Source of the DNA: Arthrobacter terrae
GTDB taxonomy: Bacteria; Actinomycetota; Actinomycetes; Actinomycetales; Micrococcaceae
Length of the DNA stretch: 64,000 nt
Assembly: GCF_015708085.1 (NCBI RefSeq)
Contig: NZ_JADNYM010000006.1
Coordinates: 62,001-126,000, forward strand
Direction of reading: 5' to 3'
Shown: positions 1 through 64,000 of the stretch, piece after piece
Layout: every line of letters begins with the position of its first letter
Position numbering within the stretch: the stretch's first letter is position 1
The notes under the pieces: model-generated
Told to the model about the DNA's origin: nothing
What the model saw: only the letters and a program-made list of their open reading frames with translations
The model's database searches: none
Position numbers and translations under genes: made by a program

Positions 1-2
1 CT

Positions 3-572
3 ATCGCGCCACTGTACGATTTTCCGTTCTCATCCTCCCGCCCGGACCGGTACCTGACCGACGCGGACGGTGAGCGGGTCTCCGAAATCGTGCCGCTGCT
101 GCTGGACCCGTCCCCGACGTTTGACCACCTGCCGACGCTGGTCCGGGTTGCTGAATACGCGGCTGGTCTCATCGGGGTTGAGCTGGTCGAATTTGACGAC
201 GATGATCAGCCGTTCAACCGTGCGCTGGTCGCATCCGACATCGCCGTTGTGGTCGCCCACAATGCCCAGGCATCCGGCATCACCGCGATCCTGCGGACGC
301 TGAAAGCGGACGGCATCCATGTCGGCACGGCCGATAAGATGCAGGGCGGCCAGTGGCACGCGGTGGTCGCCATGGACCCGTTCATCGGTTACACCTCCGC
401 CGGTTCCCATCAGCTCTCCCCCGGCCGCCTGTGCGTTATGGCTTCCAGGCATCAAACCCACTTGTCATGGGCCCATGATGGCGACTGGGAGACAGCCCTG
501 ATGGACCCGGACATCGACCAGAACGAAGCGCGGCTCGGCCGTCGCGTCCGCATCGCGCTGACCGCCGAATAG
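3..572 (+). CDS. SF1 helicase, C-terminal part (5' end outside window)
   Basis: The frame is open from the first bases of the window to a TAG at 572, so this is the 3' end of a longer gene. The segment TADKMQGGQWHAVVAMDP resembles motif V of DNA2/UvrD-like SF1 helicases, and GRLCVMASRHQTHLSW resembles the motif VI region. Only the second RecA-like domain is present; the Walker A motif would lie upstream. Likely role is DNA unwinding in replication or repair. A nuclease of the type often fused to such a helicase lies at 31451-33019 without a helicase domain. Confidence 0.72.
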   Translation: MAPLYDFPFSSSRPDRYLTDADGERVSEIVPLLLDPSPTFDHLPTLVRVAEYAAGLIGVELVEFDDDDQPFNRALVASDIAVVVAHNAQASGITAILRTLKADGIHVGTADKMQGGQWHAVVAMDPFIGYTSAGSHQLSPGRLCVMASRHQTHLSWAHDGDWETALMDPDIDQNEARLGRRVRIALTAE

Positions 573-606
573 CGGGTCAGTACGGCTGGTCCCTGTCTGC
601 ACCAGC

Positions 607-636
607 GGGCAGGGACCAAGCCGTCTCCGCACACAT
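607..636 (+). promoter_or_regulatory. Class A promoter-like element
   Basis: GGGCAG, 14 nt, then CCGCACACAT; the ATG at 644 follows after exactly 7 nt. Confidence 0.6.
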
Positions 637-643
637 AGGGTTC

Positions 644-832
644 ATGACAACGACGAAGCATCTGTGGGACCACGAGCACCCGCACTATTGCGAGCACGGC
701 AACTTTTACTCCCGTGGTTTGGCTACCGGGTATGAGTCCTGGGCTGAATTTTCCCGTCCGGTCACGTATGACCGGAGCGGCCCGCAACTCATCCAGGACG
801 GACGTTGCTCTATGACGGGGATCCGGATATGA
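644..832 (+). CDS. Small hypothetical protein; 5' half of a probably frameshifted gene
   Basis: 62 codons starting 7 nt after a class A element. The N-terminus (HLWDHEHPHYCEHGNFYS) has His/Cys residues that could bind metal. The reading is more natural if, near 797-804, translation moves into the frame that starts at 805: LIQDGR would then run into LLYDGDPDMN and on to FRWDW. I therefore suspect a one-base indel splitting a roughly 138-codon gene, although two overlapping genes cannot be excluded. Family not recognised. Confidence 0.5.
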   Translation: MTTTKHLWDHEHPHYCEHGNFYSRGLATGYESWAEFSRPVTYDRSGPQLIQDGRCSMTGIRI

Positions 833-1059
833 ACTGTCTGTTCCGCTGGGATTGGCGGGCTATGCACCTTGAATTTCCGGAGGACTACCCTAACGGGCAG
901 GAGCTGTACTACCTCGACCTGTTTTTCATGATGCAGGGCAAACCGTATAACCAGTCTGTCCGGGTTACCGTCACCCCGGCGGACGAGCCGGCCATCCGGG
1001 AATGGCTGGCAGAGCGGGCCAAAACCATGCGCGCCATGTGGGAGCCTTTTCTGGCCTGA
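805..1059 (+). CDS. Hypothetical protein; 3' half of the same split gene
   Basis: 84 codons from a TTG, overlapping the upstream frame by 28 nt. The product is acidic and aromatic (LFRWDWRAMHLEFPEDY, then ELYYLDLFFMMQGKPY) and looks like a genuine soluble protein. No ribosome binding site is obvious before the TTG or before the internal ATG (DPDMN), which supports the view that this is the continuation of the 644 frame. A strong terminator follows directly. Function unknown. Confidence 0.5.
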   Translation: MLYDGDPDMNCLFRWDWRAMHLEFPEDYPNGQELYYLDLFFMMQGKPYNQSVRVTVTPADEPAIREWLAERAKTMRAMWEPFLA

Positions 1060-1073
1060 CCTGCCCGTACAAA

Positions 1074-1112
1074 CCCGAAAGCCCCTCCGCCAGAAACGGA
1101 GGGGCTTTCGGG
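1074..1112. terminator. Rho-independent terminator, bidirectional
   Basis: A 16-bp perfect inverted repeat: CCCGAAAGCCCCTCCG, a short loop, then CGGAGGGGCTTTCGGG. It lies between the plus-strand gene ending at 1059 and the minus-strand gene ending at 1145. Confidence 0.85.
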
Positions 1113-1144
1113 TCCGGGGACGTTTAGGCAGTCCAGGTATCTGC

Positions 1145-1603
1145 TTACTGGCCGTGCGCGTCGAAGCGCTGCCCTTCAGACTTGGGTCCCATCAAAGTCA
1201 AGACCAGAAGGACGAGGGAGCCGATAAACGGGACCAGACCTATCAGCACCATCCAGCCACTGACGTTCACGTCGTGGAGCCTCCGGACCAACAGCGCCAA
1301 GGATGGCACGATGACCGCCAGGAACCAGATTCCGGCCAGCACCACGGCAACAACAGTAATTGGTCCGGGGCTGCTGTTCGTACCGGAGCTGGCGCCGGCA
1401 GAAATGATGAGGTTCAGCACGATCGACACCACTGCGGAGACGAGTGTCCACCACCAGTATTCACTCCGGCTGGCCCGGCCGGTGAACGTCGCATATTTCT
1501 TGAAAAACCTGGACACTGCTTCCGGCAGTGTGGCGCCGTAGAGCGGTGCCGAAAGCGGCGCTGTGCCGGCCGTGTGAACCGGCTGGTGTGGTGTGTACGT
1601 CAT
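1145..1603 (-). CDS. DUF805 family membrane protein
   Basis: 152 aa. After a polar N-terminus it carries the DUF805 signature (FTGRASRSEYWWWTLVSAV) followed by about four hydrophobic segments and the typical cytoplasmic turn RRLHDVNVSGWM. DUF805 proteins are inner-membrane proteins of unknown function, common in actinobacterial accessory DNA. A strong Shine-Dalgarno (AGAAGGAGATCC) precedes the ATG. No class A element is seen upstream, so it probably uses an ordinary promoter. Confidence 0.88.
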   Translation of the reverse strand: MTYTPHQPVHTAGTAPLSAPLYGATLPEAVSRFFKKYATFTGRASRSEYWWWTLVSAVVSIVLNLIISAGASSGTNSSPGPITVVAVVLAGIWFLAVIVPSLALLVRRLHDVNVSGWMVLIGLVPFIGSLVLLVLTLMGPKSEGQRFDAHGQ

Positions 1604-1760
1604 GTGGATCTCCTTCTGTAGGTGACGCAGGGTTGGTTCAGCTGCCGCCGGCCGTCGTCAGTGGGGCCAAGCAATCAGCGCAGGTCGTCGATATCGTACA
1701 GGCGCTGGTTGCTGAACGCACTAGGTGGTCACGGACGTTTACGCAGGTCAGGGCATAGAA

Positions 1761-1789
1761 AAGGGCGGCACCAGACGGTGCCGCCCTTT
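1761..1789 (-). terminator. Terminator downstream of the 1802-1960 gene
   Basis: AAGGGCGGCACC, 4-nt loop, GGTGCCGCCCTT with a short T run on the minus strand; perfect 12-bp stem. Confidence 0.85.
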
Positions 1790-1801
1790 GGGGATCAGGG
1801 T

Positions 1802-1960
1802 CTATTTGAGGAGGCGGACCATGACGCCCGGCTGGAGGAGGAAAACGGTCGGCAGGGCCATGATGGCCAGCAGGGACAACCCGTTGAACGTCGGCTGAGC
1901 GATACCAATGACGAAGGCGGCGGCGAGGATGCTGATCTGGAGTGCTTTACGTGTTCTCAT
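1802..1960 (-). CDS. Small membrane protein
   Basis: 52 aa, starting MRTRKALQIS, with two hydrophobic stretches (ILAAAFVIGIA and LSLLAIMALPTVFLL), hence a small two-pass membrane protein. The start was chosen because this ATG lies exactly 7 nt after the class A 10-mer at 1968-1977; a longer reading would overlap the element. Bounded downstream by a terminator, so it is a single-gene unit. Function unknown. Confidence 0.6.
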   Translation of the reverse strand: MRTRKALQISILAAAFVIGIAQPTFNGLSLLAIMALPTVFLLQPGVMVRLLK

Positions 1961-1967
1961 GCCTTTC

Positions 1968-1997
1968 ATGTGTGCGGCGTTCGGTGACCTCGTCACC
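1968..1997 (-). promoter_or_regulatory. Class A promoter-like element
   Basis: GGTGAC, 14 nt, CCGCACACAT, 7 nt, ATG of the 1802-1960 gene. Confidence 0.6.
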
Positions 1998-2092
1998 GGT
2001 GGTGACGCGGGATCGTTCCGGCAGCACAGGGCACGAAAAGACCCGGCGACGTCCCGTAGAATGCGGGTCGGACCGGGCCTGGACGACAGTGC

Positions 2093-2290
2093 TCAGCTGT
2101 ATTCGTGGCGGAGGACGGCACGAAGCTGGGCGTTGCGGGTGCTGACCCGGCTGGTCTTGCCGGCCTTATGGTGCCGGTTGTTCTGGTTGGCGTGGATGCC
2201 GGCGGCACCGGTTCCGGCCATTTGGACGCGCGGGCAGGCGGGTTCAGTGACGTGCGTGTAGCCGTGGCGGTTGTTTTTCAAGGTGGCCAT
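2093..2290 (-). CDS. Small basic hypothetical protein
   Basis: 65 aa (MATLKNNRHGYTH...), rich in His, Arg and Asn; no transmembrane segment. The start was chosen from the Shine-Dalgarno GAAAGGACTCC before ATG and a class A 10-mer 50 nt upstream. The composition suggests a nucleic-acid-binding or structural microprotein, but no family is recognised. Confidence 0.5.
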   Translation of the reverse strand: MATLKNNRHGYTHVTEPACPRVQMAGTGAAGIHANQNNRHHKAGKTSRVSTRNAQLRAVLRHEYS

Positions 2291-2340
2291 GATGTGGAGT
2301 CCTTTCAAGGATTATGGGAAGCGGTGCTTCCACCTTCATG

Positions 2341-2350
2341 ATGTGTGCGG
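2341..2350 (-). promoter_or_regulatory. Class A 10-mer
   Basis: Exact CCGCACACAT on the minus strand, 50 nt before the ATG at 2290; the upstream G-rich box is weak here (GTCGCC). Confidence 0.5.
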
Positions 2351-2437
2351 CAGGGTCCCGTGCCGGCGACATCATGGGACGCTACTTTCCGGCGCGCACC
2401 CCTGAAGACCAAGCCAGAGGTGGCATCTTGTCTCCAG

Positions 2438-2827
2438 TTAGGCGGCTGAGCGTTCTGCGATCAGTCCCGCGAGTTCCGGGTCCGCGGACCCAATCCGTTC
2501 AAAAACTTCCCGCGCCCAGGCATCGGTTTCGAAATCGAACAGGGATCCGCCGGCGTCCCGGACGGTGAGCGCAAGGTCCGCGTACTGGCCGATAAGGACT
2601 GTTGTGCGGCCTGTGAGCGCCTGCATCCCTGCCCGGAGTGTGGCGACGTCGTGGGCGAGCTGCCCGGTGAGCGTGGTGCGGTCCACGGTCCGTACGAATG
2701 TGCGCACCAGGTCGGTTCCGAGGCGGTAATTGTCTTTGGCGTAGGCGAGCCGGTCCAGGGAGATTGCGAAACGCACTCCCGGGTCGGCCTCGATCCGGGT
2801 CCTCCAGTTGTCGAGCTCGGCGTTCAT
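2438..2827 (-). CDS. Hypothetical protein, helical
   Basis: 129 aa starting MNAELDNWRTRIEADPGVRF. The ATG has a good Shine-Dalgarno (AAGGAGACACCG) and lies 40 nt after the class A 10-mer at 2868-2877; a further in-frame ATG overlaps that element and is less likely. Composition is soluble and alpha-helical with no membrane segment. Family not recognised; its single-gene arrangement matches the other accessory genes of the element. Confidence 0.7.
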   Translation of the reverse strand: MNAELDNWRTRIEADPGVRFAISLDRLAYAKDNYRLGTDLVRTFVRTVDRTTLTGQLAHDVATLRAGMQALTGRTTVLIGQYADLALTVRDAGGSLFDFETDAWAREVFERIGSADPELAGLIAERSAA

Positions 2828-2867
2828 CGGTGTCTCCTTGGCTTTTCGGGGTTCAAGTGTATTTGTC

Positions 2868-2897
2868 ATGTGTGCGGCCGCACCCGCCGGACTCCCC
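2868..2897 (-). promoter_or_regulatory. Class A promoter-like element
   Basis: GGGGAG, 14 nt, CCGCACACAT, then a 40-nt leader to the ATG at 2827. Confidence 0.62.
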
Positions 2898-2994
2898 GGT
2901 TGAGCTGCCGGGACGCAGCCCCGTAACGCCGTACATGTGTGATGAGTGCGTGTTCCTGCCCAGCCGCTGGACGAAACGCACATATCGTTTTCCT

Positions 2995-3153
2995 ATGTGT
3001 TTAGACCCAGACAATGAGCTGGAGGGGCAGGTCTCCATCAACGAATTGCTCATCGCCATGGGAGAAGCGCCTATCGAACCGATCCTGCGCGACCAGATCA
3101 CGGATGAGGCAACCCCGTTCGTTTACGTTGCGTCGGCACTCCCTGGTCTCTGA
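2995..3153 (+). CDS. Small acidic hypothetical protein
   Basis: 52 aa (MCLDPDNELEGQVSINELL...), acidic, no membrane segment. There is no convincing Shine-Dalgarno. ACGCACATAT ends 9 nt before the ATG and resembles a degenerate class A 10-mer, which is the main support for this start. Function unknown; it could also be a chance ORF. Confidence 0.4.
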   Translation: MCLDPDNELEGQVSINELLIAMGEAPIEPILRDQITDEATPFVYVASALPGL

Positions 3154-3159
3154 ATGGTT

Positions 3160-3189
3160 GGTGCCGGGAACGGAGACGTCCGCACACAT
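3160..3189 (+). promoter_or_regulatory. Class A promoter-like element
   Basis: GGTGCC, 14 nt, CCGCACACAT, then a 38-nt leader to the TTG at 3228. Confidence 0.55.
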
Positions 3190-3227
3190 GACACGGGTAT
3201 CCCAAAGGCCAAACGAAAGCAGCACTC

Positions 3228-3827
3228 TTGAGACATCGTCCATTCTTTGCCGTTGCCCTCACCGGAATCGTGCTGGCAGTGTCAGCCTGCTCGGCCCCTG
3301 TTGCTGGGCACCCATCCGCCGAGTCAGCAGCGCCGAGCTCCTCCGCCGGCTGGGAGCTGAACCATGCGGGCGGCGGTGACCGGATCAAGAGCGCCGGCCT
3401 GGAAGTGCTGAAAGCTGAAGGCAACGCCGAACACTTTCACGCTCATCTGGACGTCTTCACCGACGGTAAAGCCATGACCGTCCCGGCCGACATCGGCTTC
3501 GAGCACAACGCAGCAGGTCAGCCCACCGGCATCTCTGCCCTGCACAGCCACGACGAGTCAGGCATCATCCATATTGAGGCACCCACCGCAGGGGCTACCT
3601 ACACGCTCGGTCAGTTCCTCACCGAATGGGGAGTACTGGACGGCACCGACAAAACACCGGGCACGGCACACTCGAGCTCTGATGGTTGGGCTGTAGCCGT
3701 CAACGGTACCCAGCAGAGCGGCAGCATCAGCGATGTGGTGTTGAAGGCGCACGACGAAATCGTACTGTTCCACGGCACGGCACCGGATCCGCTGCCTGCC
3801 AAATTTACTTTCCCGGACGGAGTATAA
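3228..3827 (+). CDS. Secreted lipoprotein with a His-rich HFHAHLDV motif
   Basis: 199 aa from a TTG. A signal peptide ends in the lipobox AVSAC at about residue 20, so the mature protein should be lipid-anchored outside the cell. The body has HFHAHLDVFTDGK (near residue 63) and ALHSHDESGIIHIE (near 100), followed by TLGQFLTEWGV; clustered His residues suggest metal binding. This pattern occurs in conserved actinobacterial secreted proteins without assigned function. It is convergent with the lipase gene, with 3 nt between the stops. Confidence 0.72.
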   Translation: MRHRPFFAVALTGIVLAVSACSAPVAGHPSAESAAPSSSAGWELNHAGGGDRIKSAGLEVLKAEGNAEHFHAHLDVFTDGKAMTVPADIGFEHNAAGQPTGISALHSHDESGIIHIEAPTAGATYTLGQFLTEWGVLDGTDKTPGTAHSSSDGWAVAVNGTQQSGSISDVVLKAHDEIVLFHGTAPDPLPAKFTFPDGV

Positions 3828-3830
3828 GGA

Positions 3831-5408
3831 CTATCTTTTGGGCTTGGGGTTCTCTGAACAGTAAATTCTCGGAGAACCCCAAACGTTGTAGGCTCCGCCC
3901 AGATTAGTCCGCTCATCCTGGAATTCCATCCGGGTGACCCCGGTGAGGTCCAGTTCGATCTTCTGCGCCTCATCAAGGAAGTTGGCGTCGCGTTCTGCTG
4001 CAACGTTGTTATCCAGTGTCACGGCAAAATGGCTTGGACCGGTGTGGCCGGGTGAATCAGCATCCTGACCCACCCACACTTCCAGTTTCGAGCATTTACC
4101 TTTCAGCGCCCATTCGGCATGGTCTGGCTCACCAAACCGCGGTCCGGTCGCGTAATAGCCTTGGATGCTGTCCGGAAATTTCGTGTTCTTGATGGAAAGT
4201 TGGGCGCGAGAGTCAAATCCGTTCTCCCAAGTCGCCGGACCCACATCTTTCAATGAAAACCATCCCGGCTCTCCGGCTGCCGAGGTCCCACCATCTGTTG
4301 GTACGGAACCCGACCCTGGGGCCCCCATCTTTTTCAGGTCACCGGCGACCGCGTCCACCGCGGGCCCGTAGGTGGGGAGCCCTGTATGGGAGCACGGGGA
4401 GATCATTCCCCTGATTACCAGCGGGAACTGGGAGGCGTCCGCCTTGCCGGCCATCATGGTGTCCAGGGCCCTCTGGTCCAGGAATTCTTCGAGGATGGTG
4501 AAGATGGAGAAAGGCGACAGGCCAAAGCCCGGTCCCAGCTTGATCATGTTCTGCGACAGGTATCCGGCGGTGTACTGGCATTTGATGATGCTTTCACCGA
4601 CAAACCCGGACGAATCAAAGCTCCCGGCAGAGGATTTGACATATCCGTTGGCGGAAAGCTGCGGGACGATAGTGTCGCCGAAGAGGGGGATGTCCGCGGC
4701 CATAGTACTGAGCCCGAACAACTGGCGCTGCACGATGATCTGCGAGCCGACGGTCGCATATTTTGTGCCGGTGCTCAGGTAGGGAAACTTTTCGCAGCTG
4801 GCCGGAAGCGGAGCGGCCAGGCAGGTGACCGCTGACGTGCCGGCATCAGGAAGCTGCAGTGCGGTGTTGCTTCCGCCTAGGTTATGCAGCCACTGGATGA
4901 AGTCGGCGTAGCCGGTACCGCCCCAGGGTGATCCCTGCAGCGGGGTAGCCAGCGTCACCACTCCTCCCAGCATTCCTGCCTGACCGGAGGCCGCCAGGAC
5001 ACCGTCCGCGGCCCTGATGACAATGCCGCCCATGGAATGGCCGACGGCCAGGACTTTACCGTCACCGCCTCCCTGGGTGAACGCCGTCGAGGCTCCTTTG
5101 ATGAAGTCAGCCAGGCACGCCTTGGTATTTCCGGCCGCACCCCAGACCTGGTTCGCTTTGGTGTAGTCGAAGGCCACCACCGTGTATCCGCTGCCCAGCC
5201 TGCTTTGGAGCGCGTCAACGGCTTTCTGCGACCCCGGGCCGGTGCCCAGCCAGCCGTGCACGTAGATCACCGGCCGAGCCGGACTGGGGCCGGTAAATGC
5301 TGCCACCTGGGCACTACAGCCCGAAGACGGGGTGACAGCGTCTGCACTGGGTGAGAGGCCAAGAATGAGCAGCACCGCAACCATGAGCCCGCACAGTATC
5401 CGTCTCAC
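3831..5408 (-). CDS. Secreted alpha/beta-hydrolase (triacylglycerol lipase-like)
   Basis: 525 aa. An N-terminal Sec signal peptide (MRRILCGLMVAVLLILG...SADA) is followed by an esterase/lipase core: oxyanion strand VIYVHGWLG, then the nucleophile elbow GHSMGG at about residue 125. The C-terminal roughly 150 residues form an extra domain (WENGFDSRAQLSIKNTKFPDSI...) that resembles NPCBM/NEW2-type carbohydrate-binding modules. It starts at a GTG overlapping the stop of the upstream gene (GTGA), so the two are translationally coupled. Predicted function is extracellular lipid or ester hydrolysis. Confidence 0.82.
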   Translation of the reverse strand: MRRILCGLMVAVLLILGLSPSADAVTPSSGCSAQVAAFTGPSPARPVIYVHGWLGTGPGSQKAVDALQSRLGSGYTVVAFDYTKANQVWGAAGNTKACLADFIKGASTAFTQGGGDGKVLAVGHSMGGIVIRAADGVLAASGQAGMLGGVVTLATPLQGSPWGGTGYADFIQWLHNLGGSNTALQLPDAGTSAVTCLAAPLPASCEKFPYLSTGTKYATVGSQIIVQRQLFGLSTMAADIPLFGDTIVPQLSANGYVKSSAGSFDSSGFVGESIIKCQYTAGYLSQNMIKLGPGFGLSPFSIFTILEEFLDQRALDTMMAGKADASQFPLVIRGMISPCSHTGLPTYGPAVDAVAGDLKKMGAPGSGSVPTDGGTSAAGEPGWFSLKDVGPATWENGFDSRAQLSIKNTKFPDSIQGYYATGPRFGEPDHAEWALKGKCSKLEVWVGQDADSPGHTGPSHFAVTLDNNVAAERDANFLDEAQKIELDLTGVTRMEFQDERTNLGGAYNVWGSPRIYCSENPKPKR

Positions 5409-5905
5409 GGGGCTCCCGCCTTCTCCGCGGAGAAAATCACCAGATGGTCTGCCTTACGGACCAGGCCCACGTCCCAGACCTGACCGCTGCCGTCACGGGC
5501 CTGGACCATCCAGACCCCGGGAATCTGTTCGACCAACGACTTCGCGTCAAGGGTGAGGTTCATGGCCGCTAACCGGGCAGGGAAGCTGGCGTCAACGGTT
5601 TCCCCTGCGCCTATGGGCAGGTACGACAGAACTTTGGCGGGTTCAGTTGAGGTCAGAGCCGTTTCAAGATCCGACAGCTCTGCAGATGAGGGGGCAGCCG
5701 CCGTCGTTGGTGTAGCTGTAGCTGTTGTGGTGGGTGACATGGGCGCAGCAACCGTAGCCACGGGTGATGGGGGCCCATCGGAGCTGGCTGTAGCGCTTTG
5801 GTTCAGCCAAAAGATGGCGACGGCCACCGCGACTGCGAGAACAATGCAGAGAACGACCAGCAGCGCTTTTCCCCGCCTTTGTCTGACCGGTGCGGTCCCT
5901 GCCAT
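5405..5905 (-). CDS. Membrane-anchored protein upstream of the lipase
   Basis: 166 aa. A basic N-terminus (RQRRGK) and one transmembrane helix (ALLVVLCIVLAVAVAVAIFWL) are followed by a Thr/Ala/Pro-rich linker and a compact extracellular domain ending IFSAEKAGAP. The ATG has a G-rich Shine-Dalgarno (GAGGGGGGCACC). It is coupled to the lipase by a 4-nt overlap, so it may act in lipase display, folding or regulation; this is inferred from position only. Confidence 0.7.
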   Translation of the reverse strand: MAGTAPVRQRRGKALLVVLCIVLAVAVAVAIFWLNQSATASSDGPPSPVATVAAPMSPTTTATATPTTAAAPSSAELSDLETALTSTEPAKVLSYLPIGAGETVDASFPARLAAMNLTLDAKSLVEQIPGVWMVQARDGSGQVWDVGLVRKADHLVIFSAEKAGAP

Positions 5906-6201
5906 GGTGCCCCCCTCGCTGGACCGCACCTGTCCTGGGGCGGTGCTGTTCAATTCTGAGTTCACGCTATGTTGTCTGCTGCCTGCACGCAATGGATGAC
6001 GCATCCCAAAACGCTATGTCCCGGCGGACACCGCTGCCCGCTTGGAGTTTCTGATCGAGGGTGTTGATGCTCACTTCTAAGCTCAGGGACGGATTACTCC
6101 CAGCTGTTTTTCATGTAAAGCCTGTACTGTATCCGGGGAAGTAAACTCGAATGTCTCGGGCCGGGGGGCTCCGGACGGACAGCGTATAAGGGAAGTACTG
6201 C

Positions 6202-8793
6202 ATGATCTCAGCCGCTGAGGCCTCAGCCTCTACGGTTTTCGGCCTGCCGAGAGTACCCAAGACTGTCATTTCCCGGCCCCGTCTCACCAGGCTTGTCGCC
6301 GACCTCCTGGACGACCAGGACTTGATCGTTGTACGCGCGCCATCAGGTGCCGGCAAGACTGTCGCACTTGCAGACTGGGCCGCGTCAGGTGCAACGCCCG
6401 GCTATATCTCCTGGGTATCGTTGGATGAAAGGTACACGGATCGGATCTCGTTTTGGCGCGAAATGATCCTCGGCACCATGCGCCGAGTGGCCGAATCGCT
6501 GCGCCCTGCCGTTGCTGAATGTGCAGAGGCACTGCTCGCCGGCGCCGACACGCGCACAGTACTTCGGCGTTTTATACCGCTCATCCCCCCGACTACTGTC
6601 GTCCTTGACCGGTTGGATCTGGTGAAGGACGTCGAGCTCATTGAGGACATATCCTGGGTGCTGCAGCGGTGCCCGGCCTTGAAGGTAGTGGTGGCAACCC
6701 GGAGCAGGTCCCTGTTGGAGTCCCCTGCGGTGTCGCTGGCATTGGACACAGGGGTTATCGGGGCAGTGCCGTTGACATTGAACGTCGAGGAAACCTCAGA
6801 ACTGCTGAAGCGTCGCGGTTTTTCCATGGACGCCGTGGAGCTGCACGACGCCACTGGAGGACACCCGCTCTTAACCCGCGCTGTGATGGCTGTGTACGGG
6901 AAAACCGGTCAGGGAAGTATCAGTGCTTCTGTCCAGACAGCTGTCTCCGACTTCCTAAACCTGTCACTGGCCCGATCCAGCCTCGGCTACGAGGCCAAGA
7001 AGTTCATGGTCCGCACCGCTATCCCGGAAGCCTTCACCTTGGACCTCGCAATCAGGCTGAGCGGCGCTGCGGACGTGACCGGGATACTTAATGACCTGGA
7101 AGATCAGGGTCTCGGGATGTGGTTCCGTTACGGAGAACATCAGCGTTTCGAATACACCTCCGCGGTGCAGGTCATGCTGCGGCGGGAAGTGAAGCTGATG
7201 GACCCGAGGGATATTGACCGGCTGACGCGACTTTGCATCGACTACGACCTGTCTGTGGGTAATCCAGCCAGTGCCCTGCGGCAGGCAATTGATATCAGGG
7301 ATTTGGACCTGGCGTCCAGGATCGCGTGCGACCACCACATCACCCTCCTTGTCTCACAGGCGCAAACGGTACTGGACATCCTCCACGCACTGCCGGTCTC
7401 TCGGTTGCGCAAGCACCCTGCGCTGATCATGGCGCTGGCGCTCTGCCATAACACGACGTCCGCCGGGAGGGTCAGAGCACTGGAGTATTTCGGTCTTGCC
7501 GTGACTTTTGCAGGTATGTATCGGTCCTCCCTTGATCCGGTCCAGCGCATCTGGATGCTCACGCTGGAAAGTGCCGCTCTCCGTTTCGCCGGCAAGCTTG
7601 AAGCGGCCCTGAAGTATGGAAAGCGTGCCGTCGAAGGTTTTGAGCAGAGCCCTTTGGAGATGAAGGAGCAGCTGGGAGCCTTGGAACCGACCCTGTACAT
7701 ACAGGTCGCCATCGCGTATATCCATGACCGGCAGTTCGATACGGCAGCGGCCCTGCTGGTCAAGGCAGTGGATGCGAGCCGGCGGGCCGCCTCCGTACCG
7801 TCCATCCTGCTGGCGACAGGGCTGCTGTCTTACGCCTTGGTTATGACTGGCCGGAGCAAAGAAGCCAGGAAGCACCTTAACATGCTGCAAGATGCGCGTT
7901 GGCCGCCAGGAATGTTGGAAAACTACAGGGCGACGACGTACCGGCTGGCTCAGATCCGCGAAGCCATGGATCGTCAAAGCTACATGGAGGCCGGAGAATA
8001 TCTTGACCTCATCAATGATGAAATGCAGGTCTCGGAATTTTGGCCGCAGATGGTCGTGTTCCAGACCCAGCTGGACATTCACCGGATCGGACAGATCGCA
8101 GGCCCGGCGATGCTGGAAGCACGAATCCGCCAGGCGCATCAGGCACCGTTGAATTTCTCCGGGCAGGTGGACCTGGACCATCTGAGGGCGACGTTCTACC
8201 TGGCTTCAGGCCACCCACAAAAAGCCGGCTCGGTCCTGATAAAGCACAGTAAGCATGACCCTCGGGTCCTGCTGATGCAGGCGCGGATCGCGCTGTATCA
8301 AGGCGATTCGGATAAGACGCTGAAGATGACCAGCCCCGCTGGTCTCGGTGTGCTCGGGCCGAGACTGGAGGTCCAGCGGTTGCTGTTGCGTGCCGCAGCC
8401 CGACTAAGGCTTGATGATGCGCAGGCCGCAAAGGACAAATGCCGCGCCGCAGCGTACCTAATGGACAAACACGGGCTGACCATGACTGGAGCCCTGATAC
8501 CGCGGGAGGATCTGACTGTTCTCGCACACCTGGTCAACACTTTTCTCCCTGATTCTCCTGCACCGTTCGGGATTGTCCCGACCAAGGAGAAGACTGCCTC
8601 GTTGACGCCGCGGGAGCTGGTCGTTCTGGGCAGCTTCGCAGTCCACAGTTCGGCAAATGACGTGGCAGCGGCTCTGAACGTCTCCGTTAACACGGTGAAA
8701 TCCCAGCGCCGGTCCATCCTGAAGAAAATGGGTGCGACCTCACTGGAGGGGGCACTGAGCAGTGCACGCCGCCAGCGGCTCCTGGAGGATTAG
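6202..8793 (+). CDS. LuxR-family transcriptional regulator, large ATP-binding (MalT-like)
   Basis: 863 aa. An N-terminal STAND/AAA ATPase has Walker A VRAPSGAGKT at about residue 45 and Walker B-like TVVLDRLD near 130; a long helical, TPR-like middle follows; the C-terminus is a LuxR helix-turn-helix (LTPRELVVLGSF...VSVNTVKSQRRSILKKMG). Such regulators bind an inducer through the helical sensor, oligomerise with ATP and activate nearby promoters. Divergence from the lipase operon makes that operon a plausible target. The start ATG is preceded by GGGAAG. Confidence 0.9.
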   Translation: MISAAEASASTVFGLPRVPKTVISRPRLTRLVADLLDDQDLIVVRAPSGAGKTVALADWAASGATPGYISWVSLDERYTDRISFWREMILGTMRRVAESLRPAVAECAEALLAGADTRTVLRRFIPLIPPTTVVLDRLDLVKDVELIEDISWVLQRCPALKVVVATRSRSLLESPAVSLALDTGVIGAVPLTLNVEETSELLKRRGFSMDAVELHDATGGHPLLTRAVMAVYGKTGQGSISASVQTAVSDFLNLSLARSSLGYEAKKFMVRTAIPEAFTLDLAIRLSGAADVTGILNDLEDQGLGMWFRYGEHQRFEYTSAVQVMLRREVKLMDPRDIDRLTRLCIDYDLSVGNPASALRQAIDIRDLDLASRIACDHHITLLVSQAQTVLDILHALPVSRLRKHPALIMALALCHNTTSAGRVRALEYFGLAVTFAGMYRSSLDPVQRIWMLTLESAALRFAGKLEAALKYGKRAVEGFEQSPLEMKEQLGALEPTLYIQVAIAYIHDRQFDTAAALLVKAVDASRRAASVPSILLATGLLSYALVMTGRSKEARKHLNMLQDARWPPGMLENYRATTYRLAQIREAMDRQSYMEAGEYLDLINDEMQVSEFWPQMVVFQTQLDIHRIGQIAGPAMLEARIRQAHQAPLNFSGQVDLDHLRATFYLASGHPQKAGSVLIKHSKHDPRVLLMQARIALYQGDSDKTLKMTSPAGLGVLGPRLEVQRLLLRAAARLRLDDAQAAKDKCRAAAYLMDKHGLTMTGALIPREDLTVLAHLVNTFLPDSPAPFGIVPTKEKTASLTPRELVVLGSFAVHSSANDVAAALNVSVNTVKSQRRSILKKMGATSLEGALSSARRQRLLED

Positions 8794-9143
8794 GCCCCGG
8801 TGAGCCCGTCGCCTGTCTTGGCTGTGTTCTTCCGATCGACGTTGACCCCACGGATACTCATCAGCTGCTGGGGTTCAATCCAGTAGGATACCGGGCCTTT
8901 CGCGAGCAGGGCCGGCAGGTGCATGCGGGTGTGATGGCCGCAGAGCAGGACGTCAGTCTCGGTCTTGCCGGTGCCCTCAGGGTCTGCCGGGATCGTGAAA
9001 ACGAAGGATGCACGTGCATGTTGAATGCAGCGGTCGCATCGGTCCAGCAGCGACAGGGCCCGTTCGGGCGGCTGGGTTTCCAGGTGGGCGTTCAGCTGGT
9101 CGGCCAGCTTGCTCAATGGTTTTGTCAAGGTTTCAGTGGTCAT
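8790..9143 (-). CDS. DUF7455-like small protein
   Basis: 117 aa. A helical N-terminal third precedes LLDRCDRCIQHARASF and LLCGHHTRMHL; the CxxC...CxHH arrangement suggests a zinc-binding fold like the DUF7455 proteins of actinobacteria and their phages. The ATG was chosen because it lies exactly 7 nt after the class A variant at 9151. Its 3' end overlaps the convergent LuxR gene by 4 nt. Confidence 0.72.
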   Translation of the reverse strand: MTTETLTKPLSKLADQLNAHLETQPPERALSLLDRCDRCIQHARASFVFTIPADPEGTGKTETDVLLCGHHTRMHLPALLAKGPVSYWIEPQQLMSIRGVNVDRKNTAKTGDGLTGA

Positions 9144-9150
9144 GGTCTCC

Positions 9151-9180
9151 ATGTGTACGGCATTAGCGGCCTCCCTTCCC
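9151..9180 (-). promoter_or_regulatory. Class A promoter-like element (CCGTACACAT variant)
   Basis: GGGAAG, 14 nt, CCGTACACAT (one mismatch), 7 nt, ATG at 9143. Confidence 0.57.
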
Positions 9181-9187
9181 GGCAGTC

Positions 9188-9604
9188 CTATCCGTTAGTG
9201 CGCCGAAGCCGGGTAGCCTCCACAGCCCAGTTCGCGGCCATTGCGGCGAGCACTGAGGCGCCCAGGAGCGGCGCGGTGTAGGAGGTGAGCACCGCTACTG
9301 CGAGCAGGGCTGCTGAAATGATGCACAGCCAGGCAGGCAAGCCGCCGGTCATGGCCGTCAAGCCGTTCAGGATAGCCTCGATGATGTAGCGCAACAGGGT
9401 GAACAGCCCGAATAGCAGGACGCCGGCGGCGACGAAGTAGGCGCTCATCCGTTCCTCGCTGGCCTGCTGGACGGCCAGGGTCATAGGCTCCGGCTGCGGG
9501 TCGATGCTGAACCAGAGGCGCACGCAGAACACGCTGAATGCGAAGAAGGTGACGTAGTTGATGCCGGACCGAAGATCCCGTGCAGGTTCCGTAGGTGTGC
9601 TCAT
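9188..9604 (-). CDS. Membrane protein, about four TM segments
   Basis: 138 aa with hydrophobic helices near residues 15-32, 53-72, 83-98 and 100-125. The ATG overlaps the stop of the upstream gene (ATGA), so the pair is co-translated. No enzymatic motif is visible. The partner is a soluble Cys-containing protein; together they form a two-gene unit of unknown function. Confidence 0.68.
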   Translation of the reverse strand: MSTPTEPARDLRSGINYVTFFAFSVFCVRLWFSIDPQPEPMTLAVQQASEERMSAYFVAAGVLLFGLFTLLRYIIEAILNGLTAMTGGLPAWLCIISAALLAVAVLTSYTAPLLGASVLAAMAANWAVEATRLRRTNG

Positions 9605-10011
9605 GCGGTGGTCTCTTTCGGTCGGTTCTGCCGGTTTTTAGGTCCGGCCATGGTGATGATGGCGTTGATTGCCGCCGCACTGTCGTGGCTTCCTGCCACC
9701 CAGCGGTCAGGGGTTCGGGAGAAGTCATCCTGGTCGGCGCGCACGGCGGCGACCGCGGCGCTCAGGACGCGAAGGGTAACCTCCTCGGCGACGTGCCGGG
9801 CATGATGGACAGCGAAGTAGGTGTACGAGCATCCTGGGTAGGATTTCCCGCATGTGCAGCCGAGGACGCCGGCGGTGATCTTTTCCCGGTGTGAGAGGAC
9901 GACTTCACTGCTGGAGTCGAGCAGCCGCACAAAATCAAATGGTGACGCGGAAGCCGAGACATCCGCTTCTTGCTTGGATGGAAGGCGCGTGGAGTAGCCA
10001 CCGGGACTCAT
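9601..10011 (-). CDS. Hypothetical protein with a Cys cluster
   Basis: 136 aa; CTCGKSYPGC near residue 52 followed by YFAVHHARHVAEEV suggests a small zinc-binding site. The C-terminus is basic and helical. Translationally coupled to the membrane protein downstream (4-nt overlap). A degenerate class B signal (CAACGCATGTGTACC) lies about 80 nt upstream. Family not recognised. Confidence 0.6.
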   Translation of the reverse strand: MSPGGYSTRLPSKQEADVSASASPFDFVRLLDSSSEVVLSHREKITAGVLGCTCGKSYPGCSYTYFAVHHARHVAEEVTLRVLSAAVAAVRADQDDFSRTPDRWVAGSHDSAAAINAIITMAGPKNRQNRPKETTA

Positions 10012-10085
10012 TCCCAGGTCCTAAATCCAAGGATGCGGTGCTGCAGCGTCGGGCAGGATCTGTGGTGCTGTTCAGGCCTCATACC

Positions 10086-10099
10086 GGTACACATGCGTT
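10086..10099 (-). promoter_or_regulatory. Degenerate class B motif
   Basis: Minus-strand CAACGCATGTGTAC, related to TCTACGCATGTTTC, upstream of the 9601-10011 gene. Confidence 0.3.
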
Positions 10100-10133
10100 G
10101 ACGGTCCTCCCCCCCACCTGCTTGACGCTGGCT

Positions 10134-11015
10134 TCATTGGCCGTTCCTCGCCAGTTCGGTCTTGTCAGTTTCGTACAGCGAGGCGCACGCTGCACGGACA
10201 GCGTCCCGGTATCCAGGGTCAAGGACAGTGGCGCCGGAGCCTTCGGTGAGCAGCTCTTTGGTCAGTACCGGCAGGTAGGAGGCTATGGTGTCGATGACGG
10301 TGCGGATGCTTTCCCCGCGACCGAAGGCTACATGCTGTACAGCACGCATCGGTGCGACCCCCTGCTCCTGGTGCAGGTAATCCGCGTAGGCGTCCTGGCC
10401 TGTATTCGTCGCACGGTCTTCTGATACTGGGGTCAGGGCGAGGATCCGTGCAGCGCCGGGTCCGTCGAGGGAGTGCAGCTCGTCACGCATTTCGACAGTG
10501 TCCCGCAAGGTCCAGGTGTCCATCGTCGCGGAGATCCGGCCGAAGCCCGGGAGCATCCGGTCCCAAGCGGCTTCGCGTTTTTCCCAGTCACCTCGGGTGA
10601 CACCCTCAGGGTAGGAGTCAGTGTTGTTCCAGTACCCGTATTCTTCAACCTCGGGCATTTCCTCGAAAGCGTCCAGGAGGACGCGGTTTTCGACGCGGGC
10701 GATGACCATACTGCGCCCGCTGCCGGGGTCGGTCCCGATGCTGAGTTCGAAGCGGTTCAGATCATAGGCGTAGTCGTAGACACTCATCTTGCTTTGCGCG
10801 TCGACCCATTCGCTGTAGGCGGTTTCGACGGCACCAGGCAAGATCGGCTCCCCGGCCAGCCAGCGTTCGTCCACACGTTTGGCGAGCGTCGCGGCCAGCA
10901 ACTTGAGGTCTTCCTGGTCTCGGAGCGGGTCGATGATACTACGGACCTCGTGCTTGAAGGCGGTGAGGTCTGTGCCTTCAGCGAGGCGGAAACCGTTGTA
11001 AATTTTGGTGCTCAT
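10134..11015 (-). CDS. Hypothetical protein of an element-borne family
   Basis: 293 aa (MSTKIYNGFRL...), soluble, mixed alpha/beta, acidic, no signal or membrane segment. The ATG has an excellent Shine-Dalgarno (GGAGGACCTC) and sits 36 nt after a class A variant. The opening MSTKIYNG-R is, from memory, typical of orphan proteins in Arthrobacter plasmids and phages, but no function is known to me. Confidence 0.68.
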   Translation of the reverse strand: MSTKIYNGFRLAEGTDLTAFKHEVRSIIDPLRDQEDLKLLAATLAKRVDERWLAGEPILPGAVETAYSEWVDAQSKMSVYDYAYDLNRFELSIGTDPGSGRSMVIARVENRVLLDAFEEMPEVEEYGYWNNTDSYPEGVTRGDWEKREAAWDRMLPGFGRISATMDTWTLRDTVEMRDELHSLDGPGAARILALTPVSEDRATNTGQDAYADYLHQEQGVAPMRAVQHVAFGRGESIRTVIDTIASYLPVLTKELLTEGSGATVLDPGYRDAVRAACASLYETDKTELARNGQ

Positions 11016-11051
11016 GAGGTCCTCCAGAACGGGTCGGGGTTTATGAACTCC

Positions 11052-11081
11052 ATGTGTACGGAAAGCGCAGGAGCACTCCCC
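11052..11081 (-). promoter_or_regulatory. Class A promoter-like element (CCGTACACAT variant)
   Basis: GGGGAG, 14 nt, CCGTACACAT, then a 36-nt leader to the ATG at 11015. Confidence 0.57.
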
Positions 11082-11148
11082 GCAGCCGGATCTGCAGCGG
11101 AGAGCGCCCGGCCAGCCAACTAACTTTCAAACCGGCTGCCACTGCTCA

Positions 11149-11484
11149 TCAAGCGGCGGTGGCCAGGTGTGCGATCGGGTGCTGCTGCAGATCTGTCAAG
11201 TGGGTGCGGACGAGGGCGTCGACAGCGTGGAATCGGGTATCGCCGTGCTGCTTCACACCGGCGCCGACGCGGTCCGAGACCCAGGCGCGCAGGGCCGTCC
11301 CTGGTTTGAGCGTTCCGGTGACGGAACCGATCAGCTCACCATCAAGAAAAACGTCTGACGTCGTCAGGGATGCTATTCCTTCACCTGCCCTATGGTCAGG
11401 GCCAAGTGCCGCGGTATGGGTGCGCATCCAGGCAGGGCGGTTCAGCTTACCGGTGGTCACCGGTCTTAGGTTCATTTCAGGCAT
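11149..11484 (-). CDS. Hypothetical protein
   Basis: 111 aa, starting MPEMNLRPVTTGKLN exactly 7 nt after a class A 10-mer. Soluble, with a central beta-rich stretch (VFLDGELIGSVTGTLKPGTALRAWVSD) and a helical C-terminus. No recognised family. Upstream alternatives would overlap the promoter element. Confidence 0.62.
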   Translation of the reverse strand: MPEMNLRPVTTGKLNRPAWMRTHTAALGPDHRAGEGIASLTTSDVFLDGELIGSVTGTLKPGTALRAWVSDRVGAGVKQHGDTRFHAVDALVRTHLTDLQQHPIAHLATAA

Positions 11485-11491
11485 GACCGCA

Positions 11492-11521
11492 ATGTGTGCG
11501 GCGGCCCCGGTTACCTTCACC
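11492..11521 (-). promoter_or_regulatory. Class A promoter-like element
   Basis: GGTGAA, 14 nt, CCGCACACAT, 7 nt, ATG at 11484. Confidence 0.6.
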
Positions 11522-11792
11522 GCGGTGCGTGCACCATGACGTTGTAACCCAAGTCGGTGAAGGCCCTCGTGGCACCGTCAATGTCCTGCTCCTCGATGAG
11601 CTGGACGGCAGCGGACAGCGCTTCCGGGTCTACGGAAGTTTCGGGGCTTCCCGGGGTCGGTCCCCCAAACAAAAGGCCGTAGAGCCGGGCACGGATCCAA
11701 CGGCTTCCGGTGAGCGTCGGACGTGGCCAGGAGGCCGCAACAACCAGCCCGTGGCGAGGCAGGAAGTAGCGATGTTCAGAGCAGGGGGTCAT
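11517..11792 (-). CDS. Hypothetical protein
   Basis: 91 aa starting MTPCSEHRYF. The ATG follows a class B-like signal (CAGCGCATGTTTATA, then GGT, ATG), so the leader would be very short. The C-terminal half (LSAAVQLIEEQDIDGATRAFTDLGYNVMVHAPR) looks like a real folded domain. Its 3' end overlaps the G-rich box of the next class A promoter. Function unknown. Confidence 0.5.
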   Translation of the reverse strand: MTPCSEHRYFLPRHGLVVAASWPRPTLTGSRWIRARLYGLLFGGPTPGSPETSVDPEALSAAVQLIEEQDIDGATRAFTDLGYNVMVHAPR

Positions 11793-11809
11793 ACCTATAA
11801 ACATGCGCT
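11793..11809 (-). promoter_or_regulatory. Degenerate class B motif
   Basis: Minus-strand CAGCGCATGTTTATAGG directly before the ATG at 11792. Confidence 0.35.
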
Positions 11810-12004
11810 GATAAAGCGTTCAAACGGCACCACAGCGACCATGTCCAGAAGTGATTTTCGCTACATTTTAGTGTCCGCCCACCATCAAATCAGTACGCGC
11901 CCTGTCGCCCACCTCTTGGCGACGGCGATGTCGATCTTTGTGGCGACCGGTCCGTCCCGAAAAAACCGCGCGTACTCAGCTTCAGGGTCCTCTGCGTGCA
12001 GGGC

Positions 12005-12178
12005 TCATTCGCTGACAATCTGGTCGTAGGTGTCAACGATCCGGGGAGCTTCGGCCGTGGATTTGAGGGTGTCGGCTAGTGCCTGCAGCAGGTCCTCGCT
12101 GGTGTAGCGGATCACTTCATCAGGGTGGTGCGGTATCGCTGGCCTCCCGGTCTCGCCTGTGGTGGCGGCGTGTCTCAC
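12005..12178 (-). CDS. Small hypothetical protein, possibly prematurely terminated
   Basis: 57 codons from a GTG that overlaps the stop of the upstream gene (GTGA), hence translationally coupled. The product is helical (TSEDLLQALADTLKSTAEAP). After the TGA at 12005 the same frame stays open with protein-like content (ALHAEDPEAEYARFFRDG..., VAKRWATGRVLI) down to a second stop at 11890. That suggests a nonsense mutation or readthrough in a longer gene. Family not recognised. Confidence 0.5.
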   Translation of the reverse strand: MRHAATTGETGRPAIPHHPDEVIRYTSEDLLQALADTLKSTAEAPRIVDTYDQIVSE

Positions 12179-12687
12179 ATCGTAGGGGTGGCCCCCGACC
12201 GCCAGGGGAAGTCGGAGGCGGCAGTACCTGGCTGAATGTAGACAGAAGGACGGAAATCGTAGGCTTCCTTTGGCCGCCGCCAAATGTTGGTGCGGCCGAC
12301 CGTGACCCCGTCGCCGACTGCGACTTCGATGGCTGCACGGGCTTCGTCAAGTGTCTGGTGCGTCATGATCTCCGTGGCGCGCGTTTGAACACGGGTGGCG
12401 TAGTCCGGGGACTTTGCGGGGCGCGGCGGCCGTACCGGTTTGGGGGCGGCGGCGTCGATGAGGACCCACACTTCGCGGTCCTCGTCTAGGACCAGGGTCT
12501 CGTAGGATCCGGTCATGACCTCCCACACGGTTGCCGTCGAAAGGGCATCCTCGCACCCGGGCTCAACCCATTCGTTGACGGCGGCCTTCTCATAAATGTA
12601 ACGCGGAGAGTAGGCCGGGCAGACGAGCGAGTCGATGGCGACTGCCTCGAGATCCGCTTCGGAGCGGACGATGCGGTACGGTTCCAT
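12175..12687 (-). CDS. Hypothetical protein, paralogue of the 14193-14657 gene
   Basis: 170 aa starting MEPYRIVRSEADLEAV, with Shine-Dalgarno GGAAAGAAGTC. Its first 90 residues match the product at 14193-14657 in pattern (MEP-RI...; IVCP/LVCP; Y-K; WV-W/L-DAAA), so the two are diverged paralogues on either side of the fic gene. Soluble; no catalytic motif seen. A class A element lies 62 nt upstream. Confidence 0.66.
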   Translation of the reverse strand: MEPYRIVRSEADLEAVAIDSLVCPAYSPRYIYEKAAVNEWVEPGCEDALSTATVWEVMTGSYETLVLDEDREVWVLIDAAAPKPVRPPRPAKSPDYATRVQTRATEIMTHQTLDEARAAIEVAVGDGVTVGRTNIWRRPKEAYDFRPSVYIQPGTAASDFPWRSGATPTM

Positions 12688-12749
12688 GACTTCTTTCCGC
12701 TACCAGGGCAGCTGGGGTCTGAGGGTTCCCGCAGGCGGGCACTACCGAC

Positions 12750-12779
12750 ATGTGTGCGGCACCGCCCGGTTCCCTCTCC
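12750..12779 (-). promoter_or_regulatory. Class A promoter-like element
   Basis: GGAGAG, 14 nt, CCGCACACAT, then a 62-nt leader to the ATG at 12687. Confidence 0.6.
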
Positions 12780-12782
12780 CGG

Positions 12783-14048
12783 TCAGCTTCTAATGCGGCG
12801 CCCGGCTCTTTCGGCAAAGGCATCCAAGGCGCCGAGCATTTCCGGAGCACGCCAAAATCGGCCTCTCTTGAATTTGTTGACGCCAACGATGACACCTGCC
12901 TCCTCGAGGGCATCAAGGGCACGTTTCTGACGCCTGTAGTCGAGCCCGAGTTTTGTCTCCAGGGTTTCAGAGTTGACCACCGGCTGCCGGGCCAGGAGGT
13001 CCAGGACCTGCCACACGGCGGAGTCTGCGCGGGCGCTGATCCGGCTGGCCCATCTTTCGGTGATGGCGACGACGTCCTCCGCGAGGCGGGCGCCGTTCTC
13101 GATGGCCAGGAATGACGCTTCGGCGGTCACTGTGATGATGGGCTCTGGGTCCCCTGCCCGGTAGGCGGTGAGTGCGTGATGGTAGGCGCTGACGTTGGTG
13201 AGCAGGCCGGCAGAGACCGGGACGGTGACGTTAGCTGCGACGCCGCGGTGTTTGAGCATGGCGTGCAGCAAGGCACGCCCTGTCCGTCCGTTGCCGTCGG
13301 TGAACGGGTGGATGGTTTCGAACTGGGCGTGCGCGATGGCGGACTGGATGATGGCGGGGACATCGGTGCGGCGGGCGTAGTCAGTGACGTCGTCGATCAG
13401 GACGGGGATGCGGGTGTGGTGTGGCGGGACAAATTCGGCACCAATCGGGCTGACAGTACTGGTGCCTATCCACACCTGTTCCTGACGCCAGCGGCCGGCT
13501 ACGTCGTCGTCGCGGGTGCCTTCCATCAGGGCCCGGTGCATGTCCAGGATGCTGTTCGGGCTGAGATGGTCTGCGGCGGCGAGGGCACTCTCCATGGCCC
13601 GGACATTGCGGACCACCAGGGTGGCGTTCGTACGGTCCCTGACACCGAGCTCGGCTTCTCCCAGGCTCCGGGCGCTGGCGGTCAGGTTTTCGATCTGGGA
13701 AGACGCAGTGGACTCACTTCGAAGCAGCAAAGCTCCGAACGGCCGAAGATGCTCGCCGTAGCGTTCATCAAACCGGCTGATTTCCCGGGCGGCCTCCTCC
13801 GCCAATGTCACGACGGCGGGAGAGGGCAGATAGCTGGAACCGGCAATGAGCGGCGGAACGGACGCTTCATATGTCTGCCCTGTCATCCCGGACAGGTAGC
13901 CGGACGCACGGAAAGCATCTGTCGTGCCCGACCACTTGTAGGATTCGTACTCGGCAGCCGGCCACGCCCCGCGTTTGTCGAGCCTGATGCTGGGTTCGGC
14001 GTGTTCGACAGGTCCATAGGTGCCGTCGGGGTAGCGGGACTGTTTCAC
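12783..14048 (-). CDS. Fic family protein (Fic/AMPylase domain plus winged helix)
   Basis: 421 aa. The N-terminal Fic_N-like region is followed by the Fic core with HPFTDGNGRTGR at about residue 245, the complete HxFxDGNGRxxR active site for nucleotidyl transfer. A possible inhibitory helix occurs upstream (SSQIENLTAS: S-x-x-IE-x-x). The C-terminal 80 residues look like a winged helix (LLARQPVVNSETLETKLGLDYRRQKRALDALEEAGVI). It may therefore autoregulate through the TGTCAnAATC sites upstream. Start GTG with AGGACGAT. No partner antitoxin gene is seen, consistent with self-inhibited class II/III Fic proteins. Confidence 0.88.
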   Translation of the reverse strand: MKQSRYPDGTYGPVEHAEPSIRLDKRGAWPAAEYESYKWSGTTDAFRASGYLSGMTGQTYEASVPPLIAGSSYLPSPAVVTLAEEAAREISRFDERYGEHLRPFGALLLRSESTASSQIENLTASARSLGEAELGVRDRTNATLVVRNVRAMESALAAADHLSPNSILDMHRALMEGTRDDDVAGRWRQEQVWIGTSTVSPIGAEFVPPHHTRIPVLIDDVTDYARRTDVPAIIQSAIAHAQFETIHPFTDGNGRTGRALLHAMLKHRGVAANVTVPVSAGLLTNVSAYHHALTAYRAGDPEPIITVTAEASFLAIENGARLAEDVVAITERWASRISARADSAVWQVLDLLARQPVVNSETLETKLGLDYRRQKRALDALEEAGVIVGVNKFKRGRFWRAPEMLGALDAFAERAGRRIRS

Positions 14049-14059
14049 ATCGTCCTAGC

Positions 14060-14130
14060 TGTCAGAATCGAAAGGCTGTTTCCTCATTTTAGGCGCTAAG
14101 TGTCACAATCGCGAGTGGATTCTGACACTT
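14060..14130 (-). promoter_or_regulatory. Putative operator of the fic gene
   Basis: TGTCAGAATC (14060) and TGTCACAATC (14101) are direct repeats, and GATTCTGACA (14118) is an inverted copy; AAGTGTCA/TGACACTT forms a further 8-bp inverted repeat. Three half-sites just upstream of a winged-helix Fic gene suggest autoregulation. Confidence 0.5.
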
Positions 14131-14192
14131 GGACGCACAAATGTCATGGCAGAGTCAGCGATGCTGCCACTTGATCAGGATGGAATCCTGTT

Positions 14193-14657
14193 TCACCAGG
14201 GCAACTGCGTTTTGGTGGTTCCCTGTGGAATGTTGTGGAGGACGACGTACTGGCTGGTGGCCGGGTCCAGCTGCAGAATCGCCATGTCCTCTTTTGCAGT
14301 GCCTCTATAGAGCTGGTTCGTGATGGCGGATTTGGCGTAACCGAGGCCGAAATGTGCTTTGCGCCGCGGGGAGCGGGACGGGACAATCGTGATGAACGCT
14401 CCCTGCTTAGGGAGCGGACTTTTCACGGCGGCCGCATCCCACAAAACCCACACCTCAGACTTTTCGGTGGGGCAGTGCATGGTGAGGATGGTCCAGGTTT
14501 CCCGTGCATCCCATTCGTGTGTCGACTCGAAGGTAGTGAAAAGGTCAGACCAGCATTTGCGGTAAGCAAGGCCTGGCTGGCGGACAGGGCAGACGATAGT
14601 GCTGACCGTCAGCGAGGTGAACTCTTCGAAGGTCGTGATGATGCGAAACGGTTCCAT
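14193..14657 (-). CDS. Hypothetical protein, paralogue of the 12175-12687 gene
   Basis: 154 aa starting MEPFRIITTFEEF, exactly 7 nt after a class A 10-mer, which sets this start over a longer upstream reading. Shares the MEP-R-I opening, the IVCP segment and VWVLWDAAA with the paralogue. Contains a basic SRSPRRK patch. Function unknown. Confidence 0.66.
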   Translation of the reverse strand: MEPFRIITTFEEFTSLTVSTIVCPVRQPGLAYRKCWSDLFTTFESTHEWDARETWTILTMHCPTEKSEVWVLWDAAAVKSPLPKQGAFITIVPSRSPRRKAHFGLGYAKSAITNQLYRGTAKEDMAILQLDPATSQYVVLHNIPQGTTKTQLPW

Positions 14658-14664
14658 GGCCCTG

Positions 14665-14694
14665 ATGTGTGCGGAAAGTCCCGTAGCCGTCACC
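14665..14694 (-). promoter_or_regulatory. Class A promoter-like element
   Basis: GGTGAC, 14 nt, CCGCACACAT, 7 nt, ATG at 14657. Confidence 0.62.
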
Positions 14695-14813
14695 CGGTGC
14701 AGGCAATATAGCAGCACTAGCATCTGGTCGGTCTGGACGGCACGACCGGCGCCTGACAGGGTATATGCATTCGTCACAGTGGCCCGAAGCCCCGTCAGCA
14801 TCTGGAGGAACCA

Positions 14814-15503
14814 ATGAGCAGTGTTGCTCGAATCACCGTATTATCCACGTCGCTCCTACTGCTGACAGCTTGTGCCCCAGCAATACAGGGTATGGAATCC
14901 TCTCAGGCGGTCTCGTCGCCACCGTCCGTCTCAGCATCACCGTCGGTCTCAACATCACCGTCATCCCCGGCAGTCGGAGCGGAGGCCCCGCAATCGGCGG
15001 TGGAAGCTGCCGGTCCCGCCACCGGATCGGATCTTCCCGTTGCGGCCTCTGCTGTTGCGGGGCCACTTACGGGCATGCCGAAGTCTGAGCCGTGTGTTGC
15101 GGCCCAGGAATTCCTGACAAAGTTCGACAGCGTGAATCTGACAGTCAACAACACGGCGAACAAGGTTCAGTCTGACGCGCAGGCCGGTGTCGTTGCGTGC
15201 GGTTTCACCAAGGCCGATCCTGCTTCCGTCTCATTCCAGGTTCTCGGTCTCGATCTTCGCACGACAGCCGGTCAGTCCTATGTCGCGCAGTGCGACCCGA
15301 AACGCGAATTTGCCCCCGGGTTCGGTGCCTTTTCTGATGCGAGGGTAGATTCACACGGGTGGTTCGCGTGGACAGGCACATCTGGGACCATGACGCAGGC
15401 ATTTCTCTGCACAGATACCAGCTATCTTGGTGTCACAGCAATCGGCGAGCCGAATTTCACCGGAAAAGACGGCATCGAGCTGCTGCTTTCCGTCCTCGAC
15501 TAA
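14814..15503 (+). CDS. Lipoprotein, DUF3558-like
   Basis: 229 aa. Signal peptide with lipobox LLTAC near residue 20, a Ser/Pro/Val-rich low-complexity linker to about residue 85, then a domain with paired cysteines (EPCVAAQEFLTKFD, VVACGF, AQCDPK, FLCTD), resembling the DUF3558 actinobacterial lipoproteins. Strong Shine-Dalgarno (TGGAGGAACC). One of few plus-strand genes in this section and without class A or B motif, so probably under a separate promoter. Confidence 0.7.
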   Translation: MSSVARITVLSTSLLLLTACAPAIQGMESSQAVSSPPSVSASPSVSTSPSSPAVGAEAPQSAVEAAGPATGSDLPVAASAVAGPLTGMPKSEPCVAAQEFLTKFDSVNLTVNNTANKVQSDAQAGVVACGFTKADPASVSFQVLGLDLRTTAGQSYVAQCDPKREFAPGFGAFSDARVDSHGWFAWTGTSGTMTQAFLCTDTSYLGVTAIGEPNFTGKDGIELLLSVLD

Positions 15504-15522
15504 ATCGACCCGAGGTCCTCCC

Positions 15523-15714
15523 TTAGACGGTAGAAATCACAGGGCGCAGGGCCAGGCCAAGACGCCCGCGGGCGGTGTTGGCTGTCACGTCGTTGATGTC
15601 ATAGATCAGCTGCCATAGTGTCTGGCTGTCGGCTTCTGGGTCCTGGGCTGAGGCGAGGCCGGTACTGACGTCTGTACTTGCTGATGCGGTCGTGTTCGCG
15701 ATGAGGTGTTCCAT
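15523..15714 (-). CDS. Small hypothetical protein, related to the LRV-like neighbour
   Basis: 63 aa starting MEHLIANTTASAS, exactly 7 nt after a class A element. Its C-terminus (INDVTANTARGRLGLALRP) parallels the end of the adjacent 124-aa protein (RNDLVANAARVRLGRDTRP), so it is probably a one-repeat relative. Confidence 0.58.
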   Translation of the reverse strand: MEHLIANTTASASTDVSTGLASAQDPEADSQTLWQLIYDINDVTANTARGRLGLALRPVISTV

Positions 15715-15721
15715 GGTCCTC

Positions 15722-15751
15722 ATGTGTGCGGACGTATCACCCGCCATCACC
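15722..15751 (-). promoter_or_regulatory. Class A promoter-like element
   Basis: GGTGAT, 14 nt, CCGCACACAT, 7 nt, ATG at 15714. Confidence 0.62.
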
Positions 15752-15779
15752 GAGGCATGCCCGATGGTGGCATGGCTGC

Positions 15780-16154
15780 TCATGCCTGTCCCTCGAGCTG
15801 GATCGGGAAACGGCCCCCAGCTATGCGCAGACCCGAGCGGGGACGGGTATCCCGCCCCAACCGCACACGGGCTGCATTGGCGACCAGATCGTTACGGTCG
15901 TCCACCATGGTTTCAACCAGCGCTGCCGGCGCGGACTGGTTGTTGGCCACTCCGAGGCGCGCCATGAAGTCGTCCTGGTCACCGGCAAGCTCATCGAGAG
16001 TTGCCACCGAAGCACTGGGGTTGGCGGCCACGAATTCGCGGCACCAACCAGCGTCGGAGTCCATGTCACCACGGTTTCCGGGCAGGTGGATGAGGTCGTG
16101 TAGCTGCTCGGGTGAAGTGGCGGGATCCTGGGCTTCGTCGCGTGCTGTCGTCAT
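15780..16154 (-). CDS. Variant leucine-rich-repeat-like protein
   Basis: 124 aa. Repeats of the form A-x-x-x-x-T-x-x-x-L-x-x-L (ARDEAQDPATSPEQLHDL; VAANPSASVATLDEL; VANNQSAPAALVETM) match the variant LRR pattern, in which short helical pairs form a scaffold for protein binding. Start set by the ATG 7 nt after a class A element. The downstream 63-aa gene is a short relative. Confidence 0.6.
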   Translation of the reverse strand: MTTARDEAQDPATSPEQLHDLIHLPGNRGDMDSDAGWCREFVAANPSASVATLDELAGDQDDFMARLGVANNQSAPAALVETMVDDRNDLVANAARVRLGRDTRPRSGLRIAGGRFPIQLEGQA

Positions 16155-16161
16155 GCCTCCT

Positions 16162-16191
16162 ATGTGTGCGGCGGAAAGCGCACAGGTCACC
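16162..16191 (-). promoter_or_regulatory. Class A promoter-like element
   Basis: GGTGAC, 14 nt, CCGCACACAT, 7 nt, ATG at 16154. Confidence 0.62.
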
Positions 16192-16762
16192 AGTGGCCCT
16201 TGGACGGCTTGCGGATGATGCCCTGCTTCCAGTCTGACGGCGCAGTGGGGCCGCGGCGCGCGGCCCTGAGCTTGTGGAACTTCAGCTCCGTGGCGGCCGG
16301 CTGCAACTGGCCCATCAGATCGATGAACAGCTCGGCGGCCTCCTCCTGCGCGAGGTTTCCGGCGTAGCGTTCCCCGGTGACGTCGTTGAGGACGGCGTAC
16401 CAGAGAGCCCGGGACGGGTGCCGGTCCATCGAGGTGTCACGGCGCAGGTCGCTCTGTATCAGGAAGCCGAAGAAGCCGTCGTCGATCTGGCTACGGCGGA
16501 GTTTCCTCAGCGCCAGTCGGCGGGAATGCTTTGCCCGGCTGGCGGCCCCACGCAGGTCAGCTGCGCCGATGGTCAGGGAGGCGGAGTCACCGCGGAACCG
16601 GAAGTAGAAATACCGGCGGCCGATGCGCCCGCACGCCTGGACGGGGATATTGCCGTAGAAGCCGGTGTCGAAGCGGATCTTCTGGTCGGCGTAGCGTGCC
16701 GTCAGGGTGGCAATCAAGTCTTCTTGTTCGGGCCGGACATTACGGTAGAGGATCGAGGCCAT
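16187..16762 (-). CDS. Hypothetical protein, basic
   Basis: 191 aa (MASILYRNVRPEQEDLIATL...), basic, with beta-rich RRYFYFRFRGDSASLTIG and an Arg/Lys-rich segment (AKHSRRLALRKLRRS) that could contact nucleic acid. Only 3 nt separate its ATG from the stop of the DUF3846 gene, so the two form an operon driven from 17171. No family recognised. Confidence 0.65.
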   Translation of the reverse strand: MASILYRNVRPEQEDLIATLTARYADQKIRFDTGFYGNIPVQACGRIGRRYFYFRFRGDSASLTIGAADLRGAASRAKHSRRLALRKLRRSQIDDGFFGFLIQSDLRRDTSMDRHPSRALWYAVLNDVTGERYAGNLAQEEAAELFIDLMGQLQPAATELKFHKLRAARRGPTAPSDWKQGIIRKPSKGHW

Positions 16763-16765
16763 TGA

Positions 16766-17131
16766 CTAGTCTTCAATGTGGTTCAACGCGGAGAGGTCGG
16801 CGTCAAACCGTTCCAGCCAGGACTTCTGGGTGTCAGTCAGCCCGGTGTCTTCGCCTTCGTCATCATCGGCGGGGCCGAAAATGACGGCTTCTCCGTTGAT
16901 GTAGTCATCGGCGCGGATCGCTTCGGCCCAGCAGCAGAGCACGGTGGCGCGCAGGTTGGTCGGCAGTCCGTCCAGTTTCCCGGTTTCGTTGACATACATG
17001 TTCATCGAATATGTGCGCAGGCCGACGACCTGGAAGTAGCCGTCCACGAGTTCGTTCAGTGACTCTCCGGGTTCGATGTCGTCGAAGCGGATCGGTTGAC
17101 TGTTGTCGGCCGGGATGATGGCTGCCAGCAT
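16766..17131 (-). CDS. DUF3846 family protein
   Basis: 121 aa. The signature GYFQVVGL...NMYVNETGKLDGLPTNLRAT and the C-terminal region with VIFGP are typical of DUF3846 proteins of actinobacterial plasmids and phages; the role is unknown. Shine-Dalgarno AAGGAGCACCCC. First gene of a two-gene unit, 39 nt downstream of a class A element. Confidence 0.8.
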   Translation of the reverse strand: MLAAIIPADNSQPIRFDDIEPGESLNELVDGYFQVVGLRTYSMNMYVNETGKLDGLPTNLRATVLCCWAEAIRADDYINGEAVIFGPADDDEGEDTGLTDTQKSWLERFDADLSALNHIED

Positions 17132-17170
17132 GGGGTGCTCCTTGATCGGGTGACTGTTCTGTTGCCTCCC

Positions 17171-17200
17171 ATGTGTGCGGCGCAGCCCGTACCGCTCCCC
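17171..17200 (-). promoter_or_regulatory. Class A promoter-like element
   Basis: GGGGAG, 14 nt, CCGCACACAT, then a 39-nt leader to the ATG at 17131. Confidence 0.62.
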
Positions 17201-17252
17201 CGGGGCCTCCTAAAGCCCCGCGCTTGCGCCAGTGCCTTCCGCGGGACGGTAT

Positions 17253-17555
17253 TCAGGCCTGGGGTGACCGGTAAGGGTCAATAACGAGTCGAAGGCGGCC
17301 GTCCTTGATCGCACAGGCGAGTTCCGCGGGCTCAAGTGCCGCAGCAGCCAGATGTCCGCCCTTGCATTGGTTGCCGGCCCACAAGGCGAGCAATGCGTGG
17401 TTCAGCGACGCGTTGTCTCCGCGTCTTTTCGCCATCGTCGCTGTCCGGACCTGCAGCCGGCCAGCCAGACGGCCCAGCAGCCACTCCGCGGAGGTTATAG
17501 GTACAACACCGGTGGCAGCGATCCGATGGCGGTAGGCACGAAACTTGGTGATCAT
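17253..17555 (-). CDS. Hypothetical protein, basic
   Basis: 100 aa (MITKFRAYRHRIAATGVVP...), basic, helical, with no membrane segment. Shine-Dalgarno is weak (GAAAGCTGTGTCCTC) and no class A or B signal is evident, making it one of the few orphan genes here without the common promoter. Function unknown. Confidence 0.52.
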   Translation of the reverse strand: MITKFRAYRHRIAATGVVPITSAEWLLGRLAGRLQVRTATMAKRRGDNASLNHALLALWAGNQCKGGHLAAAALEPAELACAIKDGRLRLVIDPYRSPQA

Positions 17556-17661
17556 GAGGACACAGCTTTCTGAGATGAGGGAAAAGATAACGGGACGTGG
17601 TGCCTGCGGAAAATGATTCGTCCGGCTGGTACCACACTGGTGTTGTACTTTTATGTTTGTG

Positions 17662-18120
17662 CTATTGGATGCGCTCCCAAGGGCCGGGTGCGGGAACGGG
17701 TCGGCGGACGATGCTGTAATCTCCGGAGGCCTTCAGGACCGGGACCGCCTCCAGGGCGACACGGGCGGCGTCCAGACTGCCGTGCCGGACAACGTCCTGC
17801 GGCCGGGGAATGAACTGGAGCCCGTATTCGAAGGACGGTTCCTCATGCCCGGTGAACTTTTCGTGGAATTCATCCTGGGTCAGTACTTCGAACCGTCCGG
17901 TCCGGTCGCCGTCCTCGTCAGTTTCTTCGACAAAGTAGGCGCCTTCCAGCACGATGGCGTCCCGGATGAAGTTTTTATGGTGACGGCGGTACGTGCCGTT
18001 GGAATCGGGGTAGTTATCGGTGGTGCGGGTGAAGTAGTTGACGTCTTTGACTGTGTCCAGGACGGTGACACGGTGCAAGACGGGACGACGGTGCTTGAAG
18101 GTGGCGCCTAATGTGCTCAT
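17662..18120 (-). CDS. Hypothetical protein
   Basis: 152 aa starting MSTLGATFKHRRPVLHRV, exactly 7 nt after a class A element; a longer reading would cover that element. Beta-rich N-terminal half with many charged and Tyr/His residues (NGTYRRHHKNFIRD), acidic middle (EETDEDGDRTG). No recognised family. Confidence 0.64.
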   Translation of the reverse strand: MSTLGATFKHRRPVLHRVTVLDTVKDVNYFTRTTDNYPDSNGTYRRHHKNFIRDAIVLEGAYFVEETDEDGDRTGRFEVLTQDEFHEKFTGHEEPSFEYGLQFIPRPQDVVRHGSLDAARVALEAVPVLKASGDYSIVRRPVPAPGPWERIQ

Positions 18121-18127
18121 AGCTCTC

Positions 18128-18157
18128 ATGTGTGCGGGGGCGACTCTTCCGCTCTCC
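18128..18157 (-). promoter_or_regulatory. Class A promoter-like element
   Basis: GGAGAG, 14 nt, CCGCACACAT, 7 nt, ATG at 18120. Confidence 0.62.
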
Positions 18158-18168
18158 GCGCCGGCACA

Positions 18169-18199
18169 AAGAAAGCCCCTGTAGTCGACAGGGCCTTTC
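18169..18199 (-). terminator. Terminator after the 18237-18443 gene
   Basis: GAAAGCCCCTGT / ACAGGGCCTTTC stem with one mismatch and a 5-nt loop. Confidence 0.75.
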
Positions 18200-18236
18200 A
18201 ATCGGAAGGCGATTAGCCGGCCAAGCCAATCAGATC

Positions 18237-18443
18237 CTAAGTGTCAGGTTCGGACAATGCGGCCATCCGGCGGGTGATCGTGCGGATCAGGAGCATCGAG
18301 GCGACGGCGAGGAATACCCCGGTTGCAAGGGCCAGCCACAGTGGGCCGCCAAGGCTCAATACAAGGAAGCCGGGGATGCTGAACAAGGCCAAAACGACTA
18401 GGAGCGCGGCGCCGATCCGCTCGACGATGAGGAAGGTTGTCAT
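18237..18443 (-). CDS. Small two-pass membrane protein
   Basis: 68 aa (MTTFLIVERIGAALLVVLALF...), with TM helices near residues 9-26 and 32-52, and a basic C-terminal tail. Good Shine-Dalgarno GGAAAGAACTCC and a class A element 38 nt upstream. Single-gene unit closed by a terminator. Function unknown. Confidence 0.62.
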   Translation of the reverse strand: MTTFLIVERIGAALLVVLALFSIPGFLVLSLGGPLWLALATGVFLAVASMLLIRTITRRMAALSEPDT

Positions 18444-18481
18444 GGAGTTCTTTCCGATGGGCGTTGCGGTTTCACCACGCC

Positions 18482-18511
18482 ATGTGTGCGGCATTACGGA
18501 CCCCTCTGCCC
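18482..18511 (-). promoter_or_regulatory. Class A promoter-like element
   Basis: GGGCAG, 14 nt, CCGCACACAT, then a 38-nt leader to the ATG at 18443. Confidence 0.6.
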
Positions 18512-18520
18512 GTGTCCTTT

Positions 18521-19786
18521 TCAGAGGCTGGGTTTGCACTCCCCTGTGCCGAGCATGGCCAGGCCGGTGAGGTCGCCGGCGCCGAAGTCGTGGACCTGAT
18601 CGGTAATTGTGGCCGCCATCAGCTGGGTCGGGTCAGGGACATGATCCAGACCGACGACGTGGGCGAGCTCGTGTTTTACGACGGCGGTGATTGTCCCGAA
18701 TCCGCCGGGTGCGCGCGCCATGGTCCCCAGCTCGGCTGCATTGAGCCTGACTTGACCGGTGACATAGGTGGGGTCTTTGTCATCGACGGTGACCGCTGTG
18801 CTCCCGCCTAGTCCCAGCGTGGTTTCGGTTCCGGGGAGCAGATTTTCGGTGAACTTGCTCTGCTCTGGCTGACTTTCCCAGGCGAACAGGACTGGGGCCC
18901 AACGGTTTCCGTACCGTTCGGGCTGGAAGTCGGGGCGGTCTGCTGAGGGGGCCTCGTTGGTGAGTCCGTCGTTGATGAAGACGAACCCGGTGGCCCGGGA
19001 CACGGCCGCGACAGCGTCGGCGATTGCCTGGTCTCCGCCGGCAGGTGCATTTGTGGGTCGCACGACATAGTGGATGGGGCGGCACGGATCGTAGGAGACG
19101 TACGGCTGGTCCGTTCCGGCTGACATGAACGCGTAGGAATTGCTTTTCGTGGTTACGGGCACCGGGGTGCCGAGCCGGTGATCTGTTTCATCCACCCCGG
19201 GCGGCGGCGTTTGCCCATCGGTGGAACCTGCGTCGGACGGTTTGATTCCGGCGTAGACGGGGGCCACCGGGCTGGTCAGGTTGCCGGTGATGCCGGAGGC
19301 GCCCAGCAGCCGGCCGGCCTCGCTGGTGATCCCGGGAGCCAGGTAGCCCAGAGCGACCCAGGCGACTGCAATAAACAAGGCGGTCAGTGTGAGGAGCTTG
19401 GTGAAACGCCACAGCCCGCCAAAGAAGTTGCCGACGAATCGTTTGAGGGCGCGAAAGAGGCGTTTTCCCGGTGACGGGTAGCGGGTAGAAGGTGGCACAT
19501 AGGTTTGGTTGTTGACGACCCCCGGGGTGCCCTCCCAGTTGTGAATTGGCCGTTCGTGGGCACGCCAGGAGGTGTCCGGTCCAACCTGTGCGGCTGTCTC
19601 GTCGCTAGCCCATTGTGGGACACGTTCTGAAGGTGAACTTCTCAGACCCGGGCCAGGGGCTGCGGGTGGCTCCGGTCGCTCCTTAGCCCTGACTTGGGCC
19701 TCCAGTAAGGCGCGCGCTGCTTCGTCTTGCCACCGCAGTTCCCGTCCGGTCGGAGGCGCACCGGAGGCGAGGAGTTGTTCATCCAT
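18521..19786 (-). CDS. Membrane-anchored M10-like zinc metalloprotease
   Basis: 421 aa. A Pro-rich cytosolic N-terminus of about 125 residues, one TM helix (LLTLTALFIAVAWVALGYL), then an extracellular domain carrying the metzincin site HELAHVVGLDH (HExxHxxGxxH) near residue 375, followed by a Met-turn candidate (TQLMAAT). It resembles matrixin-like peptidases of actinobacteria. Its start overlaps the stop of the upstream gene (TAATG), so both are co-translated. Likely cleaves envelope or extracellular proteins; the substrate is unknown. Confidence 0.82.
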   Translation of the reverse strand: MDEQLLASGAPPTGRELRWQDEAARALLEAQVRAKERPEPPAAPGPGLRSSPSERVPQWASDETAAQVGPDTSWRAHERPIHNWEGTPGVVNNQTYVPPSTRYPSPGKRLFRALKRFVGNFFGGLWRFTKLLTLTALFIAVAWVALGYLAPGITSEAGRLLGASGITGNLTSPVAPVYAGIKPSDAGSTDGQTPPPGVDETDHRLGTPVPVTTKSNSYAFMSAGTDQPYVSYDPCRPIHYVVRPTNAPAGGDQAIADAVAAVSRATGFVFINDGLTNEAPSADRPDFQPERYGNRWAPVLFAWESQPEQSKFTENLLPGTETTLGLGGSTAVTVDDKDPTYVTGQVRLNAAELGTMARAPGGFGTITAVVKHELAHVVGLDHVPDPTQLMAATITDQVHDFGAGDLTGLAMLGTGECKPSL

Positions 19787-20427
19787 TAGTCCTCTCCGCC
19801 CGAGGAGTCAGATTCGGTATGCGGGAAGCCGAGCTGGCGGGCCGCGTCCAGGGCAGCCTTCACTCCGGCCTCATAGGTGTCGGGGCGGCCTGCGCGCTGG
19901 TGCCCCAGCAGACCGTAGACTGCTGCGGAGTATTCTCGGTGGATCGTGGCGCGGGCCTGCGTCAGTTCCTGCTCGGCGAGCATGCGCAGCTCATGCGGGG
20001 TCTGTTGGGCGGACCGGCAGAACGTGAGCAGGTAGCGCTCATGGTTTTCTTTGTCGATGAGTGTGAACTCAAGGTAGTTCTCCGCGTCAGGGTTCGCCTC
20101 GAAGGCTGCTTTGATGACGGGAAGGAAATTGGAGCCGACGGACTCCGGCGTCAGGGTTTTGATGCCTTCCGGACCCAAAGCGAGCACATCCAGATCGGAC
20201 TCATCCGGTTCGACCCGAAGGTCTGCTGCCCGAGCGTCATCGACGTCCACCCGCGCTGTGTTATCGATCCGGAAGATCACCTGTTTGGTGAGCGGGTCGG
20301 TGTTGGTGGCCAGGTGCGAACCGGGCCACGCCGCGTCGATCAGGGCTCCAAGGGTCAGCAGGACACTGGATTTCAGCGGTGTGGCGATCTTGATGTCGAT
20401 CGTGGTGTCAGGGGCAGATGCAGTCAT
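19786..20427 (-). CDS. Hypothetical protein coupled to the metalloprotease
   Basis: 213 aa, starting MTASAPDTTIDIKIATP exactly 7 nt after a class A element. Soluble, acidic, with a central ENYLEFTLIDKENHERYLLTFCRS segment and helical C-terminus. First gene of the operon with the protease. The family is not recognised; association with a membrane-tethered peptidase is the only functional hint. Confidence 0.68.
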   Translation of the reverse strand: MTASAPDTTIDIKIATPLKSSVLLTLGALIDAAWPGSHLATNTDPLTKQVIFRIDNTARVDVDDARAADLRVEPDESDLDVLALGPEGIKTLTPESVGSNFLPVIKAAFEANPDAENYLEFTLIDKENHERYLLTFCRSAQQTPHELRMLAEQELTQARATIHREYSAAVYGLLGHQRAGRPDTYEAGVKAALDAARQLGFPHTESDSSGGED

Positions 20428-20434
20428 GCCACCT

Positions 20435-20464
20435 ATGTGTGCGGCATGGCCGGTCCCGCTTCAC
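20435..20464 (-). promoter_or_regulatory. Class A promoter-like element
   Basis: Weak upstream box GTGAAG, 14 nt, CCGCACACAT, 7 nt, ATG at 20427. Confidence 0.57.
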
Positions 20465-20481
20465 ATCCGGTGCTTCCGCTG

Positions 20482-20811
20482 TCAGTTCCGGGTTTCTTCC
20501 AGCCAGATCCGGTGGACGAACCCGCCGCGGGCGGCGGTCTTGGCACGGGCAGCGGTAATGACCTGTTCAAGGGTGTGCCCCGTGCTGGCGGCAAGGGCCT
20601 TCACCACGTCCAGCAGGTCGGCGAGCTCCCCGAGCTGGTCTGACGGAGTGGCTGTGCGCAGTTCCTCTGATTCCTCGGCCAGCTTCGCATGCAGGGCAGC
20701 ACGGTACTCCGTCTGGTTCAGGACCCTGGTGACGGCGGCGCCGCCGTTGGCGTTGATGATGGACGGGATCAGATCCTGGACGAGCTTGCGGTGCTGGACG
20801 GCGACGCTCAT
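20482..20811 (-). CDS. MazG-like nucleotide pyrophosphohydrolase
   Basis: 109 aa starting MSVAVQHRKLVQDLIPSII. The helical metal-binding pattern KLAEESEEL, then LGELADLLDVV, and the end AARGGFVHRIWLEETRN match the phosphoribosyl-ATP pyrophosphohydrolase/MazG-like family of accessory elements, which hydrolyse NTPs to NMP plus PPi. It overlaps the exonuclease gene by 4 nt (ATGA); in phages such enzymes adjust nucleotide pools. Confidence 0.82.
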   Translation of the reverse strand: MSVAVQHRKLVQDLIPSIINANGGAAVTRVLNQTEYRAALHAKLAEESEELRTATPSDQLGELADLLDVVKALAASTGHTLEQVITAARAKTAARGGFVHRIWLEETRN

Positions 20812-21401
20812 GAGACCTTCTTCCACGGCTTTTTAGCGGCCGGGGATGGCTTCATGACGGGGAAGAGATGGTGGACGTCGGAAATCCCGGTGAGCTCGGA
20901 CAGACGAACTGCCAGATGTGCTGCAGCGGCAGCGTCCTCCCCGGCGTCGTGGTGTTGCAGCGGGGGAAGTCCGAGGCGGTCGACAAGCATGTTGAGCCGG
21001 AAAGGCCCCTGATCCGGGATGTGCAGCTGTGCCGCACGCTGGGTGCAGTAGTACGTGAAGTCGGGCAGTTCCAAGCCGGCGGCCTCGGTGGTCTGACGGA
21101 TCATGGACCGCTCGGCGGTGACGTTATGGGCCACCAGGGGCAGGTCACCGGCGAAAGACTGAAGCCGCGGCAGCATCAAATCCCAACCGTCCGCGCCGTC
21201 AATCATGCGGCGGGTGATGTGGTGGACAGCTATTTGCCGGTCGCCGAAATTCTGGTGCCCCGGCGGGGGCATGACGAAATGCGTATGGGTTTTCCCCAGC
21301 ACCCCGTCACGGACTTTGACGAGACCGATCTGGCAGATGGAGGCATGTTTGGGGTTCGCCAGTTCGAAATCGATTGCGACGAAATCCAGGCCGGGGATCA
21401 C
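20808..21401 (-). CDS. DnaQ-like 3'-5' exonuclease (DEDDh)
   Basis: 197 aa. Exo I (VAIDFELAN), Exo II (LVAHNVTAERSM) and Exo III (HDAGEDAAAAA) provide the DEDDh set. Probably acts in proofreading or degradation of single-stranded DNA or RNA. GTG start overlapping the previous stop (GTGA); middle gene of a three-gene operon 21398-20808-20482 started from 21669. Confidence 0.87.
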   Translation of the reverse strand: MIPGLDFVAIDFELANPKHASICQIGLVKVRDGVLGKTHTHFVMPPPGHQNFGDRQIAVHHITRRMIDGADGWDLMLPRLQSFAGDLPLVAHNVTAERSMIRQTTEAAGLELPDFTYYCTQRAAQLHIPDQGPFRLNMLVDRLGLPPLQHHDAGEDAAAAAHLAVRLSELTGISDVHHLFPVMKPSPAAKKPWKKVS

Positions 21402-21592
21402 AGACCCGCAGCCGCTTCCAGGTCCGCAAGCTTGCCGGGCTCATCATCCAGGACCGCCTGGACCATTCCCACGGTCAGGACTGGCGCATCGTCACCGTGG
21501 CGGTCACCGATGCGGACGGCGAATTCACGCAGCCGGGACACAATGTCGTGGGATTCGAGCAGCTGGTCATTGGTAAGTACAGACGAGGCCAT
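21398..21592 (-). CDS. Small acidic hypothetical protein
   Basis: 64 aa (MASSVLTNDQLLESHDIVSRL...), acidic and helical. First gene of the exonuclease/MazG operon, overlapping the exonuclease start by 4 nt. Shine-Dalgarno AGGAGCTTCTTCC. No family recognised; may be a partner of the exonuclease. Confidence 0.62.
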   Translation of the reverse strand: MASSVLTNDQLLESHDIVSRLREFAVRIGDRHGDDAPVLTVGMVQAVLDDEPGKLADLEAAAGL

Positions 21593-21668
21593 GGAAGAAG
21601 CTCCTGGGTAGAAGATTTGGTGCGAGCCCCCGGAGGTGGGTGGTCACTCCGGGGGCCCGTTGAATGTC

Positions 21669-21698
21669 ATGTGTGCGGCGATCCTGAAAAGTGACACC
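21669..21698 (-). promoter_or_regulatory. Class A promoter-like element
   Basis: GGTGTC, 14 nt, CCGCACACAT, then a 76-nt leader to the ATG at 21592. Confidence 0.6.
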
Positions 21699-21707
21699 GG
21701 GGACACG

Positions 21708-22415
21708 CTAGACCTTGGCCGGGGCCTTTCCGGCCGCAGCGTCCTCGAGTTCAAGGACGAGGTGTTCAGCCTTCGCCACGTCTCCGCTCCACGAGGCCTT
21801 GGCGGCCAGCGCCCTGGTCCGGATGGCGACGGAATCGGAATCCCGGGCAGCGGAGTCCGCGATGATGAGGTGTTTTTTGTGGGGACGGTGAAGGTTCTGG
21901 TCAAGGACCGCGGCGACGGCTTCACGCGCTCGATCGTCGTACGCCGTTCCATGCCCGGACTGGATTGTTGTCAGTGCGGTCTGGATCCGCCGCAGATCAC
22001 CCCTCCGATCATCGCGCGGGACAGGCACGAGGCGCTGCGCAAGGGCGGCGGTCGTCTCGTCATAGGACTTTTGCCGGCGGCTGATGTACTTGTGGGACAC
22101 TACGATTGTGAGCACCCAGGCCAGAATCAGGCCAAGCACCCACGAGAGCTGGATAAGGTTATGTTCCACCAGTGCATCCAGCACGGAGATCATGCCAAAG
22201 GCCATCGGGAACAACCCCAGGAAAATGCTGGTGGCCAAGCAAGCCAGGATCGTTTTGATGCGGTTGTCGTTGGTGCTGAAGGCGTCAAGCTGGCCCGGCG
22301 TGACGTCCCTGTCAATGTACGTCTCGCTGTCTTGCAGGGCAAAGAGTCCGCCGTGGAACTGCGGTACTTCGACGAAAACACTGTACGGGCGCGCAATGGC
22401 GCTGGAAATAGTCAT
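21708..22415 (-). CDS. Membrane protein with two TM helices
   Basis: 235 aa, starting MTISSAIARPYSVFVEV 7 nt after a class A variant. A roughly 55-residue N-terminal domain, TM helices at about 59-80 and 90-112, then a basic, helical cytosolic C-terminus (RRQKSYDETTAALAQRLVPV). This S-TM-TM-cytosol layout is like SLATT-type membrane effectors, but the resemblance is only architectural. Function unknown. Confidence 0.62.
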   Translation of the reverse strand: MTISSAIARPYSVFVEVPQFHGGLFALQDSETYIDRDVTPGQLDAFSTNDNRIKTILACLATSIFLGLFPMAFGMISVLDALVEHNLIQLSWVLGLILAWVLTIVVSHKYISRRQKSYDETTAALAQRLVPVPRDDRRGDLRRIQTALTTIQSGHGTAYDDRAREAVAAVLDQNLHRPHKKHLIIADSAARDSDSVAIRTRALAAKASWSGDVAKAEHLVLELEDAAAGKAPAKV

Positions 22416-22422
22416 GGGCCTC

Positions 22423-22452
22423 ATGTGTGGGGCAGCCGGGTTCTTCCTTCCC
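22423..22452 (-). promoter_or_regulatory. Class A promoter-like element (CCCCACACAT variant)
   Basis: GGGAAG, 14 nt, CCCCACACAT (one mismatch), 7 nt, ATG at 22415. Confidence 0.57.
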
Positions 22453-22466
22453 AGCTGCCCCACAGA

Positions 22467-23456
22467 TCACACGAGCACCGGGCCGCCCTTTGCGGCGATG
22501 TCAAGATCGAGCATGAGCTGACCTGTCAGGATGTCGTCTGCGGTGAGCAGTTCCGCCGGCACCGGGGTCAGGACCGGTGGGGTCCAAAAGTCCACGGTGA
22601 GACCGTAGTGGTCTGATGCCGGGTAGCCGTAGCGTGTCGTGTCTGTGAAAGACCTTTGCATGGCGACCGGGCAGCCGGGCCGGCCATACGCCCATCCATA
22701 CGTCCAGACGTAGTCGATGCGCCGGTCCGGAAGCATCTCCGGGAATTCGATGCCGACACCGCGGGCTGTCTTCTGTGCCCAAAAGTTGCCCGCGTCCACA
22801 GTGGTCGCCTCGTTCGGGTTTCCGACGGTAGCGAACGCTTCAGTCCAGAAGGTGTAGCCGCCGTCGGTGCCGGCGCCCTGGCCGTTTAGGTAGCGGTTGG
22901 TGTCGCTGCCGGGGAGGGTGTTGAAATCTCCCGCAAGAACAGCGACCGGGTGGCGGTCTTTGTATTTGTCCATGAGCGCCCGGACCCGTGCGTCGATGAC
23001 TGTCAGCTGGGTGAGCCTGGTGCCTTCCTGGTCCCCGCCCCATGCCAGATGCGCGGAAATGATGATCAGGGACTGTCCGGTATCTGTTCGCAGGACGGCG
23101 TAGTCCGCCAAGGTGAGCTGGCAGTCCGGTGTACCGAACACGATGGCACCGGATTCAACGAGCGGGAGCACGGACAGGACAGCGTTCCCGGACAGGCCGC
23201 CGTTTTTCCGGGGATGCTGGCCGTGGGCGGCAACGACCCTCAGGCTGGTCACTGCCGCAATGGATTCCAGCTGCGGCGACGTTCCGTCCTCATCGAAGCG
23301 GACCTCCTGAAGGCACACCACGGCCGGGCGGAGCGCGACAAGTTCATCACAGATCAGCCTGGTGCGGCGCTCCACTTCCTCCGCCGCGTGGAAGATGTTC
23401 AGCGTCGTGACCCGCAGCAGGTGTTCAGCGGGGATCCGGGCGACTATCGAGTTCAC
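22467..23456 (-). CDS. Endonuclease/exonuclease/phosphatase (EEP) family protein
   Basis: 329 aa from a GTG (VNSIVARI) overlapping the upstream stop by 3 nt. EEP signatures are VTTLNIF, CLQEVRF, LAGDFNTLPGSD, RIDYVWT and SDHYGLTVDF, so the metal-dependent phosphohydrolase core is complete. No signal peptide, so cytosolic; DNA, RNA or phospho-sugar substrates are all possible. Last gene of an operon with two GGQFAA-tagged proteins, which suggests a shared process. Confidence 0.84.
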   Translation of the reverse strand: MNSIVARIPAEHLLRVTTLNIFHAAEEVERRTRLICDELVALRPAVVCLQEVRFDEDGTSPQLESIAAVTSLRVVAAHGQHPRKNGGLSGNAVLSVLPLVESGAIVFGTPDCQLTLADYAVLRTDTGQSLIIISAHLAWGGDQEGTRLTQLTVIDARVRALMDKYKDRHPVAVLAGDFNTLPGSDTNRYLNGQGAGTDGGYTFWTEAFATVGNPNEATTVDAGNFWAQKTARGVGIEFPEMLPDRRIDYVWTYGWAYGRPGCPVAMQRSFTDTTRYGYPASDHYGLTVDFWTPPVLTPVPAELLTADDILTGQLMLDLDIAAKGGPVLV

Positions 23457-24874
23457 TGGGCATCTCCGGTCCGGTAGGTGTCTTCCGTGAACGCCCACGG
23501 TGTCGCTTCGCGGATCCATTTTGTCTGGACTTTTCTGGTCTGCGCTGCGTCGTACGTGTCCCGGAATTTCTGCCCGGCAGTCCACAGGTCAGCGGTGTCA
23601 GTGTACTGGCCGGCCTCATCGACCGGAATCCCGGCTCGGGTCATCTCCCCCAGTTTGTCCGGGGTGATGCCGGCTTCGATGATGTCGGCGTGGATGGCCA
23701 GGATGCTCTGGTTACGGTCCAGGTCCCAGTTGGCGGTGGAATGGACGGCACCCGTCCAGGCCTTTAGCTGGTCCGGTTCGCTGATTCCGGCCTTGGCGAG
23801 CCGGCCGATGGCCTGGGCATCGACGACTGTGATGTCTTTCCTGGTGGCATTTTTGTAGACGGCCATCTGCTCGCCGGTGGCATGTTTGCGGGCTTTGATG
23901 AGCGTGCGGATGTCCGTGGTTCCCATCGCACGGCTGGCGTCTTTTACGTCCGCGCCCTTGGTGTAGCCGGCGCTGTGCAGCTTCCGGAAGTCAACCAGAT
24001 CAGTGCCGACACCGGCCCCTGCCAGGGACCTGATGACTGCCGGCGGCAAACCGGCGGCATCCATTTCCACAGCGCTGAACCTGTCGCATGCCCTGGCCCC
24101 ATAGGTTTTCAGATGGTGGCCGGTGATGCCCCGGTCAGCGAGCCCCACGATATGCATGGCATTGCGCTTAGCTTCCGGGAGGGTGTCCCGGAGTGCTTTG
24201 AGGTCTTCAAGTCCGTGGTCGGTGGCTTCGATAAGGCCGCGGTCCCCGATTTTCAGGGCGATGGCTTCCCCGGCACGGGCCGCTTTGTCTTCCCCGAGCA
24301 GGGCCACGGTTCTGACGTATGCGTCGGCCCGGCTGGCATGGTTGGCTCCGAGGACCCCGTCAAGCTCAGTTACTGGTGCATTCAGGTAGGCGTCCTTCTC
24401 CCAGGCTGACCACTGGTGCTCGTTGGTTTTCAGTTGCCCCAAGACCTGAAGCCGTTCCGGGTCAACTCCGTTGCGGATGACAGAGCTGACGCCGCTGAAG
24501 CGTTTCATGGCTTCCCCGGCGACTTCGTTCACGCTCGTGTAACCCAGCCCGGCAAGCTGGTCGCATTCCTCGGGTTTGAGACCACCGTAGGAGCTGATCC
24601 TGTTGAACTCCGAAGCCGGGTTGTACCGGGAGTCCATGCACTGCAGCAGCAGCTCCCGACCGCCGGGTGTGGAGGTAGCGGTCACCTGGTCTTCCAACGC
24701 CGGGATGATGCCAGGGCCGATACTGGACGCCGCATGGGCGATCACCGTGTCGGGGGACAGTCCTGCTTGTGCTTCGTCCCTCAACGTAAGGTCCGGCTCG
24801 CCGTGCGCGGTGGCAGCGAACTGGCCACCGACGGGGATGCCTTTAGGCTGTCTGGTCAAAGACGTCTGTGTCAT
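23453..24874 (-). CDS. GGQFAA-tagged hypothetical protein, 473 aa
   Basis: Starts MTQTSLTRQPKG with Shine-Dalgarno GGAGAACACC. Residues 8-30 contain PKGIPVGGQFAATAH, nearly identical to the N-terminus of the upstream gene product. The rest is long, helical and repetitive in character (AGLGYTSVNEV, ADRGITGHHLKTYGARA, AKAGISEPDQLKAW, AGITPDKLGEMTRAGI), reminiscent of tandem helix-hairpin modules. No catalytic motif seen. Middle gene of a three-gene operon. Confidence 0.72.
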   Translation of the reverse strand: MTQTSLTRQPKGIPVGGQFAATAHGEPDLTLRDEAQAGLSPDTVIAHAASSIGPGIIPALEDQVTATSTPGGRELLLQCMDSRYNPASEFNRISSYGGLKPEECDQLAGLGYTSVNEVAGEAMKRFSGVSSVIRNGVDPERLQVLGQLKTNEHQWSAWEKDAYLNAPVTELDGVLGANHASRADAYVRTVALLGEDKAARAGEAIALKIGDRGLIEATDHGLEDLKALRDTLPEAKRNAMHIVGLADRGITGHHLKTYGARACDRFSAVEMDAAGLPPAVIRSLAGAGVGTDLVDFRKLHSAGYTKGADVKDASRAMGTTDIRTLIKARKHATGEQMAVYKNATRKDITVVDAQAIGRLAKAGISEPDQLKAWTGAVHSTANWDLDRNQSILAIHADIIEAGITPDKLGEMTRAGIPVDEAGQYTDTADLWTAGQKFRDTYDAAQTRKVQTKWIREATPWAFTEDTYRTGDAQ

Positions 24875-24887
24875 GGTGTTCTCCTGA

Positions 24888-25778
24888 TTACTTTCGGGCG
24901 GCGCGGGCGGACGCGGCTGCCTTGCGTTTGGCTGCTTCGGATTCGCGGAACTCGCGCCAGCTGTCCGTTTCGATTTCGGCACGGCCCCAATATGCGGTCT
25001 GAAAATAGTCAGATTGCGAATCGATGTCACTCTGGTTATAGGAATTAGTGATGGCATCTACGCGTGCCTGCAGTTCTTTGGCTTCCCGGCTCTGCGCGTA
25101 ACCGCCGTTATGGTCCGTTTCCATATAGTCGAGCCGGTCCGCATCGGAAACCCCCTGAACGGTGACGTTAATGGACTGGCCGCCGGAGTATTTATCGTTG
25201 GTGACCGAATACTTCAGCCCGGCGGGGAGATAGTTGGCGTCCGTGGCCGCCTTCAGTTCGACCCGGATGTCTTTGCAGATGTCGGTTGCGTCCCGGTAGC
25301 CGGTGTACTTGGAGCCTGTGGAGAGGACGCCTTGCTGGTAGCCGGGCTGATGTTTCACCAGGGGCGGGACGTAACCGTCTTTGAGTTGTCCTCCGGGGTG
25401 CCGGGCGGTGTCTGCGGCTGCGGCTTCGGCGACGACTGCTTGCCAGTCACCACCCCTGGACCTGGCATCCACTGCCTGATTGAAGTAGCTGTAGGCTTCC
25501 TCGACCTGCAGATGAGGGACAAGATCGCTGAAAGTCTCGCAATGGTAATCAATTTCACCGTCGGAGACGCCGATGCTCCGCTCGACCTCCCATTCAAGGT
25601 CTGGGATCAGTTTCGGGCTTTGGAAGTGCGCCATGCGAAGCGACTCCGGGACGTCCCGGTTTGAGGTGAGTGCGGCATGCCGTCCAAGGCTGACGGACGG
25701 CTCGGCGTGCGCGGTGGCGGCGAACTGGCCGCCGACAGTCACACCCTTGGGCTGGCGGTTCATGGGGATCACGGTCAT
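24888..25778 (-). CDS. GGQFAA-tagged hypothetical protein, 296 aa
   Basis: Starts MTVIPMNRQPKGVTVGGQF, with the ATG 7 nt after a class A variant. The tag is followed by a domain with YSVTNDKYSGGQSINVTVQGVSDADRLDYME, resembling large-polyvalent-protein-associated modules found in phage and plasmid multi-domain proteins. A basic Ala/Lys C-terminus follows. First gene of the operon leading to the second tagged protein and the EEP enzyme. Confidence 0.7.
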   Translation of the reverse strand: MTVIPMNRQPKGVTVGGQFAATAHAEPSVSLGRHAALTSNRDVPESLRMAHFQSPKLIPDLEWEVERSIGVSDGEIDYHCETFSDLVPHLQVEEAYSYFNQAVDARSRGGDWQAVVAEAAAADTARHPGGQLKDGYVPPLVKHQPGYQQGVLSTGSKYTGYRDATDICKDIRVELKAATDANYLPAGLKYSVTNDKYSGGQSINVTVQGVSDADRLDYMETDHNGGYAQSREAKELQARVDAITNSYNQSDIDSQSDYFQTAYWGRAEIETDSWREFRESEAAKRKAAASARAARK

Positions 25779-25785
25779 ACCTGAT

Positions 25786-25795
25786 GTGTGTGCGG
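25786..25795 (-). promoter_or_regulatory. Class A 10-mer (CCGCACACAC variant)
   Basis: One mismatch in the last base; 7 nt to the ATG at 25778. No clear G-rich box at the usual distance. Confidence 0.5.
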
Positions 25796-25860
25796 CTGCA
25801 GGAAAAACAGTGCAGGCCGGACAGTTCCGGTGGGATCTGTCAGAAGGGGCACCCTTCCCT

Positions 25861-25890
25861 GGTGATGTCTTCGCTGATGTCCGCACACAT
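25861..25890 (+). promoter_or_regulatory. Class A promoter-like element
   Basis: GGTGAT, 14 nt, CCGCACACAT, then a 37-nt leader to the ATG at 25928. Confidence 0.62.
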
Positions 25891-25927
25891 CAGGTTCGAC
25901 AGAACAACTGCGTTGAAGGAGATCACC

Positions 25928-26122
25928 ATGGCTGCCCCCAAGACTTACACCGTTGTTGAAGCCGACTTTTATGACCAGCAGGAAGGGCTGAAAATTGGTG
26001 TCCAGGTGGAGGCAGTTCCGGCAGCCACGGCGGACCAGTTGCTCATCACCCAGATCATCGGCGCTGACTTCCCGCTGGATGAACCGATTGCTGTCTTCAC
26101 CAAACAGCTCGCTGCCGTATAG
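25928..26122 (+). CDS. Small hypothetical protein
   Basis: 64 aa (MAAPKTYTVVEADFYDQQEGLKIGVQVEAVPA...), acidic, beta-rich. Excellent Shine-Dalgarno (AAGGAGATCACC) behind a class A element set this start; longer readings would swallow the element. Divergent from the GGQFAA operon. Function unknown. Confidence 0.68.
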   Translation: MAAPKTYTVVEADFYDQQEGLKIGVQVEAVPAATADQLLITQIIGADFPLDEPIAVFTKQLAAV

Positions 26123-26247
26123 CTGCGCTCCTCTTTTGAGGCCCAAAACAGGTCTGACCTGCGGAAATGTTCTGCGGGCCGGTTGCGCTGCAGTTAATTG
26201 ATCCGTTAATCTAATCCTGTGTCGGGAGTGGCGTTGGGTGACGTCGT

Positions 26248-26288
26248 GAAGCCGGGCCGGGTGTCTGAGTAACACCGGGGCCGGCTTC
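26248..26288. terminator. GC-rich hairpin in the 26123-26389 intergenic region
   Basis: GAAGCCGG...CGGTGT... / ACACCG...CCGGCTTC long stem without a strong T run; probably terminates the plus-strand gene. Confidence 0.6.
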
Positions 26289-26313
26289 TCACCGAACTGG
26301 TGCAGGAATGCGG

Positions 26314-26355
26314 AAAGCCGGACGTGTCGAGGCCAATCTCCACGTCCGGCTTTTT
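26314..26355 (+). terminator. Rho-independent terminator
   Basis: AAAGCCGGACGTG, 14-nt loop, CACGTCCGGCTTT followed by a T run on the plus strand; the complement also ends in T-rich sequence. Confidence 0.82.
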
Positions 26356-26376
26356 CGTGTGTGAACTACGCTCCTG

Positions 26377-26390
26377 AACATGCGTAGATT
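26377..26390 (-). promoter_or_regulatory. Class B motif without an obvious downstream gene
   Basis: Minus-strand TCTACGCATGTT just after the 26390-26764 gene, within CTACGC...GCGTAG; the next feature downstream is the terminator at 26314-26355, leaving room only for a roughly 70-nt transcript. Confidence 0.4.
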
Positions 26391-26764
26391 TACTCGGTGG
26401 CGGCTGCCAGCGCTTCGTCCAGAATCATCTGGCTATAGGGCAGGCCGGCAGTTTTCCGCAGACTTTCGATCTGGTACGGGTACATCATCTCCGAATTATC
26501 GCGCAAGTACCGGCGGGCGATGTCGGCCGGGGTTTCCTGCAACACAGCACCGGACACCAAAGGACGAACAAGCATAGACGCGTCGGCTCCGGCCAGGTGC
26601 AGGTCCAGGACGAACCCGTCAGGGCCCTCAACGTGCAGGTCCACGGCCCCCCGGTTGGCGACGCAGGCTTCGCCCGCGTCCAGGTCTTCACTCAGCCCCG
26701 TCACCGTGACGGTGTAACCGGTCAAGGTCGTTGCGGTCCCCGTATCGAGAACATCGCGCCTCAC
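26390..26764 (-). CDS. Hypothetical protein
   Basis: 124 aa from a GTG overlapping the previous stop (GTGA). Beta-rich, acidic N-terminal half (TLTGYTVTVTGLSEDLDAGE...VEGPDGFVLDLHLAG) and a helical C-terminus. Second gene of an operon with the 92-aa protein. Family not recognised. Confidence 0.64.
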   Translation of the reverse strand: MRRDVLDTGTATTLTGYTVTVTGLSEDLDAGEACVANRGAVDLHVEGPDGFVLDLHLAGADASMLVRPLVSGAVLQETPADIARRYLRDNSEMMYPYQIESLRKTAGLPYSQMILDEALAAATE

Positions 26765-27039
26765 AGGATCAACCCCTCAAGGGTGTCAGGAACCGTGAAG
26801 CCGGCCAGGATTTCGTCCGGGGCCTCCTCGGCGGTGAGCGCCTTGGCGTTCAGCTGGGTCAGGATCGAGGGCAGGGCACTCCAGATCACCGGCAGGAAAG
26901 CCTGCCTCATCTGCTCCAGTTGGGCGGGGCCGATATTTTCTATCTGGATGGAGCCGGTCAGTTTGCGGTCTTCCAGATAATTGAAAATCGTTTCTTCAAG
27001 AATGGTGGCCATGTCCAGGTTTTCGCGTTTCTTCATCAT
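26761..27039 (-). CDS. Hypothetical protein
   Basis: 92 aa, starting MMKKRENLDMATILEE with the ATG 7 nt after a class A element. Helical, slightly acidic, no membrane segment. Coupled to the downstream gene by a 4-nt overlap. Function unknown. Confidence 0.62.
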   Translation of the reverse strand: MMKKRENLDMATILEETIFNYLEDRKLTGSIQIENIGPAQLEQMRQAFLPVIWSALPSILTQLNAKALTAEEAPDEILAGFTVPDTLEGLIL

Positions 27040-27046
27040 GGCTGAT

Positions 27047-27076
27047 ATGTGTGCGGCCAGGCACTGTTCCCTCCCC
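27047..27076 (-). promoter_or_regulatory. Class A promoter-like element
   Basis: GGGGAG, 14 nt, CCGCACACAT, 7 nt, ATG at 27039. Confidence 0.63.
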
Positions 27077-27078
27077 GC

Positions 27079-28341
27079 TCAGCTGTGCAGGCCCAGTTCC
27101 TCGACCTTGGTGGTCCAGTCGGTACCATCAGTGCGGATGACGAGCCGGTAGGTTCCGGGTATGACGGATATTTCTGTGGTGCCTTGGGCTGCGGCGTCTT
27201 TGAGCAGCAGTGACACGGCCTGGGCTGTGGTGTCGCTGTCTTTTTGCAGGTATGCGTAAGCGGGCCCCGGGAAGTTGTAAGTGAGTCGGAGCCTGTCCCC
27301 TGTCACCTGCAGGACAGCCGGGGCAGTCGTCCCTTTGATGTCTGCCAATGTCGCCCAGGTCCGGACGGGGACAGGTTTCGGGAAGAAAGTCTCTTGGATA
27401 GTGTCAGTTGCAGCCGTTACGACGGGGGTCGCGGCGTTCGCGGCCGTGACAGTGAGACCGGCGAACAGCGCCATGGTCAGGGCCCATGCCATAGCCCGGT
27501 GTTTTTTCGCACCAGTGACATGGCGACCGTCCTTGTCGCAGGTACGCCCCCTGAGGATGGTGATGATGTCGGCGATCCACCAGATGCCTGCACCGCCGGC
27601 GGTGGCCAGCTTAAAAAGGCCGGTGACGGGCTTCCCCAGGTAGAACCGGTCCGCGCCAAAGAATCCTGCGAACACTGACAAGGCCAGAACAGGGCGGAAG
27701 TCCCGGGGAGCTGGCAACGGTACCGGGAAGGGTCCGTACGATGTGATCATGAGTTCGCTTCCACCCACCTCAAAGGGTGAATCCATCAGTACCCCGGCGT
27801 CTTCGCGGGCGGCCAGCTCCTCAGCCCAGGCGAGCAGCTGGGAACGGGTCGATGGTCCTTCAGGTTTCAGGCTCTCATCCATCGCTGCGAGCAGAGCTGC
27901 TTCCATTTCCGCGGACAATTCGAGGGGATCCATGTCGTCATCCACCCAGATGTCGGGAACCTGTTCCTCAGCTGCGGCGGCTTCCCGTGCCAGGCGCAGG
28001 GACCGGCGGGTCGGAAAGGCAACCACGAGTTCGTTACCCGGGGCCGGCCCGGTATGAGAGAGGTCGTTGTTGACCTCGGCGCGGAGGGCGAGCCGATCTC
28101 GTTTGAGCTGGACGGGCACCGGTGGGTTGTCGGTGCTGAACCGGTCCGCTGGTACGAGCGGCGCAGGTGGTGGGAAACCGATCTGAGGATGGGTCGACCC
28201 GGTGACGCACGCGTCATCGAAATCCAGGTATGGCAGCTCCAGGCCCGCCTGGGCCGGAACCTGTCCAGTGATCTCAAGACTTTCGAAATCGTCTGTGATG
28301 AAACCGGTAAATGGCTGGTCCGTGCCCAAAGTTAGCGTCAT
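27079..28341 (-). CDS. TM2 domain-containing membrane protein
   Basis: 420 aa. About 210 residues of cytosolic sequence with an acidic patch (WVDDDMDPLELSAEMEAALLAAMDES) precede a TM2 domain (FAGFFGADRFYLGK...FKLATAGGAGIWWIADIITIL) at about residues 230-270. A further TM helix follows near 290 and then an extracellular beta-rich domain. TM2 proteins are poorly understood membrane proteins. The ATG is 8 nt after a class A element. Confidence 0.82.
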   Translation of the reverse strand: MTLTLGTDQPFTGFITDDFESLEITGQVPAQAGLELPYLDFDDACVTGSTHPQIGFPPPAPLVPADRFSTDNPPVPVQLKRDRLALRAEVNNDLSHTGPAPGNELVVAFPTRRSLRLAREAAAAEEQVPDIWVDDDMDPLELSAEMEAALLAAMDESLKPEGPSTRSQLLAWAEELAAREDAGVLMDSPFEVGGSELMITSYGPFPVPLPAPRDFRPVLALSVFAGFFGADRFYLGKPVTGLFKLATAGGAGIWWIADIITILRGRTCDKDGRHVTGAKKHRAMAWALTMALFAGLTVTAANAATPVVTAATDTIQETFFPKPVPVRTWATLADIKGTTAPAVLQVTGDRLRLTYNFPGPAYAYLQKDSDTTAQAVSLLLKDAAAQGTTEISVIPGTYRLVIRTDGTDWTTKVEELGLHS

Positions 28342-28349
28342 AAGACCTC

Positions 28350-28379
28350 ATGTGTGCGGAGACGCAGAAGACTCTCACC
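28350..28379 (-). promoter_or_regulatory. Class A promoter-like element
   Basis: GGTGAG, 14 nt, CCGCACACAT, 8 nt, ATG at 28341. Confidence 0.6.
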
Positions 28380-28385
28380 GGGTAC

Positions 28386-28426
28386 GCAAAAGGGCCCGGA
28401 CAGTTCCCCCGCCCGGGTCCTTTTGC
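28386..28426 (-). terminator. Terminator after the LysM transglycosylase gene
   Basis: GCAAAAGG-CCCGG / CCCGGG-CCTTTTGC stem, 12-nt loop; the A/T flanks give a T run on either strand. Confidence 0.78.
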
Positions 28427-28432
28427 CGTTAT

Positions 28433-29596
28433 CTAGCGGAAGCTCTGCTGGTGGTTCAGGACGGAGGCGACGTATTCCTTCGTATCGTCGTACATGCCGA
28501 TGTGCATGACCGAGTACTGGCCCTGGTAGTAGGAGGCGATGGCAATCTCCGTGCTCGGGCTGGTGCGCACGAGTGCGGCGATGATGGAGACACCGGCGGT
28601 GACGTTGTCTTGGGCATCATGCAGGTCCAGGGACCGGCCGGCGAGCTGGGAGGCCCACTCACCGGAGCTCGGCATGACCTGCATGGTGCCGATCGCACCG
28701 GCGGAGGAGGTGACGTTCTGCCGGAACCCGGATTCCTGCAGGGCGAATGCCAATGCCAAGGACGGGTCGATTCCCATGCTGCGGGCGGTGTTCGCGACCA
28801 TGCCCTGCAGTTGCGCCGATGACAGACCAGACGACCGGACAGCGGCGGGCGCCGGGGCGGCAACGGGTGCGGCGGCAGTAGCTGGCGCTGTGGAGCCAAT
28901 CAGGATCGATTGCCCAGGGTAGATGATCGTCTGCAGGCTCATACCGTTACCGGCGAGCACCGAGGAGAGGCTCACAGCGTAGCTGGCTGCAATCCGGGAC
29001 AGTGTGTCCCCCGGTTTGACGATGTGGGAGATTACTGAGGACAGCGGTGTGATGCTGGTGATTGCCGGTGCTACCTGGGCGGGCGATGTCGCTGCGGGAG
29101 CGGTTGCTGCGCTCAGGAGGATCTCCTGACCGGGGTAAATGATCGAGTTCATTTGCAGTTTGTTGGCCGCGAGGACCGAGGCAAGGCTGACACTGTTTCG
29201 TGCCGCAATCGCGCTGAGGGTGTCCCCTCCTTTCACGACAACACTGGCCTGTGCTGTAGGAGCAGCCGCGGCGGGCGCCGGCGCGGGGACAGCAGCTGGT
29301 GCCGGGGACGCAGGCCCGACATTGATCATCTGACCGGGGTAGATGATGGTGCGCATGTTCATGTTGTTGGCCGCGAAAACGGCAGCGAGGCTGACGCCAT
29401 GCTTCGCCGCGATTCCGCCCAACGTGTCGCCGGAGCGGACGGTGTAGGTTCCTGTGGAGACCTGCATGGGTGCATGGTACGCGGTGGGGGCTGCGGCGTG
29501 CGCGGAAGTCCCGCTGATCAGGGTGGACAGGACGACGGCCGACAAGGCGGCGCCGGCGGTGACGGTGGTACTCAGGCGGCGTGCAGGTTTGCTCAT
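28433..29596 (-). CDS. Secreted LysM lytic transglycosylase (SLT domain)
   Basis: 387 aa. Signal peptide (cleavage after SAHA, about residue 34), three LysM repeats (YTVRSGDTLGGIAAKHGVS; VVVKGGDTLSAIAARN; HIVKPGDTLSRIAASY), each ending IIYPGQ, with Ala/Pro linkers, then an SLT domain with the catalytic Glu in ALQESGF and the AGAIGTMQVMP turn. It should bind and cleave peptidoglycan outside the membrane. The roughly 144-nt leader contains a terminator-like hairpin, so expression may be attenuated. Confidence 0.92.
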   Translation of the reverse strand: MSKPARRLSTTVTAGAALSAVVLSTLISGTSAHAAAPTAYHAPMQVSTGTYTVRSGDTLGGIAAKHGVSLAAVFAANNMNMRTIIYPGQMINVGPASPAPAAVPAPAPAAAAPTAQASVVVKGGDTLSAIAARNSVSLASVLAANKLQMNSIIYPGQEILLSAATAPAATSPAQVAPAITSITPLSSVISHIVKPGDTLSRIAASYAVSLSSVLAGNGMSLQTIIYPGQSILIGSTAPATAAAPVAAPAPAAVRSSGLSSAQLQGMVANTARSMGIDPSLALAFALQESGFRQNVTSSAGAIGTMQVMPSSGEWASQLAGRSLDLHDAQDNVTAGVSIIAALVRTSPSTEIAIASYYQGQYSVMHIGMYDDTKEYVASVLNHQQSFR

Positions 29597-29655
29597 GAAA
29601 GATCCTCAATCGTGGCGGCCGGCCGTCCCGTGTCGGGTCCGGCGGCCAGGGCAGT

Positions 29656-29688
29656 GAAAAACCACCGGCGGACAAATTCGACGGTGGT
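29656..29688 (-). promoter_or_regulatory. Terminator-like hairpin in the 5' leader (possible attenuator)
   Basis: On the minus strand ACCACCG, 14-nt loop, CGGTGGT followed by a T run, located between the class A element (29741) and the ATG (29596). Confidence 0.5.
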
Positions 29689-29740
29689 CTGGGCACGGTG
29701 CACCGGAAGCCACGAAGGCCGCCCCGGGTCACCTCACGGT

Positions 29741-29770
29741 ATGTGTGCGGGATACGCGATTGCCCTCACC
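29741..29770 (-). promoter_or_regulatory. Class A promoter-like element
   Basis: GGTGAG, 14 nt, CCGCACACAT, then a 144-nt leader to the LysM transglycosylase. Confidence 0.6.
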
Positions 29771-29844
29771 GTGTCATTCTTCACCCCCGGTTTCACCCCG
29801 GTCACTCCGCTACTGGCCGGCCGAAACAGCAGCCGGTGCGTGAA

Positions 29845-30186
29845 TCAGACGGCGCCCCGGCGGGTGAGGCGGTCGGCCACGTACGTCGCGTACAGTTCCC
29901 TGCTTGTCGGCAAAATGATCAGCTGGACGGTCACAATGAGGGCCACAGCGGCCCAGTAGGATGCTGTGGAGTTTCCTTCCACGGAACCGATTTTCTCCAA
30001 CCAGGGCAGGATCAGACCATCCAGAAAATGTGTCAGTGGGAAGTGCAGGATCAGCAGGATGCCTGAGGCCAGGAACCGTGCCTGGTTGATGAAGATCCCG
30101 CCGGCACGGGCGCACACGAACAAGGAGATGGCCGAAATGATCACCATAATGGAACCCACGACGACGGTCAGAACGGGGTAAAGCAA
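29845..30186 (-). CDS. Membrane protein, three TM segments
   Basis: 113 aa from a TTG that has a strong Shine-Dalgarno (GGAGGACTCT). TM helices near residues 4-26, 36-55 and 77-95; short basic C-terminus (RLTRRGAV). A class B motif lies about 35 nt upstream. Function unknown. Confidence 0.64.
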   Translation of the reverse strand: MLYPVLTVVVGSIMVIISAISLFVCARAGGIFINQARFLASGILLILHFPLTHFLDGLILPWLEKIGSVEGNSTASYWAAVALIVTVQLIILPTSRELYATYVADRLTRRGAV

Positions 30187-30218
30187 AAGAGTCCTCCAGG
30201 TCTGGTGCGGTCACTGGG

Positions 30219-30232
30219 GAACATGCGTAGAC
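30219..30232 (-). promoter_or_regulatory. Class B motif
   Basis: Minus-strand GTCTACGCATGTT upstream of the TTG at 30186. Confidence 0.45.
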
Positions 30233-30233
30233 G

Positions 30234-30698
30234 TCATTTGGAGAAGATGTTCACCGGTGCGGTGTGCGGGCCCGACCCGTCAGCGGGGTCGACAGCAACG
30301 AGTGTGTAGGGGCCGGTGACGGTGCCCTCCGGCGGTGTGATGGCCGTGTCGATCCGCCCCTTCGCGTCGGCTACGGCATGAACCGGGGCACCGACCGGGG
30401 TTCCCCCGGCGGATGTCAGCTCCACGGTCACCGCGGCGCCGGCTGTCCAGCCCCCGCCGGTGATCTTCCATTCCTGGCCGGCCATCATCGTTATATGTTC
30501 GGCGGTGACCCGCTCCGTGTAGGCCTTAGCTTCGAGCTGCTCCTTCGCCTTCACCATGGCGTCCACCGGCACGGCCGCCTGGCCCGCGTTGCCCTGTGCT
30601 GCCTGCTCGACGACAACCCCGGTGAGTGCCTCTGCCGCGCAGCCGGTTGTCAGCAAGGCGCTGGCCAGCATGACGGCGATGAACATGGTTTTCCTCAT
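30234..30698 (-). CDS. Lipoprotein
   Basis: 154 aa starting MRKTMFIAVML, with lipobox LLTTGC at about residue 18. A helical segment (VDAMVKAKEQLEAKAYTERV) is followed by an Ig-like beta domain (WKITGGGWTAGAAVTVELTSAGG...). Shine-Dalgarno GAAAGGCCACCCCA. Class B motif 47 nt upstream. Probably surface-exposed with a binding role. Confidence 0.72.
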   Translation of the reverse strand: MRKTMFIAVMLASALLTTGCAAEALTGVVVEQAAQGNAGQAAVPVDAMVKAKEQLEAKAYTERVTAEHITMMAGQEWKITGGGWTAGAAVTVELTSAGGTPVGAPVHAVADAKGRIDTAITPPEGTVTGPYTLVAVDPADGSGPHTAPVNIFSK

Positions 30699-30743
30699 TG
30701 GGGTGGCCTTTCGTTGCATTCACCGGGCGGTGTCTCCGTAACG

Positions 30744-30757
30744 AAACATGCGTAGAG
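30744..30757 (-). promoter_or_regulatory. Class B motif
   Basis: Minus-strand CTCTACGCATGTTT upstream of the lipoprotein gene. Confidence 0.45.
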
Positions 30758-30794
30758 ACCGTCCGCGCCGGCCGGGCACCGCTGATGCTGGGCG

Positions 30795-31163
30795 CTACCG
30801 TGCCACCATGCACGTCCGTATCCGGGAACTGGATTCTGCCAGGCCCAGGCGTCCTTCCGCGACCCCGACAACCAGGTCGAAAGCGTCATTCGTACCGAAG
30901 TTGTGCCGGTAGCCGTTGATCCACAGGAACAGGACCATCAGCGTCCAGGACGTGCGCTTGTTGCCGTCCACGAGCGGGTGGTTGCGGACAGCCGATTCGA
31001 GTAGGACGGCAGCTTTGAGCTCCAGGGGGCCGAAGGCGTCCTGTCCCATGACCGTGGTGGCCGGCCGGGTAACAGCGGACGCCAGTAGACCCTCGTCGCG
31101 GACGAAGAATCCGTACCGGCCCAGGAAGTGCTTGGCCTCATCAACGCTCAGGTACGAGGTCAA
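30795..31163 (-). CDS. doc: Doc-type Fic toxin
   Basis: 122 aa. Contains the Doc/Fic motif HPLVDGNKRTSW at about residue 63 and the usual helical scaffold with the N-terminal YLSVDEAKHFL. Doc phosphorylates EF-Tu and blocks translation; the partner antitoxin is normally encoded just upstream, as here, with a 4-nt overlap. On a mobile element it would act in stabilisation or abortive defence. Confidence 0.87.
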   Translation of the reverse strand: MTSYLSVDEAKHFLGRYGFFVRDEGLLASAVTRPATTVMGQDAFGPLELKAAVLLESAVRNHPLVDGNKRTSWTLMVLFLWINGYRHNFGTNDAFDLVVGVAEGRLGLAESSSRIRTCMVAR

Positions 31164-31336
31164 GCGTCCGCCAGCCGCTGCAGCAGGTCCGCATCGTGGT
31201 CCAGGACGAACTGGAACCCAGCCTCGAGGTCCGTCTTCCGGGCGGCATTATCGGGCCCGGACGTATCAGCTGTCACCGGTTCAACTCCCATTTTCTCTGC
31301 CTGACCGGCGGTGCCGGTGCTTTTGATCGGACGCAT
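31160..31336 (-). CDS. Doc antitoxin (Phd-like position)
   Basis: 58 aa if started at the ATG at 31336; a 43-aa form from 31291 is also possible. The C-terminus (ARKTDLEAGFQFVLDHDADLLQRLADA) is an acidic helix of the type that wraps the Doc groove. Overlaps doc by 4 nt and is preceded by a class A element, so the module has its own promoter. Assignment rests on position and the C-terminal helix. Confidence 0.7.
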   Translation of the reverse strand: MRPIKSTGTAGQAEKMGVEPVTADTSGPDNAARKTDLEAGFQFVLDHDADLLQRLADA

Positions 31337-31376
31337 CCGGGGCAAAACTGTTCACGGAAATACCTCTGCGTGCTTT

Positions 31377-31386
31377 ATGTGTGCGG
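31377..31386 (-). promoter_or_regulatory. Class A 10-mer
   Basis: Exact CCGCACACAT, 40 nt before the antitoxin ATG at 31336; the G-rich box is weak (GGCGCG). Confidence 0.5.
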
Positions 31387-31450
31387 ACACGCACGAAAGC
31401 CGCGCCGCACGGGATGCACGGCACGGCTTCGGAGCGTCGAACTGTCGCGT

Positions 31451-33019
31451 CTACGAGGTCAGGTTAAGTAGCCAGTCCCGCAGTTTCCAGGTGCTGATGC
31501 AGTCGTAGTGGTTGTAATCTTTGATCGCCGCGAAAATGTCTTTGGCGACGCGATCCTGACCTTTGTCGACTGCGTCCCGGTAGACGCTGTACTGGACCAT
31601 GGAGTCCACGGCGTTGGTGACCCCGATCCGGCCGGCCGGCATGTAGAGCGGTTCGAGTTTCTTGATGCTGAACGAACGGTCCGAGATCCGTACGGAGCCT
31701 TTTACTGTCTCGTAAAGGTCGAACATCACCCCGGCTTCGATGAGTTCTTCCACTTCGGCTTCCATGACCCCGTACCGTTTGGCGAGTTTCCGCAGCGCAC
31801 TCACCTCATACGGGGCGTAATGGTAGATGTGCAGGTCCGGGTGAGTGGCCCGGCGTTCAGTGACGTGGTCGATGAAGTCGATGAGCGCCTGCCGCTCCTC
31901 CGCTAAAGAGTGTGCGGTGAACACGATAAATTCGTGTCCGTCCGGGATGTGTTCGAGCAGGCCGAAAAGGTACTCGATCCCCCATTGTCCGGTCACCGGG
32001 TCCTGCCAGAGCGGGTCTCCTTCGAAGTCGAAGAAGATGTCGCCCGGGCTCGGCTGTGGCAGGCCTATCAGTGCGGGGTTGTCCAGGACCTTGTAGGAGA
32101 CGCCGTTGAGCGTCCCGTCAATGTCCCCGGTCCCGGTCTGCAATCGAGCCTGTTCCTGCAGCTCAGCCCACAGCGGGTCCATTTTGAGACCGACGTCGGG
32201 AAGGTCTGCGGCAGCGAACATGGACATCGTTTTGATGCCGGCGCGCATGAGTTTAGCGCGGCGCGACTTGTTCATGCGCCGGACCAGCATGAGGTCATCG
32301 GCGGCGTCCATCTCGGCTTTGCAGTCAGCGCACTTCAGGCACGTCGTCCAGCGCGGGTCGCCCCAAGATGACGGCAACGATGCGAGACGATGCGCTTCCA
32401 GGACGGCCCTGAGCCGGTCACGAGCGGCGTTGAAGACCGGGACGGATTCCGGCAGCGGGTGGCTGGTCGTCTCGTCGCTGCCCAGGATCAGGTGCCCGTC
32501 GGTGTGAACCGGGATGCCGGCGTTCCGGAGCTGGTCGGCGTACGCGGCCAACTGCATCAGCGCCCCGGCCTTGGCACTGCGGGCCAGCTTGGTGTCGAAC
32601 ACGGCGTAGGTGCCGTCCTCCTGGAGAATCAGGAAGTCTGCCCTGCCGTGGAATCCGGCATCGAAGAAGCAGCCCTGGTAGATGACTTCGTAACCTTCCT
32701 GGAGGGCCTGGATGGTCTCCCTGTGCCGGGCCTGGAGGCCGGCGCGGTCGAACGTGCGCGGCGGCGGGACCTCGTACACGCGGGAGGGCCCGAACTCGTC
32801 CCGGAGCAGACCAAGGACTTTGGCTTCATGTTTGTCGCCCAGGGCCGCGGTCAGGGTCCCCATCGCGTCTTCTTCCAGGACCGGTGCGGGGATCCGGCCC
32901 AGCCGGACATCGAGGTTGCGGACGGCTGCGAACTCGCAGACGGAACCGGCGACGATGTCGCTGGCGGACAGGATCAGGTCGTCCGGTGCTTTCCGGTCAG
33001 GGTTGGGTAGGAAAAACAT
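31451..33019 (-). CDS. TM0106-type RecB-like nuclease with RNase H-like domain, helicase missing
   Basis: 522 aa. The N-terminal part is a PD-(D/E)xK nuclease (GRADFLILQ, then YAVFDTKLARS) with a Cys set (CEFAAVRN...CLKCADC) that could hold an Fe-S cluster. From about residue 320 an RNase H-like exonuclease fold follows (IFFDFEGDP, IYHYAPYEVSAL, YNHYDC). In the usual TM0106 family a DNA2-like helicase follows; here the gene stops. Shine-Dalgarno GGAGGCATAC. Likely role is DNA end processing or defence. Confidence 0.82.
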   Translation of the reverse strand: MFFLPNPDRKAPDDLILSASDIVAGSVCEFAAVRNLDVRLGRIPAPVLEEDAMGTLTAALGDKHEAKVLGLLRDEFGPSRVYEVPPPRTFDRAGLQARHRETIQALQEGYEVIYQGCFFDAGFHGRADFLILQEDGTYAVFDTKLARSAKAGALMQLAAYADQLRNAGIPVHTDGHLILGSDETTSHPLPESVPVFNAARDRLRAVLEAHRLASLPSSWGDPRWTTCLKCADCKAEMDAADDLMLVRRMNKSRRAKLMRAGIKTMSMFAAADLPDVGLKMDPLWAELQEQARLQTGTGDIDGTLNGVSYKVLDNPALIGLPQPSPGDIFFDFEGDPLWQDPVTGQWGIEYLFGLLEHIPDGHEFIVFTAHSLAEERQALIDFIDHVTERRATHPDLHIYHYAPYEVSALRKLAKRYGVMEAEVEELIEAGVMFDLYETVKGSVRISDRSFSIKKLEPLYMPAGRIGVTNAVDSMVQYSVYRDAVDKGQDRVAKDIFAAIKDYNHYDCISTWKLRDWLLNLTS

Positions 33020-33055
33020 GTATGCCTCCGGTACGTCGATACTGCTCTGTCAATG

Positions 33056-33069
33056 ATCATGCGTAGACC
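33056..33069 (-). promoter_or_regulatory. Class B motif
   Basis: Minus-strand GGTCTACGCATGAT upstream of the RecB-like nuclease gene. Confidence 0.45.
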
Positions 33070-33113
33070 CGCGCGCTTCCGGGAGGTGCGGCCTGTCAGG
33101 GGCCGGGGGCTGG

Positions 33114-33581
33114 CTAGGCGTCAAAGACGGTCGTCAAGGCGATCAGGATGATGCCGAGTCCGGAAAGGACGAGCCCGCCAAGCATCGGGGTCACCAGCGG
33201 GAGGGCTACAAACACTGCAACGTAGGCCAGGACGCTGATGGCCGCGAACGCCATTGATAGGGCAGGGATGCGCAGGTCTTTGCGGGTGTGCCAGATGATC
33301 TGGGCACTGCCAGTGATGACACTGCACAGGGCTGCAAAACCGAGCAGGAAACCCAGCCAGGTGAAGCGCGGGCCCAGCAGCGTGGCCATCGAGTTCAGGG
33401 CCACCGCGGCGCTGCCGCCCCAGAAGCCGACGGTGATGGAGACGAGGCCGGCAAAAATCCGCAGCACGGACTGCGCCTTTGAAGTCCGTGCCGGGAGCAG
33501 GGTGGGCGCCTCGGTATGGTGGTCACCGGTCACCGTCAGGACCGGCGGGAAGACTGCCGGGGGATGGATGTACTCGCTCAT
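33114..33581 (-). CDS. Membrane protein, about four TM segments
   Basis: 155 aa. About 40 residues of cytosolic Pro/His-rich sequence, then TM helices near residues 42-62, 72-95, 105-125 and 130-150. Shine-Dalgarno GAAAGGGTTCGAC. No recognised family; no class A or B motif seen directly upstream. Confidence 0.65.
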   Translation of the reverse strand: MSEYIHPPAVFPPVLTVTGDHHTEAPTLLPARTSKAQSVLRIFAGLVSITVGFWGGSAAVALNSMATLLGPRFTWLGFLLGFAALCSVITGSAQIIWHTRKDLRIPALSMAFAAISVLAYVAVFVALPLVTPMLGGLVLSGLGIILIALTTVFDA

Positions 33582-33700
33582 GTCGAACCCTTTCCGCCGC
33601 CGGCAGCGTGACGTGCCGGTCGAGGCAAATGCTACGGGCAGGGTGCGACATCTGGCTGCCGGACCGGCCCCGCACCGGATTACAGTGCGGGACCGTACCG

Positions 33701-36499
33701 CTAGAACCGGCTGGAGCCAGCCAACAGTGCCCCGGTCCTGGCCCCCGGGTAGTTGATGATCCCCCCGAAACCGGTCCCGGTGGAACTGATGTAGCGCAGG
33801 CCACCACTCCGGTTGAGCGATACAAGCCCGGTACGGTCCCCGTAATGCCCGTCGACGGCCGCCAGCGCCACCGTGTCCGACCAGCCGGCTTGGGCAACGA
33901 CTTTCTCGGCGCCAGTGAACCGGCCGTTGCCGTTGGAGTCCTGGAAGACCAGCTTCGCTCCGTCACGGGCGACAATCCCCTGCTTTCCGGCTCCAGTCAT
34001 GTCCATCATGACGGGTTGGCGGCCCTTCCATCCTGTCCCGAGCTGAACCGGCGCCATCAGACCCCCGGTGCTGGAAACCTGGTAGGAGAGCAGATTACCG
34101 GCCGGGTCGACGGCGAGGACAGCAGGGTAAGGGGTGGTGTTGTTCCAGTTTCCGACGGTGATCTGCATCGCGGTCCAGCCGCTGTTGCCGACGGTCACCG
34201 GTGGTTGGAAGCCACCGCCAGCTACGCCTCGGCGCAACTGCAGAGACCCGTTGGTGCACTGGATAAGGATGTCGGGAATCCCGTTCGCATCCCAGTCCAC
34301 GACATGGAAGCTGAGCGTGCCGGCACGGTCCCATCCTGCACCGTGATCGACCGGGTTCCCGAAAACGCCGTGACCGGAGGACGCCTCGGAGAGCAGGTGG
34401 CCTTCGTGGGTGATGGTGACCAAATCAGCCTTGGAGGAGATGGCGGGTGCTGCGTCCGTGTGCAGTTCAACGACGTGGGTATGATCCTTGCTGGCAAACA
34501 GCCGTCCGTCAGCGCGGATCGCCATCTGGGTGCCGTAGGCGCCGGAAGCGAGTTCGGATCGTGTCCCTGCACGCAGATCGATGAGGGTGAGGATCCCGCC
34601 CGCATTGTGCACCACCTTTGACGTCCCCGGCAGCTGAAGCGTCCGGACCGACAGGTAGCCCGGCCGGGCAGACCGGTTCCGGAGCATGTGGGTGCGCAGG
34701 ACCTTCCCTGTGCCAGGGTCCAGGATGATGAGGCCGTTGATGGTGGAGACAACCAATTCACCGTCGATCAGCAGCGGCGAATACAGCTCGTTCTGTCCGT
34801 CAAGGTAGACGGTCCAGATGACCCGGTCTTTGGCGACGTCGTACGCGAAGACGGCAGCGGCGCCGGTGTAGTCGGGGGCACCGTAGCCGGGGCGGCCCGA
34901 CGTGGTGCCGTAGACAGTGTTGCCGTCGCCACCAAGTCCAACAATGGATTGTTCCGGGATGAATTTGTTTTTCACCGTAATGGCGTCCGTCTTCGGATCG
35001 ATGAAACCCAAAGCACCACCGCGCAGCCCGTATTCGGGGACGGTGCCGACAAGGACTTTGCCGCCGGCCGTAGCCCACCCGAACGGGCGGGACTGCATGT
35101 AATCGGTGCGTAGCTTCACGATCAGTTTGAACGCGCCAGCGCCGGTCGACTGCTTGGACCGGGTGTAGCGGAAAAGTTGTCCGGAGCCGTAAGAGCCGAT
35201 AAAGATGCTGTCCCGGTCCAGTTCCATCATGTGCTCGATCTGGCCGACCCCGGAAGTAGGCACGCTCTGCCAGCGGGCGTTCGTGTCCGGGTGGATGGAG
35301 GCAATGCCGTTGCCCTGGTAGCCGCCGGCGTACAGCACTCCGGTCGCTGAGGCGATCAACGACTGGACGGAGAGGGCGCCGGGCTTGCATTTGGCCGCGT
35401 ATTTCCGTGTCAAAGTCTTACGGGCGATGGAGAATTCGGCGATCATCGGTTCTCCGGCATCGGAGCCAGCCACATACAGACGGTCCCCGTCCTGATAAAC
35501 AGAACGGGGGCTGTCCATGCCGGCAGTTACGAGGGTCGTCATGGCCATGGTGGTCGTGTTGATGTTGACCACGGATCCGCCGGCTACCGTCCAGGTGGAG
35601 GAACTGGTCGCCGTGCCGGTGAACGAGCGGATAGGGGATGCACCGAAACGCGGTTCCCACCTTTTGGTGGGCAGGTTGTAGATGAAGCAGCGCATAAGGT
35701 TGGCGGCGTCTTCGGCGAAAACGAACATTCTGTCCCCGCGGGCAAACAACTGCGGCACCTGGCCTGTCGGGGCGCTTTCGGGGAGTCTGATGATAGTGCG
35801 AGCTGCCGGGTTGCTGATAGGGAAGGAGACGATTTTTGCATCTCGGCTGCCGGTACCGGCGTACACGGTTCCCCCGGTGATCGCCACGCCGTACACGTAG
35901 TCGGTGCCCTCATCAATACGCGGCTGCGTCGTGAAAGCATTGGTGCGTGGGTCAAAGCTCCAGATGATCCCATTAGGGTAGAAGCCACCCCAGACGCGTC
36001 CGTCGTCGCTGACTTCCATCCCATAGATGCCGGTCGCGTCCGCATGGACTTTGCCGTAGTCCTTCAGTTTCCGGTCCGTGAACGACCAGGACATCAGATG
36101 GCCGTCACCGCGGCCGAAGTAGACGGTATGGGTGCTCGGGTTCCAGCCGATTTTGGAGGAAATCTTGATGGGTACCGTGTCAACGTATTCAAGGTTGCCG
36201 GTGGCCAGGTCAATGATCTGGAACTGGTTGGTGACCCCGGAAGTGGTGGTGACAAGTTTCGGGGCGCCTTTCAGGTCGTTGACGATCCGCATGTCCAGAA
36301 AAGCCACGGTCAAAAAGACATCGTCGTAGGTCCGCTTGATGCCGGCACCGCCAGCAATGGTGCGCAGTGTTGTTGGAGTGGTCGTGCCCGGGGTGATGTC
36401 CGCCATGGCCGGGGCTGCCGGTGCGAGGGCCGCGGTTACACCTGCGACCACCGCCCATGAAAGGACGGCGCGACGGCTGGGCAGTAGGCGGGTTTCCAT
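33701..36499 (-). CDS. Large secreted beta-propeller protein (Tat-type signal, FG-GAP-like C-terminus)
   Basis: 932 aa. METRLLPSRRAVLSWAVVAGV has a twin-Arg signal with a cleavage region near AMADI. The middle (about 60-680) is a series of WD/PQQ-like beta-propeller blades (IYGMEVSDDGRVWGGFYP; YGVAITGGTVYAGTG; VYGTTSGRPGYG). From about 690 FG-GAP/VCBS-like repeats occur (VVDWDANGIPDILIQ; GNSGWTAMQITVGNWN; DSNGNGRFTGAEK). Likely an extracellular binding protein or polysaccharide-active enzyme. Shine-Dalgarno GGAGAATCA. Confidence 0.78.
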   Translation of the reverse strand: METRLLPSRRAVLSWAVVAGVTAALAPAAPAMADITPGTTTPTTLRTIAGGAGIKRTYDDVFLTVAFLDMRIVNDLKGAPKLVTTTSGVTNQFQIIDLATGNLEYVDTVPIKISSKIGWNPSTHTVYFGRGDGHLMSWSFTDRKLKDYGKVHADATGIYGMEVSDDGRVWGGFYPNGIIWSFDPRTNAFTTQPRIDEGTDYVYGVAITGGTVYAGTGSRDAKIVSFPISNPAARTIIRLPESAPTGQVPQLFARGDRMFVFAEDAANLMRCFIYNLPTKRWEPRFGASPIRSFTGTATSSSTWTVAGGSVVNINTTTMAMTTLVTAGMDSPRSVYQDGDRLYVAGSDAGEPMIAEFSIARKTLTRKYAAKCKPGALSVQSLIASATGVLYAGGYQGNGIASIHPDTNARWQSVPTSGVGQIEHMMELDRDSIFIGSYGSGQLFRYTRSKQSTGAGAFKLIVKLRTDYMQSRPFGWATAGGKVLVGTVPEYGLRGGALGFIDPKTDAITVKNKFIPEQSIVGLGGDGNTVYGTTSGRPGYGAPDYTGAAAVFAYDVAKDRVIWTVYLDGQNELYSPLLIDGELVVSTINGLIILDPGTGKVLRTHMLRNRSARPGYLSVRTLQLPGTSKVVHNAGGILTLIDLRAGTRSELASGAYGTQMAIRADGRLFASKDHTHVVELHTDAAPAISSKADLVTITHEGHLLSEASSGHGVFGNPVDHGAGWDRAGTLSFHVVDWDANGIPDILIQCTNGSLQLRRGVAGGGFQPPVTVGNSGWTAMQITVGNWNNTTPYPAVLAVDPAGNLLSYQVSSTGGLMAPVQLGTGWKGRQPVMMDMTGAGKQGIVARDGAKLVFQDSNGNGRFTGAEKVVAQAGWSDTVALAAVDGHYGDRTGLVSLNRSGGLRYISSTGTGFGGIINYPGARTGALLAGSSRF

Positions 36500-36574
36500 T
36501 GATTCTCCGGGAGCTCCACGCCGGTGGGGAAGGGTGATCCCCGGACCGGCAGAATTGTTTACGCTGTCGCTGTG

Positions 36575-36588
36575 AAACATGCGTAGAC
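36575..36588 (-). promoter_or_regulatory. Class B motif
   Basis: Minus-strand GTCTACGCATGTTT upstream of the beta-propeller gene. Confidence 0.45.
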
Positions 36589-36615
36589 GCTGGAGCTGGC
36601 TATCCCCGGACCCAC

Positions 36616-36650
36616 GAAAAGGCCCCGCACCGGATAAACGATGCGGGGCC
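36616..36650 (-). terminator. Terminator after the secreted nuclease gene
   Basis: GGCCCCGCA / TGCGGGGCC stem with a 12-nt loop and TTTTC on the minus strand. Confidence 0.85.
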
Positions 36651-36669
36651 AGCGCGTGAAGCCATGCAG

Positions 36670-37398
36670 CTAATTGCAGGCGGCGAGGATACCGGCGATC
36701 GCGTCATGTTCCGGTTGGGTCATCCACAGTTTGTACTTGGTCTTCACCGCGGTCTGGCGGGCGACGTACTCGCAACGGAACGCTTTGTTGGCGGGCAGCC
36801 ACGCATCGGCGGAGGAATCGGATTTCTGTTGGTTGGCGGGTCCGTCGGCAGCAATCAGGTTCAGCGGGTCGTTAGCGAGCTGGAGCCGCTGGTCTGCGCT
36901 GATCTGCTGGGCACCGGTCTGCCAGGCTGAGGAGAGCGCTACGATATGGTCTATCTGGACGGCGGAAGAGTCCGCGCCGCGGGTGAAGTTGATGGTTTTC
37001 CCGGTGTACTCGTCAGCAAGTTTCCCGGAGGCGACGATACAGTTCTTAGTGCCGGGTTTGACGGTGATGTTGGTGAGGTCGCGGCGAAGAATGTCATTGC
37101 GGGTATCGCAGCCGTTGTGGTCAACGTCGGACCAGGCGGCGCCGAATTGTTCGCGGCTATAGCCGGTCTTCGGTGCTTTTCCTTTCACCGGGATGGACGC
37201 CAGCTCAGCGACGGCTTCCGCGATCTCAGCGGGGGTCGCGGAGTTTGCCGCTGACTCCTGTGATGTAGCCGCGTGCACGGCGCCAGCGACTGTGTCCCCG
37301 ACATTCGCTGCAGCGCTGCAACCGGCGAGGGTAGCTGCGAGGAACAGGGCAGTGAGGGCTGTGACTGATTTAGGGGCAGCGGAGCGGGTGATCTTCAT
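36670..37398 (-). CDS. Lipoprotein nuclease, DUF1524/HNH type
   Basis: 242 aa starting MKITRSAAPK, with lipobox TLAGC at about residue 23. The C-terminal half has the actinobacterial secreted HNH pattern: SDVDHNGCDTRNDIL, QIDHIVALSSAWQTGA, LANDPLNLIAADGPANQQKSD and FRCEYVARQ, giving the DH and N metal/catalytic residues and two cysteines. Predicted extracellular DNA cleavage. ATG set 7 nt after a class A element; own terminator. Confidence 0.86.
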   Translation of the reverse strand: MKITRSAAPKSVTALTALFLAATLAGCSAAANVGDTVAGAVHAATSQESAANSATPAEIAEAVAELASIPVKGKAPKTGYSREQFGAAWSDVDHNGCDTRNDILRRDLTNITVKPGTKNCIVASGKLADEYTGKTINFTRGADSSAVQIDHIVALSSAWQTGAQQISADQRLQLANDPLNLIAADGPANQQKSDSSADAWLPANKAFRCEYVARQTAVKTKYKLWMTQPEHDAIAGILAACN

Positions 37399-37405
37399 AT
37401 CCCTC

Positions 37406-37435
37406 ATGTGTGCGGCATCCAGGCGTTCCGGATCC
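37406..37435 (-). promoter_or_regulatory. Class A promoter-like element
   Basis: Weak box GGATCC, 14 nt, CCGCACACAT, 7 nt, ATG at 37398. Confidence 0.57.
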
Positions 37436-37485
37436 GGTGCACCCAGACTAACCGCCGGCAACACGGCGGCTGGACCGGCGCGCCG

Positions 37486-38502
37486 TCAGCGGACCAACCG
37501 GCGGTCAGTTTCCCGGAACACTTCGCGAAGATCGGCTACGAACGCGTCCCTGTCGGGGTTACCGGTCTGCGTGGCCATATGATCCAGGAAACCGCGGACC
37601 ATGGACGGATGCAGTGCGTTCATTCCGTCCGTCGGCTTGAGGACCGGTTCGTCCCCGGAGACGTCCAGCAGGTTTTCGATACCATCGGTTTTGATGACGG
37701 CTGTGCGGTCTGCACGGCAAAACTCCCCAAAATGCGCGTCGGAGTCATTAAACGGGGACCCGGCGGCGACATCCATCATGACGGCGTACTCGCGGTGGTC
37801 CCGGAAATGGTTGGCCACCTTCCTCACCTGGCCCTCGTCGTATGCGGACCCGCCGTGCACGCTGATGTCGGCCCGGTAGAGCCAGTTGTCACGGGTGTAG
37901 TCGTTAGCCTTCCCTGAATCGGCAGCGAAACTCAGCAGGGATTTCCCGACCCTGATGTCATGCTTGATACCCGCGTCCTGGATGATGAACGTGGACAATT
38001 CCCCAACTTGGGTCAGGGTGGCGGTGCCCGGGAGCTGGGCGTCAGCGATGAGTTTCTGCGCCGTCAGGGCTAGCCCGATGTCGCCACCATCCGTGTCCAG
38101 GTTGTCGGCGACCAGGACCCGGTCGTTGCCGAGCTTTTGGCCAGGCTCAAGCAGGTGTTTTACGCCAGGGAGTTTCAACTGGTCCAGAAGGTCGTCCTGC
38201 TCCTGACGGGGAAGCGATTCAAAGTCTTTGGCTTGTCGATTCAGTTCGAGGAGTTCCGCAGGCAGCGGCAGCTCCAGGTTATACGGGTAGGCCTTGTCCT
38301 GGTGCCGCTGCCATTTACCCGTCTCGCACGCGGCCCGCGTACGAACCACACCCGCTGCCGCTGCAACAGCTGCTCCGTCCAAAGGTGAGGTGCCTTGGGC
38401 CAGGATGACGCCGGAAGGCTCAGCGTGCATCTCTGCGGCAAACTGGCCGCCCGCCTTGATTCCGGCCTGGACGCGGGTGCGGTTTTCTACATTCATAGTC
38501 AT
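37486..38502 (-). CDS. GGQFAA-tagged hypothetical protein, 338 aa
   Basis: Starts MTMNVENRTRVQAGIKAG; residues 18-33 read GGQFAAEMHAEPSGVIL, the same tag as in the products at 23453 and 24888. The remainder is soluble, mixed alpha/beta (VADNLDTDGGDIGLALTAQKLI; FIIQDAGIKHDIRVGKSLLSFA) with no recognised catalytic site. ATG 7 nt after a class A variant. Only the tag unites it with the other two. Confidence 0.7.
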   Translation of the reverse strand: MTMNVENRTRVQAGIKAGGQFAAEMHAEPSGVILAQGTSPLDGAAVAAAAGVVRTRAACETGKWQRHQDKAYPYNLELPLPAELLELNRQAKDFESLPRQEQDDLLDQLKLPGVKHLLEPGQKLGNDRVLVADNLDTDGGDIGLALTAQKLIADAQLPGTATLTQVGELSTFIIQDAGIKHDIRVGKSLLSFAADSGKANDYTRDNWLYRADISVHGGSAYDEGQVRKVANHFRDHREYAVMMDVAAGSPFNDSDAHFGEFCRADRTAVIKTDGIENLLDVSGDEPVLKPTDGMNALHPSMVRGFLDHMATQTGNPDRDAFVADLREVFRETDRRLVR

Positions 38503-38509
38503 GCCTTAC

Positions 38510-38519
38510 TTGTGTGCGG
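38510..38519 (-). promoter_or_regulatory. Class A 10-mer (CCGCACACAA variant)
   Basis: One mismatch; 7 nt to the ATG at 38502; no clear G-rich box. Confidence 0.48.
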
Positions 38520-38565
38520 CCAAACGACTTCGCGGCAGACCCCAGCCTGTGCAGACCGGACCATG

Positions 38566-38910
38566 TTACCGGCGGCCGCTGGCACGAATGACAGACTTGG
38601 ATACGGTAGACACCTCAGCTTCCAGCCCTGCTTCGCGTGCGCGCTTTTTGAAGGCAGCGGCCAGGATGGCGGCGGCCTCCGGGTCCCGGAACTTTATCCC
38701 CGCCAGCGACGGTGCGTTCTTGCGGTCCACGGTGCCGAACACAGTCCCGTAAGCGACGTTGTCGAGCGTCTCGACCAAGCTGCAGACGTCGGATTCGAAC
38801 GAGGGCGACAGCGACTCGTTGAACGCGACGACGGCCTCAACGTGGGAACGTTTTACCCCCGGCTCTCCGGCGTCTAGGCGGGTACGGACGTGGACCTGGA
38901 ATCTTCGCAT
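38566..38910 (-). CDS. Hypothetical protein
   Basis: 114 aa (MRRFQVHVRTRLDAGEPGVK...), basic, probably ferredoxin-like alpha/beta; C-terminus rich in Ala/Lys/Arg helices. Start fixed by the 7-nt spacing to a class A element. Single gene, function unknown. Confidence 0.62.
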   Translation of the reverse strand: MRRFQVHVRTRLDAGEPGVKRSHVEAVVAFNESLSPSFESDVCSLVETLDNVAYGTVFGTVDRKNAPSLAGIKFRDPEAAAILAAAFKKRAREAGLEAEVSTVSKSVIRASGRR

Positions 38911-38917
38911 GGCCACC

Positions 38918-38947
38918 ATGTGTGCGGACTCCCCGCGCCACGTCACC
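38918..38947 (-). promoter_or_regulatory. Class A promoter-like element
   Basis: GGTGAC, 14 nt, CCGCACACAT, 7 nt, ATG at 38910; the G-rich box abuts the oppositely oriented 10-mer at 38949. Confidence 0.62.
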
Positions 38948-39003
38948 GCCGCACACATTTACAGTGAACCAGCTGAAAGGAACACGGTGGACCACTGGGA
39001 AAT
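38929..39003 (+). repeat. Repeat copy A: class A 10-mer plus the truncated 5' end of the 40478 gene
   Basis: About 75 nt closely matching 40423-40497 (shared CCACGTCACCGCCGCACACAT region, GTGAACC, GCTGAAAGGAACA and the codons for -HWE-). The coding part stops matching after about seven codons, so this is a decapitated copy of the neighbouring gene. Confidence 0.75.
38949..38958 (+). promoter_or_regulatory. Orphan class A 10-mer
   Basis: Exact CCGCACACAT in front of a gene remnant (VDHWEI...) that no longer has a body. Confidence 0.5.
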
Positions 39004-39014
39004 TTGTATCATCG

Positions 39015-39094
39015 ACAGAAGGTGCTGGCCGCACAAGAAGGACGGACCAACCTAGAGCCTCTGAGATATCACTGCCCGTAGACACCCGTGTACA
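39015..39094. repeat. Repeat copy B: 3' end of the Asp-box gene plus downstream DNA
   Basis: Matches 40320-40400 at roughly three positions in four (AGAAGG-GCTGGCCGC-CAA ... CTGAG--ATCACTG-CCGTAGAC). It contains the TGA of the pilin-like gene. Confidence 0.7.
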
Positions 39095-40295
39095 GGTAGC
39101 CATTGTTATGCTTCCCGGCGACCAGTTTGGTACCGTCAGCTGAGGAAGCCACCGAGTACCAGGACCCGGTTCCTGCACTGGTCTGCTTTGTCCAGTTCAC
39201 GCCAGAATCGGTGGACGTGAAGATGTGTCCGAGGTCCTGTCCGGCGACCAGTTTGGTACCGTCAGCTGAGGAAGCCACTGAGTGCCAGTACCAGGTCCCT
39301 GCACTGGCCTGCTTCGTCCAGTTCACGCCAGAATCGGTGGACGTGAAGATGTTTCCACCGTTCTGTCCGGCGACCAGTTTGGTACCGTCAGCTGAGGAAG
39401 TCACCGAGGACCAGATCCCGGTTCCTGCACTGGCCTGCTTCGTCCAGTTCACGCCAGAATCTGTGGACGTGAAGATGTTTCCGCTGTACTGTGTTGCGAC
39501 CAGTTTGGTACCGTCAGCTGAGGAAGCCACCGAGGACCAGTACCCGGCTCCTGCACTGGCCAGCTTCGTCCAGTTTACGCCAGAATCTGTGGACGTGAAG
39601 ATGTTTCCGCCGTTGTATTGAGCCGCCACGAGCTTGTTGCCGTCAGCTGAGGAAGCCACCGAGTACCAGGACCCGGTTCCTGCACTGGTCTGCTTCGTCC
39701 AGCTCACGCCCGAATCAGCAGACGTGAAAATATATCCGTCGCTGTATTGAGCCGCCACGAGCTTGTTGCCGTCAGCTGAGGAGGCCACTGCCCTCCAACT
39801 GCCGGTCCCTGAGCTAGTCCGCTCGGTCCAGACAGCTGGCTGCGAGAAGTCGGGAAGCGGCATGCACTCACCCCGGCTCGCGGCACTGTCTGCAGAAGTG
39901 ATCATGAACGTCTTCCCAGTCCCGGAGACCGTGGAAGCGCAGTAACTGGCACCATCGGGGTAAACGACAATCTTTACAGTTGCCGGCAGCTGCGGAACCA
40001 GCCCTGCCGAGACCAAGCTGGCGGCGGAGGCATAGGAGTTGGTCTTCGCTTTCTGGACGCCCTGCGCTGTGTTCACAGCGGCAAGGTCCTGTTTGGCGCC
40101 ATTGTCCTGGGCGAACGGGATCACACCGAAAATGGAGGCCAGCACCCCGGCTGTGAGGATGCCGACGACGACCACGCCGACAAGGATGGAGGGAAGGTCA
40201 AACGCACCCACCGAAGATCGCAAGTTGTCCAGTGCAACCTGGAGTCGCTGTCGTCCGTTGCGCAGAGTAATGAGTACCAAAACCAGTCCATCCAT
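39069..40295 (-). CDS. Pilin-like N-terminus with tandem Asp-box (BNR) repeats
   Basis: 408 aa. Residues 1-30 are cytosolic and basic, then a single hydrophobic helix (LPSILVGVVVVGILTAGVLASIFGV) followed by a pilin-like stretch (DLAAVNTAQGVQKAKTNSYASAASLVSAGLVPQLP). From about residue 150 there are six near-identical 42-43 aa blocks containing S-x-DSGVxWTK Asp-boxes and SVASSADGxKLVA, which should fold as a beta-propeller. This resembles a minor pilin carrying an adhesin or sialidase-like tip. The gene is bracketed by repeats A, B, B' and A'. Confidence 0.72.
   Translation of the reverse strand: MDGLVLVLITLRNGRQRLQVALDNLRSSVGAFDLPSILVGVVVVGILTAGVLASIFGVIPFAQDNGAKQDLAAVNTAQGVQKAKTNSYASAASLVSAGLVPQLPATVKIVVYPDGASYCASTVSGTGKTFMITSADSAASRGECMPLPDFSQPAVWTERTSSGTGSWRAVASSADGNKLVAAQYSDGYIFTSADSGVSWTKQTSAGTGSWYSVASSADGNKLVAAQYNGGNIFTSTDSGVNWTKLASAGAGYWSSVASSADGTKLVATQYSGNIFTSTDSGVNWTKQASAGTGIWSSVTSSADGTKLVAGQNGGNIFTSTDSGVNWTKQASAGTWYWHSVASSADGTKLVAGQDLGHIFTSTDSGVNWTKQTSAGTGSWYSVASSADGTKLVAGKHNNGYLYTGVYGQ
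39100..39830. repeat. Tandem DNA repeat, period 126-129 bp
   Basis: Six anchors of GTCAGCTGAGGA at 39135, 39261, 39387, 39513, 39642 and 39771. The units are in frame and highly similar at DNA level, so copy number can change by slippage or recombination without a frameshift. Confidence 0.88.
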
Positions 40296-40319
40296 GTCGG
40301 CCAGAATTTCTTCTCACCT

Positions 40320-40400
40320 ACAGAAGGAGCTGGCCGCGCAAAAATGAGGGACTAATTTAGGGCTTCTGAGGCATCACTGTCCGTAGACGCCAGTGAACAT
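40320..40400. repeat. Repeat copy B': 3' remnant of a second Asp-box gene
   Basis: On the minus strand it encodes FTGVYGQ-stop, the exact end of the 39069-40295 product, immediately upstream of that gene's start. A second copy of the gene therefore once lay here. Confidence 0.72.
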
Positions 40401-40422
40401 ATCCGATGCGTCCGGCATCCCG

Positions 40423-40497
40423 CTCCCCGCGCCACGTCACCGCCGCACACATATACAGTGAACCCGCTGAAAGGAACATGATGGGCCACTGGGAAAC
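40423..40497 (+). repeat. Repeat copy A': class A 10-mer and intact 5' end of the 40478 gene
   Basis: Partner of 38929-39003; here the coding sequence is complete. Confidence 0.75.
40443..40452 (+). promoter_or_regulatory. Class A 10-mer
   Basis: Exact CCGCACACAT, 25 nt before the ATG at 40478; no G-rich box at the usual distance. Confidence 0.55.
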
Positions 40498-41335
40498 CGA
40501 ACACGGGGAGATCGTCCTCCCCGCCGCTGAATTCGCTGCCGTCCGTCAGGCCGTGCAAAAAGTTGTACACGAGCACCAAACGAAAGTCTTCGACGCCACC
40601 CAGGAATTCTGGAAGGGGCTGACCAGGAAAGAGCAGACCGACCCGGAAGCGTACACGGCCGCGCTGCGCAAAGACGTGAATGCCAGACACGCGGCGATGG
40701 AGCAGGCCCAGAGCAGTTGGCGCCATCAACCTTCGGCCCCGCATCTGGAGGAACTCAATGACGATTTGGAATGGCGGCTCACCCTTGACCGCGGTGCCAA
40801 GCCGGCGAGGGTTCTCAAAACAGACCTGCCGTTCCCGACCAACCGGACCACCGACTTCCCCGCCGGCGAAGGGTCTGTGACCTTCAACAAGGACACCAAC
40901 ACCGTGGAGTGGAACACCGGGGAATCCCGCAACGTCATTGACCGGGCCCACAATTCGGCGGCTGGCGCTGCCCTATTTGACAGGATCAAAACCGTGAAGT
41001 GGACGCGCAACACGGGCGGCCTCATTATGGGCAACAACGAGTACGCCCAGGAAGCCGGACACGGCGACGCCTGCCATAAGGCGTACGGCCCGATCGGTGC
41101 AGCGCAGGAGCCGTCAAACTGCGAGGAGTACACCGACTCCAAAGGCAACAGGGTCGGGCAGGCCGAGCTTCGCAAACTCCAGCAGGAACTGTGGGAAGCC
41201 CAGCGGAAACTTCAGCAACTGATGGTCAAGGTGACCGCAGCTGCCGGGCGCGGCAAGACCACCGCAGCGTCCAACCGGGGCAGCTTCGCCCCCACCTACC
41301 GCTCCGAGCCGACCATCCGTCTCGGCGGCTGGTAA
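40478..41335 (+). CDS. Hypothetical protein with a nuclease-like central region
   Basis: 285 aa (MMGHWETEHGEIVLPAAEF...). A helical N-terminal region (AVRQAVQKVVHEHQTKVFD) and acidic middle are followed by FDRIKTVKWTRNTGGLIMGNNEY, HGDACHKAYGPIG and a coiled-coil C-terminus (LRKLQQELWEAQRKLQQL). Shine-Dalgarno GAAAGGAAC. Closed by a strong terminator. A beheaded duplicate of its 5' end lies at 38929. Function unknown. Confidence 0.66.
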   Translation: MMGHWETEHGEIVLPAAEFAAVRQAVQKVVHEHQTKVFDATQEFWKGLTRKEQTDPEAYTAALRKDVNARHAAMEQAQSSWRHQPSAPHLEELNDDLEWRLTLDRGAKPARVLKTDLPFPTNRTTDFPAGEGSVTFNKDTNTVEWNTGESRNVIDRAHNSAAGAALFDRIKTVKWTRNTGGLIMGNNEYAQEAGHGDACHKAYGPIGAAQEPSNCEEYTDSKGNRVGQAELRKLQQELWEAQRKLQQLMVKVTAAAGRGKTTAASNRGSFAPTYRSEPTIRLGGW

Positions 41336-41356
41336 CTTCCGAGGTCGCCAAAACCC

Positions 41357-41399
41357 AGAAAGGCCCCGTGCCGATGAACAGTACGGGGCCTTCCTTCTG
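41357..41399. terminator. Terminator, bidirectional
   Basis: AAGGCCCCGT / ACGGGGCCTT stem around a 13-nt loop, between convergent genes. Confidence 0.83.
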
Positions 41400-41411
41400 C
41401 CAATCTCAGCG

Positions 41412-42134
41412 TTAATTGGCCCTGCTGATCTTTTCAACCTGAAACGACGGTACCGTCGTATGGCCGCCGATCTGGGTGTCGTAGCTGTAGGCTCCCTTTG
41501 AAGTCACGGTCATGCGCACGATGTCATCTTCAACGAAACCAGCGAGATCGGGGCACTTCTCACCACCGTCTCCGCCGGTGAGAAACGAATTGTGCTTATA
41601 GTCCCAAGAGTCCTCCATTACCGCGTTGGCTATGTCGGCGCGAAACGTGCAAGTACCAGTTGCTGCGTCGAACTGTGTGATCCGCGCGAAGACCACCATT
41701 GACTTACCCTTGTAGCTCTCCGGATTCTTGACCATGAGTGCCATCTCGCGCTCATCCATTACCGCGGCGCTGTCAATCTGGTTCTGAGAGACATGGGAGC
41801 CCGGGGCGACCTGTTCTCCCTTGGGTACGGAAACGCTAGCGCTCGGCGACTCGTTGATTGACTTGGATGTCAGCACTGAGCACCCACCGACGACAGCGAC
41901 CGCAGCAACGACGATAAAAAGGCACCCGAGGGATTTGCGTGGGCGCTTTTTGTGCTCGCGGATAACAACTGGACTGGAATTGCCCGGACCGTCGATTCCG
42001 TAGGAATCCTCGACCCAGAGCTTCCATCCCATGGGAGGAGGTCCCCACGAGGGATCGGGCTGCCATGTGGGGCCGGGGACCCAGCCTTCCGGAGGGGTAG
42101 GCCAGTTCGGTGGTGGGTTGAGGCGCTTAGGCAA
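41412..42134 (-). CDS. Membrane-anchored protein with Pro/Trp-rich N-terminus
   Basis: 240 aa. The N-terminal 40 residues are a Pro/Trp-rich segment (PPPNWPTPPEGWVPGPTW) of a kind common in actinobacterial membrane proteins, then a basic stretch (HKKRPRK), one TM helix (LGCLFIVVAAVAVVGGCSVL) and an extracellular OB-like domain (KSMVVFARITQFDAATGTCTFRADI). A class B motif lies about 50 nt upstream. Probably envelope-associated. Confidence 0.7.
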   Translation of the reverse strand: MPKRLNPPPNWPTPPEGWVPGPTWQPDPSWGPPPMGWKLWVEDSYGIDGPGNSSPVVIREHKKRPRKSLGCLFIVVAAVAVVGGCSVLTSKSINESPSASVSVPKGEQVAPGSHVSQNQIDSAAVMDEREMALMVKNPESYKGKSMVVFARITQFDAATGTCTFRADIANAVMEDSWDYKHNSFLTGGDGGEKCPDLAGFVEDDIVRMTVTSKGAYSYDTQIGGHTTVPSFQVEKISRAN

Positions 42135-42183
42135 GATCGATATTCCTCATCAATTGTCAAAGTCGGATAGCAGTTCTAACCGA

Positions 42184-42197
42184 AAACATGCGTAGAG
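42184..42197 (-). promoter_or_regulatory. Class B motif
   Basis: Minus-strand CTCTACGCATGTTT upstream of the 41412-42134 gene. Confidence 0.45.
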
Positions 42198-42244
42198 GCA
42201 TGGGGTCAGCCTGCAGGACCAGGTGTTCAGCAGATCGGCGGCTA

Positions 42245-43015
42245 CTAGTCACTGATCCAACGGAACCCGCAGCCGTTCACGGTGAATCCGGACGCCGTGG
42301 CCGGGATGGTGATGGTGAACTGCGGCGCAACACTGATGAGGTTGTTGGCGATGATGTTTCCCTGGGCGTCCGAAATTTCCCAGTAGCAGTTCTCCACTTT
42401 GTCGCCCTGGGACTGCCACGTGCCGGGCTGGATGTCTTTTCCGACCAAATATTTGCCCGTATAGGCGAGCTTTCCGTTGACCCGATCCGCCGCGAGGGAT
42501 TGCCCGGCCCCGGAGCTCGCCTCCAGCTGCGCGCGCTTCGGGTGGTTAGGGCACAGCATGAGGGCGGCCTCGATTTCTTTGGACTGCCCGGCGCTCACAG
42601 TGCCTTCGAAGTAGTGACCGGCCGTCGTCGCGCACAACGAGTAAAGATATTTGGCTGTATCCGGTGATTTTCCGCCAGACAGAGCACCCGCCGCATTTTC
42701 TTCCGCCGACGGCGTCCCCGATGCAGTGTCCGCGATACAAGAGTCGTACGGGGCTGACCAGGCGGCTCTGAAATCAGTGAAAGTCACTGAGGGACCGTTG
42801 TTGAGCCGGCAGTGCAGTGAATATTTGATGCCGACCCTGGCCGCCAACGTTGGGGTCGGAGTGACAGTGGCCTTGCTCACGACAGGTGCCGTCGTCATGG
42901 ACGCGGTGACACTGGGACTCGGTGTCGGTGTCGGGCTGGTTGCCGTAGTGGCAGGACCCGCGCAGCCTGCCAGTGCGGCGGCGAGCAGCAATGTCGTCAT
43001 GATTCTCAGCTTCAT
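42245..43015 (-). CDS. Lipoprotein
   Basis: 256 aa starting MKLRIMTTLLLAAALAGC, with a clear lipobox. A Thr/Pro/Ser linker to about residue 50 is followed by a Cys-containing domain (YSLHCRLNNGPSVTF, YDSCIADTASG, YLYSLCATTAG, LCPNHP) and a C-terminal beta domain (YLVGKDIQPGTWQSQG...ENCYWEISD) typical of actinobacterial exported proteins. A degenerate class A site lies 76 nt upstream. Confidence 0.74.
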   Translation of the reverse strand: MKLRIMTTLLLAAALAGCAGPATTATSPTPTPSPSVTASMTTAPVVSKATVTPTPTLAARVGIKYSLHCRLNNGPSVTFTDFRAAWSAPYDSCIADTASGTPSAEENAAGALSGGKSPDTAKYLYSLCATTAGHYFEGTVSAGQSKEIEAALMLCPNHPKRAQLEASSGAGQSLAADRVNGKLAYTGKYLVGKDIQPGTWQSQGDKVENCYWEISDAQGNIIANNLISVAPQFTITIPATASGFTVNGCGFRWISD

Positions 43016-43091
43016 GGTTCCCCCCAAAGTAATGACCAGCACTTGCTGGGCCAACCCAAGATAGCAACGACTGGCACCGTGTCCGCAATTC

Positions 43092-43101
43092 ATGTGTGCC
43101 G
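43092..43101 (-). promoter_or_regulatory. Class A 10-mer (CGGCACACAT variant)
   Basis: One mismatch, 76 nt before the ATG at 43015. Confidence 0.4.
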
Positions 43102-43204
43102 ACGGTCGATCATGTCTCGTCGTCTCGGCGGCGGGCAGCGCGTCTGCTCGTCAATGATGGGCAGCTTCGCGACCCGGCTCCTCGTGCGTAGTCTGGCGGC
43201 GCTT

Positions 43205-43993
43205 CTAGTCCTGCGGTGCAGTCAGGAAGCGGCGGTCCGGGCGGACGATGAGTGTGCGCTCGATGCCGTATTTGGTAGCGAACGTGACAGCCAGCATTCC
43301 GCCTTTGGCGGGGCTGATCTCGGTGACGACGAACAGCTCGCGATCGGGCGTGTGGGACCCCCAGCGGACGTCTGTGGCTTCCAGCACCGTGTTTATGGTT
43401 AGCTCGTCGGCCCTGACTGTCCCTTCAGCTGGCAGGGTCGCAGCTCGGCTGGCCAGGTAATCATCAACAAGGGTCCCAACCAGCTCACGCTTCGAAAGCT
43501 CGTGCCGTTCCACACCAGCCAACGCAAAAGCTCGTTCCAGATTCGGGACCGCAGCAGCATACTCAGCCCAGGAATTAACGCGCACCGGGGCGTACCGCGC
43601 GAAACTGCCGGACAAATCCTCAATGAACCGCTGGGCGGCCACAGCGACCGGGGTTTCCGGGTTGTGCACGACAATGCCGCCGCCGGGAACGAAAAAGGCA
43701 GAGTAGCCAAGCTCGGTCATCTGCTCGGTGTCGTCGTTGAACTCAAACCCGGTGGCCCGGAAGGTGAAGAACTCGACTCCGTCAACGTCCGTGCGGTCAA
43801 TGAACGTGGCCTCATCCCAGTCCGTGGCATCTTCGGGGCGGATCCAGACGCCGTCGGCATCGAACTTCAGCTGCGTCCTCTCACGGCCGCGCTCAAACAA
43901 ATCGATAAGTGATGACCGAGACATCGCGTACAGCCGGGCAAGAGCCGGAACAGGGACGGTGCTATCAAAACTGAGCCAGACAATAGGTTCCAT
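43205..43993 (-). CDS. Hypothetical protein
   Basis: 262 aa starting MEPIVWLSFDSTVPVPALARLYAMSRSSLIDLFERG, with the ATG 7 nt after a class A element. The early helices could form a helix-turn-helix (VPALARLYAMSRSSLIDLF). The C-terminus is beta-rich (RELFVVTEISPAKGGMLAVTFATKYGIERTLIV as separate strands). No family recognised. Confidence 0.66.
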   Translation of the reverse strand: MEPIVWLSFDSTVPVPALARLYAMSRSSLIDLFERGRERTQLKFDADGVWIRPEDATDWDEATFIDRTDVDGVEFFTFRATGFEFNDDTEQMTELGYSAFFVPGGGIVVHNPETPVAVAAQRFIEDLSGSFARYAPVRVNSWAEYAAAVPNLERAFALAGVERHELSKRELVGTLVDDYLASRAATLPAEGTVRADELTINTVLEATDVRWGSHTPDRELFVVTEISPAKGGMLAVTFATKYGIERTLIVRPDRRFLTAPQD

Positions 43994-44000
43994 GGCCACC

Positions 44001-44030
44001 ATGTGTGCGGAAGCATGGAGGGCCCTTCCC
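44001..44030 (-). promoter_or_regulatory. Class A promoter-like element
   Basis: GGGAAG, 14 nt, CCGCACACAT, 7 nt, ATG at 43993. Confidence 0.62.
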
Positions 44031-44108
44031 CTCAGGCAGGAAGGGCCAATGGAGAGGGCTTAGCCTCTCTTAGACAACAGATGGGTTACTCATCGCAGAG
44101 AGCCAAGA

Positions 44109-44528
44109 TCACAAGCTGATTTTGTTGGAGTTCCAAATCACGAGAGGCGATGTTCCGTGCCCGTACCAGTCATCACGCGGGTCGTCTATCCTGTAGGACA
44201 ACCCAAACTGCTGAGAGATCCGCGTGGCGTCCTCTAGCATCTCGTGCGGGTGCAGGTACGGGGCGGAAATGACGCCGGCAAAGTCAGCAATACGGTTTCG
44301 GCCCCTGACCTTGAAGCGCCGTGGGTGGTCGAAGATGGGACCTGAGATGTGGCAACTATCATCCTGACATCCGTAGACACTGTCAGAGACATTGCCAATG
44401 ACAGGGAGTCCGGCCATGCGGTGAAAGCAAGCGCGGTCAAAGCGGGTATGACTGGAGAGTTCATTTTTGCGCAACCAGTCTTCCAGAGGTACATTCGGGA
44501 GCTTTCCGGGCTCAGAGCGCTTTGGCAT
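44109..44528 (-). CDS. Hypothetical protein
   Basis: 139 aa (MPKRSEPGKLPNVPLEDWLRKN...). A basic N-terminus precedes a Cys-containing core (RACFHRMAGLPVIG, SVYGCQDDSCHISGPIFDHP) that may bind metal, then RRFKVRGRNRIADFAGVI. Shine-Dalgarno GAGAAACAGCC. A class B motif lies 113 nt upstream. Function unknown. Confidence 0.6.
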   Translation of the reverse strand: MPKRSEPGKLPNVPLEDWLRKNELSSHTRFDRACFHRMAGLPVIGNVSDSVYGCQDDSCHISGPIFDHPRRFKVRGRNRIADFAGVISAPYLHPHEMLEDATRISQQFGLSYRIDDPRDDWYGHGTSPLVIWNSNKISL

Positions 44529-44640
44529 GGCTGTTTCTCTTCTCTTGTATATCGACGGTTAGTAGCTGCGGGGGGGATGGCTTATCCGGATAAACCGCTC
44601 AGCAGCGAACCTGGCTTGGGGATAGGCCGCCACATCATGG

Positions 44641-44654
44641 AACATGCGTAGATA
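44641..44654 (-). promoter_or_regulatory. Class B motif
   Basis: Minus-strand TATCTACGCATGTT upstream of the 44109-44528 gene. Confidence 0.45.
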
Positions 44655-44657
44655 ACT

Positions 44658-44708
44658 GCTAAGTGGCCAGTCTCCGGTTCGTCTACGAACCCACAGACCG
44701 GCCACTTA
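44658..44708. terminator. Terminator-like inverted repeat after res
   Basis: AAGTGGCCAGTCT / AGACCGGCCACTT stem with a roughly 20-nt loop; one mismatch. Confidence 0.6.
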
Positions 44709-44714
44709 ACATGC

Positions 44715-47318
44715 CTAGTAGATGCCGCCAAACTCCTCAAAAACGGCGGCGATGTCTTCCCCTCCGGAGGACGCTGCTATTCGGTCCTCTACGACGGTCG
44801 ATGCGCGGCCGGTGAAGTCCAGACCCTTCAGTGTTCCGTTCTTGTTCCGGATGACCGCGGTGACCCGGCGGAAGATCTCCTGGTGCTGGCGGGCGAACCG
44901 GGACAAAGCGGCCCACTTGCCCGGGGTGTCGCCGAGGCTATGGTTGTGCGGGTCCACGATGTCCACGACGATGTTCCCGTCGACCCGGTGGAAGAACAGG
45001 AAGTCCGGGTACATGGACTTGTCCACGGAACCCTCAATGTAGGACACGGCGAGACCGCCGGCGCCGGTTGGGTTCCGGTACCAGCCGATGAGGCTGGACT
45101 GGGCCAACTCCTTGGCGATAACCTCTTTCTCCCAGCCGGTCGCGACCATCGGAAAGTCTCCCTGGGCGTCGGCGAACAGATGGCCTTTGAAGGTTTCGAT
45201 GGGTGCGATCGTCTCCATAACTTTCCCTGCACCGTCTTTTCCTTTGACGATGGTCTGGGTTCGGGTGCGGACTCTCTCCGGGAGGGCGAACTCGCCGGGG
45301 ATGGGAACACCGTGCGGATGCCAGATCTCATCCAGTTCCGCGCGCACCTTGGTGTCCAGCCGGGATACGGCAGGGTTGAGCTGCTGGCGCCAGGAGTCGA
45401 TCAGGTTCGACGCAGACGCCTCAAGGTTGCGGATTACCTCCTCGTGCACGGACAGCGCCGAAAGGCGGACGACAGCTTCCTCGTGGTCCTGCAGCTGCGT
45501 GTATAACGCGTCGTAGAGCCAGGACCCGGCCGCGTCCGGCATCCGGTTCACAGCTTTATCTTTGAGCTCGCGCAGGTTTGTCGCTGACGTCCGAACGGTG
45601 TGGGAGGTGATGGTGGCCTGGTTGCCAGTGTATTGGTCATAGCCGACCCGGTCGTAGGTGACTTCGAGCAGCCCTCGGGCGTCCTCGTCGATGGTGGCCT
45701 GGAGCCGGATGTACTCCGCCAGTAGGATCGCTTTCACCCGGGCCTCCACCTCGTCGGAGAGCAGTACCCCTGGGTTGTCCGGGTTGCCGACCTGCAGCGA
45801 GTCCAACCGGGTGCCCAGGGCCGCCAGGCGGGCCGTCTCCGATGCGTAAGAGCGCTTCGGCTTGATCTCCTTTGGCAGCACCATCTCCCATAGCTCATCC
45901 GGGATACCGGCCACACGCGTGAAGTCGACGGGGTTGATTGAAACGGGCACCTCGACGTCGGCGCCGTCCACGAATGAACGAACGACCGTGGCGACCTCAG
46001 TCTTGTCGTAGTGGGGCAGGTAAAGCGAGACGGCGTTGAGCTCCTCCATATCTTCGGTCTCGATGCGGCCGGCGACCGGGGTGCGGACCATGCGCCCGAT
46101 CAGCTGCGCGATTGCGGTGTGTTCCTTGGCCGGACGCAGCGAGAGCATGACTTCGGCGCGCGGGCAGTCCCAGCCAGTGGTCAGTGCCGTCTTGAACAGC
46201 ACCACCTTGATGTGGTCGTTCTCCTGGATGTTCTGTGGCGCGACGTAGGGAATCATCCGGCCGTCGGGCAGGTCCAGGTGCTTTTTCTCACCGAACGCGT
46301 GCACGATGACCGGCTTCGCGCCGGTGACCTGCTGCAGACCGGTGGGCCACTCATCGGTGATGGAGAGAACCAGCTGCTGAATGGTCTTCTCGGAGACTTT
46401 GTCAGGCAGCTGAACGACCATGAGCGGCTTGACGCTGTGCTGGCCGTTGCTGGCCGCGTTCTCCTGGTCCCACAAGTTCGTGTACCGAACCAGGTCACGG
46501 ACGGCGGCGCGCAGCAGCGTGTCATCGGTGGGCTGGTTGTCGGTCGGGTGGTTGATCTGGATGAGGTCCTTGATCAGGCCCGAGGCGCGCACCTTGTCGG
46601 TGTCGGCGGCGACCTTGAACAGGGTCCGGTCGGCAGTGTTCGCGGACATGGCCTCCTCGAATTTCTTCGGGGTGGCCGAGATGCCGAGCATGATGCCGGC
46701 CGGGTCGTTCACGATGGTCCGGACGGTGCCGGAGCCGTCCTTGATGTCGACGGGGCCGCCGTCCAGGACGGTGCGCATGATCGTCTTCTTCTCTCCCGCC
46801 GTGACGGAGGAGCCACGGTGGGCTTCATCGACGATAAGCAGGAAGTCCCGGTTGAACTTGCGGACTGTGTTCCCGATCGTCTCCCACAGCGACCAGCGCC
46901 GCGAATCCCCTGTGTTTACGTGGGAGGTGGCGCCGGAGGCCAGACGCTGGATGTTCAGGAAGTGGATCTTGCCATACTCAAGGGTTTCCCGGTCGTAGTT
47001 CGCATCCAGCATCTCGATCTGCGAGGGCTGAATGAGCGAGGACGCCTTCAGGATCTTGTCCTTGCTCTGTTCGTTCAGTGCTGGGTCATCGGTCAGCCAC
47101 AACACCGTAAGGTACTTGTTCGGGGACTGGGTCCCGCCGCCGAACAGCAGCTTCTCCAGGACCGCGGTAGCGATGACGGTCTTGCCGGCACCGGTCGGGG
47201 CAGTCAGACCTACGGCAGTGCGCTTGCCGCGGCGGTCGAACATGCCCACAGACATGTTGAGATTGTCGACGACCTCTTCAGTGACGTCACGCTGGTAATC
47301 GGTGAGAGAGAATTTCAC
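44715..47318 (-). CDS. res: Type III restriction enzyme, Res subunit (DEAD/DEAH helicase-nuclease)
   Basis: 867 aa from a GTG overlapping the acetyltransferase stop (GTGA). Walker A is TGAGKTVIATAVLEKL at about residue 40, the DEAH box is LLIVDEAHRGSS near 165, and motif VI is AQLIGRMVRTP near 405. The C-terminus carries YPDFLFFHRVDGNIVVDIVDPH, corresponding to the nuclease position of Res subunits, but VD-x-VDPH replaces the expected E-x-K. It should translocate along DNA with Mod and cleave distant unmodified sites. Confidence 0.9.
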   Translation of the reverse strand: MKFSLTDYQRDVTEEVVDNLNMSVGMFDRRGKRTAVGLTAPTGAGKTVIATAVLEKLLFGGGTQSPNKYLTVLWLTDDPALNEQSKDKILKASSLIQPSQIEMLDANYDRETLEYGKIHFLNIQRLASGATSHVNTGDSRRWSLWETIGNTVRKFNRDFLLIVDEAHRGSSVTAGEKKTIMRTVLDGGPVDIKDGSGTVRTIVNDPAGIMLGISATPKKFEEAMSANTADRTLFKVAADTDKVRASGLIKDLIQINHPTDNQPTDDTLLRAAVRDLVRYTNLWDQENAASNGQHSVKPLMVVQLPDKVSEKTIQQLVLSITDEWPTGLQQVTGAKPVIVHAFGEKKHLDLPDGRMIPYVAPQNIQENDHIKVVLFKTALTTGWDCPRAEVMLSLRPAKEHTAIAQLIGRMVRTPVAGRIETEDMEELNAVSLYLPHYDKTEVATVVRSFVDGADVEVPVSINPVDFTRVAGIPDELWEMVLPKEIKPKRSYASETARLAALGTRLDSLQVGNPDNPGVLLSDEVEARVKAILLAEYIRLQATIDEDARGLLEVTYDRVGYDQYTGNQATITSHTVRTSATNLRELKDKAVNRMPDAAGSWLYDALYTQLQDHEEAVVRLSALSVHEEVIRNLEASASNLIDSWRQQLNPAVSRLDTKVRAELDEIWHPHGVPIPGEFALPERVRTRTQTIVKGKDGAGKVMETIAPIETFKGHLFADAQGDFPMVATGWEKEVIAKELAQSSLIGWYRNPTGAGGLAVSYIEGSVDKSMYPDFLFFHRVDGNIVVDIVDPHNHSLGDTPGKWAALSRFARQHQEIFRRVTAVIRNKNGTLKGLDFTGRASTVVEDRIAASSGGEDIAAVFEEFGGIY

Positions 47319-47908
47319 TTAGCAATAGCTCCTGTTTGCACTTTCGGCTGGACATGTATCGCCGGGGCGTCTGAGGTCAACCTCAGAAAGGCGACCCGGT
47401 CGTGGTGGCGGCTCAGCATATCCGGACCGAACCAGGCCTCCGATGCCCCTGGCCACTCCCACCGGATCTCGTGGCCGACGGGCGCGTAATCCCATCCCGC
47501 TTTTTCAAAAGCTTTGAAGGAGAGCTCACTCACCGCGGCAACTGCGATCTTGAATCCCGCCCGCCTGTAGGCCTCCACTGACGAGGCGATGAGCACCTGC
47601 GAGACACCGCGTCGACGCATTTCAGGGCTCACCGCAATCAGGTCAAGGTCGACAGCGGGCCCTGCCTCCAACAGAGGATTCGACCAGGCGTAGCCGACGA
47701 TGAGCCCTTTCTCTTCAGCCACCAGCACTACTTTTCGGGATGATGTCTGTGACGCAATTTCGCCTGCAACAAACTGCGTGTAAAAAGGTCCCTTCGGCCC
47801 GCTCAGCGTAGCCAGATGCGGAAAGTATCGGTCGAAAGAATTGATCCTCTCTGCGTCGCGCGGCTTCGCTTTCCGGACGAGGACTTGCCGAATTCGCTGA
47901 CTGGTCAA
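47315..47908 (-). CDS. GNAT-family N-acetyltransferase within the R-M operon
   Basis: 197 aa, apparently from a TTG 2 nt after the mod stop. GNAT motif A is DLIAVSPEMRRRGVSQVLI near residue 95, with acetyl-CoA pyrophosphate-loop residues R-R-R-G-V-S, followed by AYRRAGFKIAVAAVSELSFKAFEKAGW. It overlaps res by 4 nt, so mod, GNAT and res are one translationally coupled operon. The substrate is unknown; it could modify a restriction subunit, a nucleic acid base or a small molecule. Confidence 0.82.
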   Translation of the reverse strand: MTSQRIRQVLVRKAKPRDAERINSFDRYFPHLATLSGPKGPFYTQFVAGEIASQTSSRKVVLVAEEKGLIVGYAWSNPLLEAGPAVDLDLIAVSPEMRRRGVSQVLIASSVEAYRRAGFKIAVAAVSELSFKAFEKAGWDYAPVGHEIRWEWPGASEAWFGPDMLSRHHDRVAFLRLTSDAPAIHVQPKVQTGAIAK

Positions 47909-47910
47909 AG

Positions 47911-50169
47911 TCAGTCCTTCCTGTTGACCTGGAATGCTTCCAGGTAGCTTCCGTAGATCCGCTCGACGGTGATTCCACCGCGGAAGTGTGTTGCTGCTTC
48001 GTCGCCCTGGGCTTCGGAGTCGGTGACGATGAAGAGGTGGCTGATCGTGTGCTCTGCAGCGCTCAGTTTCTCCCCCAGCGCCTTGGCCCGGCCCGGGCTG
48101 AACAGCACCGCAGTGCGGCCGAACTCGGAGATTGCGAACCCGTCAGCCTTCGCGCCCGGGGTGAGTTCGACTGTCCCGCCGACGCCGCCGGCCTTGAGCC
48201 AGAACAAGCCGGCAAGGTCATTGAAGGCGCGGCCGGTGACGATCTCAGGCTCGTCCAAGTAGGTCAACTCGAAGAACGCGACGTTCGCGGCCAGACCGTC
48301 GGAGTAGGGACTACCGTCCTGACGTGTGCCGGTGACGACCGTTTCGAGGCGCGGCTTGGTGACGTGATGGAACACGCCCAGGGCCTCGTACTCATCGTCG
48401 CCTGGTTTGTGGCCGGACTTGCGCAGCTTCGTATCGTCAGCCTTGGCGAGCTCATTGTTGGTCACAAGGATCGCCTGGCGAGTGCCGCCGTCCTCGGCGT
48501 TCAGCCGGATGACCGCCTCGGCGGTGGTGCCGGAGCCGCCGAAGAAGTCCAAAATGACCGCGTCGCTGGGGGCGATCATTCGGAACCAGCGCATCAGGAC
48601 GTCATGGTTCTTGGGAAATGGGAATCGCTTGTCGCTCAGGATCTTTTCGAGGTGTTTTGTCGCAGCGGACCTGTCATGGTCGAATGCGGGGAGAGGAGAC
48701 TGATCGACAGTCTCGTGCAAGTACCTTTTGTACCGCGCGGTTGTCTTGTGGTCATTGCCGAACAGAATCCGTGACTCTTTCACCTTCTGGTGCATGACGT
48801 CCTGGGCGTATCGCCAGCCGTTGGGATGCATGGCGACGGGTTTGCCAGTTACGGGGTGGAGAAGGTCGTACCGCGACGTGCTGGTCGGGCCCGGTTTCGC
48901 GAGATCGCTCGAGCAGTAAACTTCACCGAACCTCACATCATCGACTCGGTCATAGAGCTTAAGGCCAGGGTTTGACTTAGCCGCATGGTCGCTCGGAATC
49001 GATTTCCACCATCGCCGCAGTTCAGCTGTCGCACGCTGGGCCGCAAAGGCTCGGATCTCATCAGCATCCCACGAGGGGACTGACTCTCCGAGAGGAGCAT
49101 CCAGATTGTTCAGCACCCACATCTGCTTGGTCTCGAATGTATCTGGATGAACCGTCAGGCAATTGGCCCAGTATTCCGGGGAGCTTTCGTATCTCTCGAC
49201 GATCTCGGCGAAAGCTGCTTCGATCGACGCCCTCCAGGCGATTTGTCCCATTTCCAGGACATCGTCGACCCCCGGCTTTGCTTCGACCCATCGACGCCCC
49301 GACTCCGTGAGCTTCACAGCATCCTTTGCATAGACCAACATGTAGTCAGTAGAGGGGGACGCGAATTGCGCGTCGTTCTTTCGACTTCCCTGCCAAACAA
49401 GGTTGGAGATGAAGTTGATCTCACCGAAGACTTCATCAGCGAGCATACGAAACCGGTGGTGCTCGTTGTCGTCAATAGCCATGATGATCACGCCGGTCGG
49501 TTTGAGGAGGGTCTTGGCGATGATGAGGCGCTTCTCCATGAAGGAGAGCCACTTGGAGTGCCGGTAGCCGTCCTTGGAGTCGACGTAGCGGTCGTTGTAC
49601 TTCCAGTCAGAATTTCCGGTGTTGTAGGGCGGATCGATGTAAATCAGGTCCACCTTGCCGGCGTGCGTGTATTGGAGCGCTTCGAGCGCGTGGTAATTCT
49701 CACCGTTGATGACCGTGTGCACGGGTGCATCCGGGTCGCCACGGCGGATCTCGGAGAGCTTACGCAGGCCGGGGTACATGATGTCGCCGAACTCTTTGGC
49801 GACAGTCAGGTCGGCGACAGGAAAGATCGCTTCGTCGCCCTCGGCGTCGACGAGCAGCGCGGTCGAACTCTGGCCATCTCCGTTGGCACGGTTGAGCTTG
49901 TGGACCCGGTAGAAGGCTGAGTCCTTGCGGGGCGTGCCGTTTACCGAGCTGATGACGACCTTGGAGCCGCGCTTCACGGCGTGCTTGGGCAGCCGGATAC
50001 CCTCGGGGTGGTGGCGTTCGAAGACGAGTCCGAACTGGCGTTGCATCCCGCCGATTTCACGGGCCAGGTTCCCGCGGAGCACCGGGTCGGTGATCTCCGC
50101 CAGATACCGGTCCAGGCTAGAGGTGGTTTCGGCGCTGGAGGGCGCGGACATGAGTGGTTGTGCGGTCAT
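47911..50169 (-). CDS. mod: Type III DNA methyltransferase, Mod subunit
   Basis: 752 aa starting MTAQPLMSAPSSAETTS, with the ATG 7 nt after a class A element. Beta-class order: the catalytic motif IV DPPYNTG at about residue 185, then the AdoMet-binding motif I FFGGSGTTAEAV near 540. The large region between them holds the target recognition domain. Predicted N6-adenine methylation of an asymmetric site. Two signals lie upstream, class A at 50177 and class B at 50237. A decayed copy of this gene is at 51933-52199. Confidence 0.9.
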   Translation of the reverse strand: MTAQPLMSAPSSAETTSSLDRYLAEITDPVLRGNLAREIGGMQRQFGLVFERHHPEGIRLPKHAVKRGSKVVISSVNGTPRKDSAFYRVHKLNRANGDGQSSTALLVDAEGDEAIFPVADLTVAKEFGDIMYPGLRKLSEIRRGDPDAPVHTVINGENYHALEALQYTHAGKVDLIYIDPPYNTGNSDWKYNDRYVDSKDGYRHSKWLSFMEKRLIIAKTLLKPTGVIIMAIDDNEHHRFRMLADEVFGEINFISNLVWQGSRKNDAQFASPSTDYMLVYAKDAVKLTESGRRWVEAKPGVDDVLEMGQIAWRASIEAAFAEIVERYESSPEYWANCLTVHPDTFETKQMWVLNNLDAPLGESVPSWDADEIRAFAAQRATAELRRWWKSIPSDHAAKSNPGLKLYDRVDDVRFGEVYCSSDLAKPGPTSTSRYDLLHPVTGKPVAMHPNGWRYAQDVMHQKVKESRILFGNDHKTTARYKRYLHETVDQSPLPAFDHDRSAATKHLEKILSDKRFPFPKNHDVLMRWFRMIAPSDAVILDFFGGSGTTAEAVIRLNAEDGGTRQAILVTNNELAKADDTKLRKSGHKPGDDEYEALGVFHHVTKPRLETVVTGTRQDGSPYSDGLAANVAFFELTYLDEPEIVTGRAFNDLAGLFWLKAGGVGGTVELTPGAKADGFAISEFGRTAVLFSPGRAKALGEKLSAAEHTISHLFIVTDSEAQGDEAATHFRGGITVERIYGSYLEAFQVNRKD

Positions 50170-50176
50170 GCCGTCA

Positions 50177-50206
50177 ATGTGTGCGGCGTACTCCGCTGCA
50201 CTCTCC
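50177..50206 (-). promoter_or_regulatory. Class A promoter-like element of the R-M operon
   Basis: GGAGAG, 14 nt, CCGCACACAT, 7 nt, ATG at 50169. Confidence 0.62.
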
Positions 50207-50235
50207 GCTGTGTTCGTCTGGATGCTCACACCAGG

Positions 50236-50249
50236 AAACATGCGTAGAT
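50236..50249 (-). promoter_or_regulatory. Class B motif of the R-M operon
   Basis: Minus-strand AATCTACGCATGTT, about 50 nt upstream of the class A 10-mer: the only case with both signals in tandem. Confidence 0.45.
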
Positions 50250-50334
50250 TTCTGACGCCGGTCCGCGGGGGAAGGCTGCGCATAAGACTCGACGCTCATC
50301 GTCCTGATGCAAATGGTCCCTGCCAGTTGGGCCG

Positions 50335-51114
50335 CTACGCTGCCACCTCCACGTGCGGATCGATGATCCATTGAAGGTGTTCGTCGAGGTGGTGGCGGGT
50401 GGTGACCGAATCGGCCGGGTTTGCCAGTGCACGGGCTTCCATCTTGGAAATCATCCTCAGAGCCATCTCCCAGGTATCGAGGGTTGACGGTGGGTTGACA
50501 CCAGCGGCCCGGGCGATCTCACGACGATATTTGGGAGTGAACCCGAGGAGTGTGTCCGCGTCGATGGACCTGTCCCACAGCCAACGAGCCAGTACCTTCG
50601 CCTTGGCTCCCCGGTTTGCATCTGCCCGAGTGTTGTTCTTGAAGGGGTCAGCGGCTTGGGACTGCCTATCGGACGATGTCAGCCATTGATCTCGCTCATC
50701 AAGGTTGTGCCGGGCCGCGGCCGGAAGGCCGGGATTAGCCGAGACTTTCGCCTCCACCTTACTGATCAGGGAGACAGCTGCGCCCCAGAGCCCTGGTGCA
50801 TCGACCAGACCGGCGCCAACGATGAGCCTGGTCCTGTGGTCGGAATCGTAACCTGCGAGCTGTTTGCTGCCGAAGCCACGATTCCACAGCCATCGGGCCA
50901 GGCCCTGCGTGTGCTCTTTGGGCGGCCTGTTCGCGACCGCGAAAGGAAGGACACCTGCTTTGACGGCCACCTCTGTCTCGGTGATGATTTGGTCCAGGTC
51001 GGCAAGGAAAGCGGTCGGTACGGTGTCAACAACGGCGCCCGCGGCTATGAGGTTACGGAGAGCTTGGACCATTTGCTCGTAGGCTTCGATCGGGCTGCAT
51101 TCAGTCGTCACCAC
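50335..51114 (-). CDS. Hypothetical protein with two internal repeats
   Basis: About 259 aa from a GTG inside the end of the upstream gene. Two helical modules repeat the pattern LARWLW-R---S/D--L-G-----R-x-I--A-G (near residues 78 and 183), each followed by a segment with ISKxEA-A-ANP and RHxLDEx-QW. Such a duplicated helical module might be an adaptor or nucleic-acid-binding unit. It sits directly upstream of the R-M operon, but whether it takes part in it is unknown. Confidence 0.66.
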   Translation of the reverse strand: MVTTECSPIEAYEQMVQALRNLIAAGAVVDTVPTAFLADLDQIITETEVAVKAGVLPFAVANRPPKEHTQGLARWLWNRGFGSKQLAGYDSDHRTRLIVGAGLVDAPGLWGAAVSLISKVEAKVSANPGLPAAARHNLDERDQWLTSSDRQSQAADPFKNNTRADANRGAKAKVLARWLWDRSIDADTLLGFTPKYRREIARAAGVNPPSTLDTWEMALRMISKMEARALANPADSVTTRHHLDEHLQWIIDPHVEVAA

Positions 51115-51332
51115 ATCCGCTCCCCAGCCCAATCTGCGGGCATGAGCTGACCGGCCTCACGCACGAGGGATTCGTGGCGATGCCAGGTCGTGCCGTGGGC
51201 CGCTTCGCGGACGATGTATGCGCGGTTGCGGGCATATCCGGCGATAACTGCCTGGCCTTGGTAGACGGCCGGCTTGTGGTTCGCTTCGGTGTCGTAGACG
51301 TCGACGGCGGTGCCGATTGCAAGCTGGGACAT
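51108..51332 (-). CDS. Small beta-rich hypothetical protein
   Basis: 74 aa (MSQLAIGTAVDVYDTEANHKPAVYQGQAVIAGYARNRAYIV as a series of strands), likely SH3-like or KOW-like barrel. Strong Shine-Dalgarno AAGGAGAATC. First gene of a two-gene unit with the repeat protein, 45 nt downstream of a class A element. Confidence 0.64.
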   Translation of the reverse strand: MSQLAIGTAVDVYDTEANHKPAVYQGQAVIAGYARNRAYIVREAAHGTTWHRHESLVREAGQLMPADWAGERMW

Positions 51333-51376
51333 GATTCTCCTTCGGGACAGGAACTGTGGGCGTTCCCATGAGCATC

Positions 51377-51406
51377 ATGTGTGCGGATGTGTCGGTACTG
51401 CTCCCC
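51377..51406 (-). promoter_or_regulatory. Class A promoter-like element
   Basis: GGGGAG, 14 nt, CCGCACACAT, then a 44-nt leader to the ATG at 51332. Confidence 0.62.
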
Positions 51407-51842
51407 GCCGAGCCCGTTACTACCAAGCGAGACCGTTTGCTCGAACTGCCTGCGGAAGCACTTCGAACTTTAAGGGTGGGTTGCCGCCGTCACAACAGAG
51501 CCAATCGCCACTACCCCGGCAAGGAGTTCTAAGTGACTCTGGAAAGGCCCTCATTACAGGCCCCAACACATTACCTGCCAGTGATGACCACAGCATTCCG
51601 ACCAGCAGTATTCCGAACCTGTGGGTGGCCTCTACATATTCTGTGAAAGTCCCAAAGCCGACTTCAACTTTCGGGGCGACCATATCAGCATCCGGGTTTT
51701 TGCCGCCGTGTGCGGTATTGCGCCGCTGATGGCCTGCCTCCCATACCCTCCATTCATCGGTGGCTTGAACGTCTTCGACCCGACCGATCAGAAACATACG
51801 CATCTTTGGGGCGTTCCGGTGAACCGGCTTAGCGGTCAGTTT
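51407..51842. other. Intergenic region with the CRISPR-flanking homology block
   Basis: No convincing gene. From 51738 to 51842 the sequence is about three-quarters identical to 55206-55311, and both copies abut the left end of a CRISPR array. The rest shows nothing recognisable. Confidence 0.6.
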
Positions 51843-51929
51843 GGAGCCACCACGCGTGCGGGGAAAAGGAGTCCAGGACCTCACCGGGCCTCTCAACCGC
51901 GGAAGCCCTCCCGCGTGTGCGGGGAAAAG
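51843..51929 (-). CRISPR. Type I-E-like CRISPR remnant, two repeats and one spacer
   Basis: Degenerate repeats at 51843-51868 and 51901-51929 (core GCGTGCGGGGAAAAG and GTGTGCGGGGAAAAG on the plus strand) bracket a 32-nt spacer at 51869-51900. The core matches the array at 55312. The canonical orientation (TTTTCCCCGC...) is the minus strand. Confidence 0.78.
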
Positions 51930-51932
51930 TTG

Positions 51933-52199
51933 TCAGTCTTTCCTATTGACCTGGAATACCTCCAGGTAGGTGCCGTAGACCCGCTCGACCGTGATTCCGC
52001 CGGGGAAGTGTGTTGCCGCTTAGTCGACCTGGGCTTCAGAGTCCGTAACGATGAAGAGATGGCTGATCACATGCTCCGTGGCGTTCAGTTTCTCGGCCAG
52101 GCGTTGCATCCCTCCGATCTCGCGGGTCAAATTCTCGCGGAGCACCGGGTCGGTGATCTCTGCGCCGGAAGGCGCGGAAGCGAGTGTTGTGGAGGTAAT
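51933..52199 (-). pseudogene. Decayed, internally deleted mod copy
   Basis: On the minus strand, a remnant of the Mod N-terminus (EITDPVLRENLTREIGGMQR) is fused to its C-terminus (KLNATEHVISHLFIVTDSEAQ, THFPGGITVER, EVFQVNRKD, stop). About 680 residues are missing, a GAA codon has become TAA, and the start codon position reads ATT. The class A 10-mer upstream has changed to CCGCACAGAT. Confidence 0.85.
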
Positions 52200-52206
52200 T
52201 CACGCC

Positions 52207-52281
52207 ATCTGTGCGGCCTGCGGGCGCTCCGCTCTCCGCTGTGTTCGTCTGGATGCTCCCAACAAGAAACATGGGTAGACG
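52207..52281 (-). promoter_or_regulatory. Decayed promoter region of the mod pseudogene
   Basis: CCGCACAGAT at 52207-52216 and a class B-like TCTACCCATGTTTC at 52266-52279 reproduce the arrangement at 50177-50249 with mutations. Confidence 0.55.
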
Positions 52282-52605
52282 TTCGCCCGCAGGCCGCCTG
52301 CTGTTGCCTCAAGAGGATTCTTGCCACGCCCTACGCCCAGGACCTGGTATTGAAGCCCCGTGCGTCGTGGGGAGCTTCCCGCTAGAGTCGCAGTTTGTGA
52401 CCTTCGCGGGTGTGCTCGATTTCGTCCTCCTCTTAGTTGAACTGGATGAAGCACCCATGGTCGTAGGCGAGCCACCCGAGGTACTCATCCATGGCAACCG
52501 CGACGTTTGCGCCAGCTTGATTTCATTCTCTGAGCATTCCTCACCGCGGTCGATCGATTGCATGGCGACAACGGACTCAAAGCACAGGATCCGACTTGGC
52601 GCGCT
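52282..52605 (-). other. Intergenic region with possible gene debris
   Basis: No intact gene. Minus-strand fragments with protein-like content (FESVVAMQSIDRGEECSENEIKLAQ and, in another frame, AMDEYLGWLAYDHGCFIQFN) suggest a frameshifted small gene, but support is weak. Confidence 0.3.
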
Positions 52606-53172
52606 TCAGTAAGCCTCAATAAGCTCCAACTGTGCGTACGTGACCCGCCCGAGGTCGTCACGGTCGAAGTAGTCGGAGTGCGAGTAAACCGTCCAGCGGT
52701 ACTTACCGGGTGTGACCTCGAAGACCGTGTAGGTGTCGAACGCAAAATTGGCGTTGGCTGCAGCGACCTCCGGGCCGCCGTGATCCAACCAGTTCTGGTA
52801 GTCAGTGAGCATTGTTGCCCAGAGGTCAGTGCAGATCTTGGCGACGACGGTCTCGTCATCGTTGAAAGCTGGGTCGGCGCCCTTGCTCCAGGCGGGAGTA
52901 ACAACCTGGATCAGGCCGTCGTTCCGGCGGGTGACGCTGGGACAGGTGTTACCGACAAAGGCGTAAGCGGTGTTGGTTCGTGTCGCGAACTCCCGCGCCC
53001 AAGCGTCGAGTCCGGATCCATAGTTGATGGACAGCGGCGGCTCGATGTCGAAGTGCTTTACTGAACGCAGGTCATCGGTGGCGATCAAGCGTCCTGAGGG
53101 AACTGAAACCTCAATGACGCTGTTGCCGAGGAATTCGGCCTGCTTGGCGTAGTAATCGACGGAACGGGACAT
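52606..53172 (-). CDS. Hypothetical protein
   Basis: 188 aa (MSRSVDYYAKQAEFLGNSVIEV...), soluble, with aromatic beta-rich segments (FAFDTYTVFEVTPGKYRWTVYSHSDYF). A class A 10-mer lies 54 nt upstream of the ATG. No recognised family; resembles orphan proteins of actinobacterial phages in style. Confidence 0.62.
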   Translation of the reverse strand: MSRSVDYYAKQAEFLGNSVIEVSVPSGRLIATDDLRSVKHFDIEPPLSINYGSGLDAWAREFATRTNTAYAFVGNTCPSVTRRNDGLIQVVTPAWSKGADPAFNDDETVVAKICTDLWATMLTDYQNWLDHGGPEVAAANANFAFDTYTVFEVTPGKYRWTVYSHSDYFDRDDLGRVTYAQLELIEAY

Positions 53173-53226
53173 GGTTTGTCTTTCTGTTGACGGGTGTGGC
53201 GTCGGCACTGTGTCGGGCCATCTAAC

Positions 53227-53256
53227 ATGTGTGCGGAGGGCGCATTCTCCCTGCGC
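53227..53256 (-). promoter_or_regulatory. Class A promoter-like element
   Basis: Box GCGCAG, 14 nt, CCGCACACAT, then a 54-nt leader to the ATG at 53172. Confidence 0.55.
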
Positions 53257-53306
53257 CGTGGCCACCACAGCGGGTAGATTCAAGAAAGAACAGTGGGAGC
53301 GATCGA

Positions 53307-53784
53307 TGGGCTACACGCATTACTTCCCGGGCCTGACCGCCACGGCCGAGGTGCTCGCCGACGCCCGGAAGATCATCGCCACCTCCAGCGTCACCATCTG
53401 CGGTCCGGATGGACATGGTCTGCCGATCCTGAATGAGACGGAGGGGATCCGGCTGAACGGCTTTGAGGCCGCCGGCGAGGCCTACGAGACGTTCCCCTGC
53501 GCGGGACCAATGAGCCGCTCTATCCGGAATTGTGAACGTTCTGCGTGACCGAACAGAAGCCCTACGACGAGGTGGTCACTGCCATCCCGATTCCGGCGGC
53601 AGTGCGGTTGCTCGCGTCCGAGGGTAGAGTTCGCAGCGACGGCCGGTGGGACAACTGGGCGGTCTGCGGGGCCCTGTTCGGGAAGACGGTACGCCCGCTG
53701 ACTGAGGACGAGAAGATCGCCCTGGAGCTCGACATCAAGGCTATTCGACCGGAGCCTGCACCGATGCCCACCAAACCGGCGTGA
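53307..53784 (+). pseudogene. Frameshifted phage-type MGYTHYF family gene
   Basis: The 5' part (MGYTHYFPGLTATAEVLADARKI...AYETFPC) and 3' part (NEPLYPEL, stop, TFCVTEQKPYDEVVTA) belong to one known phage/plasmid protein family (MGYTHY opening, then ETF, then FCxTxxKPYDxVV), but lie in different frames and are separated by a TGA. At least one indel and one nonsense change near 53490-53545 disrupt it. The 3' frame from 53545 to 53784 could still be translated as a 79-aa piece. Confidence 0.68.
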
Positions 53785-53858
53785 TTGATTGCGCATAGAT
53801 ACGGGCAATTGCCGGTATGGTGAGCATCGACTGTTCGAATTGATCACATGGGGGAAAA

Positions 53859-54959
53859 TTGGAGTTCGCAGAACGCCTGACTGCGCTTGCCGCAAAGGTC
53901 CGGCAGCAGAAGGGTCAGATCGAGACTGAGGAGGCGACAAAGAACGCATTCATCATGCCGTTCATCTCGACCATCCTCGGATATGACGTGTTCAATCCGC
54001 TTGAAGTCATCCCTGAATTCACAGCCGACGTTGGAGTGAAGAAGGGCGAAAAGATCGACTACGCCATCATGCATGGCGGAACTGTGCAGATCCTCATCGA
54101 ATGCAAGAAGTCGAAAGAACCGCTGAAGATTGAGCACGCGTCGCAGCTGTACCGCTACTTCGCGGTGACCAATGCCCGCATCGCCATCCTGACCAACGGG
54201 GAGGTCTACCAGTTTTTCACCGACCTGGATGCTCCGAACCGGATGGACGCCAAGCCGTTCCTTGTGCTGGATCTGGGCGACATTGATGAGACCCTCCTGC
54301 CTGAGCTGCTGAAGCTGACCAAAGACATCTTTGATTTGGACTCGATTATCAGCGCCGCGGGCGAGCTCAAATATATCGGCGCCATCAAGCGGGCCATCGC
54401 CGCCGAATTCAAGGAACCTGAGGACGACTGGGTCAAATTCCTCACGTCCAAGGTCTACGAAGGCGCCTATACGCAGAAGGTGCGGGAACAGTTCACCGGG
54501 TTGGTCACCAAAGCCACCAAGCAATTCCTCAATGATCAGGTCAACGACCGCCTCAAAGCGGCACTTGGCACACCAGACTTCCCCATGGCTACGGATGCTG
54601 AATTGGCTGCCTCAGTGACCAGCGAAAAGCCAGTCGAGGATGACCTCAACGACAACGGCATCGTAACGACCCCTGAAGAGCTGGAGGGGTACAACATCGT
54701 CCGGGCTATTGTCTGCGGTGATGTTAAGCCCGCACGGGTAGCGCAGCGGGACGCCAAGTCGTACTTCGCGATTCTCCTGGACGACAACAACCGCAAGCCG
54801 ATCGCCCGGCTGCATTTCAACCGGGAGCAAAAGTACCTGGGTCTCTTCGACGCGAACAAGGCCGAGACCCGGTTCCCGATCTCCTCGCTGGAGGAGATCT
54901 ACGAGCACGCGGACGCTTTGCGCACCAGCGTGAAAGCGTATCTTGTCGAAGCATCCTGA
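53859..54959 (+). CDS. Type I restriction HsdR-N-like endonuclease
   Basis: 366 aa from a TTG preceded by GGGGGAAAA. The N-terminal PD-(D/E)xK fold is clear: GEKIDYAIMHGGTVQILIECKKSKEPL (read as D...ECK) near residues 66-92, then QLYRYFAVTNARIAILTNG, the standard QxxxY element of the HsdR N-terminal family. There is no helicase or methylase domain; the C-terminal part is beta-rich. Such stand-alone proteins are common in defence regions; it may cleave DNA alone or with an unlinked partner. Confidence 0.84.
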   Translation: MEFAERLTALAAKVRQQKGQIETEEATKNAFIMPFISTILGYDVFNPLEVIPEFTADVGVKKGEKIDYAIMHGGTVQILIECKKSKEPLKIEHASQLYRYFAVTNARIAILTNGEVYQFFTDLDAPNRMDAKPFLVLDLGDIDETLLPELLKLTKDIFDLDSIISAAGELKYIGAIKRAIAAEFKEPEDDWVKFLTSKVYEGAYTQKVREQFTGLVTKATKQFLNDQVNDRLKAALGTPDFPMATDAELAASVTSEKPVEDDLNDNGIVTTPEELEGYNIVRAIVCGDVKPARVAQRDAKSYFAILLDDNNRKPIARLHFNREQKYLGLFDANKAETRFPISSLEEIYEHADALRTSVKAYLVEAS

Positions 54960-55311
54960 CCTGCACCGCACTGTTGTGACGACATCTGCCCAGGAGTGCT
55001 CCTAGTCCGATGGGAAAGACCCGGGGCGAACATCATGGGTCTTTCCCATCGGCGCCACGGCCCCCGCTCAGTCCTCGGGTTCGACCGCGGTCCGGAATCG
55101 TTGGGCAACCGGGTAGCTGCTTTTGCGCCCGTGCCCGACAAGCGGCGGAGCGGACGGGTACTCGACGCCGCCCCTCACAGCTGACCTGTGACGCCGGCTG
55201 ACTTGCCTCCCATGCGTTCCATTGATCGGTGGCTTCAACCTTTTCGACCCGGCTGGTCAAAACCTTGGGCATCTTTGGGACGTTCCGATTGACCGGGTTG
55301 CAGATCAATTT
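54960..55311. other. Intergenic region ending in the CRISPR-flanking homology block
   Basis: No gene seen. An inverted repeat of GATGGGAAAGACCC / GGGTCTTTCCCATC at 55010-55041 may terminate transcription of the upstream nuclease gene. From 55206 to 55311 it matches the block at 51738-51842. Confidence 0.6.
55010..55041. terminator. Perfect inverted repeat, candidate terminator
   Basis: GATGGGAAAGACCC and GGGTCTTTCCCATC, 14 bp each, about 50 nt downstream of the nuclease gene; no strong T run. Confidence 0.5.
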
Positions 55312-55582
55312 GGAAGCACCCCCGCGCGTGCGGGGAAAGGCGGAGAAACTCGGAAGGAATCAGTCCGTCCTTGGAAAACCCCGCGCGTGCGGGGAAAAGT
55401 TCGCGGAGGCGAGGGCGGCCTTCTCTTCCAGGGAAACACCCCCGCGCGTGCGGGGAAAAGTTCGCGGAGGCGAGGGCGGCCTTCTCTTCCAGGGAAACAC
55501 CCCCGCGCGTGCGGGGAAAAGTCCACGGCCAGATCCGTCTCGTAACGGCCCAGGGAAACACCCCCGCGCGTGCGGGGAAAAG
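55312..55582 (-). CRISPR. Type I-E CRISPR array, five repeats and four spacers
   Basis: Repeats at 55312-55340, 55373-55399, 55432-55460, 55493-55521 and 55554-55582, mostly 29 nt with the GCGCG/CGGGG palindrome; all spacers are 32 nt. Spacers 2 (55400) and 3 (55461) are identical. The two left repeats are the most degenerate, so the leader is probably to the right and transcription leftward (minus strand, TTTTCCCCGCACGCGC). No cas gene is in the window. Confidence 0.93.
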
Positions 55583-55959
55583 ACTAACTGACCTGCGGTT
55601 ACATCGCAGTCTGCCATAAGTGCTCTGCGCGCGTCTCAGGGTTGATTCTAAAATCCTTCCCATTACGGTGCGCCTGTGTGGGTTTGTGAAGAAACTACTT
55701 GATCATATTTGGTAGTCCACAGAGCTGCTCGTGCCGGCTGACGGACCGTGCACGGTCATCACAGCACCACCCACCGGCGCGCCTCCGAACCCACCTTATT
55801 ATGGTCAGGTTTTGGGATACCTCTTATGTCTATCGAGTCATCATTCATCACCAGATAGCAATTACCCTCACGCCGGGTGCCGCCCAGTACCGAAACGGCC
55901 GCCGCACAGGAATCTGCGCATGTTTCCAGGTAGCCACTGCCTAAAGAACTGAGACCCTA
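55583..55959. other. Probable CRISPR leader side and intergenic DNA
   Basis: No convincing gene on either strand. The part next to the array is the candidate leader. Near 55911 a class B-like motif (plus-strand ATCTGCGCATGTTTCC) lies upstream of the 55960 gene. Confidence 0.5.
55910..55926 (+). promoter_or_regulatory. Class B-like motif
   Basis: Plus-strand TCTGCGCATGTTTCC (one change from TCTACGCATGTTTC), about 35 nt before the ATG at 55960; one of the few plus-strand copies. Confidence 0.42.
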
Positions 55960-56475
55960 ATGGCCCGGACACCGCTTCGCCCCGATATTGCCGTAGCCCG
56001 CATGAATGCCAGATTTTCGTTGGGCAGCGGACGCGAGCTGGGCCGCCTGGAAGATCTACTCACCGGTGACGAGACGGTGGAGGCGATGGTACAGGGCCGC
56101 TCCCAGGGTTGCTTCGGCCTGCTCGTGCTCACTGATGCCCGGCTTCTTTTTGTCTGCGACGGCATCATCTGGAAGGTCAATGATGACGTTGCGCTGGCCC
56201 GGATCAGTCTCGTCCAGTGGCAGACAGTCTTCGGCTTCGGTGCCCTGACCGTGCATGTAGCCGGGACTGCGCTTCAGTTCACCGGGCTCACCGGTCCAGG
56301 CGGAACAGCCATCCTTCGTGGCCTCCGTGAGAGCCTGGCGGAGAAGGACCAGCTCGAGCGCCAGGTCAGGGAGGGTCTCATCGCTCTGGCAGCGCATTTC
56401 AAGCCGGACCCCCTGCCGGATAGTGTTCCCGCGGACCTTGCCGGGGCCGGTCATGAGTTCGCCGCAAACGTTTAG
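55960..56475 (+). CDS. PH-domain (YokE-like) protein
   Basis: 171 aa. The centre fits a bacterial PH fold: LLTGDETVEAMVQG, then GLLVLTDARLLFVCDGIIWKVNDDVALARISLVQWQ as consecutive strands, and a closing helix (LRGLRESLAEKDQLERQVREG). Cytosolic; such domains bind proteins or membranes. Shine-Dalgarno is poor (AACTGAGACCCT). No operon partner. Confidence 0.7.
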   Translation: MARTPLRPDIAVARMNARFSLGSGRELGRLEDLLTGDETVEAMVQGRSQGCFGLLVLTDARLLFVCDGIIWKVNDDVALARISLVQWQTVFGFGALTVHVAGTALQFTGLTGPGGTAILRGLRESLAEKDQLERQVREGLIALAAHFKPDPLPDSVPADLAGAGHEFAANV

Positions 56476-56512
56476 ACAGCGGGCAGAAGGTCCAACAACC
56501 GCAGGTAAAAAT

Positions 56513-56552
56513 CGGCCGGGCAGGCATCTCGCCGACCCGGTCTTTTGGGTCC
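56513..56552 (+). terminator. Possible terminator after the PH-domain gene
   Basis: GGCCGGG / CCCGGTC stem followed by TTTT on the plus strand. Confidence 0.45.
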
Positions 56553-56592
56553 TACTGACTCCGAACCACATCCTCGACGAATCTGTGTGTCG

Positions 56593-56602
56593 CCGCACAC
56601 AA
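56593..56602 (+). promoter_or_regulatory. Class A 10-mer (CCGCACACAA variant)
   Basis: One mismatch; exactly 7 nt to the ATG at 56610. Confidence 0.48.
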
Positions 56603-56609
56603 GATTGAC

Positions 56610-56732
56610 ATGAGAGAAGTCACTTACCGCACATATCCCGACGGCACCCTCGTTGTCGAGGTCATCACCCGGTCATGCCCGATCGTGCCAATGGAAGTCA
56701 TTGAACCGGACAAGGTTGTGGCGGCAGTCTGA
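56610..56732 (+). CDS. 40-aa microprotein
   Basis: ATG at exactly 7 nt from a class A variant, then MREVTYRTYPDGTLVVEVITR and ...PMEVIEPDKVVAAV, stop at 56732. The sequence alternates beta-strand and turn residues and looks genuinely coding. The gene is too short for usual ORF cut-offs and was found from the promoter spacing rule. Function unknown. Confidence 0.6.
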   Translation: MREVTYRTYPDGTLVVEVITRSCPIVPMEVIEPDKVVAAV

Positions 56733-56744
56733 ATAGCCCCGGAA

Positions 56745-56960
56745 CTATCCGAGAGCGCTGCGGATTTCGGCCCGAACCAGGAGCTCAGCGCCGTGGTCGA
56801 GGTCAAGGATGAGGATGGCGTTCAGTGCGCGCGCCATGCGGGGTGCCGCCGCAACGAACTCGGCCAACTCCTGGTCTGCGTCGAAATCCACTTGCCCCAG
56901 ACTGGAGGGTGTCCAGCGGTCAGTGCTGTGCGGGTTGGTGAGGACTGCGGGGGCGGCCAT
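56745..56960 (-). CDS. Small acidic hypothetical protein
   Basis: 71 aa (MAAPAVLTNPHSTDRWTP...), acidic, with a helical C-terminus (AAAPRMARALNAILILDLDHGAELLVRAEIRSALG). Shine-Dalgarno AAGGAGCAACC. Two class A-like signals lie upstream: a degenerate CCGCACACTT at 56973 and an exact one at 57000. Convergent with the 40-aa gene. Confidence 0.6.
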   Translation of the reverse strand: MAAPAVLTNPHSTDRWTPSSLGQVDFDADQELAEFVAAAPRMARALNAILILDLDHGAELLVRAEIRSALG

Positions 56961-56999
56961 GGTTGCTCCTTGAAGTGTGCGGATGTGCTTCTACCTCTT

Positions 57000-57009
57000 A
57001 TGTGTGCGG
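57000..57009 (-). promoter_or_regulatory. Class A 10-mer
   Basis: Exact CCGCACACAT, 39 nt before the ATG at 56960; a second degenerate copy (CCGCACACTT) is at 56973-56982. Confidence 0.5.
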
Positions 57010-57059
57010 CACATCCGCAATGCCACCTCATCCCTGGAGATGCCGACCGGTCACTTCGC

Positions 57060-57089
57060 GTGGACGGGGATGTGGTCCGCCGCACACAT
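57060..57089 (+). promoter_or_regulatory. Class A promoter-like element
   Basis: Weak box GTGGAC, 14 nt, CCGCACACAT, 7 nt, ATG at 57097. Confidence 0.58.
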
Positions 57090-57096
57090 CCAGGGC

Positions 57097-57414
57097 ATGA
57101 AATCCTTTACGTGGACTCTCGCGCCGGCCCGGTTGGCCCCGGCATCGCTTGACCCGCAGCCGGTCAAAAACGAGAACTCTCCCGGCTTCCCCACGTCACT
57201 TGTGGTTGCCCGCGCCTATGCCGCGGAGATCAAAGCAGACCGGGCCGCGCGTGTTCCGTGGCGGAAGATCGCCGAGAAGATGTCCATCTCACGGATCGAA
57301 GCGATTCGGCTGGCGCACAGCCTGGATGAAGTGCTCGACGAAATCCGTGAAGAGACGTCTCGGCAGGCCGAGCTGAAACAGCACATGAACCCGGTCCGCG
57401 GCTTAGGCTGGTGA
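57097..57414 (+). CDS. Small protein with a helix-turn-helix-like segment
   Basis: 105 aa starting MKSFTWTLAPARLAP, ATG 7 nt after a class A element. The segment ARVPWRKIAEKMSISRIEAIRLAHSLDEVLDEI (helix-turn-helix pattern) could bind DNA. The next gene starts 1 nt after its stop, so they form an operon with the 57416 and 57946 genes. Confidence 0.64.
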   Translation: MKSFTWTLAPARLAPASLDPQPVKNENSPGFPTSLVVARAYAAEIKADRAARVPWRKIAEKMSISRIEAIRLAHSLDEVLDEIREETSRQAELKQHMNPVRGLGW

Positions 57415-57415
57415 C

Positions 57416-57949
57416 ATGCCACCGACACCATCTCCCACCCCCGTCGATGTCTTAGTCCACTCCGGTCCCGCCGAATGGTGGCAGATTCTCGCCGCCTTGG
57501 GGCCCCTGGCTGTGTTGCTCGGTGCGGGCATCGCCGGCTACTTTGCCTGGCGAGGCCTGCGGCAGAAGGCGGCAGCGGACAACCGTGCGGAGTGGTGGAA
57601 GCGGACCCAATGGGCGCTGGATTACGTCTACTCCGGGGACGCGAAGCGCGGCACGGCCGGACTGAAAGTCCTCCAGGTGTTGGGCGAGAGCGAGCTGGCT
57701 GGCCCTGGTGAACTCGCGGTCCTTGAAGCTGCCTGGAAGACGTCACTTGGGGAAGCCGAGAAGAAATTGGCTCTGAGGGTCAATGTGGAGCCAGAGGACG
57801 ACAGGTATTCGGAAAGAATCCTCGAATACCTTGACGCACAGGTAAAAGGTAGGGACCAGCCGTTGCAAGTTTTCGATCAACCGGGGGTGGACGATGAGCC
57901 CGACCCGCGGGACAATAAAGAAGACGACAAGCCCGAAGGAGGAGCATGA
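57416..57949 (+). CDS. Single-pass membrane protein
   Basis: 177 aa. A Pro/Thr N-terminus, one TM helix (LAALGPLAVLLGAGIAGYFAW), then a cytosolic helical domain with Trp-rich NRAEWWKRTQWALDYVYSGD and a disordered acidic tail (DDEPDPRDNKEDDKPEG). This matches the small membrane proteins that accompany phage or plasmid regulators. Coupled to the upstream helix-turn-helix gene and overlapping the next gene (ATGA). Confidence 0.66.
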   Translation: MPPTPSPTPVDVLVHSGPAEWWQILAALGPLAVLLGAGIAGYFAWRGLRQKAAADNRAEWWKRTQWALDYVYSGDAKRGTAGLKVLQVLGESELAGPGELAVLEAAWKTSLGEAEKKLALRVNVEPEDDRYSERILEYLDAQVKGRDQPLQVFDQPGVDDEPDPRDNKEDDKPEGGA

Positions 57950-58158
57950 TGAGCTCAGCAATGCAACCGGCACACCACGGCGCGCATTTGCACACCTCTC
58001 CAGAGGATGAAGGTGCAGGCGTCATGGACGAGGATGAACGCGCGATGGAAATCGCCGCCGCTCAGCTGCGCCTGGTCACCGACCGCCGACTCGGCAAGCA
58101 AACCCCTGAATGGGTCCGGGCGCTGGCTGCCGAACCGTCTGGGGCATACGCCTTATAA
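57946..58158 (+). CDS. Small hypothetical protein
   Basis: 70 aa (MMSSAMQPAHHGAHLHTSPEDEG...), His-rich N-terminus then an acidic helix (MEIAAAQLRLVTDRRLG). ATGA overlap with the membrane-protein gene. Third gene of the operon; function unknown. Confidence 0.6.
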   Translation: MMSSAMQPAHHGAHLHTSPEDEGAGVMDEDERAMEIAAAQLRLVTDRRLGKQTPEWVRALAAEPSGAYAL

Positions 58159-58250
58159 ATCCTGCCGCTACAGGCCAAGTATCGCAACGCCGTGTCCTAG
58201 CCGGTCTAGGTCCCCTGCAGTAGTGCCGTTGACACGCCGCTCCCCGGCTG

Positions 58251-58379
58251 TCAGCTTCCCTGTGGCCAGAGACTCGGATCATATCCGTGAAAGTTTGGGC
58301 CCGTCTTGGCTTGTTTCTCCCGGCCCGGCGTATGCGCCGTCACCTTAGGCTGCGCTGACTGATCCTCGAGTTCTGACAT
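58251..58379 (-). CDS. 42-aa microprotein
   Basis: ATG with strong Shine-Dalgarno (AGGGGGAGAT). The product MSELEDQSAQPKVTAHTPG... ends TGPNFHGYDPSLWPQGS, which looks coding rather than random. It is antisense to nothing and fills the gap between the 57946 gene and the helicase. Possibly a small regulator or antitoxin; unknown. Confidence 0.45.
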   Translation of the reverse strand: MSELEDQSAQPKVTAHTPGREKQAKTGPNFHGYDPSLWPQGS

Positions 58380-58510
58380 ATCTCCCCCTAAAAAGATGTG
58401 GACGTGGCTGTGCATAGGTGCCCCGGGTTCGCACCCGGCCCGGCCTCTCCACACATTAGCCGCCGAACGCCAATTGGGATAGAGGGTCTATTAGTCTGTC
58501 GCAACGCGAC

Positions 58511-58540
58511 GGGGAGGACAGTGCAGATCGCCGCACACAT
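58511..58540 (+). promoter_or_regulatory. Class A promoter-like element of the helicase operon
   Basis: GGGGAG, 14 nt, CCGCACACAT, then a 36-nt leader to the GTG at 58577. Confidence 0.63.
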
Positions 58541-58576
58541 GATGGGCATCTGATCTGCACTGCCTAAGGAAACCCC

Positions 58577-60253
58577 GTGACCAAGACTCTCCGTGACTAT
58601 CAAGCCACCGCCATTGCCGACGGGCTGGCAACGTTCACCGAACATGACCGCGCCCACTTTGTTTTGGCCTGCGGAGCCGGAAAGACCCTCATTTCGCTCC
58701 GGCTGCAGGAAGCCGTGAACCCCGGTACCGTGCTGGCGCTGTTCCCCACCTTGGCGTTGCTTCAGCAGACCTACGACGAGTGGTCTGCCGATGCTGAAGC
58801 GCCCTTCGATGCCTACGCGTTCTGCTCCCGTACCCGCGGAGCCGGCAGCGATGACCTGGACTCATCCCAGCTGCACCTACCGCACACGACCGACGTGAAG
58901 GTTGTCGCCGGATTCCTGGCTGCCCCGTCATCGAAGCCGAAAATCCTGTTCGCCACTTACCAGTCCTCCCCGAAGCTGGCGGCACTGCACACCGACCACG
59001 GGGTCGGTGCATGGGATCTGGCCATCTTTGACGAAGCGCACCGCACCGCCGGCAGGGCCGGTAAGAAGTTCTCCGCCGCCTTGCACGACCACACCATCCC
59101 GGTCCACAAGCGGGCCTTCTTCACCGCCACACCTGTCACATTCACGAGCCGGAACAGCCCGGACGGGGAGAACATCCCGGCGCACTCCATGGATGACCTC
59201 ACGGTTTACGGACCCCGCGTCTGCACCGTCCATTTCAGCTATCTTCAGGAGCGCGGCTACCTTTCCGATTACCAGGTCGCCGTCATGGTCCTCACCAACA
59301 AAGACGTCGCTGACATGATCAAAGACAACCCGGACATCGCCTCGTACCAGACCGTCACTCGCCGCGGATCGCACGGGCGCACTGAGACCGTCAACATGGG
59401 GGCCCGCGACGTTGCTGTCGCCGCCGCCTTGTCCAAAGCCATCCGGCAGGCCGACCTGCGCTCCATCGCTGCCTTTCATAGCTCGATCGCCAAAAGCCAG
59501 GGATTCGCAATGATGCTGCCCTCCATTCTTGGGGAGCTGGCGCCGGAGGAGCGTCCGCTGGGCTGGGTCACCGCCGACGCGGTCTGGGGTACCCAGGACG
59601 CGGCAGAGCGGGATGAGATCATCCACCGGCTGTCCGTGGACCCCGCCACTACCGACATCCAGGTTGTCTCCAATGCGAGGATCCTCTCCGAGGGTGTCAA
59701 CATCCCTTCCCTGGACGCGATCCTGTTCGCGGATGCGAAATCCTCGAAGGTGGACATCACACAGCAGGTCGGCCGGGCGCTGCGGTTGAACGAGAACCGT
59801 GACGCACCCTCGCTGGTCATCATCCCGATCATCGTTCCCGCCGAAGGTTACAACCCAGAGGATGACGGGTTCAACGATGATGACCTGGCCACCGGCAACT
59901 ACGACACCGTCGTCAACGTCCTGGGCTCCCTGGCCGATAACGACCCGCAGTTCCAGGCCCGCCTGAACGCCGAGCGCGATGTCACGCTGGCCACCGAGAC
60001 TCCTGATGCCGAAGGAATGGTCGGCTCAGACAGCTACCGCTCCGACATTGACGCGGACGGCAAATGGCTGGACGGCAAGCTGGTCTTCATCAATCAGACC
60101 GGCGAAAACAAGATCCAGTTCCGGCGCATCATCAACTCCGTCTCCGTGGACGTGCTCAAGGAATCCAGCGATCTCTGGGACTGGTGGGGGAACTTCTACG
60201 CACTCAAAGCACTCATGGAAGAAGAGCGGTCCGCAGCCGCTGAGGCCGCCTGA
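58577..60253 (+). CDS. DEAD/DEAH-box (SF2) helicase lacking its HA domain
   Basis: 558 aa from a GTG with Shine-Dalgarno AAGGAAACCCC. Motifs: LRDYQATAI (Q-like), Walker A ACGAGKT near residue 34, DEAH box FDEAHRTAG near 150, SAT-like FTATPVTF near 180, and C-terminal NARILSEGVNIPSLDAILFAD and QQVGRALRLN (motifs V and VI). Actinobacterial relatives normally carry helicase-associated (HA) repeats at the C-terminus; here the two following genes encode only HA repeats. Presumably a DNA translocase or helicase that works with them. Confidence 0.9.
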   Translation: MTKTLRDYQATAIADGLATFTEHDRAHFVLACGAGKTLISLRLQEAVNPGTVLALFPTLALLQQTYDEWSADAEAPFDAYAFCSRTRGAGSDDLDSSQLHLPHTTDVKVVAGFLAAPSSKPKILFATYQSSPKLAALHTDHGVGAWDLAIFDEAHRTAGRAGKKFSAALHDHTIPVHKRAFFTATPVTFTSRNSPDGENIPAHSMDDLTVYGPRVCTVHFSYLQERGYLSDYQVAVMVLTNKDVADMIKDNPDIASYQTVTRRGSHGRTETVNMGARDVAVAAALSKAIRQADLRSIAAFHSSIAKSQGFAMMLPSILGELAPEERPLGWVTADAVWGTQDAAERDEIIHRLSVDPATTDIQVVSNARILSEGVNIPSLDAILFADAKSSKVDITQQVGRALRLNENRDAPSLVIIPIIVPAEGYNPEDDGFNDDDLATGNYDTVVNVLGSLADNDPQFQARLNAERDVTLATETPDAEGMVGSDSYRSDIDADGKWLDGKLVFINQTGENKIQFRRIINSVSVDVLKESSDLWDWWGNFYALKALMEEERSAAAEAA

Positions 60254-60292
60254 TATGGGTGTCATCTGCTGGACAGGGAAAGTCAAGAGCCG

Positions 60293-61420
60293 ATGAGGAC
60301 CCGGTTGTCGCCGGCTTCGCGGAGCAGGGACCAGCTCATCGCTTGGGCCGGCGGCCAGAAAGACTCGAAACTGTCCGCTGCCCAGAGCGAAGCGATGGAC
60401 TACGTTTATCCGGTGTGGCGTCTTACTAACGAAGAAGTCTGGAATGTGAGGCTGCGCTCTGTCGTTGATTTCGTTGCCATCCACAGCCGCTTCCCTCGCA
60501 CCGGATGTCGTGACGCAGCCGAACGATTCCTCGGAACTTGGCTTTCCAACCATAGGTCGATGGGCGAAAGAATCCTTCCGCACCGCAGGACATTGCTCGA
60601 TGGGAGACTTCCGGGATGGAACAAATCAGCCAAGGACGTCTGGCACGCGCGACTGGATGAGGTTTGTGTCATGGTTGAGACTCTTGGCCGTATTCCGCGT
60701 AGCACCGAAAAGGAACTCCGGCACCGAACCGCCTCGACCTGGCTGAAGGCCCACCGCTCCCGCGCCGACGACGATTGGCGTGTTGTGACACTGAACGAGA
60801 GGCTTCCCGGTTGGGACGAATCCCCCGACAAGCTATGGGATGACCAGCTTGCCGCCGTCGTGGCCTTCGTGGCCGCGAACGGGAGCCTCCCTCACCAGAG
60901 AGAGAAGGATGGAAAAAGCAGGACGCTTGGCAGCTGGATCTCCACCCAACGTAAGGCTGGAGCTCTGAGCGAATATCGGCGGGCAGAGCTGGACCGGCAG
61001 CTGCCTGGCTGGGCCAAGGACTTCAACGACGTGTGGGAGGATTCGCTGAAATACGTCACTGCGTTTTATAACCACCACGGCAGGTTTCCGCGTGTGGGGT
61101 CCTCGGACCCCATCGAGGTGAAGAACGCCAGGTGGATCGTCATGCAACGCAAACTGGCGCGCAGCATGTCACCGGAGCGACTCAAAAAGCTCGATGAACA
61201 ATTGCCCCAGTGGCGGACAAAGCGGAACGAGAGGTGGCGGCAAAACCTCGGCGCGGTCGCCGACTATTTTGCGACTCACGGGGGCCCGCCATCCTCCCGG
61301 TCTAAAGATCGGGACGTCGCATACCTCGGGCGCTGGTGGCAGCATCGCAATGATGTACAACAGAGGAACCCGGAGCGCGACGCCTTGATGGATGAGCTCA
61401 CCCCTGGGTGGCGGTGCTAG
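60293..61420 (+). CDS. Helicase-associated (HA) repeat protein, about five repeats
   Basis: 375 aa. The N-terminus (RSRDQLIAWAGGQKDSKLSAAQSEAMDYVYPVWR) is shared with the next gene. Then HA-type units of about 70 aa follow, each with W---L--V--FV---G-FPR, -L--W----R, LS--R---LD--LPGW. HA domains are helical and thought to bind DNA. 39 nt after the helicase stop and in the same direction, so an operon with it. No catalytic motif. Confidence 0.8.
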   Translation: MRTRLSPASRSRDQLIAWAGGQKDSKLSAAQSEAMDYVYPVWRLTNEEVWNVRLRSVVDFVAIHSRFPRTGCRDAAERFLGTWLSNHRSMGERILPHRRTLLDGRLPGWNKSAKDVWHARLDEVCVMVETLGRIPRSTEKELRHRTASTWLKAHRSRADDDWRVVTLNERLPGWDESPDKLWDDQLAAVVAFVAANGSLPHQREKDGKSRTLGSWISTQRKAGALSEYRRAELDRQLPGWAKDFNDVWEDSLKYVTAFYNHHGRFPRVGSSDPIEVKNARWIVMQRKLARSMSPERLKKLDEQLPQWRTKRNERWRQNLGAVADYFATHGGPPSSRSKDRDVAYLGRWWQHRNDVQQRNPERDALMDELTPGWRC

Positions 61421-61422
61421 CC

Positions 61423-61452
61423 GGGAAGACAAGGAGCCGTTGCCGCACACAT
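61423..61452 (+). promoter_or_regulatory. Class A promoter-like element
   Basis: GGGAAG, 14 nt, CCGCACACAT, 7 nt, ATG at 61460; it gives the second HA gene its own start signal. Confidence 0.62.
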
Positions 61453-61459
61453 GAGGATC

Positions 61460-63190
61460 ATGAGCGTCGACACCCTCCCCCGCACCCGGAGTAAGGACCA
61501 ACTCCTGACGTGGGCGAACCGCCAAAAGAACGCTGCCCTGTCCACAGCCCAGGCTGCGGCCTTGGATTCGGTCTACCCGGATTGGCGCAAAACCAGTAAC
61601 GGTGTCTGGTTCACCAATCTGGAAGCCGTGGAGGCATTCGTTGCGGTCCACGGGTTCTTCCCCCGCTCGGCGGTCCAAGACCCTGCCGAGAAAGTGCTCG
61701 GCATTTGGATTGCCACCCAACGCTACCGGGTCAGCCAGCTTTCTGCCGACCGGATCAAGCTCCTCGAGGAGCGGTTGCAGGGCTGGAACAAGTCCAAGGA
61801 CGAAGCCTGGAAGGAGCGCATGGACGAGGTCTGCGCAGTAATCGCAGCCCTCGGCTACATCCCCAACACCACTGAGAAGGAAGCCGAGGCCAGACGGGCA
61901 GGGGTGTGGCTGAAGCGGCACAGCAAGATGCCGGCCACGGACCCTAAAGTTGGCGTCCTCAACGACCGGATCCCGGGCTGGAATGACCGGAACTTTGAGA
62001 ACATGTGGCGGGTGAACGTGGACGCACTGGAAGCTTTCGCGAACCTGCATGGGCGCTTGCCTACCCAGTATGAAAATGATCCCGACGATCGCCGACTTGG
62101 CGTATGGCTGAACGGCCGCCGGAGGGAGGGCGACAAGCTACGAGCCAACCGTCGGGACGAACTCGCCCTGCGCGCTCCAGGGTGGGACAGGACCGCGGAA
62201 GACCGGTGGAATGAGAGCCTTGATTTTGCAGCCTGGTACCTCCAGGAGCACGGCAGGTTCCCGCGTGAACACTCACAGGATCCTGAGGTCGCGGCTTCGT
62301 CCCGGTGGATCGGCACACAGCGCCGGGAACAGCACCATCCGGAAACCCGAAAAGCTGCTCTCGATGCCAAGTTGCCCGGATGGCACGAGCGCCCTGCCGA
62401 CAAGTGGACCGATACGCTCGACTATGTGGCTGCCTTCGTGGCTGAGAAAGGCCGTCTGCCGGCAAGAACATCCGAAGAAGAAAAGGAGCGCTGGGCAGGA
62501 GAGTGGATTCGACGCCAACGCAAAGGCACCGGGATGACCCCGGAACGTGAGGCCCGACTCGATGATCGGTTACCGCGCTGGCGCGAAGCCAGTGAGGACG
62601 CCTGGTTCCGGAAGCTTGACGACTACGTGGCGTTCTACAAAGCCAACGGGCGCCGTCCCAGCGCGGTCGCCGCTGACAACACCGAGCGCACCATGGGTGT
62701 CTGGTATCGGAACACCAATGCAGCGAAACTGACGGAGGCCCGTTCGGCGGCCCTGACCGCGGCGGACATCGGAGAGCGTCGAAGTCAGGACCAGATCTGG
62801 GCGGACACCCTGGATCTCGTGGCAACGTTCTATGCCGTTCATGGGCGCTTCCCGACCGGATCCGGAAAGGAACCGGGTGAGCGCCCGCTCTCAGTGTGGT
62901 TGTCCAACCACCGTCGCACCACGGAAAGGGTCGCACCGGAACGCCGTGCCCTCATGACCGCACGCATCCCGGGCTGGGACCTCACGCTGGAGGACATCTG
63001 GATGCTCAAGCTGCAGGCCTGCGTTGACTTCGTTCAGACCCACGGCCGCCTGCCCACGATGGGGAAGAACGTCCCGGATGCGCAGAAAAGAGCTGCCGTC
63101 TGGATTTCCGATCAGCGTAAGCCCAGGAACCGTTCCAGACTGGATCGGGTCGCCATCCTTAACGAACGCCTCCCCGGCTGGGGTGACTGA
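61460..63190 (+). CDS. Helicase-associated (HA) repeat protein, about eight repeats
   Basis: 576 aa starting MSVDTLPRTRSKDQLLTWA, ATG exactly 7 nt after a class A element. It shares the N-terminal module of the preceding product and then has about eight HA units ending in LPGW-like turns (LQGW, IPGW, APGW, LPGW, LPRW, ...). Almost pure HA array, with no enzyme domain. Probably arose by duplication and expansion of the 375-aa protein and should form an extended DNA-binding solenoid. Confidence 0.8.
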   Translation: MSVDTLPRTRSKDQLLTWANRQKNAALSTAQAAALDSVYPDWRKTSNGVWFTNLEAVEAFVAVHGFFPRSAVQDPAEKVLGIWIATQRYRVSQLSADRIKLLEERLQGWNKSKDEAWKERMDEVCAVIAALGYIPNTTEKEAEARRAGVWLKRHSKMPATDPKVGVLNDRIPGWNDRNFENMWRVNVDALEAFANLHGRLPTQYENDPDDRRLGVWLNGRRREGDKLRANRRDELALRAPGWDRTAEDRWNESLDFAAWYLQEHGRFPREHSQDPEVAASSRWIGTQRREQHHPETRKAALDAKLPGWHERPADKWTDTLDYVAAFVAEKGRLPARTSEEEKERWAGEWIRRQRKGTGMTPEREARLDDRLPRWREASEDAWFRKLDDYVAFYKANGRRPSAVAADNTERTMGVWYRNTNAAKLTEARSAALTAADIGERRSQDQIWADTLDLVATFYAVHGRFPTGSGKEPGERPLSVWLSNHRRTTERVAPERRALMTARIPGWDLTLEDIWMLKLQACVDFVQTHGRLPTMGKNVPDAQKRAAVWISDQRKPRNRSRLDRVAILNERLPGWGD

Positions 63191-63333
63191 ACCACCTGGC
63201 GGCCGGGCGGGTGATTCATCTGGGAACACAATCTCTTGCTGTGCCGGTGTTTGACACATAGGCTCATCCCGTGGGCGGCAGGGACGGCATTCCGAGCAGC
63301 GGGACCGACCAGACGCCCGTGAAGGAAACAGTA

Positions 63334-63537
63334 ATGGCAACAGGTACGGTCAAGTGGTTCAACGCCGAAAAGGGTTTCGGGTTCATCGCCCCCGACGACG
63401 GAAGCGCTGACGTGTTCGCACACTATTCGGCGATCGCTTCCAGCGGTTACCGCTCACTGGATGAGAACCAGAAGGTGCAGTTCGACGTCACTCAGGGCCC
63501 TAAAGGACCCCAGGCGGAGAACATCACCGCTCTCTGA
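63334..63537 (+). CDS. Cold-shock protein, CspA family
   Basis: 67 aa starting [17 protein letters not shown], full length for the family. RNP1 (KGFGFIAP) and RNP2 (DVFAHYSAI) are intact, so it should bind single-stranded nucleic acid. ATG has AAGGAAACAGTA. TTGACA at 63251 suggests an ordinary promoter with a leader of moderate length. A good terminator follows. Confidence 0.95.
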
Positions 63538-63549
63538 TGTCTGACCGGG

Positions 63550-63585
63550 AGACTGGCCGGCCAGTAACGGGCTGGCCAGTCTTTC
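63550..63585. terminator. Rho-independent terminator
   Basis: AGACTGGCC / GGCCAGTCT stem followed by TTTCGCTTT; serves the cold-shock gene and possibly the convergent one. Confidence 0.85.
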
Positions 63586-63603
63586 GCTTTGTCCGCCGCA
63601 AAT

Positions 63604-63999
63604 TCAGGCACCCGTGGTTATACCCGCTGCTGCTTGTTCCGTTTCCTTTTTCGCGGCCCTGGCCGCCTTCGCCTCGGCTTTCTGCACCGCAGCCCGTGCC
63701 TTCGTGGCGGCGAGCAGCTCGGCTGAACGTAACGCATGGGCAGCATCGGCTTCCTGTAACCGGCGCCGGGCCTCACCCAGGATGGTTTCTTCGTTGGCTG
63801 TCAGCCACGCGCGGGCACCGGCTTCGTCGTTGAACGCCCCTTCGTCCTGGGCTTCCTGGGACTGGGCGACGATGACCGCCCACAACTTCCCTTTCGGGAC
63901 GCCGGCATCGGCCAAGTGCTGGCCTTTGAGTAAGGTGCTGATCGCCGTCTCGTTCCCGAGCCGCTCCGCGACGGCCAACCAGTCCGGGACGTAATTCCT
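63604..63999 (-). CDS. Hypothetical protein, Ala-rich coiled-coil C-terminus (5' end outside window)
   Basis: The frame is open to the window edge (…NYVPDWLAVAERLGNETAIS), so the start is missing. The C-terminal 60 residues are a charged Ala/Lys/Glu helix (ATKARAAVQKAEAKAARAAKKE). N-terminal segment LKGQHLADAGVPKGKLWAVIV looks like a folded helical domain. Function unknown. Confidence 0.62.
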   Translation of the reverse strand, partial: RNYVPDWLAVAERLGNETAISTLLKGQHLADAGVPKGKLWAVIVAQSQEAQDEGAFNDEAGARAWLTANEETILGEARRRLQEADAAHALRSAELLAATKARAAVQKAEAKAARAAKKETEQAAAGITTGA

Positions 64000-64000
64000 G

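What the first reader, a model, noticed from the sequence alone, without database searches (positions are those of the whole stretch)
58511..63190. Helicase plus two stand-alone HA-repeat arrays
A SF2 helicase without HA domains is followed by two genes encoding only HA repeats (about five and eight units) that share an N-terminal module (RS-DQL--WA--QK---LS-AQ). In known actinobacterial proteins HA repeats are fused to the helicase. A split, expanded DNA-binding array next to restriction and CRISPR loci suggests an undescribed defence or DNA-processing system in which long HA solenoids load or target the helicase.
Basis: partly seen in the sequence, partly recalled or inferred. Interest (0 to 1): 0.8.

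Follow-up and report, generated by a model that had tools for sequence, protein, structure and literature searches.

The report
Split DNA motor with two readers
On what is probably a large plasmid of an actinobacterium, an ATP-driven DNA motor that is a single protein in its relatives is coded as three: the motor and two strings of repeated, probably DNA-binding units; it is an unusual variant of a known protein type, not a new kind of system.

Summary
In detail: a 558-aa SF2 motor without HA units (58577-60253) is followed by two genes encoding only HA units, 5 and 8, each opening with a half unit. The motor groups with fused helicase-HA proteins and resembles the motor of Type ISP restriction enzymes, so the separation is probably derived. 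Three of six fused relatives put to Pfam also carry an Mrr nuclease. Similar leaders and intact frames despite about 40% identity argue against an artefact. The locus is cargo in a variable slot of a plasmid family of about 400 kb (pACHL01, pYJN5-1, pPA-B-2242); those three carry other genes there, and a sister species keeps a decayed end of the second array. I found the three-gene order nowhere else, within capped searches. Stand-alone HA arrays occur on related plasmids, mostly without such a motor, so 'HA is always fused' is wrong and obligatory helicase loading is doubtful. In HA units helix 2 varies between units but is kept between matched proteins of different replicons, as expected of a recognition helix; this is the most interesting general lead. 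Defence is plausible by analogy, untested. New variant of a known kind.

The parts
58519..58562 (+). Perfect 11-bp inverted repeat (22-nt spacer) just upstream of the motor gene; possible operator or leader hairpin
   Evidence: RNA fold of 58500-58600 z-score -3.07, 1 of 200 shuffles folds as well; the only such pair in the genome with a 9-bp core pattern. Function not tested.
58577..60253 (+). SF2 motor (GTG start), Type ISP-like helicase core with motifs GAGKT, DEAH, TATP, QQVGRALR; no HA unit; acidic (pI 4.9)
60276..60295 (+). Leader and start codon of array 1, similar to the leader of array 2 (GGGAAAGTCAAGAGCCG / GGGAAGACAAGGAGCCG)
   Evidence: 33 of 5000 shuffles score as high
60293..61420 (+). 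HA array 1: half unit (helices 2-3) plus 5 HA units; basic (pI 10.0)
61423..61442 (+). Leader of array 2, with ribosome-binding-like AAGGAG at 61431-61436
61451..63190 (+). HA array 2: half unit plus 8 HA units; basic (pI 9.6)
56977..57949 (+). Two conserved plasmid genes (145- and 177-aa frames) that bound the slot on the left
63331..63537 (+). Cold-shock gene (CSD 7.5e-32), right border of the slot, conserved on three related plasmids

Best explanation
The locus is a derived, three-piece version of a known protein type: a Type ISP-like ATP-driven double-stranded-DNA motor joined to an array of HA units. SHOWN by sequence: the motor groups with fused helicase-HA proteins; its HA part is coded by separate genes, present twice (5.5 and 8.5 units); the locus is cargo in a variable slot of a large plasmid. 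INFERRED: HA arrays bind DNA, probably with sequence preference through helix 2, and stand where the methyltransferase and target-recognition domain stand in Type ISP enzymes; the acidic motor works with either of the two basic arrays as separate subunits, so that one motor can be brought to two different sets of DNA sites and then track along or remodel DNA there. The most likely benefit is protection of the plasmid or host against other DNA, or local DNA processing on the plasmid; no nuclease is fused here, so cutting, if any, would need a partner.
For: Motor: LlaGI 1.6e-47, LlaBIII 3.9e-47 over residues 3-464; catalytic motifs intact. Tree of 22 motors: window with fused L030, L034, L037, L082 at 99/97 (L037 and L082 are near-identical); all 11 fused proteins plus the window against 10 Type ISP at 100/100 (midpoint root). 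Fused relatives have 4-10 HA units; 3 of 6 put to Pfam (L035, L040, L087) also have Mrr_cat_2, so nuclease-motor-HA parallels the nuclease-ATPase-coupler-MTase-TRD order of Type ISP (PMC4872093, passages seen). DNA-reader role: HA units are also fused to sigma-70 factors and follow HTH matches that stay below Pfam's cut-offs; six variable helix-2 positions are kept between matched proteins (mean identity 0.76) more than other variable positions (0.60; 0.58 within helices), reached by 0 of 20,000 label shuffles and by a fraction of 0.0002; helix 2 is net positive in 13 of 13 window units, arrays pI 10.0 and 9.6, motor pI 4.9. Tight same-strand spacing, 39 and 30 nt. Maintained genes: the arrays are only 39-43% identical yet both frames are intact.
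Against: No experiment and no solved relative of HA found by sequence or by fold at E <= 0.001. Physical interaction of motor and arrays is not shown: the fold of a read-through chain across the motor's end had pLDDT 34-46 in that region, and the motor's tail matches helix 1 of fused first units no better than chance (117 of 2000 shuffles). HA arrays occur on related plasmids without this motor. The helix-2 test uses 48 unit pairs that share proteins, so its p-values are optimistic. Only one locus has this order. The window motor has a long branch (1.28).
Confidence: 0.5

Rival explanations
1. The arrays are independent plasmid DNA-binding proteins (regulators or DNA-packing proteins) that merely share a transcript with an orphan motor; there is no joint machine.
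For: HA-bearing genes recur on the same plasmid family: by my count of the rows, 6 and 3 frames on five plasmids (three of these frames are of the sigma-factor type, the rest not all examined); four of the five have no motor of this family and the fifth has a Type ISP-size one far from its HA genes. The nearest relative of the arrays, a six-unit array on contig C45 (34%), has no such motor within the 20 kb fetched. On pROB01 a five-unit HA-only gene follows a response-regulator gene.
Against: Only these two arrays open with a half unit among the stand-alone arrays profiled (the other case is a frame-broken pMyong1 gene), and they sit directly behind a motor whose relatives are fused to HA.
Confidence: 0.28
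2. A decaying locus: a nonsense change split a fused helicase-HA protein, and what is seen is a stage of loss.
For: All three genes share one frame; a sister species (G001) lacks 58558-63026 and keeps only the degraded end of array 2.
Against: Array leaders are similar (33 of 5000 shuffles), which suggests separate starts before the duplication; frames of 375 and 579 codons stayed open through divergence to 39-43% identity; third-position G+C 71-80%; motor motifs intact.
Confidence: 0.12
3. A plasmid upkeep or repair motor (RadD- or XPB-like role), not defence.
For: Weak profile matches to RadD (1.7e-9) and XPB (1.9e-4), far below their cut-offs; locus on a large plasmid.
Against: Type ISP motors match far better (1e-47); absent from three related plasmids at the same slot, so not needed for upkeep.
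Confidence: 0.1

Closest known systems
Fused helicase-HA proteins on actinobacterial plasmids (e.g. WP_143542582.1, Rhodococcus sp. YL-1 pYLL2; L030)
   Same: Same motor family (40% identity, 1.6e-88) with a tandem HA array (10 units)
   Different: One polypeptide and one array; here three genes, no HA unit in the motor protein, two arrays
Mrr-helicase-HA proteins (L035, L040, L087)
   Same: Type ISP-like motor plus HA array
   Different: They carry an N-terminal Mrr nuclease and are fused; the window motor starts at the helicase core
Type ISP restriction-modification enzymes LlaGI and LlaBIII
   Same: Motor core, E about 1e-47
   Different: No nuclease, methyltransferase or TRD found here; HA arrays instead, on separate chains
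Stand-alone HA arrays on pMK12478, pACHL01, pYJN5-1, pROB01 and Arthrobacter plasmids
   Same: HA-only proteins of 2 to 8 units
   Different: No half unit at the start in those profiled; no motor of this family on pMK12478, pACHL01 or the two Arthrobacter plasmids

Membership tests
Type ISP restriction-modification enzyme | SF2 helicase-like ATPase of the LlaGI/LlaBIII type | tested here: met
   1.6e-47 and 3.9e-47 over residues 3-464
Type ISP restriction-modification enzyme | N-terminal Mrr nuclease on the same chain | tested here: not met
   protein begins at the helicase core; Pfam finds no nuclease
Type ISP restriction-modification enzyme | Methyltransferase and target-recognition domain on the same chain | tested here: not met
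   Pfam finds none in any of the three proteins
Fused helicase-HA protein | Motor of the fused clade | tested here: met
   tree, 99/97 with four fused proteins
Fused helicase-HA protein | Motor and HA units on one chain | tested here: not met
   stop codon at 60251-60253, separate starts
HA (PF03457) repeat protein | HA units above the curated cut-off | tested here: met
   74.7 and 130.8 bits against 28.4
Known anti-phage defence system (PADLOC) | Match of the gene set to a described system | tested here: inconclusive
   motor matches part of Type IIG and Type I enzyme models (5.5e-70, 1.5e-47); array 1 only Cas3-HD at 0.009, array 2 nothing
Sequence-specific DNA-binding repeat array | Repeat units that each contact defined bases | not testable with these tools
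   only indirect support from helix-2 variation

The most novel reading that the evidence does not exclude
HA arrays are modular DNA readers in which helix 2 of each unit sets the sequence preference, and this locus is a motor with exchangeable readers: one ATP-driven translocase that can be paired with a 5-unit or an 8-unit array through the open half unit at each array's start. The same readers are spread over plasmid motors, nucleases and sigma factors.
Probability: 0.18. Interest if true: 0.85.

Novelty: new variant of a known kind. Interest (0 to 1): 0.45.

Why it matters
HA repeats recur on actinobacterial plasmids (array 2 alone matches 35 plasmid records), yet eight text searches of the library, on HA domains, Arthrobacter plasmids, Type ISP enzymes and telomere helicases, listed no paper whose title or abstract start deals with what bacterial HA units bind; subscription papers are mostly missing there. 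If helix 2 reads DNA bases, HA arrays would be a further repeat-based class of DNA readers, and a natural split motor with two arrays would be a convenient system to test it. It would also show a restriction-like motor with its recognition part as a separate subunit, as in Type I systems (recalled).

Tried and rejected
Assembly or frameshift artefact: rejected on the long intact frames, similar array leaders and divergence of the arrays; not excluded is one old nonsense change.

Split inside the first HA unit (motor ending with helix 1, arrays beginning with helices 2-3): attractive because in fused proteins the helix behind the motor is helix 1 of the first unit, and half units at the array starts are well supported. 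But the motor's own tail does not match that helix better than chance (117 of 2000 shuffles with the fused profile, 1587 of 2000 with the Type ISP profile) and the read-through fold had low confidence there. Kept only as a possibility.

Known fold for HA: Foldseek against PDB gave 0 matches at E <= 0.001; a second alignment gave best Z 4.9, within noise for helical repeats. Against viral models, 11 matches at E <= 0.001, mostly named helicases or HA proteins.

Phage origin: no array 2 match at E <= 1e-5 in 50,697 phage records; the motor matches 85 records, 81 of them Synechococcus phages at about 25%, the best two Listeria phages at 31%.

Conserved three-gene neighbourhoods: not found. 23 other motor places in two genome searches all have frames of 752 aa or more (E <= 1e-55 and 1e-58, 3 candidates scored per genome). 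In the 59 relatives two partial matches lie in 511-aa frames with only the first half of the motor (L018, L021). A motor annotated in three pieces on an Ornithinimicrobium plasmid was checked and has no HA within the 13 kb fetched. Of 711 plasmid records with the motor only 40 were listed. The genome-contig scan gave one weak locus.

Trees: the first motor tree lost 8 of 11 fused proteins to my search pattern and was redone; the redo leaves out L125 and L126; L080, whose motor is truncated, was not put into either.

Helix-2 test: first on 4 families (no test), then on 27 pairs (0.61 against 0.47, p 0.0003), then on 20 pairs after I dropped 7: one pair of halves of a broken gene and six with identity below 0.50. 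One of the 20 (L007/L063) is a pair of duplicates within the window's own genome; orthology of the others was judged by identity alone. The three runs point the same way.
Full report
WHAT IS THERE. Three genes on the + strand, in one reading frame, with gaps of 39 and 30 nt: a 558-aa SF2 motor, a 375-aa protein and a 579-aa protein. Pfam assigns ResIII and Helicase_C to the first and, convincingly, only HA (PF03457) to the others. An HA profile built here gives 5 and 8 full units. The two half units are 57% identical. The first two units of one array are most like, or as like as any, the first two of the other (42% and 43%; the first also matches the seventh at 42%), so the arrays look like duplicates that later diverged and one of which grew.

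WHERE THE MOTOR COMES FROM. The motor's best solved relatives are the Type ISP restriction enzymes LlaGI and LlaBIII. In a tree of 22 motors it falls among proteins that carry HA units on the same chain, next to Rhodococcus pYLL2 and mycobacterial relatives (99/97), and away from ten Type ISP enzymes (100/100). Its end branch is long (1.28) and the root is a midpoint, so the exact neighbour is unsure. Fused relatives have 4 to 10 HA units. Of six fused proteins put to Pfam, three have an Mrr nuclease in front and three have none. Thus a nuclease-motor-HA order exists, which parallels nuclease-ATPase-coupler-methyltransferase-TRD in Type ISP enzymes (architecture from passages of PMC4872093). 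If the root lies between the two groups, the fused state surrounds the window motor and the separate state is derived.

IS THE SEPARATION REAL. An old nonsense change cannot be excluded as the origin, but several points speak for working genes: the short leaders in front of the two array genes are similar (33 of 5000 shuffles reach the score), which suggests that the start region was duplicated with the gene; the frames are long and open although the arrays are only 39-43% identical; third-position G+C is 80, 71 and 74%; the motor's motifs are intact. I tested whether the motor's tail is the missing first helix of the arrays' half unit. In fused relatives that helix follows the motor directly, but the window's tail does not score above chance (117 of 2000 shuffles) and the fold of the read-through chain was poor there. 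Docking through the half unit is therefore only an idea.

WHERE IT SITS. The window lies on a 191,881-base contig of a 4.4-Mb genome of unnamed taxon. Stretches of 19 to 43 kb of pYJN5-1, pPA-B-2242, pACHL01 and the plasmid of Arthrobacter sp. zg-Y1110 hold many of its genes in similar order, so it is very probably part of a large plasmid of that family; I did not compare the whole plasmids. The locus occupies a slot between two conserved genes (56977-57949) and a cold-shock gene (63331-63537). At the same slot pPA-B-2242 has one small gene, pYJN5-1 three further genes of unknown function, pACHL01 a Thg1-family gene and small genes. In G001, a species of the same genus, the segment corresponding to 58558-63026 is missing; the last HA unit remains, with two of its near-invariant residues changed, followed by the cold-shock gene; little else within about 18 kb either side in G001 matches the parts of this contig compared. 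So the locus is dispensable cargo and older than this remnant. The methyltransferase and helicase genes at 44715-50283 are shared with pPA-B-2242 (63.8 and 73.6% identical) and do not belong to this locus.

HOW COMMON. Array 2 matches 35 of 72,556 plasmid records at E <= 1e-5 and the motor 711. I searched 12 plasmid records for HA; 11 have it, but they had been picked through HA or motor matches. On the five Micrococcaceae plasmids of this kind I count 7, 8, 7, 6 and 3 HA-bearing frames from the rows of that call. Four of those five have no motor of this family at E <= 1e-10; the fifth has one in a 1612-aa, Type ISP-size frame far from its HA genes. The window's own genome has HA at ten separate places by my count. 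In contrast, the three-gene order was not found elsewhere: array 1 has no match at E <= 1e-30 outside its own genome in 395 genomes of the family, one other genome at E <= 1e-15 among 296 of the class, and 23 other motor places in two searches all lie in frames of at least 752 aa. These searches score only a few candidates per genome.

WHAT HA UNITS DO. HA units occur with motors and nucleases, with sigma-70 factors, with or without a helicase in front, and behind HTH matches below Pfam's cut-offs. All of this fits DNA binding. In 20 pairs of matched proteins (48 unit pairs; 19 pairs from different replicons or genomes, one pair of duplicates in the window's own genome), six positions of helix 2 (30, 31, 34, 37, 38, 41 of the 64-column profile) differ between units of one protein but are kept between matched units, more than other variable positions are (0.76 against 0.60, or 0.58 within helices only). 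Around them W35, Q39 and R40 are nearly fixed. Helix 2 is positively charged in all 13 window units. This is what one expects of a recognition helix; it is not proof, the pairs are not independent, and orthology was inferred from identity alone.

MOST LIKELY WORKING. The motor burns ATP to move along or remodel double-stranded DNA (by homology). The arrays bind DNA, perhaps at chosen sequences (inferred). Motor and arrays act together, with either array bringing the motor to its sites (inferred, not shown). Benefit: defence or local DNA processing (inferred by analogy to Type ISP and Mrr-helicase-HA proteins). The rival that the arrays act alone is serious, because such arrays do live without this motor on the same kind of plasmid.

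VERDICT. A real and unusual arrangement, best described as a derived split variant of helicase-HA proteins. The helix-2 pattern is the part with wider interest.

Noticed in passing
L059:4641-7700 (own genome, contig C45): One 1019-aa protein joins a ResIII-type helicase, a sigma-70 factor (regions 1.2, 2, 3, 4) and one HA unit. Frames of 1016 and 1045 aa with related HA units (73-78% in the HA unit) occur on pACHL01 and pYJN5-1 but were not put to Pfam; pPA-B-2242 has sigma-70 plus HA without the helicase.
   Followed up: partly
L003, L007, L008, L024, L063: Small proteins of 208-237 aa with two HA units (and, for L003-L026); three of four put to Pfam (L003, L007, L008, not L024) have a weak N-terminal HTH match; several copies in the window's genome, some near contig ends.
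   Followed up: partly
window 55308-55582: Five CRISPR-like repeats, about 61-nt spacing, two of the spacers identical; cas genes were not searched for.
   Followed up: no
window 58519-58562: Perfect 11-bp inverted repeat before the motor gene, strong RNA hairpin (z -3.07), the only such pair in the genome.
   Followed up: partly
window 44715-50283: Helicase, small frame and N6/N4 methyltransferase on the minus strand, shared with pPA-B-2242; probably a restriction-type system of the plasmid.
   Followed up: partly
L028/L060 (contig C45), L084, L085: A tandem pair of HA genes (four and two units) found on contig C45, pACHL01 and pYJN5-1; on the two annotated plasmids thioredoxin and methyltransferase genes are close by.
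   Followed up: partly
L033 and L081: The 8-unit HA gene of pMK12478 corresponds on pMyong1 to two overlapping frames annotated as two HA genes, which looks like a frameshift.
   Followed up: no
L085:1603-5163: A Helicase_C_2 protein of pYJN5-1 with a homing-endonuclease-like stretch at residues 349-404.
   Followed up: no
L144:4680-5837 (pROB01): A five-unit HA-only gene directly follows a response-regulator gene within a phosphate-transport region.
   Followed up: no
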